DNA of 51,943 nucleotides from contig JAJDTG010000006.1 of assembly GCA_022827275.1 (NCBI GenBank), forward strand, positions 1-51,943. The letters are read 5' to 3'. Shown here piece by piece: positions 1-51,943 of the stretch. Position 1 is the stretch's first letter. The number at the start of each line of letters is the position of its first letter. This stretch comes from Candidatus Dadabacteria bacterium. Lineage in GTDB: Bacteria > Desulfobacterota_D > UBA1144 > Nemesobacterales > Nemesobacteraceae. Both the position numbers and the translations under genes were made by a program. The notes below the pieces were generated by a model. It ran no database searches, was not told the DNA's origin, and was given only the letters and a program-made list of their open reading frames with translations.

Positions 1-126
1 CGCCTGCCCTCGCTTTGACAATATGCTCGTTATCGCCGCCGTTAACGTCGTCTTGCCATGATCCACATGACCTATCGTCCCTATGTTTAAATGCGGCTTC
101 CCCCTCTCAAACTTCGCCTTAGACAT
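1..126 (-). CDS. tuf: Elongation factor Tu, N-terminal fragment (runs off the window)
   Basis: Only the first 42 codons are inside the window. They read [20 protein letters not shown] and continue with [12 protein letters not shown], which is the EF-Tu N-terminus with its P-loop G1 motif (GHVDHGKT). EF-Tu is the GTPase that carries aminoacyl-tRNA to the ribosomal A site. It lies directly downstream of four tRNA genes on the same strand, 51 nt after the last one, so it is probably co-transcribed with them, as tufB is in E. coli. The frame is open to the window edge. The start is the ATG at 126, and GAGGTCAGCAAG just upstream supplies a plausible ribosome site. Confidence 0.97.
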
Positions 127-177
127 CTCTTGCTGACCTCCGATCTTTTTTAATATTCTGCAAACTGCCAAGTATCA

Positions 178-250
178 AGCCCACGAGCGGACTTGAACCG
201 CCGACCTCGTCCTTACCAAGGACGTGCTCTACCGACTGAGCTACGTGGGC
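178..250 (-). tRNA. tRNA-Thr (anticodon GGU)
   Basis: 73 nt without CCA. The acceptor arms GCCCACG/CGTGGGC pair perfectly. The anticodon loop CTTGGTAAG gives GGU (reads ACC/ACU), and the T loop GGTTCAAGT is canonical. The CCA end is not encoded (TTG follows the discriminator). It is the last tRNA before tuf. Confidence 0.96.
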
Positions 251-263
251 GTTCCAAAAAACG

Positions 264-337
264 AGCGGGAGACGGGGCTCGAACCCGCGACCCTCAGCTT
301 GGAAGGCTGATGCTCTAGCCAACTGAGCTACTCCCGC
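264..337 (-). tRNA. tRNA-Gly (anticodon UCC)
   Basis: 74 nt. The acceptor GCGGGAG pairs with CTCCCGC. The D arm AGCTCAGTTGGCTAGAGC is standard, the anticodon loop CTTCCAA gives UCC (reads GGA/GGG), and the T arm contains GGTTCGAGC. It is the third tRNA in transcription order. Confidence 0.96.
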
Positions 338-347
338 GCGAAATTTT

Positions 348-430
348 TGGGGAGGGCAGGATTCGAACCTACGTAGGCTTTCGCCGGCAGATTTACAGTC
401 TGCTGCTTTTGTCCACTCAGCCACCTCCCC
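348..430 (-). tRNA. tRNA-Tyr (anticodon GUA)
   Basis: 83 nt with the long variable arm expected of bacterial tRNA-Tyr (class II). The acceptor GGGGAGG pairs with CCTCCCC, the anticodon loop CTGTAAA gives GUA, the discriminator is A, and the T loop contains GGTTCGAAT. It is second in transcription order. Confidence 0.96.
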
Positions 431-450
431 GGTATCTTCATCGAACAGAG

Positions 451-522
451 AGCTGGCGAAGGGATTCGAACCCCCGACCGGCTGATTACAAATCAGCTGC
501 TCTACCCCTGAGCTACGCCAGC
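451..522 (-). tRNA. tRNA-Thr (anticodon UGU)
   Basis: 72 nt. The acceptor GCTGGCG pairs with CGCCAGC, the anticodon loop TTTGTAA gives UGU (reads ACA/ACG), and the T loop GGTTCGAAT is canonical. It is the first gene of the tRNA-tuf transcript, about 83 nt downstream of a candidate promoter. Confidence 0.96.
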
Positions 523-604
523 TTTTTATTTTTATGAATTCTGGATTCACTTGTCTGACCAACTTGAAATTGGGTAAAACAACCCTTTTTACAGTAAACG
601 CTAT

Positions 605-632
605 ATAATATTGCTATAAACGGAAATGTCAA
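605..632 (-). promoter_or_regulatory. Candidate sigma70-type promoter of the tRNA-tuf operon
   Basis: On the minus strand a consensus -35 TTGACA (627-632) is followed after 16 bp by TATTAT (605-610) in an A/T-rich context. It points at the four tRNAs and tuf, and nothing else lies between fabZ (ends 701) and the first tRNA. The rest of 523-700 holds no recognisable gene; a short GGGAATTCCC palindrome sits at 668-677. Confidence 0.6.
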
Positions 633-700
633 TAATCAACAAAAGAAAAGATAATTAAAAAGTAACGGGAATTCCCTAGAGTGAGAGAACCGATCGGAAA

Positions 701-1141
701 TCATACTAGGTAAGCGGAAATTTCCGCCTCTGCCACTTTTTTCCCGTCCACGGAAGCTTCCGCGGAAAAAAATATTATTCTCGATCTTCTTCTAACGAGT
801 TCCACCTCAAGAACTACCTTGTCACCCGGAACCACCGGGGCTCTGAAGCGGCAACGGTCAAGGCTCATAAGATAGGCGTTTTCGAAACCCTCTTTTTTCA
901 GTTCCTCTCTAAAAGAATAGTTGAAAAGCACTCCTCCGGCTTGGGCCAGCGCTTCGGTAACTATCACCCCCGGAACTATAGGGTTGCCGGGGAAATGTCC
1001 CCTGAAGAAAAATTCTTCGGGAGAAAACAGCTTCTCGGCAACAATCTTTTTGCCCTTTTCAATTTCCAAAACAGAGTCAACAAACAGAAAAGGTTCTCTG
1101 TGGGGAATAAGCTCCTTTATTTCATCCACACCCAACTTCAT
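701..1141 (-). CDS. fabZ: 3-hydroxyacyl-[acyl-carrier-protein] dehydratase FabZ
   Basis: A 146-residue hot-dog-fold dehydratase of type II fatty-acid synthesis, which converts (3R)-hydroxyacyl-ACP to trans-2-enoyl-ACP in the cytoplasm. The active-site stretch FRGHFPGNPIVPG followed by EALAQAGG carries the catalytic His and Glu, and the length is typical of FabZ. The ATG follows the skp stop codon with no gap, so the two genes are translationally close. In many Gram-negative genomes the order is bamA-skp-lpxD-fabZ-lpxA; here lpxD is absent between skp and fabZ, and fabZ is the last gene of the run before the tRNA operon. Confidence 0.96.
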   Translation of the reverse strand: MKLGVDEIKELIPHREPFLFVDSVLEIEKGKKIVAEKLFSPEEFFFRGHFPGNPIVPGVIVTEALAQAGGVLFNYSFREELKKEGFENAYLMSLDRCRFRAPVVPGDKVVLEVELVRRRSRIIFFSAEASVDGKKVAEAEISAYLV

Positions 1142-1651
1142 TTATCTGGAAGCGTCGTAAGCCGATATGACCTTCTGAGTTATATCTGAAGACGAACTGC
1201 CGTAGAGAATTCCCGACTCGGTCTTCTCAACGATGATGTCGAAGCCTTCCTTCTCGCCAAGCTTGTTGACTATAACTTCTATGTCTTTTAGAACATTCTG
1301 GGTTAACTCGAGATCCTTCCTCTGAAGCTCAATCCTGATGTCCTCTCTTGTTCTTTCCAAATCCTTCTGCTTCTTTTCTATGGTTTCGGCAAGATTTCTT
1401 CTTTTGCTTTCGCTCATAACCGCTCCGTTTTGTATCACATCCTGCCTCATGTCCTCAAGGGCCTTTCTTTTCTGCTCTATCACGGCTCTTTTGGCTTCAA
1501 CCTCTTTCTGGAACGAAGCATTGGCGGCCTTTCCGGCCTTTGAATCCCTGATAACCTGCTTAATATCTATATAAGCTATTTTCTGCTGAGCGTAAGCAGA
1601 AAATGTAAATAACATGAAAAATCCAGTAGCAAGCAACAAACATCTTCTCAT
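1142..1651 (-). CDS. skp: Periplasmic chaperone Skp/OmpH family
   Basis: A 169-residue protein with a clear Sec signal peptide (MRRCLLLATGFFMLFTFSAYA, with cleavage expected after AYA). A mature domain rich in Lys/Glu/Arg follows and is predicted to be long helices (coiled coil, roughly residues 45-120), the shape of Skp/OmpH. Skp trimers hold unfolded outer-membrane proteins in the periplasm before the BAM complex inserts them. The gene lies 36 nt downstream of bamA and directly abuts fabZ, the canonical neighbourhood. The sequence begins with KIAYIDIKQVI after the signal, the typical Skp/OmpH opening. Confidence 0.93.
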   Translation of the reverse strand: MRRCLLLATGFFMLFTFSAYAQQKIAYIDIKQVIRDSKAGKAANASFQKEVEAKRAVIEQKRKALEDMRQDVIQNGAVMSESKRRNLAETIEKKQKDLERTREDIRIELQRKDLELTQNVLKDIEVIVNKLGEKEGFDIIVEKTESGILYGSSSSDITQKVISAYDASR

Positions 1652-1687
1652 TTAATCCAATGCCTCCTATAAGAAATAATTGCCTGA

Positions 1688-4012
1688 TCAGAACAAATTG
1701 CCAATGGTAAACTGTACTTCATACTTTTCCTCGTCCTGAAGCCTTTCGCCTATCGGGAATCCAATATCAAGCTTCATTGGCCCCAGGGGAGATATCCACC
1801 TGATACCGAAACCGGCATCCTTCCTGAGATTCGAAGGGTTAAGGCTGAACTCATCCTCATCAAAAGCATTACCTATATCAAAGAAAGCTACAGCCTTAAG
1901 CCCGACAGTTTTGCTTAAAGGAACAACAAAGTCAAGAGATGCAAGAACCTGGTGAACACCACCAATTATTACATACCCCCCGCTATCCGTAGGCCTTCTG
2001 GGACCCACTCTCCTGTAACGGAAGCCTCTTAGCGTGTTCGGACCGCCTAGAAAGAACCTCTCCTCCACAACAAGATCATCGCCGGCGTCTATGAGATGCA
2101 AGAGCCCGTAATCCGCCTTTGCGGCAAAATACGTGCCTTTCCAGACCGGAATCCAGGATTTGGCCGTGGCGTTATACTTTATAAAATCGGTGTTGCCCGC
2201 AAAAAGCCCGGCGTACTCAACTGCGGTACTCAGAAGAAAACCCTTCGTGGGATCGAGATAATTGTTTCTTTTATCCCAAGACAGCCCTACCCCGGTCGAA
2301 ACTATAGTTCTCTCCGTTTCGGACAGGACAAGCTGCGCATCCCCGCGGACATTGTGCACATCCTGCTTTGAGAATTCCTGAAAAACCCGGACTTGGAAAT
2401 ATCTCTTTATTCTTCTTCCCACACCAAGAGAAATGCCTTGGGCCGATCTCTCAAAATCCCTGTAATCCCTGTCATGAGCATACAGGCTGACATCGAAGAG
2501 CCAGTTGGTACCGAAGAAATACGGATCCCGGTAGTTAAGACTCAATGCCTTGGTTACACCTCCGACCTGGGCATCCAGAGAAAGGGTTTTGCCGTATCCG
2601 AAAAGATTGGATTCCTGTATCTGGCCAGAGAAAAGGAAATTCTCCACGGAACTTACACCCCCGCCGAAGCTGAAAAATCCGGTGGGACGTTCTTCAACCT
2701 TTACGTCGACGTCCAGAAGATTCTCTGTCCCCTCAACCCTATGGGTTAGCACCTCGATGTTTTCCTCAAAGTAACCAAGGCGAGCAGCCTCGTAACGGGC
2801 GGCTCTTAGCTTGGAAACGCTGTATAGGCTCTGCTCCTGAAGTGAGAATTCCCTTCTTACGACATGGTCTCTCGTCCTGGTGTTATCCAAGATGTTTATG
2901 TTTCTTATGTATACTTCCTCGCCTTTTTCAATCGAGTAATCGATGCTGACGAGGTTGTTTTCCTTATCAAGCCGCACATCAGGAGTTACGTTAGCAAAAG
3001 CATATCCCTTATCCCCGTAGAAGTCGGTTATTTCCCCGATGTCGTCCTGAAGAACGAAACTGCTGAAAACAGAGTCCGGCAAGAGCTTGAGTTTTGGGCG
3101 GATTTCATCCTGATCTCCAGTCAGTTCTCCGGAGAAAGTTATCCTGGATACCTTGTACTGAACCCCCTCTTCTATTGAGAAACTTACTACATAGCCGTCT
3201 TTTCCCTCATCGTAACGAATTCCAGGTTCAGAAACCCTTACGTCAAGATATCCGTTATCAATGTAAGTCGCTTTTATTCTGTTGGAATCCCTTTTTATCT
3301 CTTCAATTTTGAAAAGCCCTCTCTTCGTTATGAAAGAGAGAAAGTACTTGGGCTTTGAATACATGTTTTTTCTGATCTTCTTCGTCTCGATCTTGCTGTT
3401 TCCAACAAGCTCAACTTCCTTTATGTACTTTCTTTCTCCCTCGTCAATCCTGTAAACGACATCAACAACGCCATCTCCTCTGGGTTCGATCTCATATTCG
3501 ACATCAGTTCCAACCAACCCCTTCTCGGAAGCAAGGGCAAGTATTATTTCCCTGCCCTCAGTGATTTTCCTCAGGCTTACGATACGTCCTTCTCTGAATG
3601 CTAAGGCTTCCTTTATATCGTCTTCCTTTAACTTGTCGTTTCCGGAAAGCTTAAGGTCTGCAAGTACCGGGTTCTCTTCAACGACAAACTCAACCCTGAG
3701 ACCACCTTCAATTGGTTTGACGTCAACAAGAACCTGCTGGAAGAAGTCAAGCTTGTATATTCTTTTCAGGTCCTCTTTTACGGTCTGCGGGGAATATTCA
3801 TCTCCCTGCTTGGTCTCTATATTTAGATCTATAAGGGAAGTTTCGGTTCTTCGGTTGCCGGAGATTACTAGCTCGGCGACTGTACCTTTGAAGGACTGGG
3901 ACTCTTCAAGCTCCGCTCCGGCGGGGCGGCCCTGAGCCATGAGACCCGTGGCTGAGAAAGTCGCAACAACAAGAAAAACAGCCAAATAAAATACAAGCCC
4001 TTTAGTTCGCAT
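1688..4012 (-). CDS. bamA: Outer membrane protein assembly factor BamA
   Basis: The essential Omp85 core of the beta-barrel assembly machine. An N-terminal signal (KGLVFYLAVFLVVATFSATG) leads into five POTRA repeats (about residues 40-420) and then the 16-stranded Omp85 barrel. The barrel contains the RGFRYRRVGPR-type L6 motif and ends in Phe (TIGNLF), the beta-signal required for insertion. The total of about 774 residues is normal. I chose the ATG at 4012; a TTG two codons upstream (4018) is also possible. The start overlaps the 3' end of lolD, so translation is probably coupled. skp and fabZ follow. Confidence 0.96.
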   Translation of the reverse strand: MRTKGLVFYLAVFLVVATFSATGLMAQGRPAGAELEESQSFKGTVAELVISGNRRTETSLIDLNIETKQGDEYSPQTVKEDLKRIYKLDFFQQVLVDVKPIEGGLRVEFVVEENPVLADLKLSGNDKLKEDDIKEALAFREGRIVSLRKITEGREIILALASEKGLVGTDVEYEIEPRGDGVVDVVYRIDEGERKYIKEVELVGNSKIETKKIRKNMYSKPKYFLSFITKRGLFKIEEIKRDSNRIKATYIDNGYLDVRVSEPGIRYDEGKDGYVVSFSIEEGVQYKVSRITFSGELTGDQDEIRPKLKLLPDSVFSSFVLQDDIGEITDFYGDKGYAFANVTPDVRLDKENNLVSIDYSIEKGEEVYIRNINILDNTRTRDHVVRREFSLQEQSLYSVSKLRAARYEAARLGYFEENIEVLTHRVEGTENLLDVDVKVEERPTGFFSFGGGVSSVENFLFSGQIQESNLFGYGKTLSLDAQVGGVTKALSLNYRDPYFFGTNWLFDVSLYAHDRDYRDFERSAQGISLGVGRRIKRYFQVRVFQEFSKQDVHNVRGDAQLVLSETERTIVSTGVGLSWDKRNNYLDPTKGFLLSTAVEYAGLFAGNTDFIKYNATAKSWIPVWKGTYFAAKADYGLLHLIDAGDDLVVEERFFLGGPNTLRGFRYRRVGPRRPTDSGGYVIIGGVHQVLASLDFVVPLSKTVGLKAVAFFDIGNAFDEDEFSLNPSNLRKDAGFGIRWISPLGPMKLDIGFPIGERLQDEEKYEVQFTIGNLF

Positions 4013-4697
4013 CGGCAACCATCCCGTCTGATATTCTAACAGTTTTTTTCATCCTCTTCGCAAATTCGTCGTTGTGAGTCACCATAACGACCGTAACCCC
4101 GTAATCCTCGTTAAGCCTGCAGAACAGATCGAGAACCGAGAATCCCGTTTTCTTGTCAAGATTCCCGGTGGGTTCATCGGCGAGTATCACCTCCGGTTCT
4201 CTGACCATCGATCTGGCAATCGCCACTCGCTGCTGTTCCCCCCCGGAAAGCTCTCCCGGAAGATGGTTAAGACGCTCAGAAAGTCCCACCCTCTCAAGCA
4301 CCTCACAAGCCTTTTGTCTCGCTACTGCAGAGCTCTGCCTGTCTATAAGACACGGCATCATAACGTTCTCAAGTGCGGTGAATTCCATAAGAAGGTAATG
4401 AAATTGAAAAATAAATCCAATTTCCGAGTTCCTGAAAACCGAAAGCTCTTCTTCATCCTGGCTGAAAAGATCCTTCCCACGGTAGAAAACCGAACCTTCT
4501 GTCGGGGGCTCAAGAGTGCCAAGTATGTGAAGAAGTGTGCTTTTCCCCGAACCTGATACCCCCACGACTCCAAGGGTTTCTCCGGCAGAGATATCCATAT
4601 CCACTCCGCCAAGAGCGCACACTCTGCTGCCCGACTTGCTGAAAACTTTTTCCAGTCCCCTGACCCTGTACAGCAGCTCACTGGGAATTATAGTCAT
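4002..4697 (-). CDS. lolD: Lipoprotein-releasing ABC transporter ATP-binding subunit LolD
   Basis: A 231-residue ABC ATPase of the MacB/LolD class. Walker A GVSGSGKST, signature LSGGEQQRVAIAR, Walker B VILADEPTGNLD and H-loop VVMVTHND are all intact. With LolC/E it pulls mature lipoproteins out of the inner membrane and hands them to LolA. Its ATG lies only 2 nt after the TAG of the tnpB gene that separates it from lolC. The only Shine-Dalgarno-like GAGG upstream lies inside the last codons of tnpB. Its first five codons are part of a 24-nt inverted repeat that recurs after lolC. The 3' end overlaps bamA. Confidence 0.94.
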   Translation of the reverse strand: MTIIPSELLYRVRGLEKVFSKSGSRVCALGGVDMDISAGETLGVVGVSGSGKSTLLHILGTLEPPTEGSVFYRGKDLFSQDEEELSVFRNSEIGFIFQFHYLLMEFTALENVMMPCLIDRQSSAVARQKACEVLERVGLSERLNHLPGELSGGEQQRVAIARSMVREPEVILADEPTGNLDKKTGFSVLDLFCRLNEDYGVTVVMVTHNDEFAKRMKKTVRISDGMVADAN

Positions 4698-4707
4698 AAC
4701 TAGACAG
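4684..4707. repeat. Right arm of inverted repeat bracketing tnpB
   Basis: On the minus strand this arm starts CTGTCTAGTT and ends TAATTCC. It matches the plus strand at 5905-5928 at 21 of 24 positions. The arm covers the tnpB stop codon, the 2-nt gap and the first codons of lolD including the ATG. Confidence 0.85.
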
Positions 4708-4800
4708 TTACCTCTACTGTTCTTGGCCGAGCAAGGGCAACCCCCTGCTTATCTCTCATCCTTCCGACCATGCGGGACTGCTTGAGTCTCCCACCCGCAA
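4698..4800 (-). ncRNA. Candidate omega-RNA (reRNA) scaffold at the tnpB 3' end
   Basis: TnpB proteins work with an RNA made from the 3' part of their own gene and the element's right end. Two hairpins are visible here on the minus strand. One at 4772-4798 has outer stem GCGGG/CCCGC and inner GACT/AGT. The other at 4731-4748 is a 7-bp stem (GCAGGGG/CCCTTGC, one G-U pair) with loop GTTG. If the element ends at the stop codon, the guide would be read from the lolD start. The position follows the known family architecture; the exact ends are inference. Confidence 0.3.
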
Positions 4801-5887
4801 CCGAGATGCCTCGATGAAGGATATTTATTGCCGCGTTTACATCCCTGTCCAACACAAGTCCGCAATTACATCTGTGAACTCTTGTAGACAAGTCTTTCTT
4901 GACTACCGCTCCGCAACTTGAGCATTCCTGCGAAGTTCCCTCGGGATTCACTGCCACTACAATAACGCCAGCACTTTCAGCCTTCTCGTTAAGCAGGGTT
5001 ATGAACTTCCCCCAGGTCTGCTCCTGTATGCTCCTTGCAAGATTCCCGTTACGAAGCATGTTCTTTGTCTTAAGCTTCTCCACAACTATGAAATCGTACA
5101 TCTTTACTATCTCAGCACTCAGGCGATGAAGATAATCTCTTTCCTTGTCCGCTACCCTCTGCCATTCTTTTCCTAGCAACAAAACTGCCTTCTTTCTGTT
5201 GTTACTCCCTTTCTTTTTGCGTGAGACGGAACGCTGAAGACGTTTTAACTCCTTTCTGTCTATCTCCCTCTTCTCCACAGTCTCACCGTTACTTGTGGTA
5301 AGACGCTTCGATATCCCCATGTCTATCCCAACGGGGTTGTTCAGTGGCTTTGTCTCGGGAACCGGCACCTCATATGATAATGCTACTTCCGTGCGCAAAG
5401 GCTTTTTTGTAATCCGTATCGCTTTTAGCAATGCGTTCGGCGGCAGTTCCCTTTTCGTTTTTACTTCAATGCGGGGAAGTCCCTTTATCCTGAGAACAAG
5501 CTTATCACCCTGTCTCTTCAGCATCTGCCAGCACTGGTCGTTTATCTCTATCGTTCTCCAACGTCTTGAGCTCTTGAACCGGGGGAAGCCTGCTTTCTCC
5601 TTAGCTCCCATCTTCTGGAAAAACAATTTGTACGCCTTGTCTATCCTGCCCACAACCCCTCGGAACACCTGAACGCTTATATCGGCATACTCGGGATCAT
5701 CTGCCCTCACTTCGGTAAGCGCTTTGCACTGATCGTAATATGAGCGGGATTTGCCTGTCTTCTTGTAGTAGTCAATACGCTCCTCAAGGCAGGCGTTGTA
5801 GAGCGTGGCACACATCCCAAATACACGGGAAAGCGCTTCATGTCCCGAACAGGACAGCTTCGCACGGCATTTGTAAGTCTTTATCAT
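4700..5887 (-). CDS. tnpB: TnpB RNA-guided nuclease, IS200/IS605 OrfB family (copy 1)
   Basis: About 395 residues, full length for the family. It begins with the typical IKTYKCRAKL N-terminus and an HTH-like OrfB domain. The three RuvC acidic residues are all present: Asp near 189 in VGIDMGI, Glu near 270 in VVEKLKTKNM, and Asp near 349 in DRDVNAAINI. A zinc ribbon CSSC...CNC sits between the last two; its second half is CxC rather than CxxC. No TnpA (Y1 transposase) gene accompanies it, so it is a solitary IS1341-type gene. It lies exactly between lolC and lolD, in the same direction and without a frameshift. The ATG at 5887 was chosen over the adjoining GTG at 5890. Confidence 0.93.
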   Translation of the reverse strand: MIKTYKCRAKLSCSGHEALSRVFGMCATLYNACLEERIDYYKKTGKSRSYYDQCKALTEVRADDPEYADISVQVFRGVVGRIDKAYKLFFQKMGAKEKAGFPRFKSSRRWRTIEINDQCWQMLKRQGDKLVLRIKGLPRIEVKTKRELPPNALLKAIRITKKPLRTEVALSYEVPVPETKPLNNPVGIDMGISKRLTTSNGETVEKREIDRKELKRLQRSVSRKKKGSNNRKKAVLLLGKEWQRVADKERDYLHRLSAEIVKMYDFIVVEKLKTKNMLRNGNLARSIQEQTWGKFITLLNEKAESAGVIVVAVNPEGTSQECSSCGAVVKKDLSTRVHRCNCGLVLDRDVNAAINILHRGISVAGGRLKQSRMVGRMRDKQGVALARPRTVEVTV

Positions 5888-5904
5888 CACTATATCGTAC
5901 TCGG

Positions 5905-5928
5905 CTGTCTAGTTGTCACTGTAATTCC
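5905..5928. repeat. Left arm of inverted repeat bracketing tnpB
   Basis: This is the plus-strand counterpart of 4684-4707, beginning CTGTCTAGTT with three mismatches over 24 nt. It lies in the 45-nt gap between the lolC stop and the tnpB start, 4 nt from the lolC stop codon. Confidence 0.85.
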
Positions 5929-5932
5929 TGTT

Positions 5933-7228
5933 TCACTCATATCTCAATGACTCCACGGGGTTTTCTCTCGAAGCCCTGTAAGACGGGTAGAGAGTTGCAA
6001 GAAAGCATATAAGCAGGCTTGACGCCGCCACGACGAGAAAATAAACCGGTTCTATCCTAACAGGAAATTCAGAAATAGGGTACACGTTATCATCAAAGGG
6101 GATCGCTTCCTTTATAAAATTGCTGGTCTCAAGAAAGCGGCAGATCAGATATCCGAAAAGCGTGCCGAGAAGAGTTCCAGCGGTGCCTATTATCATTCCG
6201 TCATAGACAAATATCCTTCTGATGCCGCTTTTACGAGCTCCCATGGAAATGAGCACGGCTATATCCCTTTTTTTCTCCATAACAAGCATTGTAAGCGTGC
6301 TGACTATGTTCAAGGCGGCGACAAGAACTATAAACCCGAGAAATATTCCTATTGCCATTCTCTCAAGGCGAAGTGCCCTGAAAAGACTTCTGTTTGAGTC
6401 CTCCCAGTTCTTCGCGTAAAAAGGAAAACCGAGAGTTTCGGTTATTTCATCCCCTGTTTTGCGCGCCTGGTATATGTCGTCCACCCTGACTTCTATTCCC
6501 GTTATCCTGCTTTTTGTTTCGAAGAAATTCATGGCATCCTCAAGCGATACGTAAGCGGTAGATGAATCGTATTCAATCATGCCGTAATCAAAAACCCCGA
6601 TTACGCTGAATTTTCTTATCTTGGCCGTGGGGCCGAAAGGGCCGATCTTCCCGTAAGGAGAGACCAGATTGACGGTATCCCCGATTGCCGCACCAATCAG
6701 GTCCGAGAGTTCCGTGCCTATGATAATCGGAGGGTGACCGGAAGCCGTCTTGTCGAGGAGTCTCGAGATAATCCGGGTGCCTTCCTCAGAAAGGGTGTCA
6801 CGGCTCTTATTCTCCTTCGGCAGACTGCCCTTCCCAACCGCTTCTGCCACAGCGGCAACCGCGGCCGAATTGTTCGGGTCTATTCCTCTTATGACCGAAC
6901 CCGATGTCGCGTATTCCGTGACGAGCATGCCGTGGTTGTAAATAAACGGGCTCGTCGAAGCTACGCCTGGAAGCCGTGCAAGCCTCTTCTCCACCTCCGC
7001 AAAATCTCCAAAATCTCCTTCGTAGCTCATTACGACTACATGGGAGCTTGCGCCGATTATCTTATCCCTGAGCTCATCCTCAAACCCCTTCATAACCGAG
7101 AGCACCACGTCAAGCGAAGCCACTCCCAGGAAAACACCCAGAATGGAGATTAAACCTATTACGGAGAGGAAACCCCGCCCAGTTCCCGATTTCAGGTACC
7201 TAAGAGAAATTAGAGATTCGTAACTCAT
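5933..7228 (-). CDS. lolC: Lipoprotein-releasing system transmembrane protein LolC/LolE family
   Basis: A 431-residue FtsX/MacB-type permease. One membrane helix near residues 20-42 is followed by a large periplasmic domain (about 45-280) and three C-terminal helices in the FtsX domain (about 285-410). It ends NPVESLRYE, the usual tail of LolC/E. It forms the membrane channel of the LolCDE exporter; only one LolC/E-type gene is present, as in bacteria with a homodimeric LolF-like permease. The ATG follows the lysS stop by 1 nt. Its natural partner lolD is displaced about 1.2 kb downstream by tnpB. Confidence 0.93.
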   Translation of the reverse strand: MSYESLISLRYLKSGTGRGFLSVIGLISILGVFLGVASLDVVLSVMKGFEDELRDKIIGASSHVVVMSYEGDFGDFAEVEKRLARLPGVASTSPFIYNHGMLVTEYATSGSVIRGIDPNNSAAVAAVAEAVGKGSLPKENKSRDTLSEEGTRIISRLLDKTASGHPPIIIGTELSDLIGAAIGDTVNLVSPYGKIGPFGPTAKIRKFSVIGVFDYGMIEYDSSTAYVSLEDAMNFFETKSRITGIEVRVDDIYQARKTGDEITETLGFPFYAKNWEDSNRSLFRALRLERMAIGIFLGFIVLVAALNIVSTLTMLVMEKKRDIAVLISMGARKSGIRRIFVYDGMIIGTAGTLLGTLFGYLICRFLETSNFIKEAIPFDDNVYPISEFPVRIEPVYFLVVAASSLLICFLATLYPSYRASRENPVESLRYE

Positions 7229-7229
7229 A

Positions 7230-8690
7230 CTAAGGTCTGAGGTGGGGAAAGAAAATGACTTCCCTTATGGAAGAGGAGTTGGTAAGCAGCATCACAAGAC
7301 GGTCGATTCCTATACCGGCTCCAGCCGTGGGAGGCATTCCGTACTCAAGGGCTGACACGTAGTCGCTATCCATTTCGTGATATTCATCCTCGCCCTTTTT
7401 CTTCATCTCGACCTGGTCGGTGAACCGCTTTTTCTGGTCAATCGGGTCGTTAAGCTCAGAAAAAGCGTTGGCTATCTCCCTTCCGTAGATGTAGAGCTCG
7501 AACCTGTCAACCACCTCAGGATCATCATCGTTTTTTCTGGCAAGCGGGGAGACATCAAGCGGAAAACCGTAAACAAAAGTCGGGTTAACGAGAGTATCTT
7601 CAAAAAGCGTCTCGAAGATCTCCGTGAGAGCTTTTCCCTTGATTCCGTTATGGCTTATTCCCATTGAATCCGCTTTCGCAAAGAGAAACTGGTCATCTTC
7701 CGTTATCTCGGAACCGAATTTCTCCTGCAGGGCCTGGTATATGTTAATTCTCTTCCAAGGCCTCTTGAAATCTATTTTCTTATCTTCGTACTCAACCAGC
7801 ATATCTCCGACCGTATTTTCCACCACGTAGCCAACAAGCTCCTCTATGAGGTCCATAAGGTCCTCGTAAGTCGCGTAAGCCTGGTAGAACTCGATCATGG
7901 TGAACTCCGGGTTGTGCTTGGTGGACACTCCCTCGTTTCTGAACGTTCTCCCAAGTTCATAGACTCTATCGAGCCCTCCGACGACAAGTCGTTTCAGATA
8001 AAGTTCGGGCGCTATCCTCAGGTAAAGATCCATATCAAGGGCATTGTGATGAGTAACAAAGGGTTTGGCGGTTGCCCCTCCGGCAATCGGGTGAAGCACC
8101 GGGGTCTCCACTTCAAGGAAATCCCTCTCGTCAAGAAACCTTCTTACGAGGTTTATCACCTTTGACCTTGTCTTGAAAATCTCCCTGGTTCTCTGGTTGG
8201 CAATCAGATCCAGGTAGCGCTGGCGGTATCTGGTCTCCACATCCTGAAGACCATGCCATTTTTCAGGAAGCGGCCTCAGGGCCTTTGTTAGGAAAAAAAG
8301 TTCCCGGACCCTCAATGTAAGCTCCCCGGTCCTGGTTTTAAAAAGCTCTCCGCGGACGCCGGCAAAATCTCCTACGTCAAGTAGTTTGCGAAACAGCGTA
8401 AAGGTTTTCTCGTCAATGGAGTTTTTCTGTATGAACCCCTGGATTCGCCCCGTGCGGTCCGAGAGATGAAAAAAAGCGCTTTTTCCGAAGTCCCTCTTTG
8501 AGACGATTCTTCCCGCCAGGCTGAAAAGACCTTCTATCTGTTCAAGCTCTTCAGGGGACTTCGAAGCGTGCGAAGAGAGCAGATCTCCGGCGTTATGCTC
8601 TGGTGTAAAACCGTTTGCATAAGGGTCAATGCCCAGTGCCCTCAGCTCTTCTAGCTTTGATTTTCTTAATTCAAACTGCTTGTCTTCCAT
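7230..8690 (-). CDS. lysS: Lysine--tRNA ligase, class II
   Basis: About 486 residues. An OB-fold anticodon-binding domain (about 1-145; [19 protein letters not shown]) precedes a class II synthetase core with motif 1 ([15 protein letters not shown]), motif 2 ([18 protein letters not shown]) and motif 3 ([12 protein letters not shown]). The enzyme charges tRNA-Lys in the cytoplasm. The frame is open further upstream, into pyrC, but family homology begins at [20 protein letters not shown], so the ATG at 8690 is preferred. Pairing of lysS with lolC/lolD downstream is common in Deltaproteobacteria-like genomes. Confidence 0.95.
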
Positions 8691-8734
8691 TGCGTTGGAA
8701 TCTCTTTTCCGTTGGCCATCGCAAAAGACAAAAC

Positions 8735-10015
8735 CTAATTGCGACTGAAAACAACCTTTCCCGAAACTATCGTATTGCTCACCACCCCTTTGAGTTCCCA
8801 TCCGGAAAACGGAGTGTTTCTACTCTTTGAGAAAAATTCCCCAGGATTTATCGTACGGCTCATACCGGAATCGAACACCACGAGGTCGGCGATTGAGCCA
8901 GGAACAAGCGTTCCTCTTTCTATTCCCACTATTTCAGAAGGAACAACGGTGAGCTTTTTTATCATCTCCTCAAGAGTAATGATTCCTTTTTCCACCAGTT
9001 CAAGCGAAAGTGAGAGGGCAGTTTCAAGACCGACTATGCCGAAAGGCGCCAAGTCAAATTCAACGTTTTTCTCATCCTGACTGTGAGGGGCATGATCCGT
9101 GGCTATCACGTCAATGGTTCCATCGGCAATGCCTTCCAGTATAGCATCCACGTCTTCCTGGGTCCTAAGCGGCGGATTCATCTTGGCATCGGTGTTGTAA
9201 CCATATACCAACTTGTCCGTAAGAGTAAAATGATGAGGAGTCGCCTCCGCCGTAACCTTAACGCCTCTTTTCTTCGCTGCCCGAACGAGCCTCACCGAAC
9301 CCTTGGTGGAGACATGGCAAATATGAAGAGGAGTGCCGGTTAGTTCGCAGAGAATTATGTCCCTGACCACCCCAACCTCCTCAGAAGCGGCGGGAATTCC
9401 CCGAAGGCCAAGTTCGGTTGAAACGAAGCCCTCGTTCATAACGCCTCCCGCGGAAAGCCCGGTGTCTTCAGCATGCGTGATAACCGGAATCCCAAAAGGC
9501 TTTACATACTCCATGGCCTTTCGCATAAGTCCCGAGTCCGTGACCGGCATTCCGTCGTCGGAGATCGCCACGCACCCGGCTTCACACATCTCGCCTATAT
9601 CGGCAAGTTCCTTCCCCTTCTCCCCCTTGGTTATCGCTCCTATGGGAAACACATTGACTATGCCTTCAGTTCTGGCTTTTAAAAGTATGTACTCTGTCAC
9701 CGAGGCGTTGTCGTTTATGGGATTTGTGTTGGGCATACACACGATGGAGGTAAAACCACCCGCGGCGGCGGCAAGACAACCCGTCCTTATCGTCTCCTTG
9801 TGTTCATAACCGGGTTCTCTCAGGTGCACGTGAATGTCCACGAGCCCCGGGGCCACGATCTGTCCGCTGGCGTCTATTACAGTGTCTGACTTGCGCGGGG
9901 TGTCTATGCGCTTTGATATTTCCCTTACCCTGTCCCCCTGAATATATATATCCGAGACCATATCAAGGGACTGTGAAGGGTCAATAACGCGACCGTTTTT
10001 AATGAGCACTCCCAT
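8735..10015 (-). CDS. pyrC: Dihydroorotase, type I
   Basis: A 426-residue amidohydrolase that cyclises N-carbamoyl-aspartate to dihydroorotate in UMP synthesis. Metal ligands are visible in [39 protein letters not shown] and TDHAPHS. The Asp in SDDG, in place of a carbamylated Lys, together with the length fits the class I enzymes that associate with aspartate carbamoyltransferase. The ATG follows the pyrB stop with no gap, so the two subunits are probably made together. Confidence 0.96.
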
Positions 10016-10942
10016 CTATAAGCTCTCTCCCAAGCCAACAAGATATATCATTGCCATTCTCACAGCAATTCCGTTCGCCACCTGCTCAAGTATAGCGGCC
10101 CCCGGATCATCAGCTATCTCCGAAGTAAGCTCAACCCCACGGTTAATCGGACCCGGATGCATCACTATCACGTCTTCTTTCGCAAGCTTGAGTTTTTCTC
10201 TGGTAAGTCCGTAAAGCCCGGAATATTCCCTAAGCGACGGGAAATATTCAAGGGTTTTCCGCTCGCTCTGAACCCGCAGCATTATAACCACGTCCACATT
10301 CTCAAGGGCATGTTCAAGCGAATAAAAGATCTCCGCCCCCATATCCCTGAAATATTCGGGAACTATGGTTGCCGGCCCGACTATCCTCACCCTCGCCCCG
10401 AGTTTTCGGAGACCGAAGATATTGGACCTGGCTACTCTGCTGTTGAGAATATCCCCAACGATAAGTACATCAAGACCTTCGATTTCCCCCTTTTTCTCTC
10501 TTATGGTGAAGATATCAATAAGAGCCTGGCTGGGATGCTCGTGGGAGCCGTCTCCGGCGTTTATTACCGAGGCGTTTATCTCGCGGGCCAGGACAAAAGG
10601 CGCGCCGGACATTCCATGCCTTATAACCATTATGCTCGCGCCCATGGCCTCGAAATTCCTGGCAGTGTCCAAGAGGCTCTCCCCTTTTACAACGCTGCTT
10701 TGCGAAACGGAGAAATTCAGAACATCGGCGCTGAGTCTTTTCTCCGCGATTTCAAATGACGATCGGGTTCTGGTACTGGGTTCGAAAAAAAGATTCACTA
10801 CGGTTCTTCCCTTGAGGGTAGGAACTTTCTTTACGTCCCTCGTGGAAATCTCCTTCATGGACTCCGCGGTGTCGAGAATGATTTTAATTTCCTCGGCCGA
10901 GAGTTCCCCAAGACCCAGTATGTGCTTTTTGCTAAACGCCAT
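10016..10942 (-). CDS. pyrB: Aspartate carbamoyltransferase catalytic subunit
   Basis: 308 residues, normal length. The carbamoyl-phosphate site FFEPSTRTRSSFE, the HPSQALIDIFT motif and the C-terminal MHPGPINRGVEL loop are intact. It catalyses the committed step of pyrimidine synthesis. No pyrI regulatory gene is present; in pyrB-pyrC pairs of this type the dihydroorotase is usually the partner. The start overlaps the 3' end of pyrR by 11 nt. Confidence 0.97.
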   Translation of the reverse strand: MAFSKKHILGLGELSAEEIKIILDTAESMKEISTRDVKKVPTLKGRTVVNLFFEPSTRTRSSFEIAEKRLSADVLNFSVSQSSVVKGESLLDTARNFEAMGASIMVIRHGMSGAPFVLAREINASVINAGDGSHEHPSQALIDIFTIREKKGEIEGLDVLIVGDILNSRVARSNIFGLRKLGARVRIVGPATIVPEYFRDMGAEIFYSLEHALENVDVVIMLRVQSERKTLEYFPSLREYSGLYGLTREKLKLAKEDVIVMHPGPINRGVELTSEIADDPGAAILEQVANGIAVRMAMIYLVGLGESL

Positions 10943-11474
10943 TTTTTCTGGTTATTTCGATTTCCTCCCTGCCGTCCACTTCTTCCAGGTAAACGTTTAC
11001 CATTTCGTCGTCTAAGGTTTCGATGCTGATTCCCGCATAGTCGGGCTGCACGGGGAGTTCCCTTCCCCCCCTGTCTACGAGCACGGCCAGCTTAACCGAG
11101 GCCGGTCTTCCATAATCCATAATTGAATTTATTGCGGCCCGCACGGTACGGCCGGTGTAGAGGACATCGTCAACAAGTATTATGTTTTTCCCCTGCACGT
11201 CGTCGGGGATGTTTGTTCTGCGCAGCTGCGGCCAGTTTTTCCTGTTCTCGAAATCATCCCTGTAGAGAGTAATGTCGATAGTTCCGAATGTGACATCCCT
11301 TCCGGTCCGCTCGCTTATACGTTCAACGAGCCTCTTGCCCAGATATTCCCCTCTTGTCTTTATTCCTATGACAACAAGGCTGCTTAGCCTCTCGGGAGGT
11401 ATGTCGTCTATGATCCCGGAGAAGAAACTTTCGGCTCTGTCCTCAATCGGTTGTATTTTCTTCTTGGTCGCCAT
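10932..11474 (-). CDS. pyrR: Bifunctional pyr operon regulator/uracil phosphoribosyltransferase PyrR
   Basis: 180 residues. The type I phosphoribosyltransferase fold carries the PRPP loop IILVDDVLYTGRTVRAAI. PyrR proteins bind UMP/PRPP and, in many bacteria, an RNA stem-loop in pyr leaders, and they also have uracil phosphoribosyltransferase activity. It heads a pyrR-pyrB-pyrC run, as in Firmicutes and many other phyla. No long leader or PyrR-binding attenuator is visible upstream: the nearest -10 box is only 11 nt from the ATG. Confidence 0.94.
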   Translation of the reverse strand: MATKKKIQPIEDRAESFFSGIIDDIPPERLSSLVVIGIKTRGEYLGKRLVERISERTGRDVTFGTIDITLYRDDFENRKNWPQLRRTNIPDDVQGKNIILVDDVLYTGRTVRAAINSIMDYGRPASVKLAVLVDRGGRELPVQPDYAGISIETLDDEMVNVYLEEVDGREEIEITRKNGV

Positions 11475-11485
11475 AATTCAGGGGA

Positions 11486-11513
11486 ATTATACAGGAAAGT
11501 TTACAAAATTATA
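11486..11513 (-). promoter_or_regulatory. Candidate pyrR promoter region with two -10 boxes
   Basis: Two perfect TATAAT hexamers lie on the minus strand, at 11508-11513 and 11486-11491. The closer one, in the context TGTATAAT, is 11 nt from the pyrR ATG, so a transcript from it would have almost no leader. The upstream one has a weak TTGTGC 15 bp before it. The remaining gap to 11735 holds no recognisable gene. Confidence 0.4.
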
Positions 11514-11735
11514 GATATGCGTCATGAGGCACAAAGATAATCCTGCTCTTGATTCCGAGCCGTCGCGCAAGAGACGGTTCGGGACATGGCGTTATCCCGG
11601 TCAGGGCAGACATAAGCGATCGTCCTAGGGAGGTTAAGGAGAAAAGCAGAGTCGGACCGGGAAGCGGACACTATATCGGGCGGCAAGGGGCTCAAAGTGG
11701 TTGTTTCCCTTTTTGATTGAACCCCCAGCAGCAAG

Positions 11736-12971
11736 CTAGCGCCAGATACGTTCTCTAAAGAAAACCGCCGAGAACAGAATGGATGCTACGGAGAGCAGGT
11801 TAAGCAAAGTGCCTTGATGAGTACTGCCGGTTGCGGCGATGGAGCAGCCGTTATCATCTTTTTCCGCCGAGGTGTTCCAGTAAAGGGCACGCTTAAGGAA
11901 AACTTCAGGATCATCCACCCACTCCGCAAAGCCGATACGCCGGTTGTCGGTCAGGTAATTGATTAGGGCATCAACACAGTCGGCGAGGGCTCGGTCACCC
12001 TTGTCAAAGGCAAAGCCGCCGTACTCCACCTCCGGGTCGAAGGCCGTCACGACGAAACGGAAATTGGAGTTTCGGGAGGCTTCGTGGTTGCCCAACCCGC
12101 CACGGGCCACGGCATCCACACGCCCATTGTCCAAAGCATCAAGCTGCTCCTGATCCGTTGACATGACGAGCACTTCCCTTACGGTTCTCTGAGTTCCCTC
12201 GATGCGCGTACGGCCCGACAGATTCCTGGTTGAGACAGCAGAGGTGATCCTGTAGTCAGCACTGCCGTCGGCGGTGAGTCTCGTGCCGTCATCCAGGTGG
12301 ATCACCGTGCCGGCAACCAGGTTGCCTTCGGCATCCACCACCCCGGTTAATTCCAGCAACCGATGTTCGCCGGTCGAGCCGCCCAAAACGGCGACCCGCG
12401 CGTCATCCAGATCGTCATGCGAGCCATAGCGCTGGGCATCCTCCGCGCGCACTAAGAGTGACTGGCGGAAGGTGATGTGGCCGGAAGTGAATGTGATCCT
12501 AGTCGTCCCCGTTGCGTCGCGGGTGCGCGACTCAAGTATGGTGATGCCACCACCCACCAAGTCATAACGAGGGGTAGCGGGCAAAAGCCAAATGCCCGGC
12601 CATTCCCTGATGGCGCTACGGTTGAATACAAGCCCCGCGCCCTCCATCGCCTCCAGTGCAGTCAAGAGGTCGGCTTCGTAGCCGAGGTGACTGTTGAACC
12701 CGGAGTTGTCCGGATCCAAGTTCTCGCTGTAGCTCACGGGTCTGAAGTCGGCGAAAAACCCGTACTCCAAGCGTCGACCGTCCTCGACACAGGCTTCACG
12801 CAAGTGCCGGGGAGGAGTCTCCGTTCGTGCAATTGAGGTGCCCGCCGCCCAGACGCACAGGACAACGCAAAGGCAGAAGCCGCCCAGAACCCCGGATTTT
12901 ATTCCCGTAGCAATTGTGCGTATGGTGTTCTGAGATGAGGTGATTCGTGCAACCTCCAGGCAAAAAACCAT
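11736..12971 (-). CDS. Periplasmic amino-acid-type solute-binding protein with inserted segment and sorting-like C-terminus
   Basis: 411 residues. A hydrophobic export signal lies at about 26-47. The body resembles family 3 solute-binding proteins: RRLEYGFFADFRPVSY, a LGYEADLLTALE lobe, and later DALDNGRVDAVARGG. Family 3 proteins bind amino acids for ABC importers or sense them for receptors. A Gly/Thr/Asp-rich stretch at about 209-266 interrupts the usual hinge region. The C-terminus is odd: a Cys-containing DDNGCSIAATG (Cys about 376), a hydrophobic helix (389-405) and a basic RERIWR end, the layout of C-terminal sorting/anchoring tails. No permease or ATPase is adjacent. Codon choice looks more G/C-rich than the neighbours, a hint of transfer. 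The start codon is not certain (no good ribosome site). It lies 34 nt after lepB. Confidence 0.7.
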   Translation of the reverse strand: MVFCLEVARITSSQNTIRTIATGIKSGVLGGFCLCVVLCVWAAGTSIARTETPPRHLREACVEDGRRLEYGFFADFRPVSYSENLDPDNSGFNSHLGYEADLLTALEAMEGAGLVFNRSAIREWPGIWLLPATPRYDLVGGGITILESRTRDATGTTRITFTSGHITFRQSLLVRAEDAQRYGSHDDLDDARVAVLGGSTGEHRLLELTGVVDAEGNLVAGTVIHLDDGTRLTADGSADYRITSAVSTRNLSGRTRIEGTQRTVREVLVMSTDQEQLDALDNGRVDAVARGGLGNHEASRNSNFRFVVTAFDPEVEYGGFAFDKGDRALADCVDALINYLTDNRRIGFAEWVDDPEVFLKRALYWNTSAEKDDNGCSIAATGSTHQGTLLNLLSVASILFSAVFFRERIWR

Positions 12972-13005
12972 CCAAGCAACAAAACTATTTAACCATCAAG
13001 AAAGC

Positions 13006-13977
13006 TCACTCTATTCCCGAAAAAATTCTGCGCCACCTTACCTTATCCGCAAAACCCGGGTTAGAAAGATTCCACGACCAGTGAATCATAAAGGCCTTGC
13101 CGTAAACATTCTCCACCGGCACAAATCCCCAGAACCTGCTGTCGTAGCTGTTGTCCCTGTTATCGCCCATGACGAAAATCCTGCCCTTGGGAACAACAAG
13201 GGGAAAGCTCATTTTCCCGCTCGTCGTGGAACTGCTCCCCTTTTTATATATAACGCTGAAATCTTTCCCCGAAAGCGACTGCTCGTATCTGTCGGCAACA
13301 GAAAAGAATTTCTGGTCAGGGTACTCGTAGTTCCCGGTGTAGACCTGATCCACAGCTCTGCCGTTTATAAGGATGTCCCTGCCACTTATGTCTATTTCAT
13401 CCCCGGCAATGCCCATGGCTCTTTTTACGTAGAAAGCCCCTTTGCCAGGCATGGGGAAATCTGTCGCGTTATCTTCGCTGAGTTTGAAGACTATGATGTC
13501 GCCGCGGTCAACCATGGAGAAGGGAAAAAATATCTCGTTGGTAAAAGGGACTCTTGTTCCGTAGACGAACTTGTTTATCAGGATATGATCACCCACAAGA
13601 AGCGTCGGAAGCATTGAACCCGAAGGAATCTTGAAGGGCTGAACCACGAAGGCTCTTATAGCCAAGGCGAGAGCTACCGCTATTACTATGGCTTCTACGT
13701 TCTGCCGGAGAGCGGATTTTCCGTAGGACCTTAGATTATCTTCAAAAAAAATCCGAAGGGCTTTCCTTGATGCTCTTATTTCGTGCAGGGAACCCCGTTT
13801 TATCGCCTCTTCACAGGCAAGTATCCTTACCTCGGCGTGATCGGCTTCCCTAGGGGCCATGAATCTCCCTTTTTTCCGGATTATGCCTCTCACGGTGCGC
13901 ACAAGTTTCTTTGAGCTTCTTATGGCAAGCTTTTTTCTGATCCAGGCTATGATCATGGTAAGAATATCCGAACGCAC
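13006..13977 (-). CDS. lepB: Signal peptidase I with long N-terminal extension
   Basis: 323 residues. The catalytic Ser (about 121) sits in IPSGSMLPTL, the general-base Lys in FYVKRAMGIAGDEI, and the C-terminal box is MGDNRDNSYDSRFWG. It cleaves Sec/Tat signal peptides at the outer face of the inner membrane. One membrane helix is visible at about 94-110. The roughly 90 residues before it are strongly basic and have no hydrophobic segment, unlike the short N-termini of most single-span LepB proteins, so they should lie in the cytoplasm. Other Met codons within the extension (MIIAW at 8, MAPRE at 40) are possible starts. It lies 12 nt after relA/spoT. Confidence 0.94.
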   Translation of the reverse strand: MRSDILTMIIAWIRKKLAIRSSKKLVRTVRGIIRKKGRFMAPREADHAEVRILACEEAIKRGSLHEIRASRKALRIFFEDNLRSYGKSALRQNVEAIVIAVALALAIRAFVVQPFKIPSGSMLPTLLVGDHILINKFVYGTRVPFTNEIFFPFSMVDRGDIIVFKLSEDNATDFPMPGKGAFYVKRAMGIAGDEIDISGRDILINGRAVDQVYTGNYEYPDQKFFSVADRYEQSLSGKDFSVIYKKGSSSTTSGKMSFPLVVPKGRIFVMGDNRDNSYDSRFWGFVPVENVYGKAFMIHWSWNLSNPGFADKVRWRRIFSGIE

Positions 13978-13989
13978 GCGAATGCCGTT

Positions 13990-16170
13990 TTAGTTAAGGT
14001 CATTCGGCTGCGGGTGTGGGGTCTCCGTTAATCTCTCAACCGAGATGACTCCCCCAAGATTCTTAAGTGATTCAATGAGTTTTTCAAGTTGCTTGATGTT
14101 TTCCACCGCTACCTCAAACCTCGCATCTCCCTGTCCAGTCTCATCTTCGCTCACATCGGCGCTGACGATGTCGACATTGAGTCCCGAAACCGTGCTTGTC
14201 AGTTCAGAGAGAATGCCTTTCCTGTTCTCGCACACCACCGAAAGACCAATCGGTATCCGTCCCGAATACTCTTCATTCCAGGCAACCTCTATTCTCCTCT
14301 CAGGAGCGACCTCAAGCAATTTGGGGCAGTTGTAGACGTGCACGGTTATCCCCCTGCCTCTGGTTATGAAACCTATGATCTGTTCCCCGGGAACCGGGTT
14401 GCAGCACTTGCCGAACTTTATGAGTATGTTGTCATATCTTCTGACGAGCACGGCGTCTTTGTACTCGTCTTTGGAGATCCTGTTCATTATGTTTTTTATT
14501 CTTTTGCTTTTCTCGGTACCTTCGGCGAATTTTCTGGGATGCATCGCCTTGAGAAGATCGTTTACCGCGGCATTGCCGAACCCGACCGCCCTGTAAAAGT
14601 CCTTTACTTCCGAGAATTGAAGCTTCGCCAGCGATTCCTCAAACTTTTTCTTCTCTCTCAAGTGGCGCAGGTTAAATCCTTTCGCCGCAAGTTTCCTGTG
14701 AGTTATTGCCTCTCCAATCTCCTCGGCCTTGCGGTTTTCCTCCTGTCTCAGCCAGCTCCTTATTCTGTTCTTAGCCTTGGAGGTAACTACAAAATCAAGC
14801 CACTGCCTGTTAGGAGCCCTGTTCTTGGAAGTCACAACTTCCACCATGTCTCCAGTTTCAAGCTTGTAGTTAAGGGGAACAAGCTTATGGTTAACAAAAG
14901 CCTGGGAGCAGTGATTGCCTATGTCTGTGTGAATTGAATACGCAAAGTCAACCGGAGTCGCGCCCACGGGAAACTCCAGGAGGTCCGCGTTGGGAGTATA
15001 GACATACACGACATCCAGTATGAGCTCTCCCTTTATGGCTTCTATGTACTCTGTTGAGTCTTTTATGTCTTTTAGCTCGACGAGATGACGGAGGTTTGAG
15101 TAGATCTTGTCGTTTCCGTTCTCAAGCGAATTTCCCTCCTTATACCGCCAGTGAGCGGCAACACCGTATTCCGCAATTCGGTGCATCTGCTCCGTCCGTA
15201 TCTGGATCTCCATCTGTTCCCCAAACGGCCCTATTACGGCCGTATGAATGGATTGGTAGTTGTTGGCCTTAGGAAGGGCTATGTAATCTTTTATTTTCCC
15301 CGGAATCGGCTTCCACAAGGAATGCACCGCCCCCAGAACCTGATAGCATTCGTTTTCACTTGCGGTAACGATCCGGAAACCCAGTATGTCATAAATATTG
15401 CGCAGGCTTATATTGCTCTTCTTCATCTTGCTGTAGATGCCGTATAAATGCTTGAATCTCCATGAGACATCCCCTTGAATTCCGAATTCCTTCATCTTGG
15501 CGTTAATAAGCGAGACGATTTCAGTGGTGTACTTTTCCCAATCTTTTTTCTTCCCAGACACCGTTTTACTAATACGTTCGTATTCTCCCGGTTCGGAGAA
15601 CTTAAACGCCAGATCCTCCAGCTCAACCGAGATCCAGTTCATCCCGAGGCGGTGGGCAAGCGGCGCATAGATTTCCATAGTCTCAACGGCGATTCTTTTC
15701 CGTCTGTCCTCGGGCAGATACTCAAGGGTTCTCATGTTGTGCAGCCTGTCGGCGAGCTTTATCAGCACAACCCTTATGTCCTCAGCCGTGGCCAGTATCA
15801 GCTTGCGGAAGCTCTCGGCCTGTTTTTCAACATCGGAAACATGGGGAAGACGACTTATTTTCGTGGTAGCATCAACAAGAAAAGCTATCTCGCCCCCGAA
15901 ATTCCGCTCGATTTCCTCGCGGGTCGCAAGAGTGTCCTCTATCGTGTCGTGAAGAAGTCCGGTGACTATGGAGGGAACGTCAAGCTTTAAGTCCGCGAGT
16001 ACAGAGGAAACCTCAAGAGGATGACTCAGGTAAGGCTCTCCCGAGACCCTTTTCTGGCCGGAGTGAACCTTGGCCGAATACACGTAGGCCTTTTTTATGA
16101 AGTCAAGATCTTCGTTCTCGATATCCGAGTAGGAAGCAACCTTGTCAATGATGTCGTTTAGCCTGATCAC
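13990..16170 (-). CDS. Bifunctional (p)ppGpp synthetase/hydrolase RelA/SpoT
   Basis: 726 residues, the full Rel/SpoT length. An N-terminal HD hydrolase domain (LLHDTIEDT, about 70-80) precedes the synthetase domain (NIYDILGFRIVT, ALPKANNYQSIHTAV, EIQIRTEQMHRIAEYG). Then come TGS (DVVYVYTPNADLLEFPVGATPVDFAYSIHT), a His/Cys-containing zinc-finger region (CCNPVPGEQIIGFITRGRGITVH) and ACT (about 650-715). The intact HD residues suggest it both makes and degrades the alarmone. It sits 15 nt after gmk; rpoZ, often found between these two genes, is absent. Confidence 0.96.
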   Translation of the reverse strand: MIRLNDIIDKVASYSDIENEDLDFIKKAYVYSAKVHSGQKRVSGEPYLSHPLEVSSVLADLKLDVPSIVTGLLHDTIEDTLATREEIERNFGGEIAFLVDATTKISRLPHVSDVEKQAESFRKLILATAEDIRVVLIKLADRLHNMRTLEYLPEDRRKRIAVETMEIYAPLAHRLGMNWISVELEDLAFKFSEPGEYERISKTVSGKKKDWEKYTTEIVSLINAKMKEFGIQGDVSWRFKHLYGIYSKMKKSNISLRNIYDILGFRIVTASENECYQVLGAVHSLWKPIPGKIKDYIALPKANNYQSIHTAVIGPFGEQMEIQIRTEQMHRIAEYGVAAHWRYKEGNSLENGNDKIYSNLRHLVELKDIKDSTEYIEAIKGELILDVVYVYTPNADLLEFPVGATPVDFAYSIHTDIGNHCSQAFVNHKLVPLNYKLETGDMVEVVTSKNRAPNRQWLDFVVTSKAKNRIRSWLRQEENRKAEEIGEAITHRKLAAKGFNLRHLREKKKFEESLAKLQFSEVKDFYRAVGFGNAAVNDLLKAMHPRKFAEGTEKSKRIKNIMNRISKDEYKDAVLVRRYDNILIKFGKCCNPVPGEQIIGFITRGRGITVHVYNCPKLLEVAPERRIEVAWNEEYSGRIPIGLSVVCENRKGILSELTSTVSGLNVDIVSADVSEDETGQGDARFEVAVENIKQLEKLIESLKNLGGVISVERLTETPHPQPNDLN

Positions 16171-16185
16171 AGCAGCGCGAACACC

Positions 16186-16845
16186 TCACTTAAGGCCGAA
16201 TTTCCTGAGAAAAACGGGACCGTACACATTTTCCGCTCTCGAGTCCCTAGTAGCGGCGAGCATCCGCTGGCGGGAATCTTCACTATCCCCTTGTCCTTGC
16301 GAAAGGATAACGGCCTCGATTCTCCCAGCTGCAATATACGCCTCATCATTAATTATAATATAATCATAGCACTTCGAGCAGGCCACTTCCTCCTTGACGA
16401 TTCCGAGACGAGTGGAGATGTCCCCCTCTTCCTCAGATTTTCTGTCCCTTAGCCTTTGCTCGAGAACCTCTAGAGACGGCGGAACGACAAATATGAAGAC
16501 CGCGCCGTCAAACACACCCCTCAACCTTCTTGCTCCCTGAACATCTATGTCCAGAATGACGTCAACACCCGTCTCGATCCATTCTTCGATTTCAGCCCTC
16601 GGTGTGCCGTAAAAGTTTCCGTGCACCTCCGCCCACTCGGCAAAGAAATCCTGTCCGATCATGTCCTGGAATTCCTCTCTGGAAACAAACTCGTAGTGCT
16701 CTCCGCGGACCTCTCCCGCGCGCACTGATCTTGTTGTGTAGGAAATGGAGAAACGGAGATTTTCCACGTTCGACAGAACACGGGTGACAAGCGTTGTTTT
16801 TCCACTTCCCGACGGACCGGAGATCACAAACAGCTTCCCGCTCAT
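16186..16845 (-). CDS. gmk: Guanylate kinase
   Basis: 219 residues. P-loop GPSGSGKTTL at the N-terminus, GMP-binding SYTTRSVRAGEVRGEHYEFVS, and DVILDIDVQGARRL. It phosphorylates GMP to GDP. It is the first gene of a gmk-relA/spoT-lepB run, linking the GTP/GDP supply with alarmone synthesis. A perfect TATAAT lies 8 nt before the ATG and no Shine-Dalgarno is visible, so the mRNA may be leaderless. The last 10-15 residues (VFLRKFGLK) extend past the usual kinase core. Confidence 0.95.
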   Translation of the reverse strand: MSGKLFVISGPSGSGKTTLVTRVLSNVENLRFSISYTTRSVRAGEVRGEHYEFVSREEFQDMIGQDFFAEWAEVHGNFYGTPRAEIEEWIETGVDVILDIDVQGARRLRGVFDGAVFIFVVPPSLEVLEQRLRDRKSEEEGDISTRLGIVKEEVACSKCYDYIIINDEAYIAAGRIEAVILSQGQGDSEDSRQRMLAATRDSRAENVYGPVFLRKFGLK

Positions 16846-16853
16846 AATATCAG

Positions 16854-16859
16854 ATTATA
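16854..16859 (-). promoter_or_regulatory. -10 box for a probably leaderless gmk transcript
   Basis: Minus-strand TATAAT separated from the gmk ATG by exactly 8 nt (CTGATATT). Transcription normally begins about 7 nt after a -10 box, which would place the 5' end at or next to the start codon. The -35 is weak (TTAATA at 16 bp). Confidence 0.45.
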
Positions 16860-16928
16860 AACGCAAAAACCTCGATATTAAAACGGCACCTGTTGCCCTG
16901 CTGTTTGTGATTTTTCTCTGAGTCGAAA

Positions 16929-19148
<2,220 letters not shown>

Positions 19149-19227
19149 TCAACACTTCGGGATGTATATGAACGCATGGAGACGCAGCGAACTCAATATC
19201 GGGTGTGTCCCACGCACTCGGGCAGAA

Positions 19228-19256
19228 AATATACCACTACCTCTATGCAGGCTCAA
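19228..19256 (-). promoter_or_regulatory. Candidate katG promoter
   Basis: Minus-strand -35 TTGAGC (19251-19256), 17-bp spacer, -10 TATATT (19228-19233), about 95 nt before the katG ATG. Just upstream is an A/T-rich stretch with ATATTAATAT that could hold a regulator site. Nothing else is recognised in 19134-19288. Confidence 0.55.
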
Positions 19257-19288
19257 GTTGGTATATCAATATTAATATAGTCCCGTGG

Positions 19289-19969
19289 TTAGGACATATT
19301 GAACGTTTCGGGGAAATCGTCGATGATCTCGGAAAAGCCCCCGATAACCCGGTCGGCAACCTCAAGCTCACTGTCGGAGCATGAGTTGGTAATTCCGACG
19401 CATCTCATCCCAGCCCTCTTGGCCGCTAAAACACCATGGGGAGAATCCTCAAACACAACGCACTGGGCGGCCGTTATAGTGCCGTCGTAATCTCTTCTGA
19501 GCCTCTCAAGACATTTAAGGTAAACCTCTGGGGACGGCTTCGGGTTCTCAGTATCATCGGCCCCTATTACAAAACCGAAAAACTCTGAAAGATTTCTGCG
19601 CCGCAATATTAGATTAATTTCCTCGGTTAACGCGCCGGAACCTATCGCCACATGAAAATTGCCTTGAATGGCCTGAAGAAACTCGACAACCCCGGGGAAA
19701 ATTCTTATGCCCTCCCCTATCATTTCCTCAAAACAGATGCCTTTTTCTCTTATAAGCCGCACAATCTCCCGCTCCGTGCACTGTTGCCCGTTATCCTCAA
19801 GGAACCTCATGAAAAAGCTCTTGTCATCGCAGGCAAGGTACCGTAAGTAATAGTCAGTGGTCGAGAGCTTCAGTCCCAGGGTTTCCACTGTTCTCTGAAA
19901 GGCTCTGAGGTGCAGAGGCTCGCTGTCGACTATCACACCGTCAAAATCGAATATGACCGCTTTTATCAT
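19289..19969 (-). CDS. HAD-superfamily hydrolase, beta-phosphoglucomutase-like
   Basis: 226 residues. It opens with the HAD motif I IFDFDGVIVDSEPLH (nucleophile Asp and acid/base Asp). Motif II is IGSGA, and the C-terminal FEDSPHGVLAAKRAGM holds motif III/IV. The helical cap between residues 15 and 80 marks subclass I enzymes that act on sugar phosphates or other small phosphate esters. The exact substrate cannot be told from sequence. It stands alone between katG and the second tnpB, with its own candidate promoter. It differs clearly from the second HAD gene at 27.1-27.8 kb. Confidence 0.9.
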   Translation of the reverse strand: MIKAVIFDFDGVIVDSEPLHLRAFQRTVETLGLKLSTTDYYLRYLACDDKSFFMRFLEDNGQQCTEREIVRLIREKGICFEEMIGEGIRIFPGVVEFLQAIQGNFHVAIGSGALTEEINLILRRRNLSEFFGFVIGADDTENPKPSPEVYLKCLERLRRDYDGTITAAQCVVFEDSPHGVLAAKRAGMRCVGITNSCSDSELEVADRVIGGFSEIIDDFPETFNMS

Positions 19970-20004
19970 TACTGTTTTCCCGATTTGTGAGATATGGTAT
20001 GGAA

Positions 20005-20032
20005 ATTATATACCTAATCACCCTTAGAGTAA
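20005..20032 (-). promoter_or_regulatory. Candidate promoter of the HAD hydrolase gene
   Basis: Minus-strand -10 TATAAT (20005-20010) within the core GTATATAATT that recurs in this window, with TTACTC 16 bp upstream (20027-20032). The -35 lies in the last codons of tnpB copy 2. The core GAAATTATATAC (20002-20013) is repeated inverted at 21291-21302 on the other side of that gene. Confidence 0.45.
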
Positions 20033-21247
20033 TCTCGTATCAATTTCACGGTTCGCAGGGACTGTGCTAATACCAGAGCCCTCCCCGTGCAGTCGCGCCA
20101 TTCCCAGACGCCTTATGTTAATTGCGGCATTCGTGTCCGCATTGGACGCAAAACCGCAATTAACACACAGGAACCGTGCTTGGTTTTTACGGTTCTCTTT
20201 ATCTGTATGTCCGCAGTCAGAGCACCTCTGAGATGTATATGCGGGATTTACTTCTATAACTCTTCCACACTTGTACTCAAGATTTCTTCTTATCTTCCCA
20301 AAAGCAGTATCGAGCATCGCCCTATTAAGTCCGGCCTTCTGCTTCACGTTCCTCCCCGGATTCTCTATCGTACCCTTGGCAGAAGCGGTCATGTTCTTTA
20401 CCTTAAGATATTCCACGACCACCGTTCCGCATTTCCCGGAAATCTCTTTTGTAGTTTGGTGAATCCAGTCCTTACGTATATTGGCTATCTTTCTGCTTAC
20501 TTTTCCAAGCTTCCTCTTTGTGTCCTTCCTTCTGTTAGACCCCTTAATCTGCCTTGCCATTTTCCTCTGATACCACTTTCTTCGTTTCTCTTTTTTCTCC
20601 AAATCCGGCAGGAAGTAGAAATGTCCATCGGAAGTGGCTATCTGGCGAATGTTCATATCAACTCCGAGAACTTCTCTATTGTCCATTTTTTCTTCTACTT
20701 CGACCTCGTAGGAGACAAAGGCTCTCCACCTACACCCGTCATGGCGAAGCACTGCCTGCTTGGGTGTTCCGCCCTTGTAAGAAACACCTCCCCTGCGGGC
20801 AAGTGTTACCCAGCCCACCAAGGGAATAAGAAGTGAAGAATACTTTTTGTTGACCTTCCGTATTCTGACCCCAGCTGAACTTGGTATGGTGAAACTGGGA
20901 GCGGTTTTCTTTCTACTCCTCGGTTTCGGGAAACCCTTTTTGCCTTCCATAGCCTCTTTTAACGCGTCGGCAAAATACTTGAGGGTGTGCTTGATCGGGT
21001 TGGCGGGAAGTTCCAGCATCCACTGCGTCTCATGCCTTAGCCTAGTGAACTCCACGCCGAGTGAGAAGTAGCTGGTCTTCGGTTTTTCTCCCTTACCGTT
21101 TTTGAATGCTTGGTAGTCGGCAAGGTTCTTTTCCCGAAAATGATTCCAGACATATCGGCAGGCTCCTGCTATTTGGAACATCTTTCTTGCCTTGGTCTTA
21201 GTGGTAGGCAGGACGACAAACTCTACGGTACGTATTTCTTTAGCCAT
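20024..21247 (-). CDS. tnpB: TnpB RNA-guided nuclease, IS200/IS605 OrfB family (copy 2)
   Basis: 407 residues, intact. The RuvC acidic residues are Asp 197 (VLGVDMNIRQIA), Glu 279 (VVVEYLKVKNM) and Asp 371 (NADTNAAINIRR). The zinc ribbon is CSDC...CVNC, the usual CxxC pair. It is too different from copy 1 to be a recent duplicate. No tnpA is adjacent. It starts divergently from the arsenosugar operon and ends 54 nt before the HAD gene start. A short GACTG/CAGTC hairpin near the 3' end could belong to its omega-RNA. The ATG at 21247 matches the family N-terminus. Confidence 0.93.
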   Translation of the reverse strand: MAKEIRTVEFVVLPTTKTKARKMFQIAGACRYVWNHFREKNLADYQAFKNGKGEKPKTSYFSLGVEFTRLRHETQWMLELPANPIKHTLKYFADALKEAMEGKKGFPKPRSRKKTAPSFTIPSSAGVRIRKVNKKYSSLLIPLVGWVTLARRGGVSYKGGTPKQAVLRHDGCRWRAFVSYEVEVEEKMDNREVLGVDMNIRQIATSDGHFYFLPDLEKKEKRRKWYQRKMARQIKGSNRRKDTKRKLGKVSRKIANIRKDWIHQTTKEISGKCGTVVVEYLKVKNMTASAKGTIENPGRNVKQKAGLNRAMLDTAFGKIRRNLEYKCGRVIEVNPAYTSQRCSDCGHTDKENRKNQARFLCVNCGFASNADTNAAINIRRLGMARLHGEGSGISTVPANREIDTRLL

Positions 21248-21271
21248 TACAGTATACTATGCCCAATCGTC

Positions 21272-21299
21272 TTGTTGCTTGGACAAATAAGTATATAAT
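21272..21299 (+). promoter_or_regulatory. Candidate promoter of the arsenosugar-type operon
   Basis: -35 TTGTTG (21272-21277), 16-bp spacer, -10 TATAAT (21294-21299) in the core GTATATAATT. It sits between the divergent tnpB start (21247) and the first gene at 21377. The leader of roughly 70 nt holds no obvious riboswitch. Confidence 0.55.
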
Positions 21300-21376
21300 T
21301 TCTTGTGGTATTTTACTGCCGGGAGAGGCCTATACAAAGAGTCTGCGAATAACACGCAGACGGGAGAAAAAGAAAG

Positions 21377-21712
21377 ATGGATTACTATAACCCCGAGGAT
21401 CTCAAGAGATTTCCCGAGGTCGGGGAGTTCAGAGAAGATCTCATGGACAAGTTTTTCGAGTACTATAATTCCGCAACGGGCGAGGATGGGGCGCTTACGA
21501 AAAGGGAGAAAGCGCTTATAGCCCTAGCCGTGGCTCACACCGAAAAATGTCCTTACTGCATAGACGCATACACTACGCAGTGCCTGGAGACGGGAGCGGA
21601 TCCGGAACAGATGACCGAAGCCATACATGTCGCCGCCTCAATGTCGGCCGGCATAAAGCTCATCCATGCGATCCAGATGCAGAACACGCTGAAAAAGAAC
21701 CGAGCCCTCTAG
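21377..21712 (+). CDS. Carboxymuconolactone-decarboxylase/peroxidase-like protein of arsenosugar clusters
   Basis: 111 residues of the AhpD/CMD fold. The redox pair CPYC is at residues 58-61 in EKCPYCIDAYTTQC, with a third Cys at 69. The family is repeatedly found next to the radical SAM protein ArsS and was earlier described as rSAM/selenodomain-associated; here all positions are ordinary Cys, with no in-frame UGA. It is first in a four-gene plus-strand operon and 63 nt before arsS. Its function within the pathway is not known; the CxxC suggests thiol redox chemistry. Confidence 0.88.
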   Translation: MDYYNPEDLKRFPEVGEFREDLMDKFFEYYNSATGEDGALTKREKALIALAVAHTEKCPYCIDAYTTQCLETGADPEQMTEAIHVAASMSAGIKLIHAIQMQNTLKKNRAL

Positions 21713-21775
21713 AAACACAGACGGGAAGAAAAACCGCCACTGAACAAAATAACGAAAGCTCCCGAAGGATACGTT

Positions 21776-22777
21776 ATGATTCAAGAAAAAACGAAGACAA
21801 ACAATCATAATTTTTCCCGCAAAGTGATCGACCAGGGTCTTGATATTGACCCCATTACGGTTGAAACCCTCCAGGTGAACATAACAAAGCTCTGCAACCA
21901 GGCCTGCACCCACTGCCATGTGGATTCCTCGCCTTGGAGAACGGAACAGATGAGCCTTGAGTCCGTAGACAGATGTCTTGAAATACTGAGCGAAAACGAC
22001 TGCATTAAAAATCTTGACCTGACCGGAGGAGCTCCGGAGCTAAACCCCCATTTTGACTACTTCGTGAAGGAAGCCAGAAACCTCGGAAAACACGTGATGG
22101 TAAGGCATAACCTGACCGTCACTCTCGACGGAAACCCCCGGACGGGAGAGAAGAAAACTTACATACCGGGGTTTTTCGCCGAAAACCGCGTCGAGGTCAT
22201 ATCCTCGCTTCCATATTACAGCAGCTACTTCACGGACAAGCAGAGGGGAAAAGGAGTTTTCGAAAAAAGCATAGAGTCCCTGAGAATGCTTAACAGCGAA
22301 GGCTACGGGGGCGGAGAACTCAAACTCAACCTGGTATACAATCCCGTCGGGACCTTCCTTCCCCCGGACCAGAAGAGTCTTGAAGCGGACTTTAAGGTGA
22401 AGCTCAAGAAAAACTACGGGATAAGATTCGATAATTTGTACACCCTGACGAATATGCCGATCAACAGGTTCGAGAAGGAACTGAAGAAACAGAACGCCTA
22501 CGAGGAATACATCGAAAAGCTCGTAAACGCCTTTAATCCCGAAAGCGTAGACGGCATAATGTGCCGGAATCTCTTAAGCGTAAGCCACGACGGGAAAATC
22601 TATGACTGCGACTTTAACCAGATGCTTGATATGCAGTGCCGAAACGGGAACGGTGGGCTTACCATATTCAATTTCGACCTGCAGAAAGCAACAAAGAGAA
22701 AGATAAGATTCGGTGTTCACTGTTTCGGCTGCACCGCCGGGGGCGGAAGCAGTTGCGGCGGCCAGACGGTATCCTGA
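21776..22777 (+). CDS. arsS: Arsenosugar biosynthesis radical SAM protein ArsS
   Basis: 333 residues. The [4Fe-4S]-binding CX3CX2C is at 40-47 (LCNQACTHCHVD), followed by LTGGAPELNP (the GGE-like SAM motif). A C-terminal Cys-rich domain ends HCFGCTAGGGSSCGG. This pair of domains is diagnostic of ArsS, which transfers the 5'-deoxyadenosyl/ribosyl group to methylated arsenic during arsenosugar formation. An AAGG ribosome site lies 7-10 nt before the ATG. It is followed by the glycosyltransferase gene. No arsM arsenite methyltransferase lies in this window. Confidence 0.93.
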   Translation: MIQEKTKTNNHNFSRKVIDQGLDIDPITVETLQVNITKLCNQACTHCHVDSSPWRTEQMSLESVDRCLEILSENDCIKNLDLTGGAPELNPHFDYFVKEARNLGKHVMVRHNLTVTLDGNPRTGEKKTYIPGFFAENRVEVISSLPYYSSYFTDKQRGKGVFEKSIESLRMLNSEGYGGGELKLNLVYNPVGTFLPPDQKSLEADFKVKLKKNYGIRFDNLYTLTNMPINRFEKELKKQNAYEEYIEKLVNAFNPESVDGIMCRNLLSVSHDGKIYDCDFNQMLDMQCRNGNGGLTIFNFDLQKATKRKIRFGVHCFGCTAGGGSSCGGQTVS

Positions 22778-22794
22778 TTCCGGGGCTTTGCGCA

Positions 22795-23508
22795 ATGTCG
22801 CTAAAAAAGGATAACGCCCTGATCGTTTTTCTTAAGTATCCGGAAACGAAAAAAGTAAAGACGCGTCTGGGAAAAGACATAGGGGAGCGGAGGGCCATGG
22901 AACTCTACCGCGAGGTGGCAGGTTTCGTCGCCGACTCCTTCTCGGGTCAGGAGAACTGGACGACTTTTCTCTTCTACACTCCCAAAGAAAGAAGAAAAGA
23001 AGTTCTTGAGTGGCTGGGAGACAAAGAAGCCCTTTTCTTCGCACAGGAGACAGGTTCTCTAGGACAGAGAATGTCCCGCGCGTTTGAAAAATGTTTTTCA
23101 CTGGGATTCAGAAATGTCGTCATCATAGGCACAGACTGCGTGATGATAACCGAAGAAGACCTGGAAACAGCGTTCTCGCTGCTCTCGGGAGGGCAATTTG
23201 AAGCGGTGCTGGGCCCCGCAACCGACGGGGGATACTACCTCCTCGGGCTACGCAGAAAAACGGACGCGGTTTTTCAGGACATGCAATGGAGCACCCCTCG
23301 AGTATTTAAGGAAACCGAAAGACGCATGGGGGAAAGCGGTCTGCGCCACGCCGTCATGAGAGAGCTTGCGGATATTGACGAGGAAAAAGACATAAGCATA
23401 AAGGATATAATGACAAGGGACACGGAACTCGCGCGCAGACTGGAGCAAATTCTTTTGAAAGATCAAGAAATCCGTACCGAGAACAACGGGGAGAGAAGCC
23501 CGGCATGA
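22795..23508 (+). CDS. TIGR04282-type arsenosugar-associated glycosyltransferase
   Basis: 237 residues counted from the ATG at 22795 (MSLKKDNALIVFLKYPE). The frame is open further upstream but only over arsS, so the later start is preferred. The GT-A/CofC-like fold shows PETKKVKTRLGKDIG, GSLGQRMSRAF, IIGTDCVMI and GPATDGGYYLLGL, the hallmark motifs of the family formerly called rSAM/selenodomain-associated transferase 1. It probably adds or activates the sugar moiety of the arsenosugar product. It starts 17 nt after arsS and overlaps ccdA by 4 nt. Confidence 0.9.
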   Translation: MSLKKDNALIVFLKYPETKKVKTRLGKDIGERRAMELYREVAGFVADSFSGQENWTTFLFYTPKERRKEVLEWLGDKEALFFAQETGSLGQRMSRAFEKCFSLGFRNVVIIGTDCVMITEEDLETAFSLLSGGQFEAVLGPATDGGYYLLGLRRKTDAVFQDMQWSTPRVFKETERRMGESGLRHAVMRELADIDEEKDISIKDIMTRDTELARRLEQILLKDQEIRTENNGERSPA

Positions 23509-24260
23509 ATCCCGAAATTCTGGATGTGGGGATACTCGCTTCTTTTTTCGCCGGAGTGATAGCGTTTCTTTCTCCTTGCATTCTTCCGCTTATGCCGGGC
23601 TACCTCTCAGTAGTCACACGTCTCTCATACGAGGACCTTTCAGACGCCCGGAACCTGCCTAAATTCTCAAGGGTTTTTGTACCAAGTCTCGTCTTCATAC
23701 TGGGATTCTCAACCGTCTTTATCTCTCTCGGCGTATTCTCCTCCCAGCTTGGGGGGATGATCTCGGGCAACAAGGCTTTTTTGCTCAGAATAGCCGGGAT
23801 ATTCATAATCCTTTTCGGAATATTCGTAATGGAGATCGTGAAGATCCCATTTCTTGAGAGAGAGCACAAAATCTCCCTTCCGCAGGAAAAAGGAAACCTC
23901 CTCGGAACCTATATTCTCGGCCTGGCGTTCGGCTTGGGATGGACTCCATGCGTAGGACCCATTCTCGGGTCCATACTCCTTTACGCAAGCACGGTTGAAG
24001 GAACATTAAACGCGGTGGGACTGCTCGCGGTTTACTCGCTCGGAATCGGCATACCGTTCATGCTGATCGGTCTCGCGTTTAACGGCGCCATGAGATCCTT
24101 TGGAAGCGTCAGGAGATATTACCCTTACTACAAGTACGCGATAGGCTCGGGACTTGTAATAATAGGAATCTTGATGTTTTCAAACGAAATCCACTACCTG
24201 AATATCTACGGTCAGAAAATATTTGACGCAATGGGAATAGATTTCTGGAAGAAGTTTTAA
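23505..24260 (+). CDS. ccdA: Cytochrome c biogenesis/thiol-disulfide transmembrane protein CcdA
   Basis: 251 residues with six membrane helices. The two redox cysteines are at 25 (IAFLSPCILPLMPGYLS) and about 149 (GLGWTPCVGPILGS), the conserved CcdA/DsbD-core positions. It moves electrons from cytoplasmic thioredoxin across the inner membrane to periplasmic thiol proteins. It overlaps the glycosyltransferase by 4 nt (ATGA) and is the last gene of the operon. Its likely partners TlpA and CcmH are encoded at 31.1-32.0 kb. The 111-nt gap downstream shows no clear terminator. Confidence 0.95.
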   Translation: MNPEILDVGILASFFAGVIAFLSPCILPLMPGYLSVVTRLSYEDLSDARNLPKFSRVFVPSLVFILGFSTVFISLGVFSSQLGGMISGNKAFLLRIAGIFIILFGIFVMEIVKIPFLEREHKISLPQEKGNLLGTYILGLAFGLGWTPCVGPILGSILLYASTVEGTLNAVGLLAVYSLGIGIPFMLIGLAFNGAMRSFGSVRRYYPYYKYAIGSGLVIIGILMFSNEIHYLNIYGQKIFDAMGIDFWKKF

Positions 24261-24371
24261 TAAGACACACAAAGTATAGATATTCCGTATTCGGACAAAC
24301 AGAGTGCCTGCTTCCGAGGCCTCGCTCAGTTCTTGTTGTTGAGGAAAAAGACCAAAGCTCTAGATCTCAGA

Positions 24372-25202
24372 TTACACATCTCCGCAACTCAGGATTCCGT
24401 AGCTGTACACACCGGCAAAAGCGGCAACGGAATCTACGGCCTCCGGGGCAACTCGCTTTCCGACTTCCAGCAGTTCCTTCGATTCCTCTACCTTCATGCC
24501 GTGGCGCCTCTCAAAAACGCTTAGGTCATCAAACCCGGTCACCCAAGTCACATTGAAAGTTTTCTGAAACATGTCAGCTGCACTGACAACCTCAGGGTTC
24601 TCGTAGGTCCTGTTAATGACGCTCAAAGGGTAGTAGTCAAAAGCGATTTTGAACGAGGAAATTCCGGCGCACAGACTGTCAAAGAAACTGTGGATCAGCT
24701 CTATGGGAAGATACATGCTGTTTCCTTCCCATAGAAAAAGTATCGGGGAGTTGACGTCAAAACCCGCCTTGGCAAGTTCTTCCGGCAGGTCAACTTCAAG
24801 ATAGTTGCACGGTATGCTTGCGCATGGCGTAACTCCGTGGCTTTCAAGAACCTTGTGCTTGAATTCCAGAAGGGCCGGCTGATCAACATCGCAGAAGCGC
24901 ACCCCCTCGGTCTGGAAAACCAGGGAGCGCATGTCAAACCCGCAGCCGAGTATGACAACCTGCTTCATGCCGGCTTGAATCTCGCGCCTTGTGATTTCAT
25001 CCAGTATGCAGAAGCGGTAACGGAGAATTTCAACCGATTCCGGAAGAATTTCGGTTACCTTGTCAATCTTTTCCCTTATCTCGTCCGTAACGAACCAGTG
25101 GGCGTAGGGGTCGTTGAACACGCGGTGTTCACGGTTTCTTTCCATTTCCCTGTAGCAGGCTACGGCAAACGCGGTTGTTCCAACTTCATTTATGTCCGAC
25201 AT
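24372..25202 (-). CDS. Class I SAM-dependent methyltransferase, leucine carboxyl methyltransferase (LCM/TIGR00027) family
   Basis: About 276 residues from the ATG at 25202 (MSDINEVGTTAFAVACYREM). The SAM site is VVILGCGFDMRSLVF, then FCDVDQPALLEFK and PILFLWEGNSMYLP, all as in the LCM/TIGR00027 family (Pfam PF04072). Members methylate carboxyl or hydroxyl groups of poorly known substrates. It has no ArsM-type cysteines, so I do not link it to the arsenosugar operon that converges on it. Its upstream region shares a perfect palindrome with the divergent zinc-ribbon gene. Confidence 0.85.
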   Translation of the reverse strand: MSDINEVGTTAFAVACYREMERNREHRVFNDPYAHWFVTDEIREKIDKVTEILPESVEILRYRFCILDEITRREIQAGMKQVVILGCGFDMRSLVFQTEGVRFCDVDQPALLEFKHKVLESHGVTPCASIPCNYLEVDLPEELAKAGFDVNSPILFLWEGNSMYLPIELIHSFFDSLCAGISSFKIAFDYYPLSVINRTYENPEVVSAADMFQKTFNVTWVTGFDDLSVFERRHGMKVEESKELLEVGKRVAPEAVDSVAAFAGVYSYGILSCGDV

Positions 25203-25332
25203 GGCAGATCCATATAAAATTACGGGGATACGCACTCAGGAAAAACTGGATGCGGTGGCCCTGTTATCAAGATATGCTCTATTACGACTTTGGCAAGTAA
25301 AAGATATTTTTTTGAGTTCGCATAAAAACAGC

Positions 25333-25375
25333 AATTATATACTTGATTACTCTTCGTACAATCAAGTATATAATT
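25333..25375. promoter_or_regulatory. Perfect 16-bp palindrome carrying a -10 box on each strand
   Basis: Left arm AATTATATACTTGATT (25333-25348) and right arm AATCAAGTATATAATT (25360-25375) are exact reverse complements around an 11-nt spacer. Each arm contains TATAAT reading outward (25369-25374 on +, 25334-25339 on -). It lies between the divergent methyltransferase and zinc-ribbon genes and could be an operator or a divergent promoter. No T-run follows the plus-strand arm, so it is unlikely to be a terminator. Confidence 0.6.
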
Positions 25376-25406
25376 CCATACCTGTTACGGTTAATTGGAG
25401 GTAAAA

Positions 25407-25628
25407 ATGCCCTTATACGAATATGAATGTTCTGATTGCGGCGAGGAATTCGAAATCCTGGTGCTTGACCCAGACGAAACCATAAAATGTGCGATTTGCG
25501 ACTCGGAGAACATCGGAAAGCAGTTCTCGACTTTCGGCCTTGGCAGCAGCGACGGGAGTCCCGAAATTTCCGAGAGCGGGGATTCGGGGAACTGCTCGCA
25601 CTCGCAATCGTCCTGCTCTTGCTGCTGA
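25407..25628 (+). CDS. FmdB-type zinc-ribbon regulatory-like protein
   Basis: 73 residues. MPLYEYECSDCGEEFEILV followed by IKCAICDSE gives the CxxC...CxxC zinc ribbon of the FmdB/CxxC_CXXC_SSSS family. The tail is Ser/Gly-rich and ends SSCSCC with additional cysteines. The family is widespread and of unknown function, despite the name from formamidase regulators. The ATG at 25407 is set by the GGAGG 5 nt upstream; a TTG 12 nt earlier lies before that Shine-Dalgarno and is rejected. Confidence 0.85.
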   Translation: MPLYEYECSDCGEEFEILVLDPDETIKCAICDSENIGKQFSTFGLGSSDGSPEISESGDSGNCSHSQSSCSCC

Positions 25629-25641
25629 TTTGCCGGCACAA

Positions 25642-25669
25642 TTGCACAAAATTTATCTCCGTATATAAT
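25642..25669 (+). promoter_or_regulatory. Candidate malic enzyme promoter
   Basis: -35 TTGCAC (25642-25647), 16-bp spacer, -10 TATAAT (25664-25669) in the recurring core GTATATAATT, about 44 nt before the first possible start of the malic enzyme gene. Confidence 0.55.
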
Positions 25670-25712
25670 TAACTCTTCATTTTAAAACACCCGATGGAGG
25701 ATCGGTTCAAAA

Positions 25713-27002
25713 ATGTGCGAAGGCGATAAGAATATGAAGGAAGCCGCCCTTGAATATCATAGGAGCGGAAGAAAAGGAAAACTTGAAGTCGTACCAACGA
25801 AGCCCTGTGACACGTCCTGGGAGCTCTCACTTGCATACTCCCCCGGAGTTGCTGAGCCCTGCAGGGAAATAGCCAAGGATGAAGACCTCTCTTACGAATA
25901 CACCAACAGAGGAAACCTGGTCGCGGTAGCTTCAAACGGCACCGCAATACTGGGACTCGGAAATCTGGGTGCCCTCGCGGGAAAACCCGTGATGGAAGGG
26001 AAAGGGGTACTTTTCAAGAAGTTCGCGGACGTGGACGCCTACGACATTGAAATAGACACCGAGGATCCCGACGAATTCATAAAGACCGTAAAATACCTTG
26101 AACCCACCTTCGGAGGCATTAACCTCGAAGATATAAAAGCCCCGGAATGTTTCTACATCGAAGACAAGCTGAAAGAAGAGATGGACATACCGGTCTTTCA
26201 CGACGATCAGCACGGGACCGCTATAATATCGGGCGCTGGACTTCTTAACGCCTGTGAGATTACCGGGAAAAAGATGAGCGAACTCAAAATGGCGTTTAAC
26301 GGCGCCGGAGCGTCCGCAATCGCGTGCGCCGAGTTCTTCATATCACTCGGGGCAAAGAGGGAAAACATAATAATGTGCGACAGCAGGGGCGTAATCTACG
26401 AGGGAAGAAACGCTGGGCTTAACCCCCAGAAAGAAAGATTTCTTGTCGAGACAGATAAAAGAACCATAGGGGACGCGCTGGTCGGAGCCGACGTGTTTGT
26501 CGGACTCTCAAATGGCGGAGCCATCAACCAGCAAGACGTCAAGAACATGGCGAAGAATCCTATAATATTCGCCATGGCTAATCCAGACCCTGAAATACTC
26601 CCCGCAGAAGCAAAGGAAGCCAGAAGCGACGTAATAACCGCCACGGGCCGCTCCGACTTCGCGAACCAGGTGAACAACGTCCTGGGATTTCCCTTTATTT
26701 TCAGGGGAGCGCTTGACGTAAGAGCAACAAAGATAAACGACGAAATGAAAGTTGCAGCGGCATACTCACTCGCGGCGCTCGCAAAGGAACCCGTGCCGGA
26801 GAAAGTGGCCAGGGCCTACGGAGACCAGAAATTTGAGTTTGGCCCGGATTACATAGTGCCGAAGCCATTTGATCCCAGGGTTCTGGTATGGGAGTCGGCT
26901 GCAGTCGCGCAGGCTGCGATGGAAACCGGCGTTTCCAGGATCCAGATCGATCTTGATACTTACAAGAAGTCTCTGGAAGACAGGATAAAAGATCTGCTCT
27001 AG
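25713..27002 (+). CDS. NAD(P)-dependent malic enzyme
   Basis: 429 residues, the short bacterial form without the C-terminal phosphotransacetylase-like domain of MaeB. Family motifs are [34 protein letters not shown], the catalytic Lys/Asp region [15 protein letters not shown], metal-binding [11 protein letters not shown] and NAD-binding [14 protein letters not shown]. It decarboxylates malate to pyruvate with reduction of NAD(P). Two starts are possible: ATG 25713, 12 nt after GGAGG, and ATG 25734 ([12 protein letters not shown]), 10 nt after GAAGG; the second agrees better with the usual N-terminus. Confidence 0.95.
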
Positions 27003-27095
27003 GGAAAAACCCGGCATTTTGCAAGGTTATACCAATCTTCCGTTCATTTGCCTTCCGTCTTGCGGACGGCTGTGCTCCAACCTTTATCCGGTCCA

Positions 27096-27761
27096 TTGAT
27101 AAAAGCAGTCATATTTGACATGGATGGAGTCATAGTGGATAGCGAACCCCTCTGGGAGAAAAGCGAGTCCATTATGCTTAAGCAGAAGGGATTCGGGGGC
27201 AATGAAAACTACAGGAAAGAATACAGAAAGAAGATAATGGGTCTTAACCAGAAAGACTCCGTAAAACTTCTCAAAGAAACTTTCGGTCTTGATGAATCCC
27301 CAGAGGAAATTCTCCGCACCCGTCTCAATATCCTTCTCGAACTTTATGAAGAGGAACTCAGCCTGGCTGACGGGGTTTCAGAACTCCTTGAAACCTTAAG
27401 CCGAGAAAAGCATATAAGGATGGCTCTCGCCTCGGGTTCTCCGATGAAAGTAATAGAGTTTGTTCTCGAGAAATTCTCCCTTTCGGACACTTTCAGAATA
27501 AAAGTCTCCGGAGACTGCGTGGAAAACGGAAAACCTCACCCCGACATATACCTTGAAACCGCAAGGCGTCTCGGGGCAAGTCCCGAAGAATGCATCGCAA
27601 TTGAAGACTCCATAAACGGTATAGTGTCAGCCAAAGAGGCCGGCATGTGCTGTATCGCAGTGCCCGACCCGAGAATAGCCCCAGAAGATTACCCTCAGGC
27701 CGACATCTTCAGGAAAAACGTCTCGGAAATCCGCCTTGAGGACATAAAGAGTTTTCCCTAA
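27096..27761 (+). CDS. HAD-superfamily hydrolase (phosphatase/phosphoglucomutase-like)
   Basis: About 221 residues from a TTG start at 27096 (LIKAVIFDMDGVIVDSEPLW); the frame also opens at a TTG at 27048. No ATG or strong ribosome site is present, so the start is uncertain. Motif I FDMDGVIVDSEP, motif II ALASGSP and the C-terminal IEDSINGIVSAKEAGM are all present, with a helical cap as in 2-deoxyglucose-6-phosphatase and beta-phosphoglucomutase-like enzymes. It converges on the aldo/keto reductase gene, and their stop codons overlap in CTAA. It could serve sugar-phosphate metabolism together with the trehalose enzymes. Confidence 0.88.
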   Translation: MIKAVIFDMDGVIVDSEPLWEKSESIMLKQKGFGGNENYRKEYRKKIMGLNQKDSVKLLKETFGLDESPEEILRTRLNILLELYEEELSLADGVSELLETLSREKHIRMALASGSPMKVIEFVLEKFSLSDTFRIKVSGDCVENGKPHPDIYLETARRLGASPEECIAIEDSINGIVSAKEAGMCCIAVPDPRIAPEDYPQADIFRKNVSEIRLEDIKSFP

Positions 27762-28750
27762 AAAGGCCTCGGACCGGGAGCCATGAATTCCGGGCCTATG
27801 GGGTTCGGGACGAAAGTATCAAGTATTGCGTCTATTTCACCCATAGAGTCATCGTCTATGGTCCACCCTACGGTGCCCGCAAGGTCATCGAGCTGTCCGG
27901 GGCGCCTAGCTCCCCAGAGAGTGATATCGTTTTCGCATTTGTCGAGAACCCACCTTACGGAAAGCTCAAGCACGTTCTTCCCAAAGCGTTCGGAGGCAAG
28001 TTCCGCAAGCTTTTCGACCGCGCTGAGGTAATTACCGTAAGCGGGCTTTTGAAACTTGGGATCAAAATTCCTTATGTCATCTCCCTGAAACTCCGAGTCA
28101 GTGTCTAGTTTCCCGCCGAGAAGCCCCCTGCATAAAGCTCCGTAGAGAAGCATGGTAACACCCTGATCCTCACACCAGGGAAGCACGTCTTCCTCGATCC
28201 CTCTCTCGAAAAGATTGTAAGGAGGCTGACTTGAGTTAAGCGGGCACACGGAACGGAAAATCTCCATCTGTTCAACCGAATAGTTACTTACTCCAACAGC
28301 CCTTACCTTTCCGCTTTCAATGAGTTCCGCCATGGCCTGCGCGGTTTCCTCAACAGGAGCGAGGGGATCGGGCCAGTGAATCTGGTAAAGATCTATCCGG
28401 TCGGTGCGCAGCCTTCTAAGGGAATCGTCAATCTCCTTGTGTATCCTCTCCGGAAGGGAATTTCTGAATATTCCTCCCCTCTCCCACTCAAGCCCCACTT
28501 TCGTCGCGATTATCAGCTCATCTCTCATCCCGCTCTGAGAAACCGCTTCTCCCACGATTTCTTCTGAAAGACCGAAGCCATATATAGGAGCTGTGTCAAT
28601 CAGATTCACCCCGTTATCAAACGCCTTGTATATCGTTCTTACGCATTCTTTCCTGTCGCTTCCTCCCCAGAGCCATCCTCCCATCGCCCAGGTACCAAGG
28701 CCTATTCTCGACGAATTTATTTTCGTACCGGCAATTTCTACAAACTCCAT
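27758..28750 (-). CDS. Aldo/keto reductase
   Basis: 330 residues, (beta/alpha)8 NADPH-dependent oxidoreductase. The catalytic tetrad is visible: Asp and Tyr in LIDTAPIYGFGLSEE, Lys in IIATKVGLEW, His in YQIHWPDP. Near the C-terminus the cofactor stretch LWGARRPGQLDDLAG follows the family. The substrate cannot be inferred. The start codon shares one base with the stop of the trehalose gene (TAATG), so both are probably translated from one mRNA. Confidence 0.93.
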   Translation of the reverse strand: MEFVEIAGTKINSSRIGLGTWAMGGWLWGGSDRKECVRTIYKAFDNGVNLIDTAPIYGFGLSEEIVGEAVSQSGMRDELIIATKVGLEWERGGIFRNSLPERIHKEIDDSLRRLRTDRIDLYQIHWPDPLAPVEETAQAMAELIESGKVRAVGVSNYSVEQMEIFRSVCPLNSSQPPYNLFERGIEEDVLPWCEDQGVTMLLYGALCRGLLGGKLDTDSEFQGDDIRNFDPKFQKPAYGNYLSAVEKLAELASERFGKNVLELSVRWVLDKCENDITLWGARRPGQLDDLAGTVGWTIDDDSMGEIDAILDTFVPNPIGPEFMAPGPRPF

Positions 28751-30984
28751 TATTTCCGTCTCCCGTTCTTAATGGGTTCAGAAGACAAATCTTCCATTTC
28801 GCGAGTTGCCTCCACCAGCGAGAATAGAAGGTTTCTCGCCTCGGCGGTTGAGCGGACCCTGTACTTGGCTTTTGACGGCCCGTAACCCACCTTTATGGAA
28901 TAGGCATCTTCGGGAAGCTGCTCAAAGATATCCTCATCCGTCCAGTCGTCTCCTATTGATATGATAAGGTCCCATTTCTCCGCTTTTAGCCACTGAGTAG
29001 CGGCCTTGCCCTTGTTTATGAAGGAGCCTTTAATCTCAACGACCTTGTTTCCTTCCAGCACGCCGACCTCAAGATTTGCAGTTATATGCGACAGCATGTC
29101 CTTAAGCTCCCCTACCCTCACTATTGAGAGTGCCGGGTCAACCTTCCTGTAATGCCACGCCAGAGAGAAATTCTTCTCCTCGATAAGCGATCCCGGAGTC
29201 CTGTCGACAAACACTTCCAATATGGGTCTTATTTCTTCTTTCCATCCCTCCGGAGCAATATCGGACATCTTCCACTCTTCGCGTTTTATCCAAAGACCGT
29301 GTTCGGCCGCAAGACCGTTCGTCACATCCCCAAGCCAGTTGGTAAGAGTCTTTCTGTCCCTGCCACTTATGATGACAAGTTCACTTTTTTCCCTCAAGGA
29401 GAGCTCTCTAAGAGTAGAATAAATTTCCGGGTCAGGTTTCGCATCCTGCGGATTATTCTTGAAGGATACAAGGGACCCGTCATAATCAAGCAGAAAAAGA
29501 CACTTCTTGCCTGCCCTGTATTTTTCAATCAGTTCACTTACCATTTCCGGACTGAATCTACGGGCAAACATCTTAAGCTGCCTTTCCTTCGTTTCATCAA
29601 GCCTCTCCATGAAGTCCGCCGTCCATGTCCTGATGTCGTATCTGCTGAGACGTCTCTGCATCGTTTTCATCCGTCTTTTCTGCTCTGTCTTGGTCATGGC
29701 AAAAGCGGTTTCAAGCGCCCGCGAAGTAGCTTCGAGATCATTGGGGTTTATGATTATGGCCTCACTTAACTCCTGGGCGGTTCCGGCCATCTCGCCGAGT
29801 ATGAGCACACCGGCTTTATTCTGCCTTGCCGCAACATATTCTTTAGCAATGAGGTTCATGCCGTCGCGAAGGGGAGTGATGAAAAGTATGTCCGCCGCCA
29901 GGTAAAGGGAAATCAGGTCCTCGAAACCGAAAGATCTGTACATGTAGTGAATCGGGTTCCAGCCAATCGTTCCGTAGCGGCCGTTTATTGCGCCAACCAT
30001 GTTGTCAACTTCGTTTTTCAGTATCTTGTAGTGAACCACTTCTGTTCTCGAAGGTACCGCGACAAGCAGGAGAACAACCTTGCCCCTTATCTTCGGGTTT
30101 TTCTCAAGGAAAAGATCAAATGCCCTGAGTCTCTCCGGAATTCCCTTTGAGTAGTCAAGACGGTCTATAGAGAGAATGACCTTCTGATCGGTTCCCAGGA
30201 GACCTGTGAACTCGTCTTTTCTTTTCTGAATGCTTCGTTTCTTTGGTGCGGAGGAGAACTTATCGTAATCGATTCCCATGGGAAAAGTATCGGTTCTTAT
30301 CTCTCTTTCTCCGATTATAAACCGCCCGAGAGAATGTTCGTGTCCAAGTATCCTTCTTACGCTTTCGGCAAAATGCCTTACGTAGTCAAAAGTGTGAAAC
30401 CCTATGAGATCAGCCCCTGTAAGCCCTTGTATTATTTCCCGGCACCACGGAATAAGTCTGAAAATCTCGGAAGACGGAAAAGGTATGTGCAGGAAAAAAC
30501 CGATGCTTGATTTGGGCAGCTGCTTCTTCACAAGTTCGGGGACGAGCATCAGATGATAATCGTGGACCCAGATGTAGTCCCCTTCACTCGCCACATCGAG
30601 TATGGCGCTGGCGAACTTGGTGTTCACACTGATGTATGATTCCCAGAACTCTTTTTTATAGGTTCCATACTGGACGAAATAATGAAAGATAGGCCATATT
30701 ACTTCGTTGCAAAACCCCTGGTAATAGTCTTTCACCTCTTCGGCGCTCAGACCCACGGGATAGAAGTTTTCCTCTGCGAGGCGCCGCTCCATTTCCGAAA
30801 CCTGCTCCCGGGACAGACTTCCGTAATCTATCCCCGGCCATCCTATCCAGCATTTTTCGTAATCGGTATCGAGGGAACTGAGCCCCGTAGCCACTCCTCC
30901 CACGCTCGGATCAAAAAAAAGCTTTCCGTTTTCCTCCCGAACGGTCGTCGGCAACCTGTTGGACACGATTATGAGTTTTTTCAT
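28750..30984 (-). CDS. Bifunctional trehalose-6-phosphate synthase/phosphatase
   Basis: 744 residues. The N-terminal GT20 domain (1-470) has NRLP, VGGVATGL, WIGWPG, WVHDYHLMLVPEL and the donor site RLDYSKGIPERLRAFD; it joins UDP-glucose to glucose-6-phosphate. The C-terminal HAD domain (about 490-730) has CLFLLDYDGSLVSF, VIISGRDRKTL and SIGDDWTDEDIFEQL; it removes the phosphate to give trehalose. Such OtsA-OtsB fusions supply an osmo- and desiccation-protectant. Both active sites are complete. A TATAAT lies 8 nt before the ATG, with no Shine-Dalgarno, suggesting a leaderless message. An aldo/keto reductase follows. Confidence 0.95.
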   Translation of the reverse strand: MKKLIIVSNRLPTTVREENGKLFFDPSVGGVATGLSSLDTDYEKCWIGWPGIDYGSLSREQVSEMERRLAEENFYPVGLSAEEVKDYYQGFCNEVIWPIFHYFVQYGTYKKEFWESYISVNTKFASAILDVASEGDYIWVHDYHLMLVPELVKKQLPKSSIGFFLHIPFPSSEIFRLIPWCREIIQGLTGADLIGFHTFDYVRHFAESVRRILGHEHSLGRFIIGEREIRTDTFPMGIDYDKFSSAPKKRSIQKRKDEFTGLLGTDQKVILSIDRLDYSKGIPERLRAFDLFLEKNPKIRGKVVLLLVAVPSRTEVVHYKILKNEVDNMVGAINGRYGTIGWNPIHYMYRSFGFEDLISLYLAADILFITPLRDGMNLIAKEYVAARQNKAGVLILGEMAGTAQELSEAIIINPNDLEATSRALETAFAMTKTEQKRRMKTMQRRLSRYDIRTWTADFMERLDETKERQLKMFARRFSPEMVSELIEKYRAGKKCLFLLDYDGSLVSFKNNPQDAKPDPEIYSTLRELSLREKSELVIISGRDRKTLTNWLGDVTNGLAAEHGLWIKREEWKMSDIAPEGWKEEIRPILEVFVDRTPGSLIEEKNFSLAWHYRKVDPALSIVRVGELKDMLSHITANLEVGVLEGNKVVEIKGSFINKGKAATQWLKAEKWDLIISIGDDWTDEDIFEQLPEDAYSIKVGYGPSKAKYRVRSTAEARNLLFSLVEATREMEDLSSEPIKNGRRK

Positions 30985-30992
30985 GAAAATCT

Positions 30993-30998
30993 ATTATA
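30993..30998 (-). promoter_or_regulatory. -10 box for a probably leaderless trehalose-gene transcript
   Basis: Minus-strand TATAAT, 8 nt (AGATTTTC) before the ATG at 30984. The spacing is identical to that at gmk. No convincing -35 is seen at 16-18 bp. Confidence 0.4.
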
Positions 30999-31066
30999 AT
31001 AAACGGGGCAGTTGCAGGAATAATAACCAAAAGAAAACTTAAGGCTAGAAAGAACAGGTTCCTTGT

Positions 31067-31630
31067 ATGAAAATATCAAACGCAGTCCCGAAGATTCTCA
31101 CCGTCCTTATCATAGCCCTGCTTGCCTACACGCTCTGGAACGGGCTTTCGGAAAAAGGAGACTTTCAGAATCCCTCGCAGCTTGTGGGAAAACCCGCGCC
31201 CGAATTCGCGCTGAAATCGTTTAACGGGGAGAAAGTAAGACTTTCTGATTTTCGGGGAAAGACATTGCTTGTGAATTTCTGGGCGTCCTGGTGTCATCCC
31301 TGCAGAGAGGAGGCTCCCGCGCTTGAGAGGGCTTACATGTCTCTTTCGCACAATCAGGTTGAGTTCATAGGAATAAACGTAATGGACGACAGGAAAAGCG
31401 CCGAGGAATACGTAAAATCGTTCGGGGGAAGTTTCGTCAACATTTACGACCCGGAAAACAGGGTACACTTAGATTACGGAGTGGGAGGGGTTCCTGAGAC
31501 CTTCTTCGTAAACCCCGAGGGCATCATAACCGGCAAGCACAGGGGTCCGCTTACCGAAAGAATGATCATGGACTACATAGAGAACGCTGCTATTTACAAC
31601 GGGCAGAGCCCGGGGACTGAAAACCCATGA
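31067..31630 (+). CDS. TlpA/ResA/CcmG-type membrane-anchored thioredoxin
   Basis: 187 residues. An N-terminal anchor (ILTVLIIALLAYTLW, about 10-24) leads into an AhpC/TlpA thioredoxin fold with active site FWASWCHPC (Cys 76 and 79) and cis-Pro loop GVGGVPETFFV. It faces the periplasm and keeps the heme-binding thiols of apocytochrome c reduced, fed by CcdA. It overlaps the CcmH gene by 4 nt (ATGA), which supports a cytochrome c maturation role. Confidence 0.92.
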   Translation: MKISNAVPKILTVLIIALLAYTLWNGLSEKGDFQNPSQLVGKPAPEFALKSFNGEKVRLSDFRGKTLLVNFWASWCHPCREEAPALERAYMSLSHNQVEFIGINVMDDRKSAEEYVKSFGGSFVNIYDPENRVHLDYGVGGVPETFFVNPEGIITGKHRGPLTERMIMDYIENAAIYNGQSPGTENP

Positions 31631-32025
31631 ACCGTTTTTTTCATAAGATCATAAGTGGGGGACTTGTCTTGTCCCTGGCCCTTCTTATCGCCTTCCAAGT
31701 GAACGCGGACACGCTTGAAGACCAGATCGCCGACATCTCGGGAGAGCTCATGTGTCCCGTATGCGAAGGGCAGAGCGTCGCGGAATCAAACGCCCAGCTT
31801 GCCCGGGACATGAGGGCCATCATAAAAACAAAGCTTCTTGAGGGAAACACGAAGGAAGAGATAATAGATTATTTCATCTCGAGCTACGGAGAAACAATTC
31901 TCGCATCCCCCCCGCCCAGAGGATTCAGCGCCATACTATGGCTTCTGCCCGTACTTTCCGTACTTATCGGCGGGGCGATAATCCTGAGAACCGTTTACTC
32001 ATACAGGGTTGAGGAAAAGAAATAA
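31627..32025 (+). CDS. ccmH: Cytochrome c-type biogenesis protein CcmH/CycL
   Basis: 132 residues. A signal/anchor (about 10-27) is followed by the CcmH redox motif ELMCPVCEGQSVAESNA (Cys 43 and 46) and a C-terminal membrane helix (about 98-117). CcmH presents reduced apocytochrome to the heme lyase CcmF. The other ccm genes are not in this window. Cotranscription with the TlpA-like gene is clear from the overlap. Confidence 0.94.
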   Translation: MNRFFHKIISGGLVLSLALLIAFQVNADTLEDQIADISGELMCPVCEGQSVAESNAQLARDMRAIIKTKLLEGNTKEEIIDYFISSYGETILASPPPRGFSAILWLLPVLSVLIGGAIILRTVYSYRVEEKK

Positions 32026-32063
32026 CCGAAGTCAGCACTAATTGCCGTTCAACACCTTTCCAC

Positions 32064-32091
32064 TTGCTTTAATCTTAATCATCAGTAAAAT
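32064..32091 (+). promoter_or_regulatory. Candidate hipBA promoter
   Basis: -35 TTGCTT (32064-32069), 16-bp spacer, -10 TAAAAT (32086-32091), about 70 nt before hipB. An AGGAG/GAGGAG purine tract just before the hipB ATG gives a strong ribosome site. No clear TATCC-type HipB operator is visible. Confidence 0.5.
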
Positions 32092-32159
32092 AAGGCTTAT
32101 GGCTTTTATACAGACTTTAACATCAAATTATTGCTGTTTACAGGAGAAGAAGAGGAGCG

Positions 32160-32507
32160 ATGAGCAGGAAAAATTTCTATGCCATGACCGACTTGGCCAT
32201 AGCTGAAGAGCTCGGGCGCAGACTGGAGCAGGTTCGTCTTGAGAGTAACAAGCCGCAAAAAGAAATCGCTTACGAGCTTGGCATCTCCGAGGGGACTTAT
32301 CGTAAGGCGATCATGGGCAAGGCCAGATTCGAGGTCATTATAGGCATCATGAGGACACTGGAGCAACTTGAAAATCTGGAGAACTTTCTTCCCGACCGGC
32401 CTTTCAGTCCAATCGAGATACTGAAGCTTCAGGGAAAAAAGAGACGGAGAGCATCATCAAGGAAATCAGGCAATACCCGAACCTCCAAAGAGGATACAAA
32501 TTGGTAA
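32160..32507 (+). CDS. HipB-like Xre-family antitoxin
   Basis: 115 residues. A helix-turn-helix lies at about 20-70 (LGRRLEQVRLESNKPQKEIA and GISEGTYRKAIMGKARFEVI), followed by a basic Lys/Arg-rich tail (GKKRRRASSRKSG). It precedes and overlaps the HipA-like kinase by 7 nt, the usual antitoxin-first order. It should neutralise HipA and repress the operon. The HTH deviates from canonical Xre in its second half but keeps the pattern. Confidence 0.8.
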   Translation: MSRKNFYAMTDLAIAEELGRRLEQVRLESNKPQKEIAYELGISEGTYRKAIMGKARFEVIIGIMRTLEQLENLENFLPDRPFSPIEILKLQGKKRRRASSRKSGNTRTSKEDTNW

Positions 32508-33802
32508 ATCACAACTTAGCACGAGTGAAAATATGGGGACGAACCGTAGGCGCTCTTTCATACGACAAGGATAAGGGCCTCTGCGCTTTTCAGTATGATC
32601 CGTCATGGATCAGGACCGCAATAGAGTTGAGTCCCGTAAAATTGCCGCTGTCCGACCGGATTTACCAGTTCCCTGCCTTGTCCAGAGAGACCTACAGAGG
32701 ACTGCCGGGTGCGTTTGCCGATTCACTCCCGGATGATTTCGGCAATGCGCTCGTAGATGCATGGCTCGCCCGAGCGGGTCGCGACAAGGATTCTTTCTCC
32801 GGGCTTGAGCGCCTGCTTTATACCGGCATAAGAGGCATGGGAGCATTTGAGTATTTCCCGACCATAGATACGGGGCTTGAGTCATCTGGAATTGTTGAAC
32901 TGGAAAGTCTCGTTTATATGGCTCAGTCCGTGCTTGACCAGAGGGCGGAATTATCGGGGACATTGGCCGGCGGTACAGGCAGTGAATCGCTTTACGCGCT
33001 CTTTCAAGTGGGAACTTCCGCCGGAGGAGCGAGACCCAAAGCCGTAATAGGAATCAACAAAGCGCGCACAGAGATCCGAAGCGGACAGGTAGACCTTCCC
33101 GAAGGGTTTGAACACTACCTGTTGAAGTTTGACGGCGTGGCTGAGCGTTCCGCAACGAAAGAGACATTCGGCGACCCCGGGGGATTCGGCCGCATGGAGT
33201 ACGCTTACTACCGTATGGCGAGAGATGCCGGAATCAGCATGTCCGATTGTGAGCTGCTGATGGACGGCCCCAGGGCCCATTTCATGACCAGGCGATTCGA
33301 CAGGGTCGGAAACAGGAAAATACATTATCAGTCCCTCTGCGCCATGGACCACGCGGATTACAATATGCCTGGGCATTACAGTTACGAACAGCTGTTTTCC
33401 CTGATGCGTTCGCTGCGGCTTAACAGGGCGCAGGCGCTTGAACTGTACAGGAGGATGGTATTCAACATCGTCGCCCGCAATCACGACGATCATACGAAAA
33501 ACTTCGGTTTTATCCTGAACGAACAACACAACTGGGAACTGGCCCCCGCGTTTGATATGGCCTACAGCTATAAACCGGGTTCAAAGTGGCTGAACTCTCA
33601 CCAGATGTCTCTTAACGGCAAACGGGACGATTTCACGCGCGAGGACCTGCTCACCCCCGCCGGGAAATTCAAAAAAGAAGCAAACCAGATCATTGATGAA
33701 GTTACGGAAATCGTATCGCAGTGGCCCAAATACGCAAAAGAAGCCGAAGTCTTTCCCGATTTCGCCAAAAAAATTCAGAGCGCGCACAGACTGGACCTGT
33801 GA
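32501..33802 (+). CDS. HipA-family serine/threonine kinase toxin
   Basis: 433 residues. A HipA N-terminal subdomain (VKIWGRTVGALSY) is followed by a Gly-rich loop VGTSAGGARPKA (about 170-180), ATP-site Lys 209 (HYLLKFDG), catalytic loop NHDDHTKNFGF (about 327-337) and metal Asp 352 (APAFDMAYSY). All key residues are present, so it is likely active. HipA toxins phosphorylate aminoacyl-tRNA synthetases and slow growth. The best start is TTG at 32501, overlapping hipB; a GTG at 32525 is an alternative. It ends 8 nt before the convergent miaA. Confidence 0.9.
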   Translation: MVNHNLARVKIWGRTVGALSYDKDKGLCAFQYDPSWIRTAIELSPVKLPLSDRIYQFPALSRETYRGLPGAFADSLPDDFGNALVDAWLARAGRDKDSFSGLERLLYTGIRGMGAFEYFPTIDTGLESSGIVELESLVYMAQSVLDQRAELSGTLAGGTGSESLYALFQVGTSAGGARPKAVIGINKARTEIRSGQVDLPEGFEHYLLKFDGVAERSATKETFGDPGGFGRMEYAYYRMARDAGISMSDCELLMDGPRAHFMTRRFDRVGNRKIHYQSLCAMDHADYNMPGHYSYEQLFSLMRSLRLNRAQALELYRRMVFNIVARNHDDHTKNFGFILNEQHNWELAPAFDMAYSYKPGSKWLNSHQMSLNGKRDDFTREDLLTPAGKFKKEANQIIDEVTEIVSQWPKYAKEAEVFPDFAKKIQSAHRLDL

Positions 33803-33810
33803 GAAGAGAG

Positions 33811-34743
33811 TCAGTCAGAAAACTCTGAGCAGGCATCCAGAACAATATCCTTTCCTTCCGCGGGATCAAACCATTTTATGCCGTCATCCGCGCGAAGCCA
33901 GGTGGACTGTCTTTTGGAAAACCTTTTCGTGTCCGTCTTTATTTTTTCAACCGCCGTCTCAAAATCAAGCCGACCGTCAAGGAACTCGTTTATCCGCCTG
34001 TAGCCTATGGACTTCATGGGTTTTAAATCGGGCCCGTATCCCTTGGCCCTTATAGCTTTCACTTCTTCGACCCAGCCGCGGTCAATCATTGCGTCAACCC
34101 TTTCGTCTATAGCGTGGCGCAACCGCTCCCGATCTCCAAGGAGGCCTATCTTAAGCGCGTTAAACCTCTGTTCCGCAAAGCCGTGCCGCAGGTGATGATC
34201 CGACATGCGCTCTCCCGTGGTGTGGTAAACCTCAAGCGCCCGCTCAATTCTCACGTAATCGTTCGGATTTATCCGCCCGGCGGATACCGGATCTACAGCC
34301 TCAAGCCTTTTGTGAAGCGACGCTGCTCCCTTCGCGTCCCTCTCCCGCGCGAGGCTGTCTCTGAACTCCCGATCAACCTCAACACCTTCGAGAAGTCCGT
34401 AAAGAAGAGCCTTTACGTAAAGAAAAGTTCCCCCGACAACAACTATTTTCCTGCCGTCCTCGACGAGCCTGCTGATCTGGTCAAGGGCAATTCTCATGTA
34501 CGTGCCGGCGTTAAAATCCTCATCGGGATCCGCAACATCTATGAGGAAATGGGGGATCTCCCGTCTTTGCTCCAGGGTGGGCTTGGCACTCCCTATATCG
34601 AAATGCCTGTAGACCTGAACGGAATCGGCGCTCACTATGCAAGCGCCGGTTCTGCGGGCTATTTCAAGCGCCACTTCGGTCTTGCCCGAAGCTGTAGGTC
34701 CTAAGACAACTATCAGCTTCGGTTTTTCCCGGGAAAGACTCAA
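33811..34743 (-). CDS. miaA: tRNA dimethylallyltransferase MiaA
   Basis: 310 residues. P-loop GPTASGKTEVAL, substrate strip SADSVQVYRHFDIGSAKPT and the C-terminal region KTDTKRFSKRQSTWLR are canonical. It adds the dimethylallyl group to A37 of tRNAs that read UNN codons. The start is a TTG 9 nt after the pnp stop (no ATG fits), so it is probably translated from the pnp mRNA. It is the last gene of the rimP-to-miaA supercluster. Confidence 0.95.
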   Translation of the reverse strand: MSLSREKPKLIVVLGPTASGKTEVALEIARRTGACIVSADSVQVYRHFDIGSAKPTLEQRREIPHFLIDVADPDEDFNAGTYMRIALDQISRLVEDGRKIVVVGGTFLYVKALLYGLLEGVEVDREFRDSLARERDAKGAASLHKRLEAVDPVSAGRINPNDYVRIERALEVYHTTGERMSDHHLRHGFAEQRFNALKIGLLGDRERLRHAIDERVDAMIDRGWVEEVKAIRAKGYGPDLKPMKSIGYRRINEFLDGRLDFETAVEKIKTDTKRFSKRQSTWLRADDGIKWFDPAEGKDIVLDACSEFSD

Positions 34744-34752
34744 CTGTGGGGG

Positions 34753-36861
34753 TTAGTCGGAAATCCTGTAGTCTTCTATGTTCTGGTCAAGCACGGCCTT
34801 TCTGCTGAGCCTCACCCTGCCGTCACGCGCAACTTCGAGACATTTTACGAGAACCTCGTCCTTTTCGTTCAGAATATCGGTTACTTTTTCGACCCTGCGG
34901 TTTTCAAGTTCGGAGATATGCAGAAGCCCGTCTTTTCCAGGACCAAGCTCAACTATCGCTCCAAAATCGAGAATGCGCTTAACCACGCCAACGTATAACT
35001 TGCCGGCGACTACATCTTCTACGATTCTCTTTATATATTTCTCAGCTTTCTTGCAGGCTTCATAGTCGGGGGAGAAAATCTTCACCAGACCGTCATCCTG
35101 TATGTCAATCTGCGCTCCGGTGTCCTCGACTAACTTCTTTATGGTCTTGCCGCCCGAACCTATCACGACCTTGACCTTATCGGGCTTTAACTGCATTGTA
35201 AGAATTCTCGGCGCGTAGTCGGAAAGTTCCTCTCTGGGTCCGCTGATTACCTCCTCCATCTTTCCGAGAATATGCATCCTGCCATCTCTTGCCTGAGCAA
35301 GCGCGGTTGTGAGAATCTCTTCGGTTATGCCGGTTATCTTGATATCCATCTGCAGGGCGGTGATGCCGTCTTTGGTGCCGGCCACCTTAAAATCCATGTC
35401 CCCGAGATGATCCTCATCGCCGAGAATATCGGAGAGAATGACAAAATTGTCTCCCTCCTTTATAAGTCCCATTGCTATGCCGGCCACAGGAGCGCTTATA
35501 GGTGCTCCTGCGTCCATAAGGGACATTGAAGAACCGCACACAGTCGCCATTGAAGAGGAACCGTTTGACTCAAGGACTTCCGAAACGATCCTGATGGTAT
35601 AGGGAAAGTCCTCTTTATCCGGCAAAACGGGTTTTATCGCCCTTGCGGCAAGCGCGCCATGTCCTATCTCTCTTCTGCCTGGGCCCAGCCGGTAGCTCGT
35701 CTCTCCGACGGAATAGGGAGGAAAATTGTAATGCAGCATGAAGCTTCTTGTCTGGTCGCCTTCAAGCGCGTCTATCCTCTGCTCGTCGTATGAACTTCCC
35801 AGGGTCGCAACAACTATGGCCTGGGTTTCTCCTCGGGTAAAAAGCGCTGAACCGTGGGTTCTCTCAAGAAGACCCACTTCGCCCCATATGGGCCTTACCG
35901 TCGTGTAGTCTCTTCCGTCGGGCCTCGTGCCCTCAACTATCCTCTGTCTGACGGACTCTTTGAGCAACTCATCAAACGCCTTGTCAATCTTGGCTTTGTC
36001 TTCGGGATGGTCTTCGATCAGCTTGTTTACGGTGTCTTCATGAGCCTTTCTTATAAGTTCCTTTCTGCCGTCCTTTGAATCAGTCACTATCCCCTGCTCA
36101 AGCAAAGGCAGAGCCAATGAACGAACCTCGTCCTCAAGCGTTCCGTCAGTCTCGACTGTGGGAACCTGCCTTTTCTCCTCCCCTAACCCTTCAACAAAAC
36201 TGTTTTGGAAAGAAATGATTTCCCTGATCCCGGAGTGAGCAAACGTAAGAGCTTCAACCACTTCCGCCTCGCTTACTTCCCTTGCGCCGCCTTCAACCAT
36301 CACGATGGCTTCTTCTGTACCCGCGACGGTTATCTCCATGGTGCTTGTTTCCAGTTGCTCGGGAGTGGGATTTACAACAAGTTTGCCGTCAACTTTTCCA
36401 ACGGTAAGGGCCGCTATGGGTCCGGCAAACGGAATATCCGAGACCATAAGCGCCGCTGAAGACGCTATTACCGACAGAACATCCGTAGCGTTCTCGCCGT
36501 CAGCAGAAAGAACTGTCACTATGACTTGGGTTGGGTAACAAAAGGCCTTGGGTATAAGAGGCCTTACGGGCCTGTCAATAAGCCTTGACGTAAGAATTTC
36601 TTTTTCGCTTGGGCGCCCTTCCCTCTTGAAATAACCTCCGGGGATTTTCCCGGCAGCAAAAGACTTTTCCTGATAATTAACCGTAAGTGGCAAAAAATCG
36701 TCTTCTATTTTTTCTTCCGAGGCAACTACTGTAGCAAGCACGGTAGTTCCTCCACAGGAAGCGAGTACAGCCCCGTTTGCCTGCTTGGCAAGCCTTCCGG
36801 TTTCAAGACGCAGCTTGCTTCCGAACAGCTCCGCTTCCATTTGTCTTATTTGTTCAGTCAA
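34753..36861 (-). CDS. pnp: Polyribonucleotide nucleotidyltransferase
   Basis: 702 residues. Two RNase PH domains (about 10-230 and 310-540) are joined by a helical linker, then a KH domain (VKVVIGSGGKTIKKLVEDTG) and an S1 domain at the C-terminus (GKLYVGVVKRILDFGAIVEL). It degrades RNA phosphorolytically from the 3' end and can add tails. The start is a TTG at 36861 placed 7 nt after a GGAGG; a second candidate is ATG at 36840. It follows rpsO as in most bacteria. Confidence 0.97.
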   Translation of the reverse strand: MTEQIRQMEAELFGSKLRLETGRLAKQANGAVLASCGGTTVLATVVASEEKIEDDFLPLTVNYQEKSFAAGKIPGGYFKREGRPSEKEILTSRLIDRPVRPLIPKAFCYPTQVIVTVLSADGENATDVLSVIASSAALMVSDIPFAGPIAALTVGKVDGKLVVNPTPEQLETSTMEITVAGTEEAIVMVEGGAREVSEAEVVEALTFAHSGIREIISFQNSFVEGLGEEKRQVPTVETDGTLEDEVRSLALPLLEQGIVTDSKDGRKELIRKAHEDTVNKLIEDHPEDKAKIDKAFDELLKESVRQRIVEGTRPDGRDYTTVRPIWGEVGLLERTHGSALFTRGETQAIVVATLGSSYDEQRIDALEGDQTRSFMLHYNFPPYSVGETSYRLGPGRREIGHGALAARAIKPVLPDKEDFPYTIRIVSEVLESNGSSSMATVCGSSMSLMDAGAPISAPVAGIAMGLIKEGDNFVILSDILGDEDHLGDMDFKVAGTKDGITALQMDIKITGITEEILTTALAQARDGRMHILGKMEEVISGPREELSDYAPRILTMQLKPDKVKVVIGSGGKTIKKLVEDTGAQIDIQDDGLVKIFSPDYEACKKAEKYIKRIVEDVVAGKLYVGVVKRILDFGAIVELGPGKDGLLHISELENRRVEKVTDILNEKDEVLVKCLEVARDGRVRLSRKAVLDQNIEDYRISD

Positions 36862-36887
36862 TTCATTTCCTCCAAAATATTACTTCC

Positions 36888-37157
36888 TCATTTCCTTAGC
36901 CCAAGGGTCTCAATCAGCTTTCCGTACTCCTGCGGTCTCACCCTCTTTACGTAGTTGAGCAGCTTCCTTCTCTTGGCAACCATCGAAACCAGTCCTTTTC
37001 TTGAATGGTTATCCTTGGGCGCTCTTTTCACATGCTCGGATAGTTCCTGTATCTTTCCGTTCAGAATCCCTATCTGAACCTCGGCCGAACCAACGTCGTT
37101 CTCATGTTTTTGGAACTCCTTTATGATCCGCGTCTTTTCTTCTTTCTGCAAAGACAT
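36888..37157 (-). CDS. rpsO: 30S ribosomal protein S15
   Basis: 89 residues, standard size. The sequence EFQKHENDVGSAEVQIGILN and the C-terminal VAKRRKLLNYVKRVRPQEYG are conserved in S15, which binds the central domain of 16S rRNA. An AGGAGG ribosome site is 9 nt before the ATG. It sits between truB and pnp in the usual order. Confidence 0.97.
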   Translation of the reverse strand: MSLQKEEKTRIIKEFQKHENDVGSAEVQIGILNGKIQELSEHVKRAPKDNHSRKGLVSMVAKRRKLLNYVKRVRPQEYGKLIETLGLRK

Positions 37158-37186
37158 AAATTACTTCCTCCTAGATCCTTGCCTGA

Positions 37187-38098
37187 TCAGTTAAACACTC
37201 TTAAATGCCGGAACACTATATCCTTATCTCCCATATACTCAAATTGATCCGAACCAGCTTTCGCCTCGCAGATGGAGAGAATCTTTTTCCGGCAAAATAC
37301 GGTGATTATATCCCCATTTTTGAATTCGGGCAATTCCACGCCAGAAATAACCCCCCGGCAAAGAGGAATTCCGTTGCGCACACTCTCGCACAAATCCCCT
37401 TCCAAATCAACTCTCGGATAGCCGCCGAGGACTTCCTCCAAGGGAAGAATTCTGTAATTTCCGGATTCCACATCCTCAATACTGTTTGCTCCACTCAGAG
37501 TGAAGGGACCGCTTCTGAGTCTTCTCAGTTCAGAAAGGTGAGCTCCGCAGCCCAGCTTCCTCCCGGCATCCGAGGCAATCACCCTTACGTAGGTTCCGCG
37601 AGAACATTTCACGTAAAAAGTCGCTTTAGGGTAAGAAAAATGAAGGAGTCTTATCTCCTCTATGGTAACTCTTTTCGGTTTTCTCTCAATTTCCTTCCCT
37701 GCTCTTGCAAGGGCGTAGAGCTTCGTACCTGAAACCTTGGCGGCGGAATACATCGGTGGGACCTGCATTATCTCCCCCGCAAATTCTTCAATGACCTCTT
37801 CAATCTCCTCCTTTCCCAGATGCTCCGCATCCACCCGGCCGGTGACAGTACCGGTTTCATCCATGGTATCGGTTGATACACCCAAGGTCATCTCGGCTTC
37901 GTATTCCTTTATATCATCTCCGAGGTAGGGAATAGCTTTTGTCGCCTGATTAAAACACACAGGCAACACCCCCGTCGCGAACGGATCCAAGGTGCCCGTA
38001 TGACCCGCCTTTTTCGCCCCCAAGGCTTTTTTCACCCTGTTAAGGGCCTGAGCGGAGGTATAACCCTTGGGCTTATCGAGAATCATAACTCCGTCCAT
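37187..38098 (-). CDS. truB: tRNA pseudouridine(55) synthase TruB
   Basis: About 303 residues. The catalytic Asp is in GHTGTLDPFATGVLPV, with the KPKGYTS N-terminal motif and FYVKCSRGTYVRVIASDAG later, then a PUA-like C-terminal domain. It makes pseudouridine 55 in the T loop of tRNAs. The ATG at 38098 overlaps the nrnA stop in TGATG; a GTG one codon upstream is also possible. Confidence 0.96.
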   Translation of the reverse strand: MDGVMILDKPKGYTSAQALNRVKKALGAKKAGHTGTLDPFATGVLPVCFNQATKAIPYLGDDIKEYEAEMTLGVSTDTMDETGTVTGRVDAEHLGKEEIEEVIEEFAGEIMQVPPMYSAAKVSGTKLYALARAGKEIERKPKRVTIEEIRLLHFSYPKATFYVKCSRGTYVRVIASDAGRKLGCGAHLSELRRLRSGPFTLSGANSIEDVESGNYRILPLEEVLGGYPRVDLEGDLCESVRNGIPLCRGVISGVELPEFKNGDIITVFCRKKILSICEAKAGSDQFEYMGDKDIVFRHLRVFN

Positions 38099-39060
38099 CA
38101 CATCGCTTCCTGGATTGAACTTCGAAGTCTGCGCTTAATGGTAGCAAGCGGTGCGGAAATCACACATCCGGCCGCCTTGCGGTGCCCTCCCCCACCGTAA
38201 CGTCTGGCAATCTGCGCCACGTCCACATACTCTTTTGACCTGAGACTCACTTTCCAGCCTAAATCGGATTCCTGCCTAAGAAAGACCGCGACCTCAACTC
38301 CTTCTATTGACCTCGCCATGCTTACAAGACCCTCGGTATGTTCTTTCTCAGTTCCGGTCTGCCGGAACATCTCGCTCGACACGTGAAGAAAAGCGATTTC
38401 CCCGGTTACATCAAGGGTGTTCATCGCCAAGGTTCTAAGCATAACCTTCTTAAGGGGTTCGTTATCATAAATGAATCTTGAGATCTTCTCGGGGTCAGCC
38501 CCCCGGTCAACTAGATCAGCGGCAATCGTGAACGTCTCAGAGCAGGTGTTTGAATACCTAAAAGAGCCCGTGTCCCCGACTATGGTGGAAAAAAGACACT
38601 CCGCAACATCCGGGCTTATGGGAATCCCGAGCCGCTTTATCATCCTGTAGAGAATAACTCCCGTGGAAGACGCATTCTCATCCACAAGGCAGTACTCCGA
38701 ACCCGTGTCGTTAGTCGCGTGGTGGTCAACAATCGCAAACGTGAAATCTTTTTTCAAGATAAAATTTTCAAATTCTTTCCCGGGTCGCGAAACGTCGGCA
38801 CAGTCAAGGAGCATAACCACATCCACTTCGTCGGTAACGCCACCAAGAAAACCGGCGATGCCGGAGCACTCGGGAAGAAATCGCAGGTGCTCGGGGACCC
38901 CGTCTGCGTTGTACATGATCACATCCTTTCCAAGCTCGCGAAGAACCAGCGCCATGGCTATGGTTGAACCCAGAGCGTCGCAATCCGGATTCTCGTGAGA
39001 AACGACAAGAAAGCTCTGGTTCACCTTTATGAGATCAAGAATTCTGTCAATCTTATCCAT
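38098..39060 (-). CDS. nrnA: DHH-family phosphoesterase NrnA (oligoribonuclease/pAp phosphatase)
   Basis: 320 residues. DHH motifs are ENPDCDALGSTIA, MLLDCADVSRPG and FAIVDHHATND; the DHHA1 domain ends with RRYGGGGHRKAAG. It degrades nano-RNAs and pAp in genomes without Orn. The start overlaps rbfA by 8 nt and the stop overlaps truB, so three genes are coupled. Confidence 0.93.
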   Translation of the reverse strand: MDKIDRILDLIKVNQSFLVVSHENPDCDALGSTIAMALVLRELGKDVIMYNADGVPEHLRFLPECSGIAGFLGGVTDEVDVVMLLDCADVSRPGKEFENFILKKDFTFAIVDHHATNDTGSEYCLVDENASSTGVILYRMIKRLGIPISPDVAECLFSTIVGDTGSFRYSNTCSETFTIAADLVDRGADPEKISRFIYDNEPLKKVMLRTLAMNTLDVTGEIAFLHVSSEMFRQTGTEKEHTEGLVSMARSIEGVEVAVFLRQESDLGWKVSLRSKEYVDVAQIARRYGGGGHRKAAGCVISAPLATIKRRLRSSIQEAM

Positions 39061-39406
39061 CCGACAAGTCCTTTATCAGTTCGTCAATTCTCGCCCGCTT
39101 TTCCACCAGGCCGTCGTACTCGAATTCTATGTTCGGGATTTTTTTTATCCTCAATCTCCTCGAGAGGGTTCTTCTTATGTAGCCGGTAGCGTTCCTTAAT
39201 CCCTCAAGTATCTCCTGGGTATCGGAGCGTTCATCAAGAGAGGTGAAAAAAACCTTCGCGTAGCCCATGTCGTCTGTAACCCTAACGGCTGTTATATTGA
39301 CCGACGACACCCTGGGGTCCTTGATCTTGCCGCGTATCAGCATCTCGGATATCTCCTTTATTAGAAGATCGGAGACCCTTGCGGATCTTTTGTAGCTGTG
39401 AGACAT
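39053..39406 (-). CDS. rbfA: Ribosome-binding factor A
   Basis: About 117 residues from the ATG at 39406 (MSHSYKRSARVSDLLIKEIS). The frame is open further upstream but would overlap ylxP, so this start is chosen. The KH-fold region KDPRVSSVNITAVRVTDDM and the motif AKVFFTSL are conserved. It helps mature the 5' end of 16S rRNA and matters in the cold. Confidence 0.94.
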   Translation of the reverse strand: MSHSYKRSARVSDLLIKEISEMLIRGKIKDPRVSSVNITAVRVTDDMGYAKVFFTSLDERSDTQEILEGLRNATGYIRRTLSRRLRIKKIPNIEFEYDGLVEKRARIDELIKDLSDG

Positions 39407-39416
39407 ATTCGGTCGC

Positions 39417-39707
39417 TTAGAAGTGGATAATTTCCATCTCTTTTTCACCCATGCGGAAATTTCCCGTGCTCTCTATATAGGAAGTTACCTTGTCCAGAAC
39501 GGAATTTACCAAGGAAACATCGTTGGAAACATACCCAAGCCCTATGGTGGCTTTGTCTTTTAGGTCCAGGGAATCAACTTCAGCCAAGGAGAGGCTCGGG
39601 AATCTCGACCTTGCCCTTTCCACAAGGCTCTTTACCAGGCGCCTTTTATCCTTCAAAGACCGGTTGCCCGACATGTAGAGTTCAAATCTGGCTATGCCCA
39701 CTACCAT
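39417..39707 (-). CDS. ylxP: YlxP/DUF503 family protein
   Basis: 96 residues. VGIARFELYMSGNRSLKDKRR at the N-terminus and the mid-region STGLGYVSND-like GLGYVSNDVSLVNSVLDKV are typical of DUF503. Its function is not firmly known; it is almost always encoded between infB and rbfA, which points to ribosome maturation or initiation. It starts 14 nt after infB. Confidence 0.9.
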   Translation of the reverse strand: MVVGIARFELYMSGNRSLKDKRRLVKSLVERARSRFPSLSLAEVDSLDLKDKATIGLGYVSNDVSLVNSVLDKVTSYIESTGNFRMGEKEMEIIHF

Positions 39708-39721
39708 CTAGAATCCAGATA

Positions 39722-42298
39722 TCAAAGCTCCTGCTTTATCTCCTCAAGCTTGTAGAGTTCAAAGACATCTCCCTGCTTCACGTCGTTGAAATTCTCTATC
39801 GTTATACCGCATTCGTAGCCCGAGGGAACCTCCTTCACATCCTCTTTAAAACGCCTAAGAGAACTTACTTTGCCGTCAAAGACAACGGTGCCGTCCCGGA
39901 CCACTCTGATGCTGTTGTCCCTGCTTACCTTGCCGTCAGAAACCATGCATCCCGCGATAGTCCCCACTCTTGACACGTGGAAAAGCTCCTTTACGTCCAT
40001 GTGGGCCACCACGACTTCCTTGCGAATGGGCTCGAGAAGTCCCTCCATCGCACTTTTTATCCGGGTTACCACGTCGTAGATTATTGAATGAAGTTCGAGA
40101 GAAACTCCTTCCTTCTCAGAGATCCTAAGCGCGTTCGCATCCGGTCGGACGTTAAACCCTACCACCACGGCGTTTGAAGCGCTTGCAAGAACCACATCCG
40201 TCTCATTTATCCCTCCGGCCCCTGAGTGAACAATCTTTACCTTGCACTTCTCGGTAGAGAGTCTTTCCAGAGATTCCCTGAGAGCCTCGACCGAGCCTTG
40301 AGTATCGGCCTTTATAATGAGGGAGAGTTCCTTGGCTTCCTCGTTTTCAATGGAGCTGAAAAGGTCCTCGAGTGAAAGTTTTGGAGCGGCAACCACCTTG
40401 CGAAACTTGGTCTTGTCCAGACGGTAAGACGTTACCTCTCTGGCTGTCTTCTCATCCTTTACCACGTGGAATTTCTCCCCGGCTTCGGCAACTCCCGAGA
40501 GACCCATGATCTTAACGGGCATTGAAGGACCGACGCTTTTTACCCTTTTGCCCTTGTCATCGGTAAGGGCCCTTATTTTTCCGCTGTGAATCCCTGAAAC
40601 GACGCAATCTCCGACCCGAAGAGTCCCTTCCTTCACTATAACAGTGGAAACCGCTCCCCTGCCCTTGTCGAGCTCAGCTTCTACAACCACGCCGTTTGCC
40701 TTCTTGTCTGGCGCCGCCCTGAGTTCAAGTATATCGGCCTGGAGCAGGACCAGTTCCAGGAGTTCGCTTATACCTTTTTTCTTTTTCGCTGAAACTTCGG
40801 CGAAAAGCGTGTCTCCTCCCCACTGTTCCGATATGAGATCTATCTCGGAGAGCTCCCTCCTGATTTTCTCGATATCGGCACCTTCTTTATCGACTTTGTT
40901 GATAGCTACTATGATCGGAACTCCGGCCGCTTTCGCGTGGTTAACCGCTTCGACCGTCTGAGGCATTACTCCGTCATCCGCCGCCACGACCAGAATGACT
41001 ATATCCGTTATACTCGCTCCACGAGCCCTCATTGAAGTAAATGCCTCGTGCCCGGGCGTGTCCACGAAAACTATGGTTGAATCCTTTATCTTCACCGCAT
41101 AGGCGCCTATGTGCTGCGTTATTCCACCAGCCTCTCCCGCGACAACATTTGTCTCCCTTATAGAGTCAAGGAGAGTGGTCTTACCGTGATCAACATGTCC
41201 CATGACCGTAACGACCGGCGGGCGCGGCATTTTCTCTGCATCGCTCGACTCGTCCTGATCAAAAAGCAGATCATCCTCGACAAACCTCTCAACGGTTACG
41301 CCAAAACCAAATTCATCGGCGACAAGTTCAGCGGTATCGCTGTCAATTGACTGGTTGATCGTGGCACCCGTACCCATGGTCATGAGTCTCTTAACAACTT
41401 CCGAGGCCTTTATGCTCATCATTTTCGCAAGATCGGAAACCACTACCGTTTCGCCGATCTTGATGTTTCTTTTCGAAATATGTGCGGGAGAAGGGGAAAT
41501 AACCTGGGTGTCATGTCCATCGGCCTGGTAGGCTCCCCTGTTTCTTCCGGGCCCGTCAAAATTCTGCCTCAGCTTGGGCTTTTTGTTCTGTATTACGTAT
41601 TCCTTTCTGCTCGGAACCTTGGTTCGAAACGCTCTCTTGAGCTCCTCCAGAGTCTCTTCGTCATGTATTTCTTCTTTAAGAGGCTTACTTTTTTTTGTTT
41701 TTTTCTTCTGCTTCGGCTTTTCCCTGTCATCCTCTCCCTCAGCCGCCTTTTCAGGTTCGGGGGATGGCTCGGTCTTCAGTTCAGCACCATCTTCCTGCGG
41801 AGCCTCAGCTTCGGGCAACTGCTTGGCTTCAAGCGGCTCCTCGGGGACCGCTTCGCTCTCGGCATCTGCAGCCTGGGGAGCGGGCGCCTCAGTTTCCAAG
41901 GGTTCAGGGGCTTCGGGGGGAAGAGGAATCTCGAGATCAGGCTCTGCTTCCGCGGGCTCCCCGGCAGCCGGAACGGCCTCTGCTTCAGCAGGCTCGGGTT
42001 CCGGCTTTACAACCTTCTTTCTTCTTCTGATGACCCTGGAGCCCTTCCTTCTCTCAACAAGGTCATGTCCGGCTTCGGATTTGAAAACCTTCACGGTTTC
42101 CTTCTGCTCTTCCGCCTTTTCCGAAGAATCGTCTTCCGGAATTTCAATAAACGCTTTTCTTATTTTCTCAGCATCCGCTGCCGAGACTATATTTTGATGA
42201 CTCGTAACTTTCATTCCAAGCTTTACGCCTTGCTCCACTACCTCTTTGCTGCTTACCCCCAGCTCTTTGGCTATCTGATGTATTCTGATTTTAGGCAT
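39722..42298 (-). CDS. infB: Translation initiation factor IF-2
   Basis: 858 residues. IF2_N domains (residues 1-50 and about 275-330) flank a long low-complexity Glu/Pro/Ala stretch (about 95-200) followed by a Lys-rich block. The GTPase domain has [24 protein letters not shown] and [11 protein letters not shown]. The C-terminal domains bind initiator fMet-tRNA. The biased N-terminal part explains the long antisense open frames over this gene. It starts 45 nt after nusA. Confidence 0.97.
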
Positions 42299-42343
42299 AT
42301 TCCAAAGAAGCTCGCTCCCAAACGGGAGGAGCTGACGGTTCCC

Positions 42344-43699
42344 CTACTCGTCTTTTCGCGAGTCCTGACCCTCCGTGGCTTCCGGCGATGATATCTGAAC
42401 TTCCCCTGTATCCGAGACCTCTTCGGTCCCGCTCTCAACAGGTATTTCCTCAAGTTTTTCCATAAGCGCCATGCGGGCCGCTTTATGGAGCTTGGAGACC
42501 TCGTCTTCATTGAGGCTTCCAATCTTCATGAGCACATCAGGTTCGCAAAAAGCTATGTGCTCTAAAGAGTAAAACCCGTCATTATAAAGCAGGCTTGCCG
42601 TAACCTCGCTTACAGATGGCAAGCTCGTGAGGAGAGAAAGCACTTCCTGCTGTTCCTGCTTGACTCTGGACTCAGTTTTTATATCTATCTTCCACTCGGT
42701 AAGCTGCGACGCCAGCCTTACGTTCTGTCCCTTCCTCCCGATGGCAAGAGAAAGCTGGTCATCATCGACTATTACCTCCATCGAGCGACTGTTCTCGTCA
42801 ATCACCACCTTGTTTACGACAGCCGGAGAAAGGGCGTTGCAGACGTAGCGGGCGGGATCTTCCGACCAGGGAACTATATCCACCTTTTCACCCCTGAGCT
42901 CCTGGATGATACTCTGAACCCTTGAGCCCCTCATTCCCACGCAGGCACCGACCGCGTCCACGTCCGAATCATTTGACGCAACGGCTATTTTTGTTCTTCC
43001 GCCGGGATCTCTCGAGATGGCTTTTATCTCCACTATCTTCTCAGAGATCTCGGGTACTTCCGATTCAAAAAGCCTCATTACGAAACTCACGTGAGCTCTT
43101 GAAAGAATGAGTCTCGGTTCGCCCCGGGGTGACTCCTTTATGTCGAGAAGCACGGCACGTATCCTTTCTTTCATCTTGTAGTACTCTCTCGGCACCTGCT
43201 GTTCCGGGGGCAGGACGGCTTCAACCCTTCCGAGATCAACTATTATGTGTCTTCTGTCAACCCTTCTCACTATGCCGCCGATTACGGTTCCTTTCCTGCC
43301 GATAAACTCCTCGTATATGACCTTGCCTTCGGCCTCCTTGAGTTTCTGAAGAACCTTCTGCTTGGCGTTGTGAATGGCGATTCTAGTGTATTCGGGGCTT
43401 ATCTTGACGCCTATCATGTCGCCAAGTTCGGTTTCAGGATCAAGTTCGATCGCTTCTGCGAGGGAAATCTCAATTTCGGAATCGGTTACGGTTTCCACAA
43501 CCTCCTTGTACTCGAAAAGCTCTACCTCTCCCTCTTCGGGATTATAGTAAACGTCGAATTCCTTGTCCTGATGCTTTGACTTGAGAAGCTTCTCGGCAGC
43601 TGACAGAACCGCTTCCTCAACCGCACTTATTATGCGTTCCCTGTCAATGCCCTTGTCCTTCCCTACGGAATCTATAACTCTCGTCAGTTCCGTAATCAT
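42344..43699 (-). CDS. nusA: Transcription termination/antitermination factor NusA
   Basis: 451 residues. An N-terminal RNA polymerase-binding domain (about 1-125), S1 (about 130-200; GTVIGGIVRRVDRRHIIVDLG) and two KH domains (VGACVGMRGSRVQSI and LAIGRKGQNVRLA), then a C-terminal helix-hairpin-helix (LTSLPSVSEVTASLLYNDG). It controls pausing and rRNA antitermination. It overlaps rimP by 4 nt (ATGA). The ylxR and L7Ae-like genes that often lie between nusA and infB are missing. Confidence 0.97.
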   Translation of the reverse strand: MITELTRVIDSVGKDKGIDRERIISAVEEAVLSAAEKLLKSKHQDKEFDVYYNPEEGEVELFEYKEVVETVTDSEIEISLAEAIELDPETELGDMIGVKISPEYTRIAIHNAKQKVLQKLKEAEGKVIYEEFIGRKGTVIGGIVRRVDRRHIIVDLGRVEAVLPPEQQVPREYYKMKERIRAVLLDIKESPRGEPRLILSRAHVSFVMRLFESEVPEISEKIVEIKAISRDPGGRTKIAVASNDSDVDAVGACVGMRGSRVQSIIQELRGEKVDIVPWSEDPARYVCNALSPAVVNKVVIDENSRSMEVIVDDDQLSLAIGRKGQNVRLASQLTEWKIDIKTESRVKQEQQEVLSLLTSLPSVSEVTASLLYNDGFYSLEHIAFCEPDVLMKIGSLNEDEVSKLHKAARMALMEKLEEIPVESGTEEVSDTGEVQISSPEATEGQDSRKDE

Positions 43700-44184
43700 T
43701 TTCTCACTCCTTTCTCAAAATCAATTTCCAAGTTCGCCCTGCTGACGGAGCCGAAAGGCACGCTGTAGGAACGGCCATCAACTTCCACCAGAATCATTTC
43801 CCCTTCCATTCCGAGAAGTGTCCCGGAAAAGACCTTTCTGTCATCAACCGGATCCATGGTCTTTATCTTCACTTTTCTTCCCTTGAACCTCTCATAGTCG
43901 CTTTGCCTGTTAAGGGGCCTCCTGAGACCGGGGGAAGACACCTCGAGGGTGTATGAATGCTTAGGCATTATGTCGTAGGCATCCAGAACGACGCCAAGTT
44001 CCCTGCTCACGTTCGCACAGTCATCAACTGTAACTCCGCCCTCTTTGTCAAGAAATATCCTCAAAACCCTGCCTCCGCTTTCCCTCAGATACTTTATATC
44101 CACAAGCTCGCAGGAATTCTCCTCGACAATCGGGTGAAGAACCTCTAAAACAGCCTTTTCAAGCTTATCGTCAGCTTTTCCCAC
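43696..44184 (-). CDS. rimP: Ribosome maturation factor RimP
   Basis: 162 residues. The N-terminal KH-like domain (ELVDIKYLRESGGRVLRIFLDKEGGV, DDCANVSREL) and the SH3-like C-terminal domain (LEVSSPGLRRPL, FKGRKVKI) are intact. It assists 30S assembly. The start is GTG at 44184 with a GGAGAG ribosome site 5 nt upstream. It is the first gene of the rimP-nusA-infB transcript. Confidence 0.94.
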   Translation of the reverse strand: MGKADDKLEKAVLEVLHPIVEENSCELVDIKYLRESGGRVLRIFLDKEGGVTVDDCANVSRELGVVLDAYDIMPKHSYTLEVSSPGLRRPLNRQSDYERFKGRKVKIKTMDPVDDRKVFSGTLLGMEGEMILVEVDGRSYSVPFGSVSRANLEIDFEKGVRK

Positions 44185-44216
44185 AAAAACTCTCCGTATC
44201 TTTCATGCCCTTCAAC

Positions 44217-44245
44217 AAAAAAGAGCGGGTAAAGACCCACTCTTT
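44217..44245 (-). terminator. Intrinsic terminator after uvrB, possibly also an attenuator
   Basis: On the minus strand AAAGAGTGGGT, loop CTTT, ACCCGCTCTTT forms an 11-position stem with one A-C mismatch, followed directly by a T run (CTCTTTTTTG). It lies 58 nt downstream of the uvrB stop and 33 nt upstream of the rimP start. Confidence 0.85.
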
Positions 44246-44259
44246 CCAAAGCGGTTTAA

Positions 44260-44287
44260 ATTCTACATAAAACAAAAAAATCAGCAA
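44260..44287 (-). promoter_or_regulatory. Candidate promoter of the rimP-nusA-infB operon
   Basis: Minus-strand -35 TTGCTG (44282-44287), 16-bp spacer, -10 TAGAAT (44260-44265) preceded by TATG. It lies just after the uvrB stop and before the terminator hairpin, so its transcript would begin immediately in front of the hairpin. Confidence 0.5.
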
Positions 44288-44302
44288 GGAAATACCCGAT
44301 TC

Positions 44303-46321
44303 TTACGCGACGCCTTCAGCATATTTAAGCTCCAGTTCCTGGAGTTTTTTTATCCTGTTTCTGAATTCGGCAGCCTTCTCAAATTCAAGCTTCTTCGCGG
44401 CGGATTTCATCTCCCTTGAGAGCTTGGCTATAACACCCGGAATCTTGTTCGGGGGGATATCGAGGAGATCTTCCTCCTCAGCACCTGAAATCTTGAGGTA
44501 GTCAGATTCGTATATGGAACCCAGCACATCGGTTATGTTTTTTTCGATGCTACTCGGGATTATGTTGTTTTTCGCGTTATACTCCGTCTGGATATCTCTT
44601 CTCCTGCGGGTTTCCGCCATGGCGGCACGCATAGACCCAGTCATGGTGTCCGCGTAAAGAATCACCCTGCCCGAAACATTTCTCGCCGCCCGGCCGAAAA
44701 CCTGAACGAGCGACGTTTCCGAGCGAAGGTACCCTTCTTTGTCGGCGTCAAGCACCGCGACAAGGGAAACCTCGGGTATGTCGAGTCCCTCACGAAGAAG
44801 GTTTATTCCGACCAGAACGTCAAATCTGGCGGCTCTTAAGTCCCTTACGATCTTTATTCTCTCGAGGGTGTCAATCTCAGAATGCAGGTACTCAACCCGC
44901 AGGCCGAGTTCCCTGTAATAGTCCGTAAGGTCTTCAGCCATCTTTTTGGTAAGCGTCGTAACGAGGGCCCTCTGTCCCGATGCGGCAACTTTTTTCAGTT
45001 CATCAAACAGGTCGTCCACCTGATTCTGTGCGGTTCGGGTTTCAATCAAGGGATCGGCAAGACCCGTCGGCCGTATGATCTGCTCAACAACGTTACCGCG
45101 GGCCCGTTCGAGTTCATAAGGCCCTGGTGTAGCAGAAACGTATATAACCTGCCCGACCTTGGCCTCGAACTCCTCGAAATTAAGGGGGCGGTTATCAAAC
45201 GCGGAAGGAAGCCGGAACCCGTTTTCAATCAGGGAAAGTTTCCTGCTTCTGTCACCCAGATACATGCCCCTGAGCTGTGGAATCATCTGGTGACTCTCGT
45301 CGATAACACAGAGAAAATCCTCGGGAAAATAATCAAGAAGAGTATAAGGAGGTTCTCCGGGGCTCCGCCCCGAGATGTACCTTGAGTAATTCTCGATGCC
45401 GGGGCAGAAGCCCATGGTATCGAGCAACTCAAGATCAAACCTGGTCCTCTCCTCAAGCCGGTCGGCCTCAAGTTCCATGCCCCGGCCTCTTAGTTCAGTG
45501 AGCCGGGTCTCAAGTTCCCGTCCTATATCCTCCACTGCCTCTTCTAAAACGCTTTTTGGAGCCACATAATGGGAGCCCGGAAAAATGGAAACCTCCCGCA
45601 CTTCCCCGACAGTCTGTCCACTAAGAGGGTCTATAGTGCGTATCGTCTCTACAGAATCTTCGAAGAATTCAACCCGAAGTGCAACCGATTCCTCGTGCGA
45701 GGGAAACACATCCACCACGTCCCCCCTCACCCTGTACGTGCCCCTGTCAAGCTCATCGATCTTTCTCTCATAACGCACTTCCTCGAGTCTGAGAGCGAAA
45801 TCGTTTCTTGAAAGCTCCATTCCCTCTTCGATCTCGGTAAGCATGCCGTAATAAACCTTGGGAGCCCCGATTCCGTAGATAGCCGAAACGCTTGAGACGA
45901 TTATTACGTCCCTTCGCCTGAAAAGAGCCTTGGTGGCCGCATGGCGCATGCGGTCTATGTATTCGTTTATCGAGGCATCTTTCTCTATGTACGTGTCGGT
46001 CTCAGGGATGTAGGCTTCGGGCTGGTAGTAGTCATAGTAGCTCACGAAATAGTGAACTTCGTTTTCGGGGAAAAAATCGCGCAACTCCGCGTATATCTGA
46101 GCAGCTAGGGTCTTGTTGTGAACAAGTATTAGTGCTGGACGTCCGGCATCACGTATAACGTGTGCTATGGTAAAGGTCTTGCCGCTGCCGGTAACTCCAA
46201 GGAGAACTTGATCCTTGGACCCTAGCTTTAACCCTCTGCTCAAGGCGGAGATGGCCCGGGGCTGATCTCCCTTGGGTTCAAAAGGGCTTTTGAGTTTGAA
46301 CAGAGATTTCCCGGAATCCAT
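44303..46321 (-). CDS. uvrB: Excinuclease ABC subunit UvrB
   Basis: About 672 residues from the ATG at 46321 (MDSGKSLFKLKSPFEPKGDQ); ATGs at 46354 and 46375 also keep the frame but have no family homology. P-loop GVTGSGKTFTIAHVI, beta-hairpin YYDYYQPEAYIPETDTYIEK, helicase motifs VIDESHQ and QVFGRAARN, and the C-terminal UVR motif (about 630-670) are present. It verifies DNA damage with UvrA and recruits UvrC. It is divergent from cobA-hemD and followed by a strong intrinsic terminator. Confidence 0.97.
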   Translation of the reverse strand: MDSGKSLFKLKSPFEPKGDQPRAISALSRGLKLGSKDQVLLGVTGSGKTFTIAHVIRDAGRPALILVHNKTLAAQIYAELRDFFPENEVHYFVSYYDYYQPEAYIPETDTYIEKDASINEYIDRMRHAATKALFRRRDVIIVSSVSAIYGIGAPKVYYGMLTEIEEGMELSRNDFALRLEEVRYERKIDELDRGTYRVRGDVVDVFPSHEESVALRVEFFEDSVETIRTIDPLSGQTVGEVREVSIFPGSHYVAPKSVLEEAVEDIGRELETRLTELRGRGMELEADRLEERTRFDLELLDTMGFCPGIENYSRYISGRSPGEPPYTLLDYFPEDFLCVIDESHQMIPQLRGMYLGDRSRKLSLIENGFRLPSAFDNRPLNFEEFEAKVGQVIYVSATPGPYELERARGNVVEQIIRPTGLADPLIETRTAQNQVDDLFDELKKVAASGQRALVTTLTKKMAEDLTDYYRELGLRVEYLHSEIDTLERIKIVRDLRAARFDVLVGINLLREGLDIPEVSLVAVLDADKEGYLRSETSLVQVFGRAARNVSGRVILYADTMTGSMRAAMAETRRRRDIQTEYNAKNNIIPSSIEKNITDVLGSIYESDYLKISGAEEEDLLDIPPNKIPGVIAKLSREMKSAAKKLEFEKAAEFRNRIKKLQELELKYAEGVA

Positions 46322-46558
46322 TTCGAAGACTATTTTAACCACCCGTACGGTCATCATAAACAAACAAAAGCTCAACCACAGTCGCAGAAACAGTCTTTCA
46401 GTGATTTTACAGGAGCCGACCCATGAGAAATAATATAATTTTGGAGCAGAGGACAGGTGAGAAGCGACGTCACGACACAGTTTCTCGCTTCAGGTGTAAT
46501 GTACAAAGAAACGGGCAGGTGAATTTCCCGGGGTCTCTCCCCAGCAATCCACGGTTCC

Positions 46559-48070
46559 ATGAGCGAAAAAAAAGGCAGGGTTTATCTGATCGGCGCAGGA
46601 CCCGGCGATACGGGCCTTCTTACCCTCAGGGGAAAAGATCTGCTCGGGGAAGCACAGGTGGTAATCTACGATTCTCTCGTAAACCCGCAGATTCTTAAGT
46701 TTTGCCGTCCCGACGCAGAACTCGTATTTGCCGGCAAGACAATAGGACAAGCACATATATCCCAGGAAGAGATAAACGAGCTTCTTGTAAGAAAGGCAAA
46801 GGAAGGGAAAACGGTGGCTAGGCTAAAAGGGGGCGATCCTTTTGTTTTCGGGAGGGGCGGAGAGGAAGCCGAGGTGGTCGTTAAAAACGGCATCGATATC
46901 GAGATCGTTCCGGGAGTCAGTTCCATTACCGCCGTGCCGGCATATGGTGGAATTCCCATTACCCACAGGAGTTACAATTCATCTTTCGCGGTTTTTACCG
47001 GGCACAACCAAGGGGAGGATTCTGACTACGATCCTGCCGAGATCGAAACGATGGTGTTCCTCATGGGACTCAACAATCTCGAGAGCATAATGAAAAAACT
47101 GCTTGAGTCGGGGAAAAAACCGTCCACCCCCGTAGCCGTTATATCATCCGGCACTCTGCCTGAACAGAGATCCGTCGTGGGGACCATTTCCGACATAGCG
47201 GAAAAAACAAGAGTCCTTGACGTGCAGACCCCCGCCACCATAGTGGTCGGAGAGGTGGCATCACTCGCAGAAGCGATAGGGTGGTACAAGAAAAAGCCGC
47301 TTTTCGGAAAAACCATAATGGTAACCAGGGAAAAGGAGGCTTCATCGGAGTTCGCAGAACTCCTTGCCTCCTGCGGGGCAAGAACCATCGAATTTCCCAC
47401 GATCGCAATAAATCCCGTAAGAAACACCAGGGAACAGCAACTCTCAGTACAAAACCTGGGAGACTATGATTTCCTGGTGTTCACAAGCGTAAACGGAGTC
47501 AGCAACTATTTTGATGTGCTCGCCTCCCATGGAAAGGACTCGCGTGAACTAAAAGGCAAAAAGATAATAGCCATAGGAGAAAAAACATCGGAGGAACTCC
47601 TGCGCTACGGCCTCTTGGCGGATTACATGCCCGCAGTCTATACCGCAGAAGGAATAATCTCGCTTACAGAAAAACTCAATCTCGACGGCAAGAAAATACT
47701 AATCCCGAGAGCGCTTGTGGCAAGAGAAATTCTCCCTGACACGCTGCGGGAAATGGGAGCCACTGTGGAAGTGCTCTGCGTTTATGAAACTCTTGTTCCC
47801 GACTACTCAAAAGAGGAACTCGGCGCGATAAAAGAAGAAATCTCCAACGCGGAAATAGACCTTGTAACGTTCACAAGCTCCTCGACCGCAGCGAATTTCT
47901 TCTCGCTTCTTGGAGAGGATCCGGAGCTTTTCGGCAAAACCGGGTTTGCCTGCATAGGGCCTATAACGGCCGCAACGTTGCTTGGCTGCGGTTTTACCCC
48001 CGCCGCCACCGCCGACATTCATACGACCCGGGGGCTCAAAGAAAAAATCCTGGACCTATACGCTTCATAA
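46559..48070 (+). CDS. Uroporphyrinogen-III C-methyltransferase/uroporphyrinogen-III synthase fusion
   Basis: 503 residues. The SUMT domain (1-245) has VYLIGAGPGDTGLLTLRG, VARLKGGDPFVFGRGGEEAE and VPGVSSITAVPAYGGIPITHR. The HemD domain (about 255-500) begins GKTIMVTREKEASSEF and contains LVTFTSSSTAANF and FACIGPITAATL. One polypeptide thus makes uroporphyrinogen III and methylates it to precorrin-2, the branch to siroheme, cobalamin or heme d1. Such fusions are frequent in Deltaproteobacteria and Firmicutes. The 183-nt divergent gap before it shows a TATAAT (about 46433) but no riboswitch I recognise. rsmE follows after 11 nt. Confidence 0.95.
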   Translation: MSEKKGRVYLIGAGPGDTGLLTLRGKDLLGEAQVVIYDSLVNPQILKFCRPDAELVFAGKTIGQAHISQEEINELLVRKAKEGKTVARLKGGDPFVFGRGGEEAEVVVKNGIDIEIVPGVSSITAVPAYGGIPITHRSYNSSFAVFTGHNQGEDSDYDPAEIETMVFLMGLNNLESIMKKLLESGKKPSTPVAVISSGTLPEQRSVVGTISDIAEKTRVLDVQTPATIVVGEVASLAEAIGWYKKKPLFGKTIMVTREKEASSEFAELLASCGARTIEFPTIAINPVRNTREQQLSVQNLGDYDFLVFTSVNGVSNYFDVLASHGKDSRELKGKKIIAIGEKTSEELLRYGLLADYMPAVYTAEGIISLTEKLNLDGKKILIPRALVAREILPDTLREMGATVEVLCVYETLVPDYSKEELGAIKEEISNAEIDLVTFTSSSTAANFFSLLGEDPELFGKTGFACIGPITAATLLGCGFTPAATADIHTTRGLKEKILDLYAS

Positions 48071-48081
48071 AAGGCGGCTCA

Positions 48082-48816
48082 ATGCCAAGATTTCCTATAA
48101 GAAAAGAACCCGCTTCAGAAGACGACGGGATGCTTCGCGGAACAATATCCGAGAGCGACTACACGCATATAACTAAAGTGCTGAGGCTGGCAACTGGGGA
48201 CCGCATAACGGTTTTTGACGCTGAATCCATTGAGTATGAAGGAGTGATAATGGATATATCTTCGGAAACTATCGCGGTCCAAGTTGACAACACCCGCCAT
48301 CTGCAGACCGAACCAGAACTGGAACTGATTCTCTTCCAGGCGATTCTCAAGGGAAACAGGATGGACGGGGTAATCAGCCAGGCAACGCAGCTCGGCGTAT
48401 CAGAGATTTTTCCGGTAATTTCCCAAAGAACCCAGATAAGGTCGACCGCCAAGGTAGACAGATGGAACAAGATAGCGCTGGAATCAACAAAACAGTGCGG
48501 AAGAGTGACTCCGCCGGTGGTTTCAGAACCGATTGATTTCCAGAACTCCTTTGGGATCCAAAAGCAAAGCGAGACGAAAATAATACTCTACGAAAATCAA
48601 GACGAACTTCTCGGGGACTACATGGATTCCCTCACAAAACCCGTAAACAGCATAAATGTTTATATAGGTCCCGAAGGGGGTTTTTCGAAAGAGGAAATCA
48701 CTTTGGCAAAGGAAAACGGCTACATAGCTCTTGGGCTTGGAGAAAGAATACTGAGGGCGGAAACAGCCTCGGTGGTAAGCTTGGCGCTCCTACAGTCCCG
48801 CTTCGGAGATATATAA
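48082..48816 (+). CDS. rsmE: 16S rRNA (uracil(1498)-N(3))-methyltransferase RsmE
   Basis: 244 residues. A PUA-like N-terminus (HITKVLRLATGDRITVFD) leads into a SPOUT knot with YIGPEGGFSKEEITLA and LGERILRAETASV, the RsmE signatures. It methylates U1498 of 16S rRNA. It is 11 nt after the cobA-hemD stop and convergent with the NERD-helicase gene. Confidence 0.96.
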   Translation: MPRFPIRKEPASEDDGMLRGTISESDYTHITKVLRLATGDRITVFDAESIEYEGVIMDISSETIAVQVDNTRHLQTEPELELILFQAILKGNRMDGVISQATQLGVSEIFPVISQRTQIRSTAKVDRWNKIALESTKQCGRVTPPVVSEPIDFQNSFGIQKQSETKIILYENQDELLGDYMDSLTKPVNSINVYIGPEGGFSKEEITLAKENGYIALGLGERILRAETASVVSLALLQSRFGDI

Positions 48817-48853
48817 TCGCTGCAATATAATAGCCTCGGAAAAAAGTGATCGG

Positions 48854-50638
48854 TTAAGCAATCAATTCTGGGTGAGATTTCTGTATCTGTCTCTTTCCCC
48901 TTTGGTCCATCATAACAACTAGCAAGCTTCTCGCTCTTGACATTGCCACGTAGAAAAGAGACTGAGAATTATCTCCGAACATTTCTTCCATACCCACAAC
49001 AAGAATTATTGCAGTGCTCTCAAGCCCTTTGAAAGATTTGATTGATGAACATTTTACAACTTTTCTCCTCTTTCCAGAGTGCAGATTACCGGGAAAATCC
49101 TCAAGAGAAAATCCAGGGATCTCCAATCTATCCTTCAAACGCGCTGGAAAAAGAATTACTATGTCTTCCAAGGAAATATCTTCTTGGAGAAGGCCGTTAA
49201 TTCTTCCACCAAGAAGTTCAGCAAGGTGGTCATAACCATTCCAGTATTTATATTCTACTTCTAAACCATCCTCCTTCCCATCCATGCAAGGAGGACCATC
49301 AAACTCTGAAAGACGATAGGTTGCCTCGGCAATGCGTTTAGTATTTCGGCAATTGACCGGCAATTCATAAGGTCCAGAAAAATCTAAACCCTCTCCACAG
49401 CTTTTCAGCACAGAAGCGACACTTTTGTCACTAGTATCACTCTTCCCGTTGGTATTATAGATATTCTGGCGAGTAAAGTCTCCGAAAATTAACCAACTCC
49501 CATTAGACAATCCTCCGTGCAAAGCAGCATTAATAACATCCAGCACTCCATTGCGAAAGATAAGATCCTGCCCCTCATCCATAACAATAAGGTCAAACTG
49601 CGGGCCTATCTCTTCTTTATCCAGAGCTAACTGTCCATATTCTATATATGTCTTGTCGTAATAAATCTTGTCACGATCCATCTTGTCATAAAATTCCTCA
49701 GCTTCCGGCGATTTTCGTTCACTTATAAATCGTTCCTTGAAGCTGCTTTTCTCTATCAAGTCCTTCAATACTTTATGAAACGTGCCAACCGTAATATTGG
49801 AATGCTTCTCAGTCCAAGTTTCAAGCGATTGAGCTAAAAGTCTGTTATAACAAACAAGCAGCACCTTTTTTCCTTCTCTACTCGCACGACATGCAGATTC
49901 TACAGCAAGTACAGTTTTTCCCGTCCCCGCAGCTCCCTCAATCAACCAACGTGAAGTTTTTTTTAATCCGTCTAATACAAAATATTGATTTTTGGTAAGT
50001 CTTAACAATTCATCCTCCGACTTTTTGATCCACCTGTTTTTTTTCACAGTAGAACCCCGTCGTAGAAAATTTCTAATGTTTTTCGCTTCTGAAGGTGTTA
50101 GGAAAACAGGTTTCTTTAATATTTGCCTCCACTCCTTGATGGCCTTCTTTATAAAAGAGGATATCAAACGATTTCCAGACAAATCGTCACAGTCAATGAC
50201 TTCCCAACGCCGGAATTCAGTGTTTCGTGGAGGACATCTCACTTCATTGAAAATAACCATACGTCCAATCGGACATTTTGATTCACCGGAATCCCCGAAC
50301 TCTTCTCTTATTTTCTTTTCCAACGCTAACGTTGAATCCTTAGCCTGTGCAAAGGGGTTCTTTACTCTATACTTCTCCTTGTCGTTTTTATATCTACTCC
50401 ATCTCCCATTATCTTCACGAATTATAGTTCCATCTTTAACCTCTATACAGATGATTCCTTCTCCAGGAATAATGACGACAAAATCTATTTCGCCATACGG
50501 TTTTCCTGGTCCTCTGTATACCAGTGGCAACGAGTGTAGCACAATCCATCCTTTAGTATTCTTATCGTCTCTTAACAGTTCGAAGATTCTCCTCTCACCC
50601 GGATCTTCGGGAAGAATGTCTGGAATCATCTCTGACAT
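48854..50638 (-). CDS. NERD nuclease-domain/superfamily I helicase fusion
   Basis: 594 residues. The N-terminal NERD domain (about 12-130) shows Asp 52 (YGEIDFVVI) and Glu 66/Lys 68 (CIEVKDG), the PD-(D/E)XK-like core. The helicase part has Walker A GAAGTGKT (235-242), Walker B VMDEGQD (about 352-358), LPVNCRNTKRIAE (motif IV), SSIKSFKGLES (motif V) and YVAMSRARS (motif VI). Such fusions are found in defence islands and plasmids and are believed to cut or unwind foreign DNA, but this one has no confirmed role. GGAG precedes the ATG. A decayed UvrD-like gene lies 59 nt upstream on the same strand. Confidence 0.88.
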   Translation of the reverse strand: MSEMIPDILPEDPGERRIFELLRDDKNTKGWIVLHSLPLVYRGPGKPYGEIDFVVIIPGEGIICIEVKDGTIIREDNGRWSRYKNDKEKYRVKNPFAQAKDSTLALEKKIREEFGDSGESKCPIGRMVIFNEVRCPPRNTEFRRWEVIDCDDLSGNRLISSFIKKAIKEWRQILKKPVFLTPSEAKNIRNFLRRGSTVKKNRWIKKSEDELLRLTKNQYFVLDGLKKTSRWLIEGAAGTGKTVLAVESACRASREGKKVLLVCYNRLLAQSLETWTEKHSNITVGTFHKVLKDLIEKSSFKERFISERKSPEAEEFYDKMDRDKIYYDKTYIEYGQLALDKEEIGPQFDLIVMDEGQDLIFRNGVLDVINAALHGGLSNGSWLIFGDFTRQNIYNTNGKSDTSDKSVASVLKSCGEGLDFSGPYELPVNCRNTKRIAEATYRLSEFDGPPCMDGKEDGLEVEYKYWNGYDHLAELLGGRINGLLQEDISLEDIVILFPARLKDRLEIPGFSLEDFPGNLHSGKRRKVVKCSSIKSFKGLESTAIILVVGMEEMFGDNSQSLFYVAMSRARSLLVVMMDQRGKRQIQKSHPELIA

Positions 50639-50697
50639 TTACTAACTCCTACGATAAGTAATTTTATGCTATCTTAGCACGGGGAACTTTATAAAGT

Positions 50698-51824
50698 TCA
50701 CTGTTCACGGATCCACTGACCTTTGCTTATCAGATAACCAGCAAGGCAGTTCATATTCTTCTCATCGAATATTTGAATGCCTACTCCGTCAGCTTTTCTC
50801 GACCATCTTTCCAGTCTTAATACCCTCAAACTGAAATCTTTCGCTGGAAAACTCTTCCACCAGCACTCCTCTTCTTTACTCCACCTGTAACCCAACTCTT
50901 TCAACCTATCCTTTATTAAAAATGTAGGGCTTGGCCTTCCACTTTTTCGGTTTCCAACTTTAACCAGATATATACCCAATTCCTCCCGTTCCAGAGGGCT
51001 TAGTTCGTTCCAATTCAAATACCTTATATTGATCAAGCTTCCCAGAAACGGAGATTTCTCCACTCCAGATGTAACAATAAATAATTCATCAATTGCACGT
51101 GTTATAGCAACATAAAAAAGTCTTTGTTCTGCCATTACTATTTTCTCCAAGTCATCTCCAAATATCCTTCCAAATACCCAGTTCTGATGTATGAGAGGAT
51201 AGCAACTTTCTACTCCGTCAATTATCACTACGGTCTTTTTTTCAAGCCCTTTGTATTTATGAACCGTAGATACCGAAATGCGGTTCTTCAACTCTTTCGG
51301 GAAAAACGAACGAACAGTATTCTCAAACATGTTAAGGCTTATTTTCCGCCTAAGATTTCTAGTGTCGTTACCTGCTACCGGCCAATAGATTTCATTTAGC
51401 CGTGAAAGCAGAACGATTTCTCTATTTTCACTCAGGCTTTTTTGAACTAATCGCAAGATGGCAGGGGTGAAGAAATCTTGTCCATGGCATTCTTTTTCTA
51501 ATATGGACGGTTGGAATTCATCTAAATCCGCAACAAGTACTGTGCCTGTAGTATTTTTATTTGGGCTGGCATGTTTACCCAAACCATCCATTAAAGTATT
51601 GCCAGCTTCAACTATGGATTGCCCTGACCTGTAGTTAGTAACCATGTAAAGACGCTTATAATCAGGGAAATATTCTTCAAACTCCTCAAAGAAAATGAGT
51701 TCTGAACCTGCAAACCCGTTTATTGATTGCCAATCGTCTCCTACACAAAACAGTTCCACTCCCTCGTTTAACTCTCTTATTGCCGAAACTAATCTGTAGA
51801 ACAGATAACGCTTTAAATCTTTCG
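50698..51824 (-). pseudogene. UvrD/Rep-like helicase, C-terminal half only (5' truncated)
   Basis: Recognisable sequence starts at FAKDLKRYLFYRL (51824) and reads on to a stop at 50698. A stop codon stands directly in front (51825-51827), so motifs I and II are gone. What remains: motif III VGDDWQSINGFAGSE, motif IV MVTNYRSGQSIVEA, motif V STVHKYKGLEKKTVVIIDG, and motif VI RLFYVAITRAIDE. The C-terminus has an additional RW...CWW module (LGYRWSKEEECWWKSFPAKD). A GTG at 51759 could start a shorter protein, but without the ATP-binding half it would not be a helicase. The likely cause is the insertion visible just upstream. Confidence 0.85.
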
Positions 51825-51827
51825 CAA

Positions 51828-51943
51828 ATTAAAAAAGGAGGCGGCATTTCCTGGTAAATCCGGTTAGATAAAGATGTTCTAAAATCTATTTAACAGGAGG
51901 AAACACCGCCATGGAAGATTGTACAGCAAAGAGCCCCAAAAAG
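51828..51943 (+). mobile_element. Probable left end of an inserted element
   Basis: The helicase reading frame breaks at about 51825, and the sequence changes character: an A-rich stretch, AGGAGG (51895-51900), then an ATG at 51911. This is what the left end of an insertion sequence looks like when it has cut a gene, but no terminal repeat can be tested because the other end is outside the window. Confidence 0.45.
51911..51943 (+). CDS. Start of an unidentified gene, possibly a transposase (runs off the window)
   Basis: Eleven codons, MEDCTAKSPKK, behind a strong AGGAGG placed 10 nt upstream. It is too short to assign a family. The position right next to the truncated helicase suggests a transposase; this is inference. 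Confidence 0.45.
   Translation, partial: MEDCTAKSPKK

What the first reader, a model, noticed from the sequence alone, without database searches (positions are those of the whole stretch)
4684..5928. 24-nt inverted repeat brackets tnpB and covers the lolD start codon
The sequences at 4684-4707 and 5905-5928 are reverse complements at 21 of 24 positions (both start CTGTCTAGTT on opposite strands). IS200/IS605-type elements should not have such terminal repeats. In the lolC-tnpB-lolD mRNA the two arms could pair, looping out the whole of tnpB and hiding the lolD ATG, which would make lolD translation depend on the RNA structure or on ribosomes leaving tnpB. Alternatively these are the ends of a non-autonomous element moved by another transposase.
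Basis: partly seen in the sequence, partly recalled or inferred. Interest (0 to 1): 0.7.

Follow-up and report, generated by a model that had tools for sequence, protein, structure and literature searches.

The report
Start-codon-replacing RNA-guided (TnpB) transposon
The inverted repeat marks the two ends of a small mobile element that carries an RNA-guided DNA cutter (TnpB), appears to be moved by an unrelated (IS1595-type) transposase, lands directly behind gene start codons and brings a replacement start codon in its own end, so host genes such as lolD keep an intact reading frame.

Summary
The inverted repeat is real (21/24), but it is not a lolD RNA switch. It is the terminal inverted repeat (TIR) pair of a 1,247-bp tnpB element (4683-5929) in a Candidatus Dadabacteria genome. 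About 30 relatives of this element in the genus have TIRs and 8-bp target duplications (TSDs). The same TIR type bounds autonomous elements that encode an IS1595-family DDE transposase. This is therefore not an IS200/IS605-style element: a DDE-type (IS1595) element carries tnpB as its only gene. Three features stand out. (1) The right TIR forms the last stem of a covarying omega-RNA, directly before the guide. (2) The base 5' of the TSD is G at every mapped window-type insertion, but in only 2/18 ends of the same TIR class without tnpB: a TAM signature independent of the transposase. (3) Window-subgroup elements insert directly behind native ATG start codons (lolD, hemL, a CDC48-like gene, a GST gene; empty sites in 11-13 relatives each), and their right TIR supplies an in-frame replacement start. 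Pairing of the arms in the mRNA is negligible in a fold calculation. I found no earlier report of a bacterial TnpB in a DDE element. Nuclease activity, TAM use and expression are inferred, not measured.

The parts
4683..5929 (-). tnpB-carrying mobile element, 1,247 bp, with IS1595-type ends; tnpB is its only gene
   Evidence: TIR/TSD mapping and comparison with about 30 copies and with 12 empty sites
5906..5929 (-). left-end TIR (AGGAATTACAGTGACAACTAGACA in tnpB sense)
   Evidence: same end at C7 and C25 copies
4683..4706 (+). right-end TIR (GGGAATTATAGTCATAACTAGACA read inward); also the 3' end of the predicted omega-RNA scaffold and carrier of the replacement lolD start
5930..5937 (-). left copy of the 8-bp target duplication (AGTGAAAC), drifted
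   Evidence: 5/8 identical here, 8/8 at younger copies
4675..4682 (-). right copy of the target duplication (AGTGAGCT), codons of lolD; first bases of the predicted guide
5938..5940 (-). native lolD start codon ATG, directly 5' of the target duplication: predicted TAM; now opens a 16-codon leader ORF that ends TAG at the tnpB start (5890-5892)
   Evidence: empty sites ...GATATG|AGTGAR... in 12 relatives; G at -1 in all mapped tnpB1 sites
4700..5890 (-). tnpB (396 aa): HTH_OrfB, OrfB_IS605 and Cas12f1-like_TNB domains; RuvC motifs GIDMGI (188), VVEKL (269), DRDVNAA (348) intact
4683..4852 (-). predicted omega-RNA scaffold: 3' end of tnpB plus right TIR, several covarying helices
4690..4717 (-). 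last omega-RNA stem (GUAG 4717-4714 with CUAU 4693-4690): tnpB 3' end paired with the inner part of the right TIR, directly before the guide
   Evidence: helix 7, 4 of 6 pairs with double changes; same pairs in the single-sequence fold
4663..4682 (-). predicted guide (about 20 nt of lolD after the right end)
   Evidence: inferred from TnpB biology and from the position of the TAM-like motif in empty sites
4683..4697 (-). replacement start: ATG ACT ATA ATT CCC (MTIIP) in frame with lolD; tnpB stop TAG is 2 nt upstream
4002..4697 (-). lolD, intact apart from its N-terminus (M- replaced by MTIIP-)
5933..7228 (-). lolC; its TGA stop lies in the left target duplication and is kept

Best explanation
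The repeat is the TIR pair of a non-autonomous IS1595-type element whose only gene is tnpB. Steps shown by sequence: (a) TIRs with 8-bp TSDs, shared with autonomous IS1595 elements of the same genus. (b) A covarying omega-RNA whose last stem is built from the right TIR. (c) A fixed G (ATG, TG or GG) directly 5' of the TSD at tnpB elements only. (d) In the window's subgroup, insertion exactly behind native ATG start codons, with an in-frame replacement start supplied by the right TIR. Steps inferred: an IS1595 transposase moves the element in trans. TnpB with the omega-RNA reads the TSD plus right flank as guide and the left-flank motif as TAM, cuts the unoccupied allele and so promotes recapture of the element. 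The replacement start keeps the host gene translated, probably coupled to tnpB termination (TAG-TT-ATG), so that insertion even into lolD or hemL is tolerated.
For: Empty lolC-lolD junctions in 12 congeners...GAGATATG|AGTGA..., with lolD starting at that ATG. TIRs and 8-bp TSDs at about 30 copies, 8/8 in many. Autonomous elements with matching TIRs (24/24) and TSDs (8/8) encode DDE_Tnp_IS1595 plus Zn_ribbon_IS1595; the TIR closest to the window's is at G010 (L098). Published IS1595 elements make A/T-rich 8-bp repeats and circular excision products (PMC12561309). omega-RNA: 97.2% of cells paired, 60 double-change cells against 19 in shuffles, covariation 0.290 against 0.156 (0/500), at most 0.105 when slid. 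In L045, L060 and L064 the TnpB C-terminus is frameshifted while the nucleotides are kept. G at -1 in 17/17 TSD-supported tnpB1 sites against 5/14 IS1595 sites (p=1e-4), and 10/10 against 2/18 within the TAGACA TIR class (p=5e-6). Native start directly before the TSD in all uninserted relatives for hemL, the CDC48-like gene and gst. RuvC motifs intact.
Against: The window's own TSD is degenerate (5/8) and is read as a TSD by analogy with the younger copies. No transposase gene lies inside the element. The own genome holds IS1595 transposases, but the best-matching TIR is in a congener (G010). Nothing here measures TnpB cleavage, TAM, omega-RNA or protein expression. The one clear exception to start-codon insertion in the subgroup is the ccmE 3' end (L006/L022). 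Transposase preference is judged from a small set of tnpB-free ends.
Confidence: 0.85

Rival explanations
1. One reading: the two arms pair in the lolC-tnpB-lolD mRNA, loop out tnpB and mask the lolD start.
For: An isolated 24-bp arm duplex would be stable (-24.4 kcal/mol), and the ATG is in the right arm.
Against: Summed arm-arm pairing probability is 1.5e-6 in the transcript fold; the right arm pairs locally. The repeat is absent from empty junctions and present at hemL, gst, CDC48-like and ccmE sites. Matching arms are explained by TIR function.
Confidence: 0.04
2. Ordinary IS200/IS605 or IS1341 element whose imperfect end palindromes look like an inverted repeat.
For: TnpB domains; tnpB-only elements are common (IS1341; PMC9956272); the arm contains a weak palindrome (TTATgactATAA).
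Against: 24-nt TIRs (24/24 in L060 and L061) and 8-bp TSDs at many copies. The only Y1 transposase hit in the genome is an unrelated 290-aa ORF. TSDs are not made by Y1 or IS607 transposition.
Confidence: 0.03
3. The G/ATG next to the TSD is a target preference of the particular IS1595 transposase, and TnpB is an inactive passenger.
For: The autonomous element with the closest TIR (L098) itself has TTG before its TSD. Transposases can have sequence preferences outside the TSD.
Against: Within one TIR class, tnpB-free ends show G in 2/18 against 10/10. Four or more TIR classes of tnpB1 all show G, while tnpB2 elements show A or G followed by A. The omega-RNA and RuvC motifs are conserved.
Confidence: 0.15
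4. The ATG in the right TIR is there only because it pairs within the omega-RNA (GGUAAC with GUUAUG), and start-codon insertion is purely selection against disruptive sites.
For: The local hairpin is predicted; ATG as TAM plus purifying selection would enrich starts.
Against: The G of ATG is unpaired in that fold. The left ends and the autonomous L098 carry other bases there. The 15-nt spacing keeps frame at six of seven sites.
Confidence: 0.2

Closest known systems
IS200/IS605 and IS1341 TnpB elements (OMEGA)
   Same: TnpB with RuvC D-E-D motifs, omega-RNA overlapping the tnpB 3' end, scaffold ending at the element boundary, guide from the right flank, TAM in the left flank
   Different: Here there are TIRs and 8-bp TSDs, no Y1 or serine transposase, and the TAM lies 8 bp away from the left end because of the TSD
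IS1595 family insertion sequences (DDE; IS1016-type and passenger-carrying relatives)
   Same: TIR GGGAATTAT..., A/T-rich 8-bp TSD, family transposase at identical ends in the same genus
   Different: The window element has no transposase; tnpB is the only gene, and the insertion site has a fixed 5' neighbour
Eukaryotic Fanzor elements with TIRs and TSDs (Bao & Jurka 2013, PMC3627910; Yoon et al. 2023, PMC10711439)
   Same: An RNA-guided TnpB relative carried by a DNA transposon with TIR/TSD; the TIR is part of the guide-RNA scaffold; non-autonomous forms exist (SfAV)
   Different: Bacterial; there the TSD is described as part of the scaffold, here the variable TSD appears to be the start of the guide; start-codon replacement is not described there
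IStrons (group I intron plus IS; PMC4227781)
   Same: An IS-derived strategy that makes gene insertions harmless
   Different: IStrons restore the gene by RNA splicing; here the element end supplies a new in-frame start codon

Membership tests
IS200/IS605 | Y1 (HUH) TnpA in the element or matching ends elsewhere in the genome | tested here: not met
   No Y1 gene in the element; one unrelated Y1 hit in the genome
IS200/IS605 | No TIR, no target duplication | tested here: not met
   24-nt TIRs and 8-bp TSDs
IS607 | Serine transposase, GG crossover, no TSD | tested here: not met
   No second gene inside the element and TSDs present; a serine transposase elsewhere in the genome was not searched for
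IS1595 | TIR and 8-bp TSD of the family | tested here: met
   Same TIR type and TSD length as autonomous IS1595 elements; 8-bp A/T-rich repeats in ISApl4
IS1595 | DDE_Tnp_IS1595 transposase encoded by the element | tested here: not met
   Absent from the tnpB elements; present in autonomous elements with the same ends. Hence 'non-autonomous IS1595-type', not a full member
IS1595 | Transposase acts on these ends | not testable with these tools
   needs a transposition assay
TnpB / OMEGA nuclease | OrfB/TNB domains and RuvC D-E-D motifs | tested here: met
TnpB / OMEGA nuclease | omega-RNA at the 3' end reaching the element boundary | tested here: met
   covariation; expression untested
TnpB / OMEGA nuclease | TAM in the left flank next to the guide-matching sequence in the empty site | tested here: met
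   as a sequence signature: fixed G at -1, ATG in the window subgroup; biochemical TAM not tested
cis RNA switch on lolD | arm-arm pairing favoured in the mRNA | tested here: not met
   summed probability 1.5e-6

The most novel reading that the evidence does not exclude
In this Dadabacteria genus, IS1595-type DDE elements have captured TnpB nucleases at least twice. In one lineage the TAM is ATG, so gene start codons are the landing sites. One 24-bp end then does three jobs: transposase end, last stem of the omega-RNA, and replacement start codon that keeps the host gene in frame. TnpB activity, not the transposase, fixes which insertion sites persist.
Probability: 0.7. Interest if true: 0.85.

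Novelty: new variant of a known kind. Interest (0 to 1): 0.78.

Why it matters
Bacterial TnpB is known from IS200/IS605, IS607 and tnpB-only (IS1341) elements; in IS200/IS605 the transposase's own target site and the TAM coincide, so the two cannot be told apart. Here a TnpB sits in a DDE element whose tnpB-free relatives share the same ends, so the contribution of the nuclease to site retention can be separated from transposase preference. The start-codon-replacing end would be a new way for a transposon to make insertions into essential genes harmless, and a bacterial parallel to Fanzor capture by eukaryotic DNA transposons. It also gives a ready TAM prediction for testing a new compact TnpB.

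Tried and rejected
Rfam search of the element gave only a chance match. The mRNA-pairing hypothesis was rejected by the fold, the empty sites and other copies. IS200/IS605 end palindromes were rejected by TSDs. A first reading of the target duplication as 9 bp (from L005/L002) was corrected to 8 bp by copies such as L063. tnpB-free MITE-like elements were too few (4) for a separate class, so single ends of the same TIR class were used. The tnpB2 omega-RNA was aligned but gave no clean consensus fold. Nearest TnpBs outside the genus (L038, L041) show no TIR/TSD by the same generic test. A tree places L041 with tnpB2, apart from tnpB1, consistent with separate captures, but the branches are long and the root is arbitrary.

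Full report
OBSERVATION. The arms 4684-4707 and 5905-5928 are the only inverted repeat in 4000-6800, 21/24 complementary, and the right arm contains the lolD ATG at 4695-4697. The same end sequence is found at other copies of the tnpB element in the genome (C21, C7, C25, C11), with no hits for the reversed control pattern.

WHAT IT IS. The genome is a Candidatus Dadabacteria genome of 1.77 Mb in 25 contigs (the name comes from its nearest named relatives). Twelve congeners have an empty lolC-lolD junction...TCATTGAGATATGAGTGAR... or a close variant, where the lolC stop overlaps the lolD start. In the window the element sits between this ATG and the AGTGA that followed it...GATATG-AGTGAAAC-[AGGAATTACAG...CTATAATTCCC]-AGTGAGCT-GCTGTAC. 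About 30 relatives of this element in the genus (tnpB1) show TIRs starting GGGA(A/C)TTAT and 8-bp target duplications, exact at many copies: L029 ATAAGACT, L043 AAACGGAT, L061 TTATGTTT, L064 TATATTTA, L035 ATAGCTTT. A second TnpB family (tnpB2, 410 aa, ~30% identical; one copy in this window) is packaged in the same way.

WHO MOVES IT. The same TIR type bounds 1.8-4.2 kb elements that encode an IS1595-family transposase (DDE_Tnp_IS1595 and Zn_ribbon_IS1595 domains), some with DNA-methyltransferase passengers. L098 (G010) has TIRs GGGAATTATAGCAACAATTAGACA identical at both ends and an 8/8 TSD; L089 is an intact example in the window's own genome. IS1595 elements are reported to make A/T-rich 8-bp repeats and circular excision products (PMC12561309). 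TIR sequences differ between subgroups of tnpB1, but the two ends of one element agree (24/24 in L060 and L061), as expected for transposase end-sites. Mobilisation in trans by an IS1595 transposase is inferred.

THE OMEGA-RNA. The last 170 nt before the right end were aligned for 26 copies. RNAalifold and a pair count give seven helices (one of them a single pair), 97.2% of cells paired, 12 pairs and 60 cells with changes on both sides (19.0 expected in shuffles) and a covariation score of 0.290 against 0.156 (0/500 shuffles) and at most 0.105 in slid versions. The last helix pairs the tnpB 3' end with the inner part of the right TIR: GUAG/CUAU in the window's subgroup, GUGUAU/AUACAU and GUCCUU/AAGGAU in others. 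In L045, L060 and L064 the protein C-terminus is frameshifted but the nucleotides are kept, which points to RNA rather than protein constraint. The right TIR is thus also the 3' end of a guide-RNA scaffold, followed directly by the duplicated target as guide. TnpB itself keeps the RuvC motifs.

THE TAM SIGNATURE. The base 5' of the duplication is G in 17/17 TSD-supported tnpB1 insertions (mostly ATG, TG or GG), and in all further tnpB1 left ends once two boundaries are corrected by their TSD. In autonomous IS1595 elements it is G in 5/14 (p = 1e-4). Within the TIR class that ends TAGACA, tnpB elements have G at 10/10 independent sites and tnpB-free ends at 2/18 (p = 5e-6). tnpB2 shows another signature, A or G followed by A, at 17/17. 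In the empty site this motif lies directly beside the sequence that becomes the guide, the position of a TAM. The orientation-specific, TnpB-family-specific signal argues that TnpB function filters insertion sites. Site filtering by a transposase variant is not fully excluded.

START-CODON REPLACEMENT. In the window's subgroup the right end reads TAG-TT-ATG-NNN-ATA-A(T/G)T-CCC and then the duplicated target. At lolD (G000), hemL (G005), a CDC48-like AAA gene (G006) and a GST gene (G008, G013) every uninserted relative has its native ATG directly before the target sequence, so the insertion is exactly behind the start codon and the element's ATG restores the frame (M- becomes MTIIP-). An AMP-binding gene (L030) and a 126-aa gene (L002/L005) fit the same pattern from their own flanks; one of seven sites (ccmE 3' end) does not. 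Given about 58,000 ATG triplets and about 1,500 starts (a rough estimate), 6/7 is not chance, although selection against disruptive insertions surely contributes. The left ends and the autonomous L098 lack this ATG. In the window the native lolD ATG now opens a 16-codon leader ending TAG that overlaps the tnpB start, and tnpB ends two bases before the new lolD ATG (from the sequence), so translational coupling is likely but untested.

In the 1,481-nt transcript the summed probability of arm-arm pairs is 1.5e-6. The right arm pairs locally, including the omega-RNA stem. The repeat belongs to the mobile element, not to lolD.

COMPARISON. No paper in the library joins TnpB with IS1595 or describes a bacterial TnpB in a TIR/TSD DDE element (subscription literature not covered). 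The closest parallel is eukaryotic Fanzor, captured by DNA transposons with TIRs and TSDs, where the TIR and TSD form part of the guide-RNA scaffold (PMC10711439, PMC3627910). Here the variable TSD appears to be guide, not scaffold. IStrons (PMC4227781) solve the same 'harmless insertion' problem by splicing. Surveyed bacterial TnpB elements are IS605, IS607 and IS1341 (PMC9956272).

LIMITS. All conclusions are from sequence. The window's own TSD has decayed. Controls for transposase preference are tens, not hundreds, of sites. The distribution outside this genus was only lightly tested (two genomes of the same order with distant TnpBs; the loci tested lack such ends).

Noticed in passing
window 20001-21303: A second TnpB element (tnpB2, 410 aa, gene 20030-21256, minus strand) with IS1595-type TIRs (17/24) and TSD ATACCACA/ATACCATA lies in the same window.
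   Followed up: partly
window 11482-11505: A lone IS1595-type TIR (GGGAATTATACAGGAAAGTTTACA) without a partner or gene; same TIR at G005:C6:64905.
   Followed up: no
L041 (G023:C4), 380-540: Three copies of a 36-nt repeat (GTTGCAATAAGCGGGCGTTTGCCCGGTTCTATTCCC), about 65 bp apart, directly downstream of a tnpB2-like gene: possible miniature CRISPR array beside a TnpB (type V-U-like).
   Followed up: no
L044 (G013:C88) and L006/L022 (G000:C25/C11): Two different tnpB1 insertions at the ccmE-ccmF junction in two species; in G000 the ccmE C-terminus is replaced by VNYSDN*, encoded by the element's left end.
   Followed up: partly
L098, L094, L089: Autonomous IS1595 elements of this genus carry passenger genes, including N6/N4 or D12-class DNA methyltransferases and proteins without Pfam match.
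   Followed up: no
L045, L060, L064: tnpB1 copies with a frameshifted C-terminus but conserved nucleotides, suggesting that they are kept for the RNA or that the C-terminal tail is dispensable.
   Followed up: no
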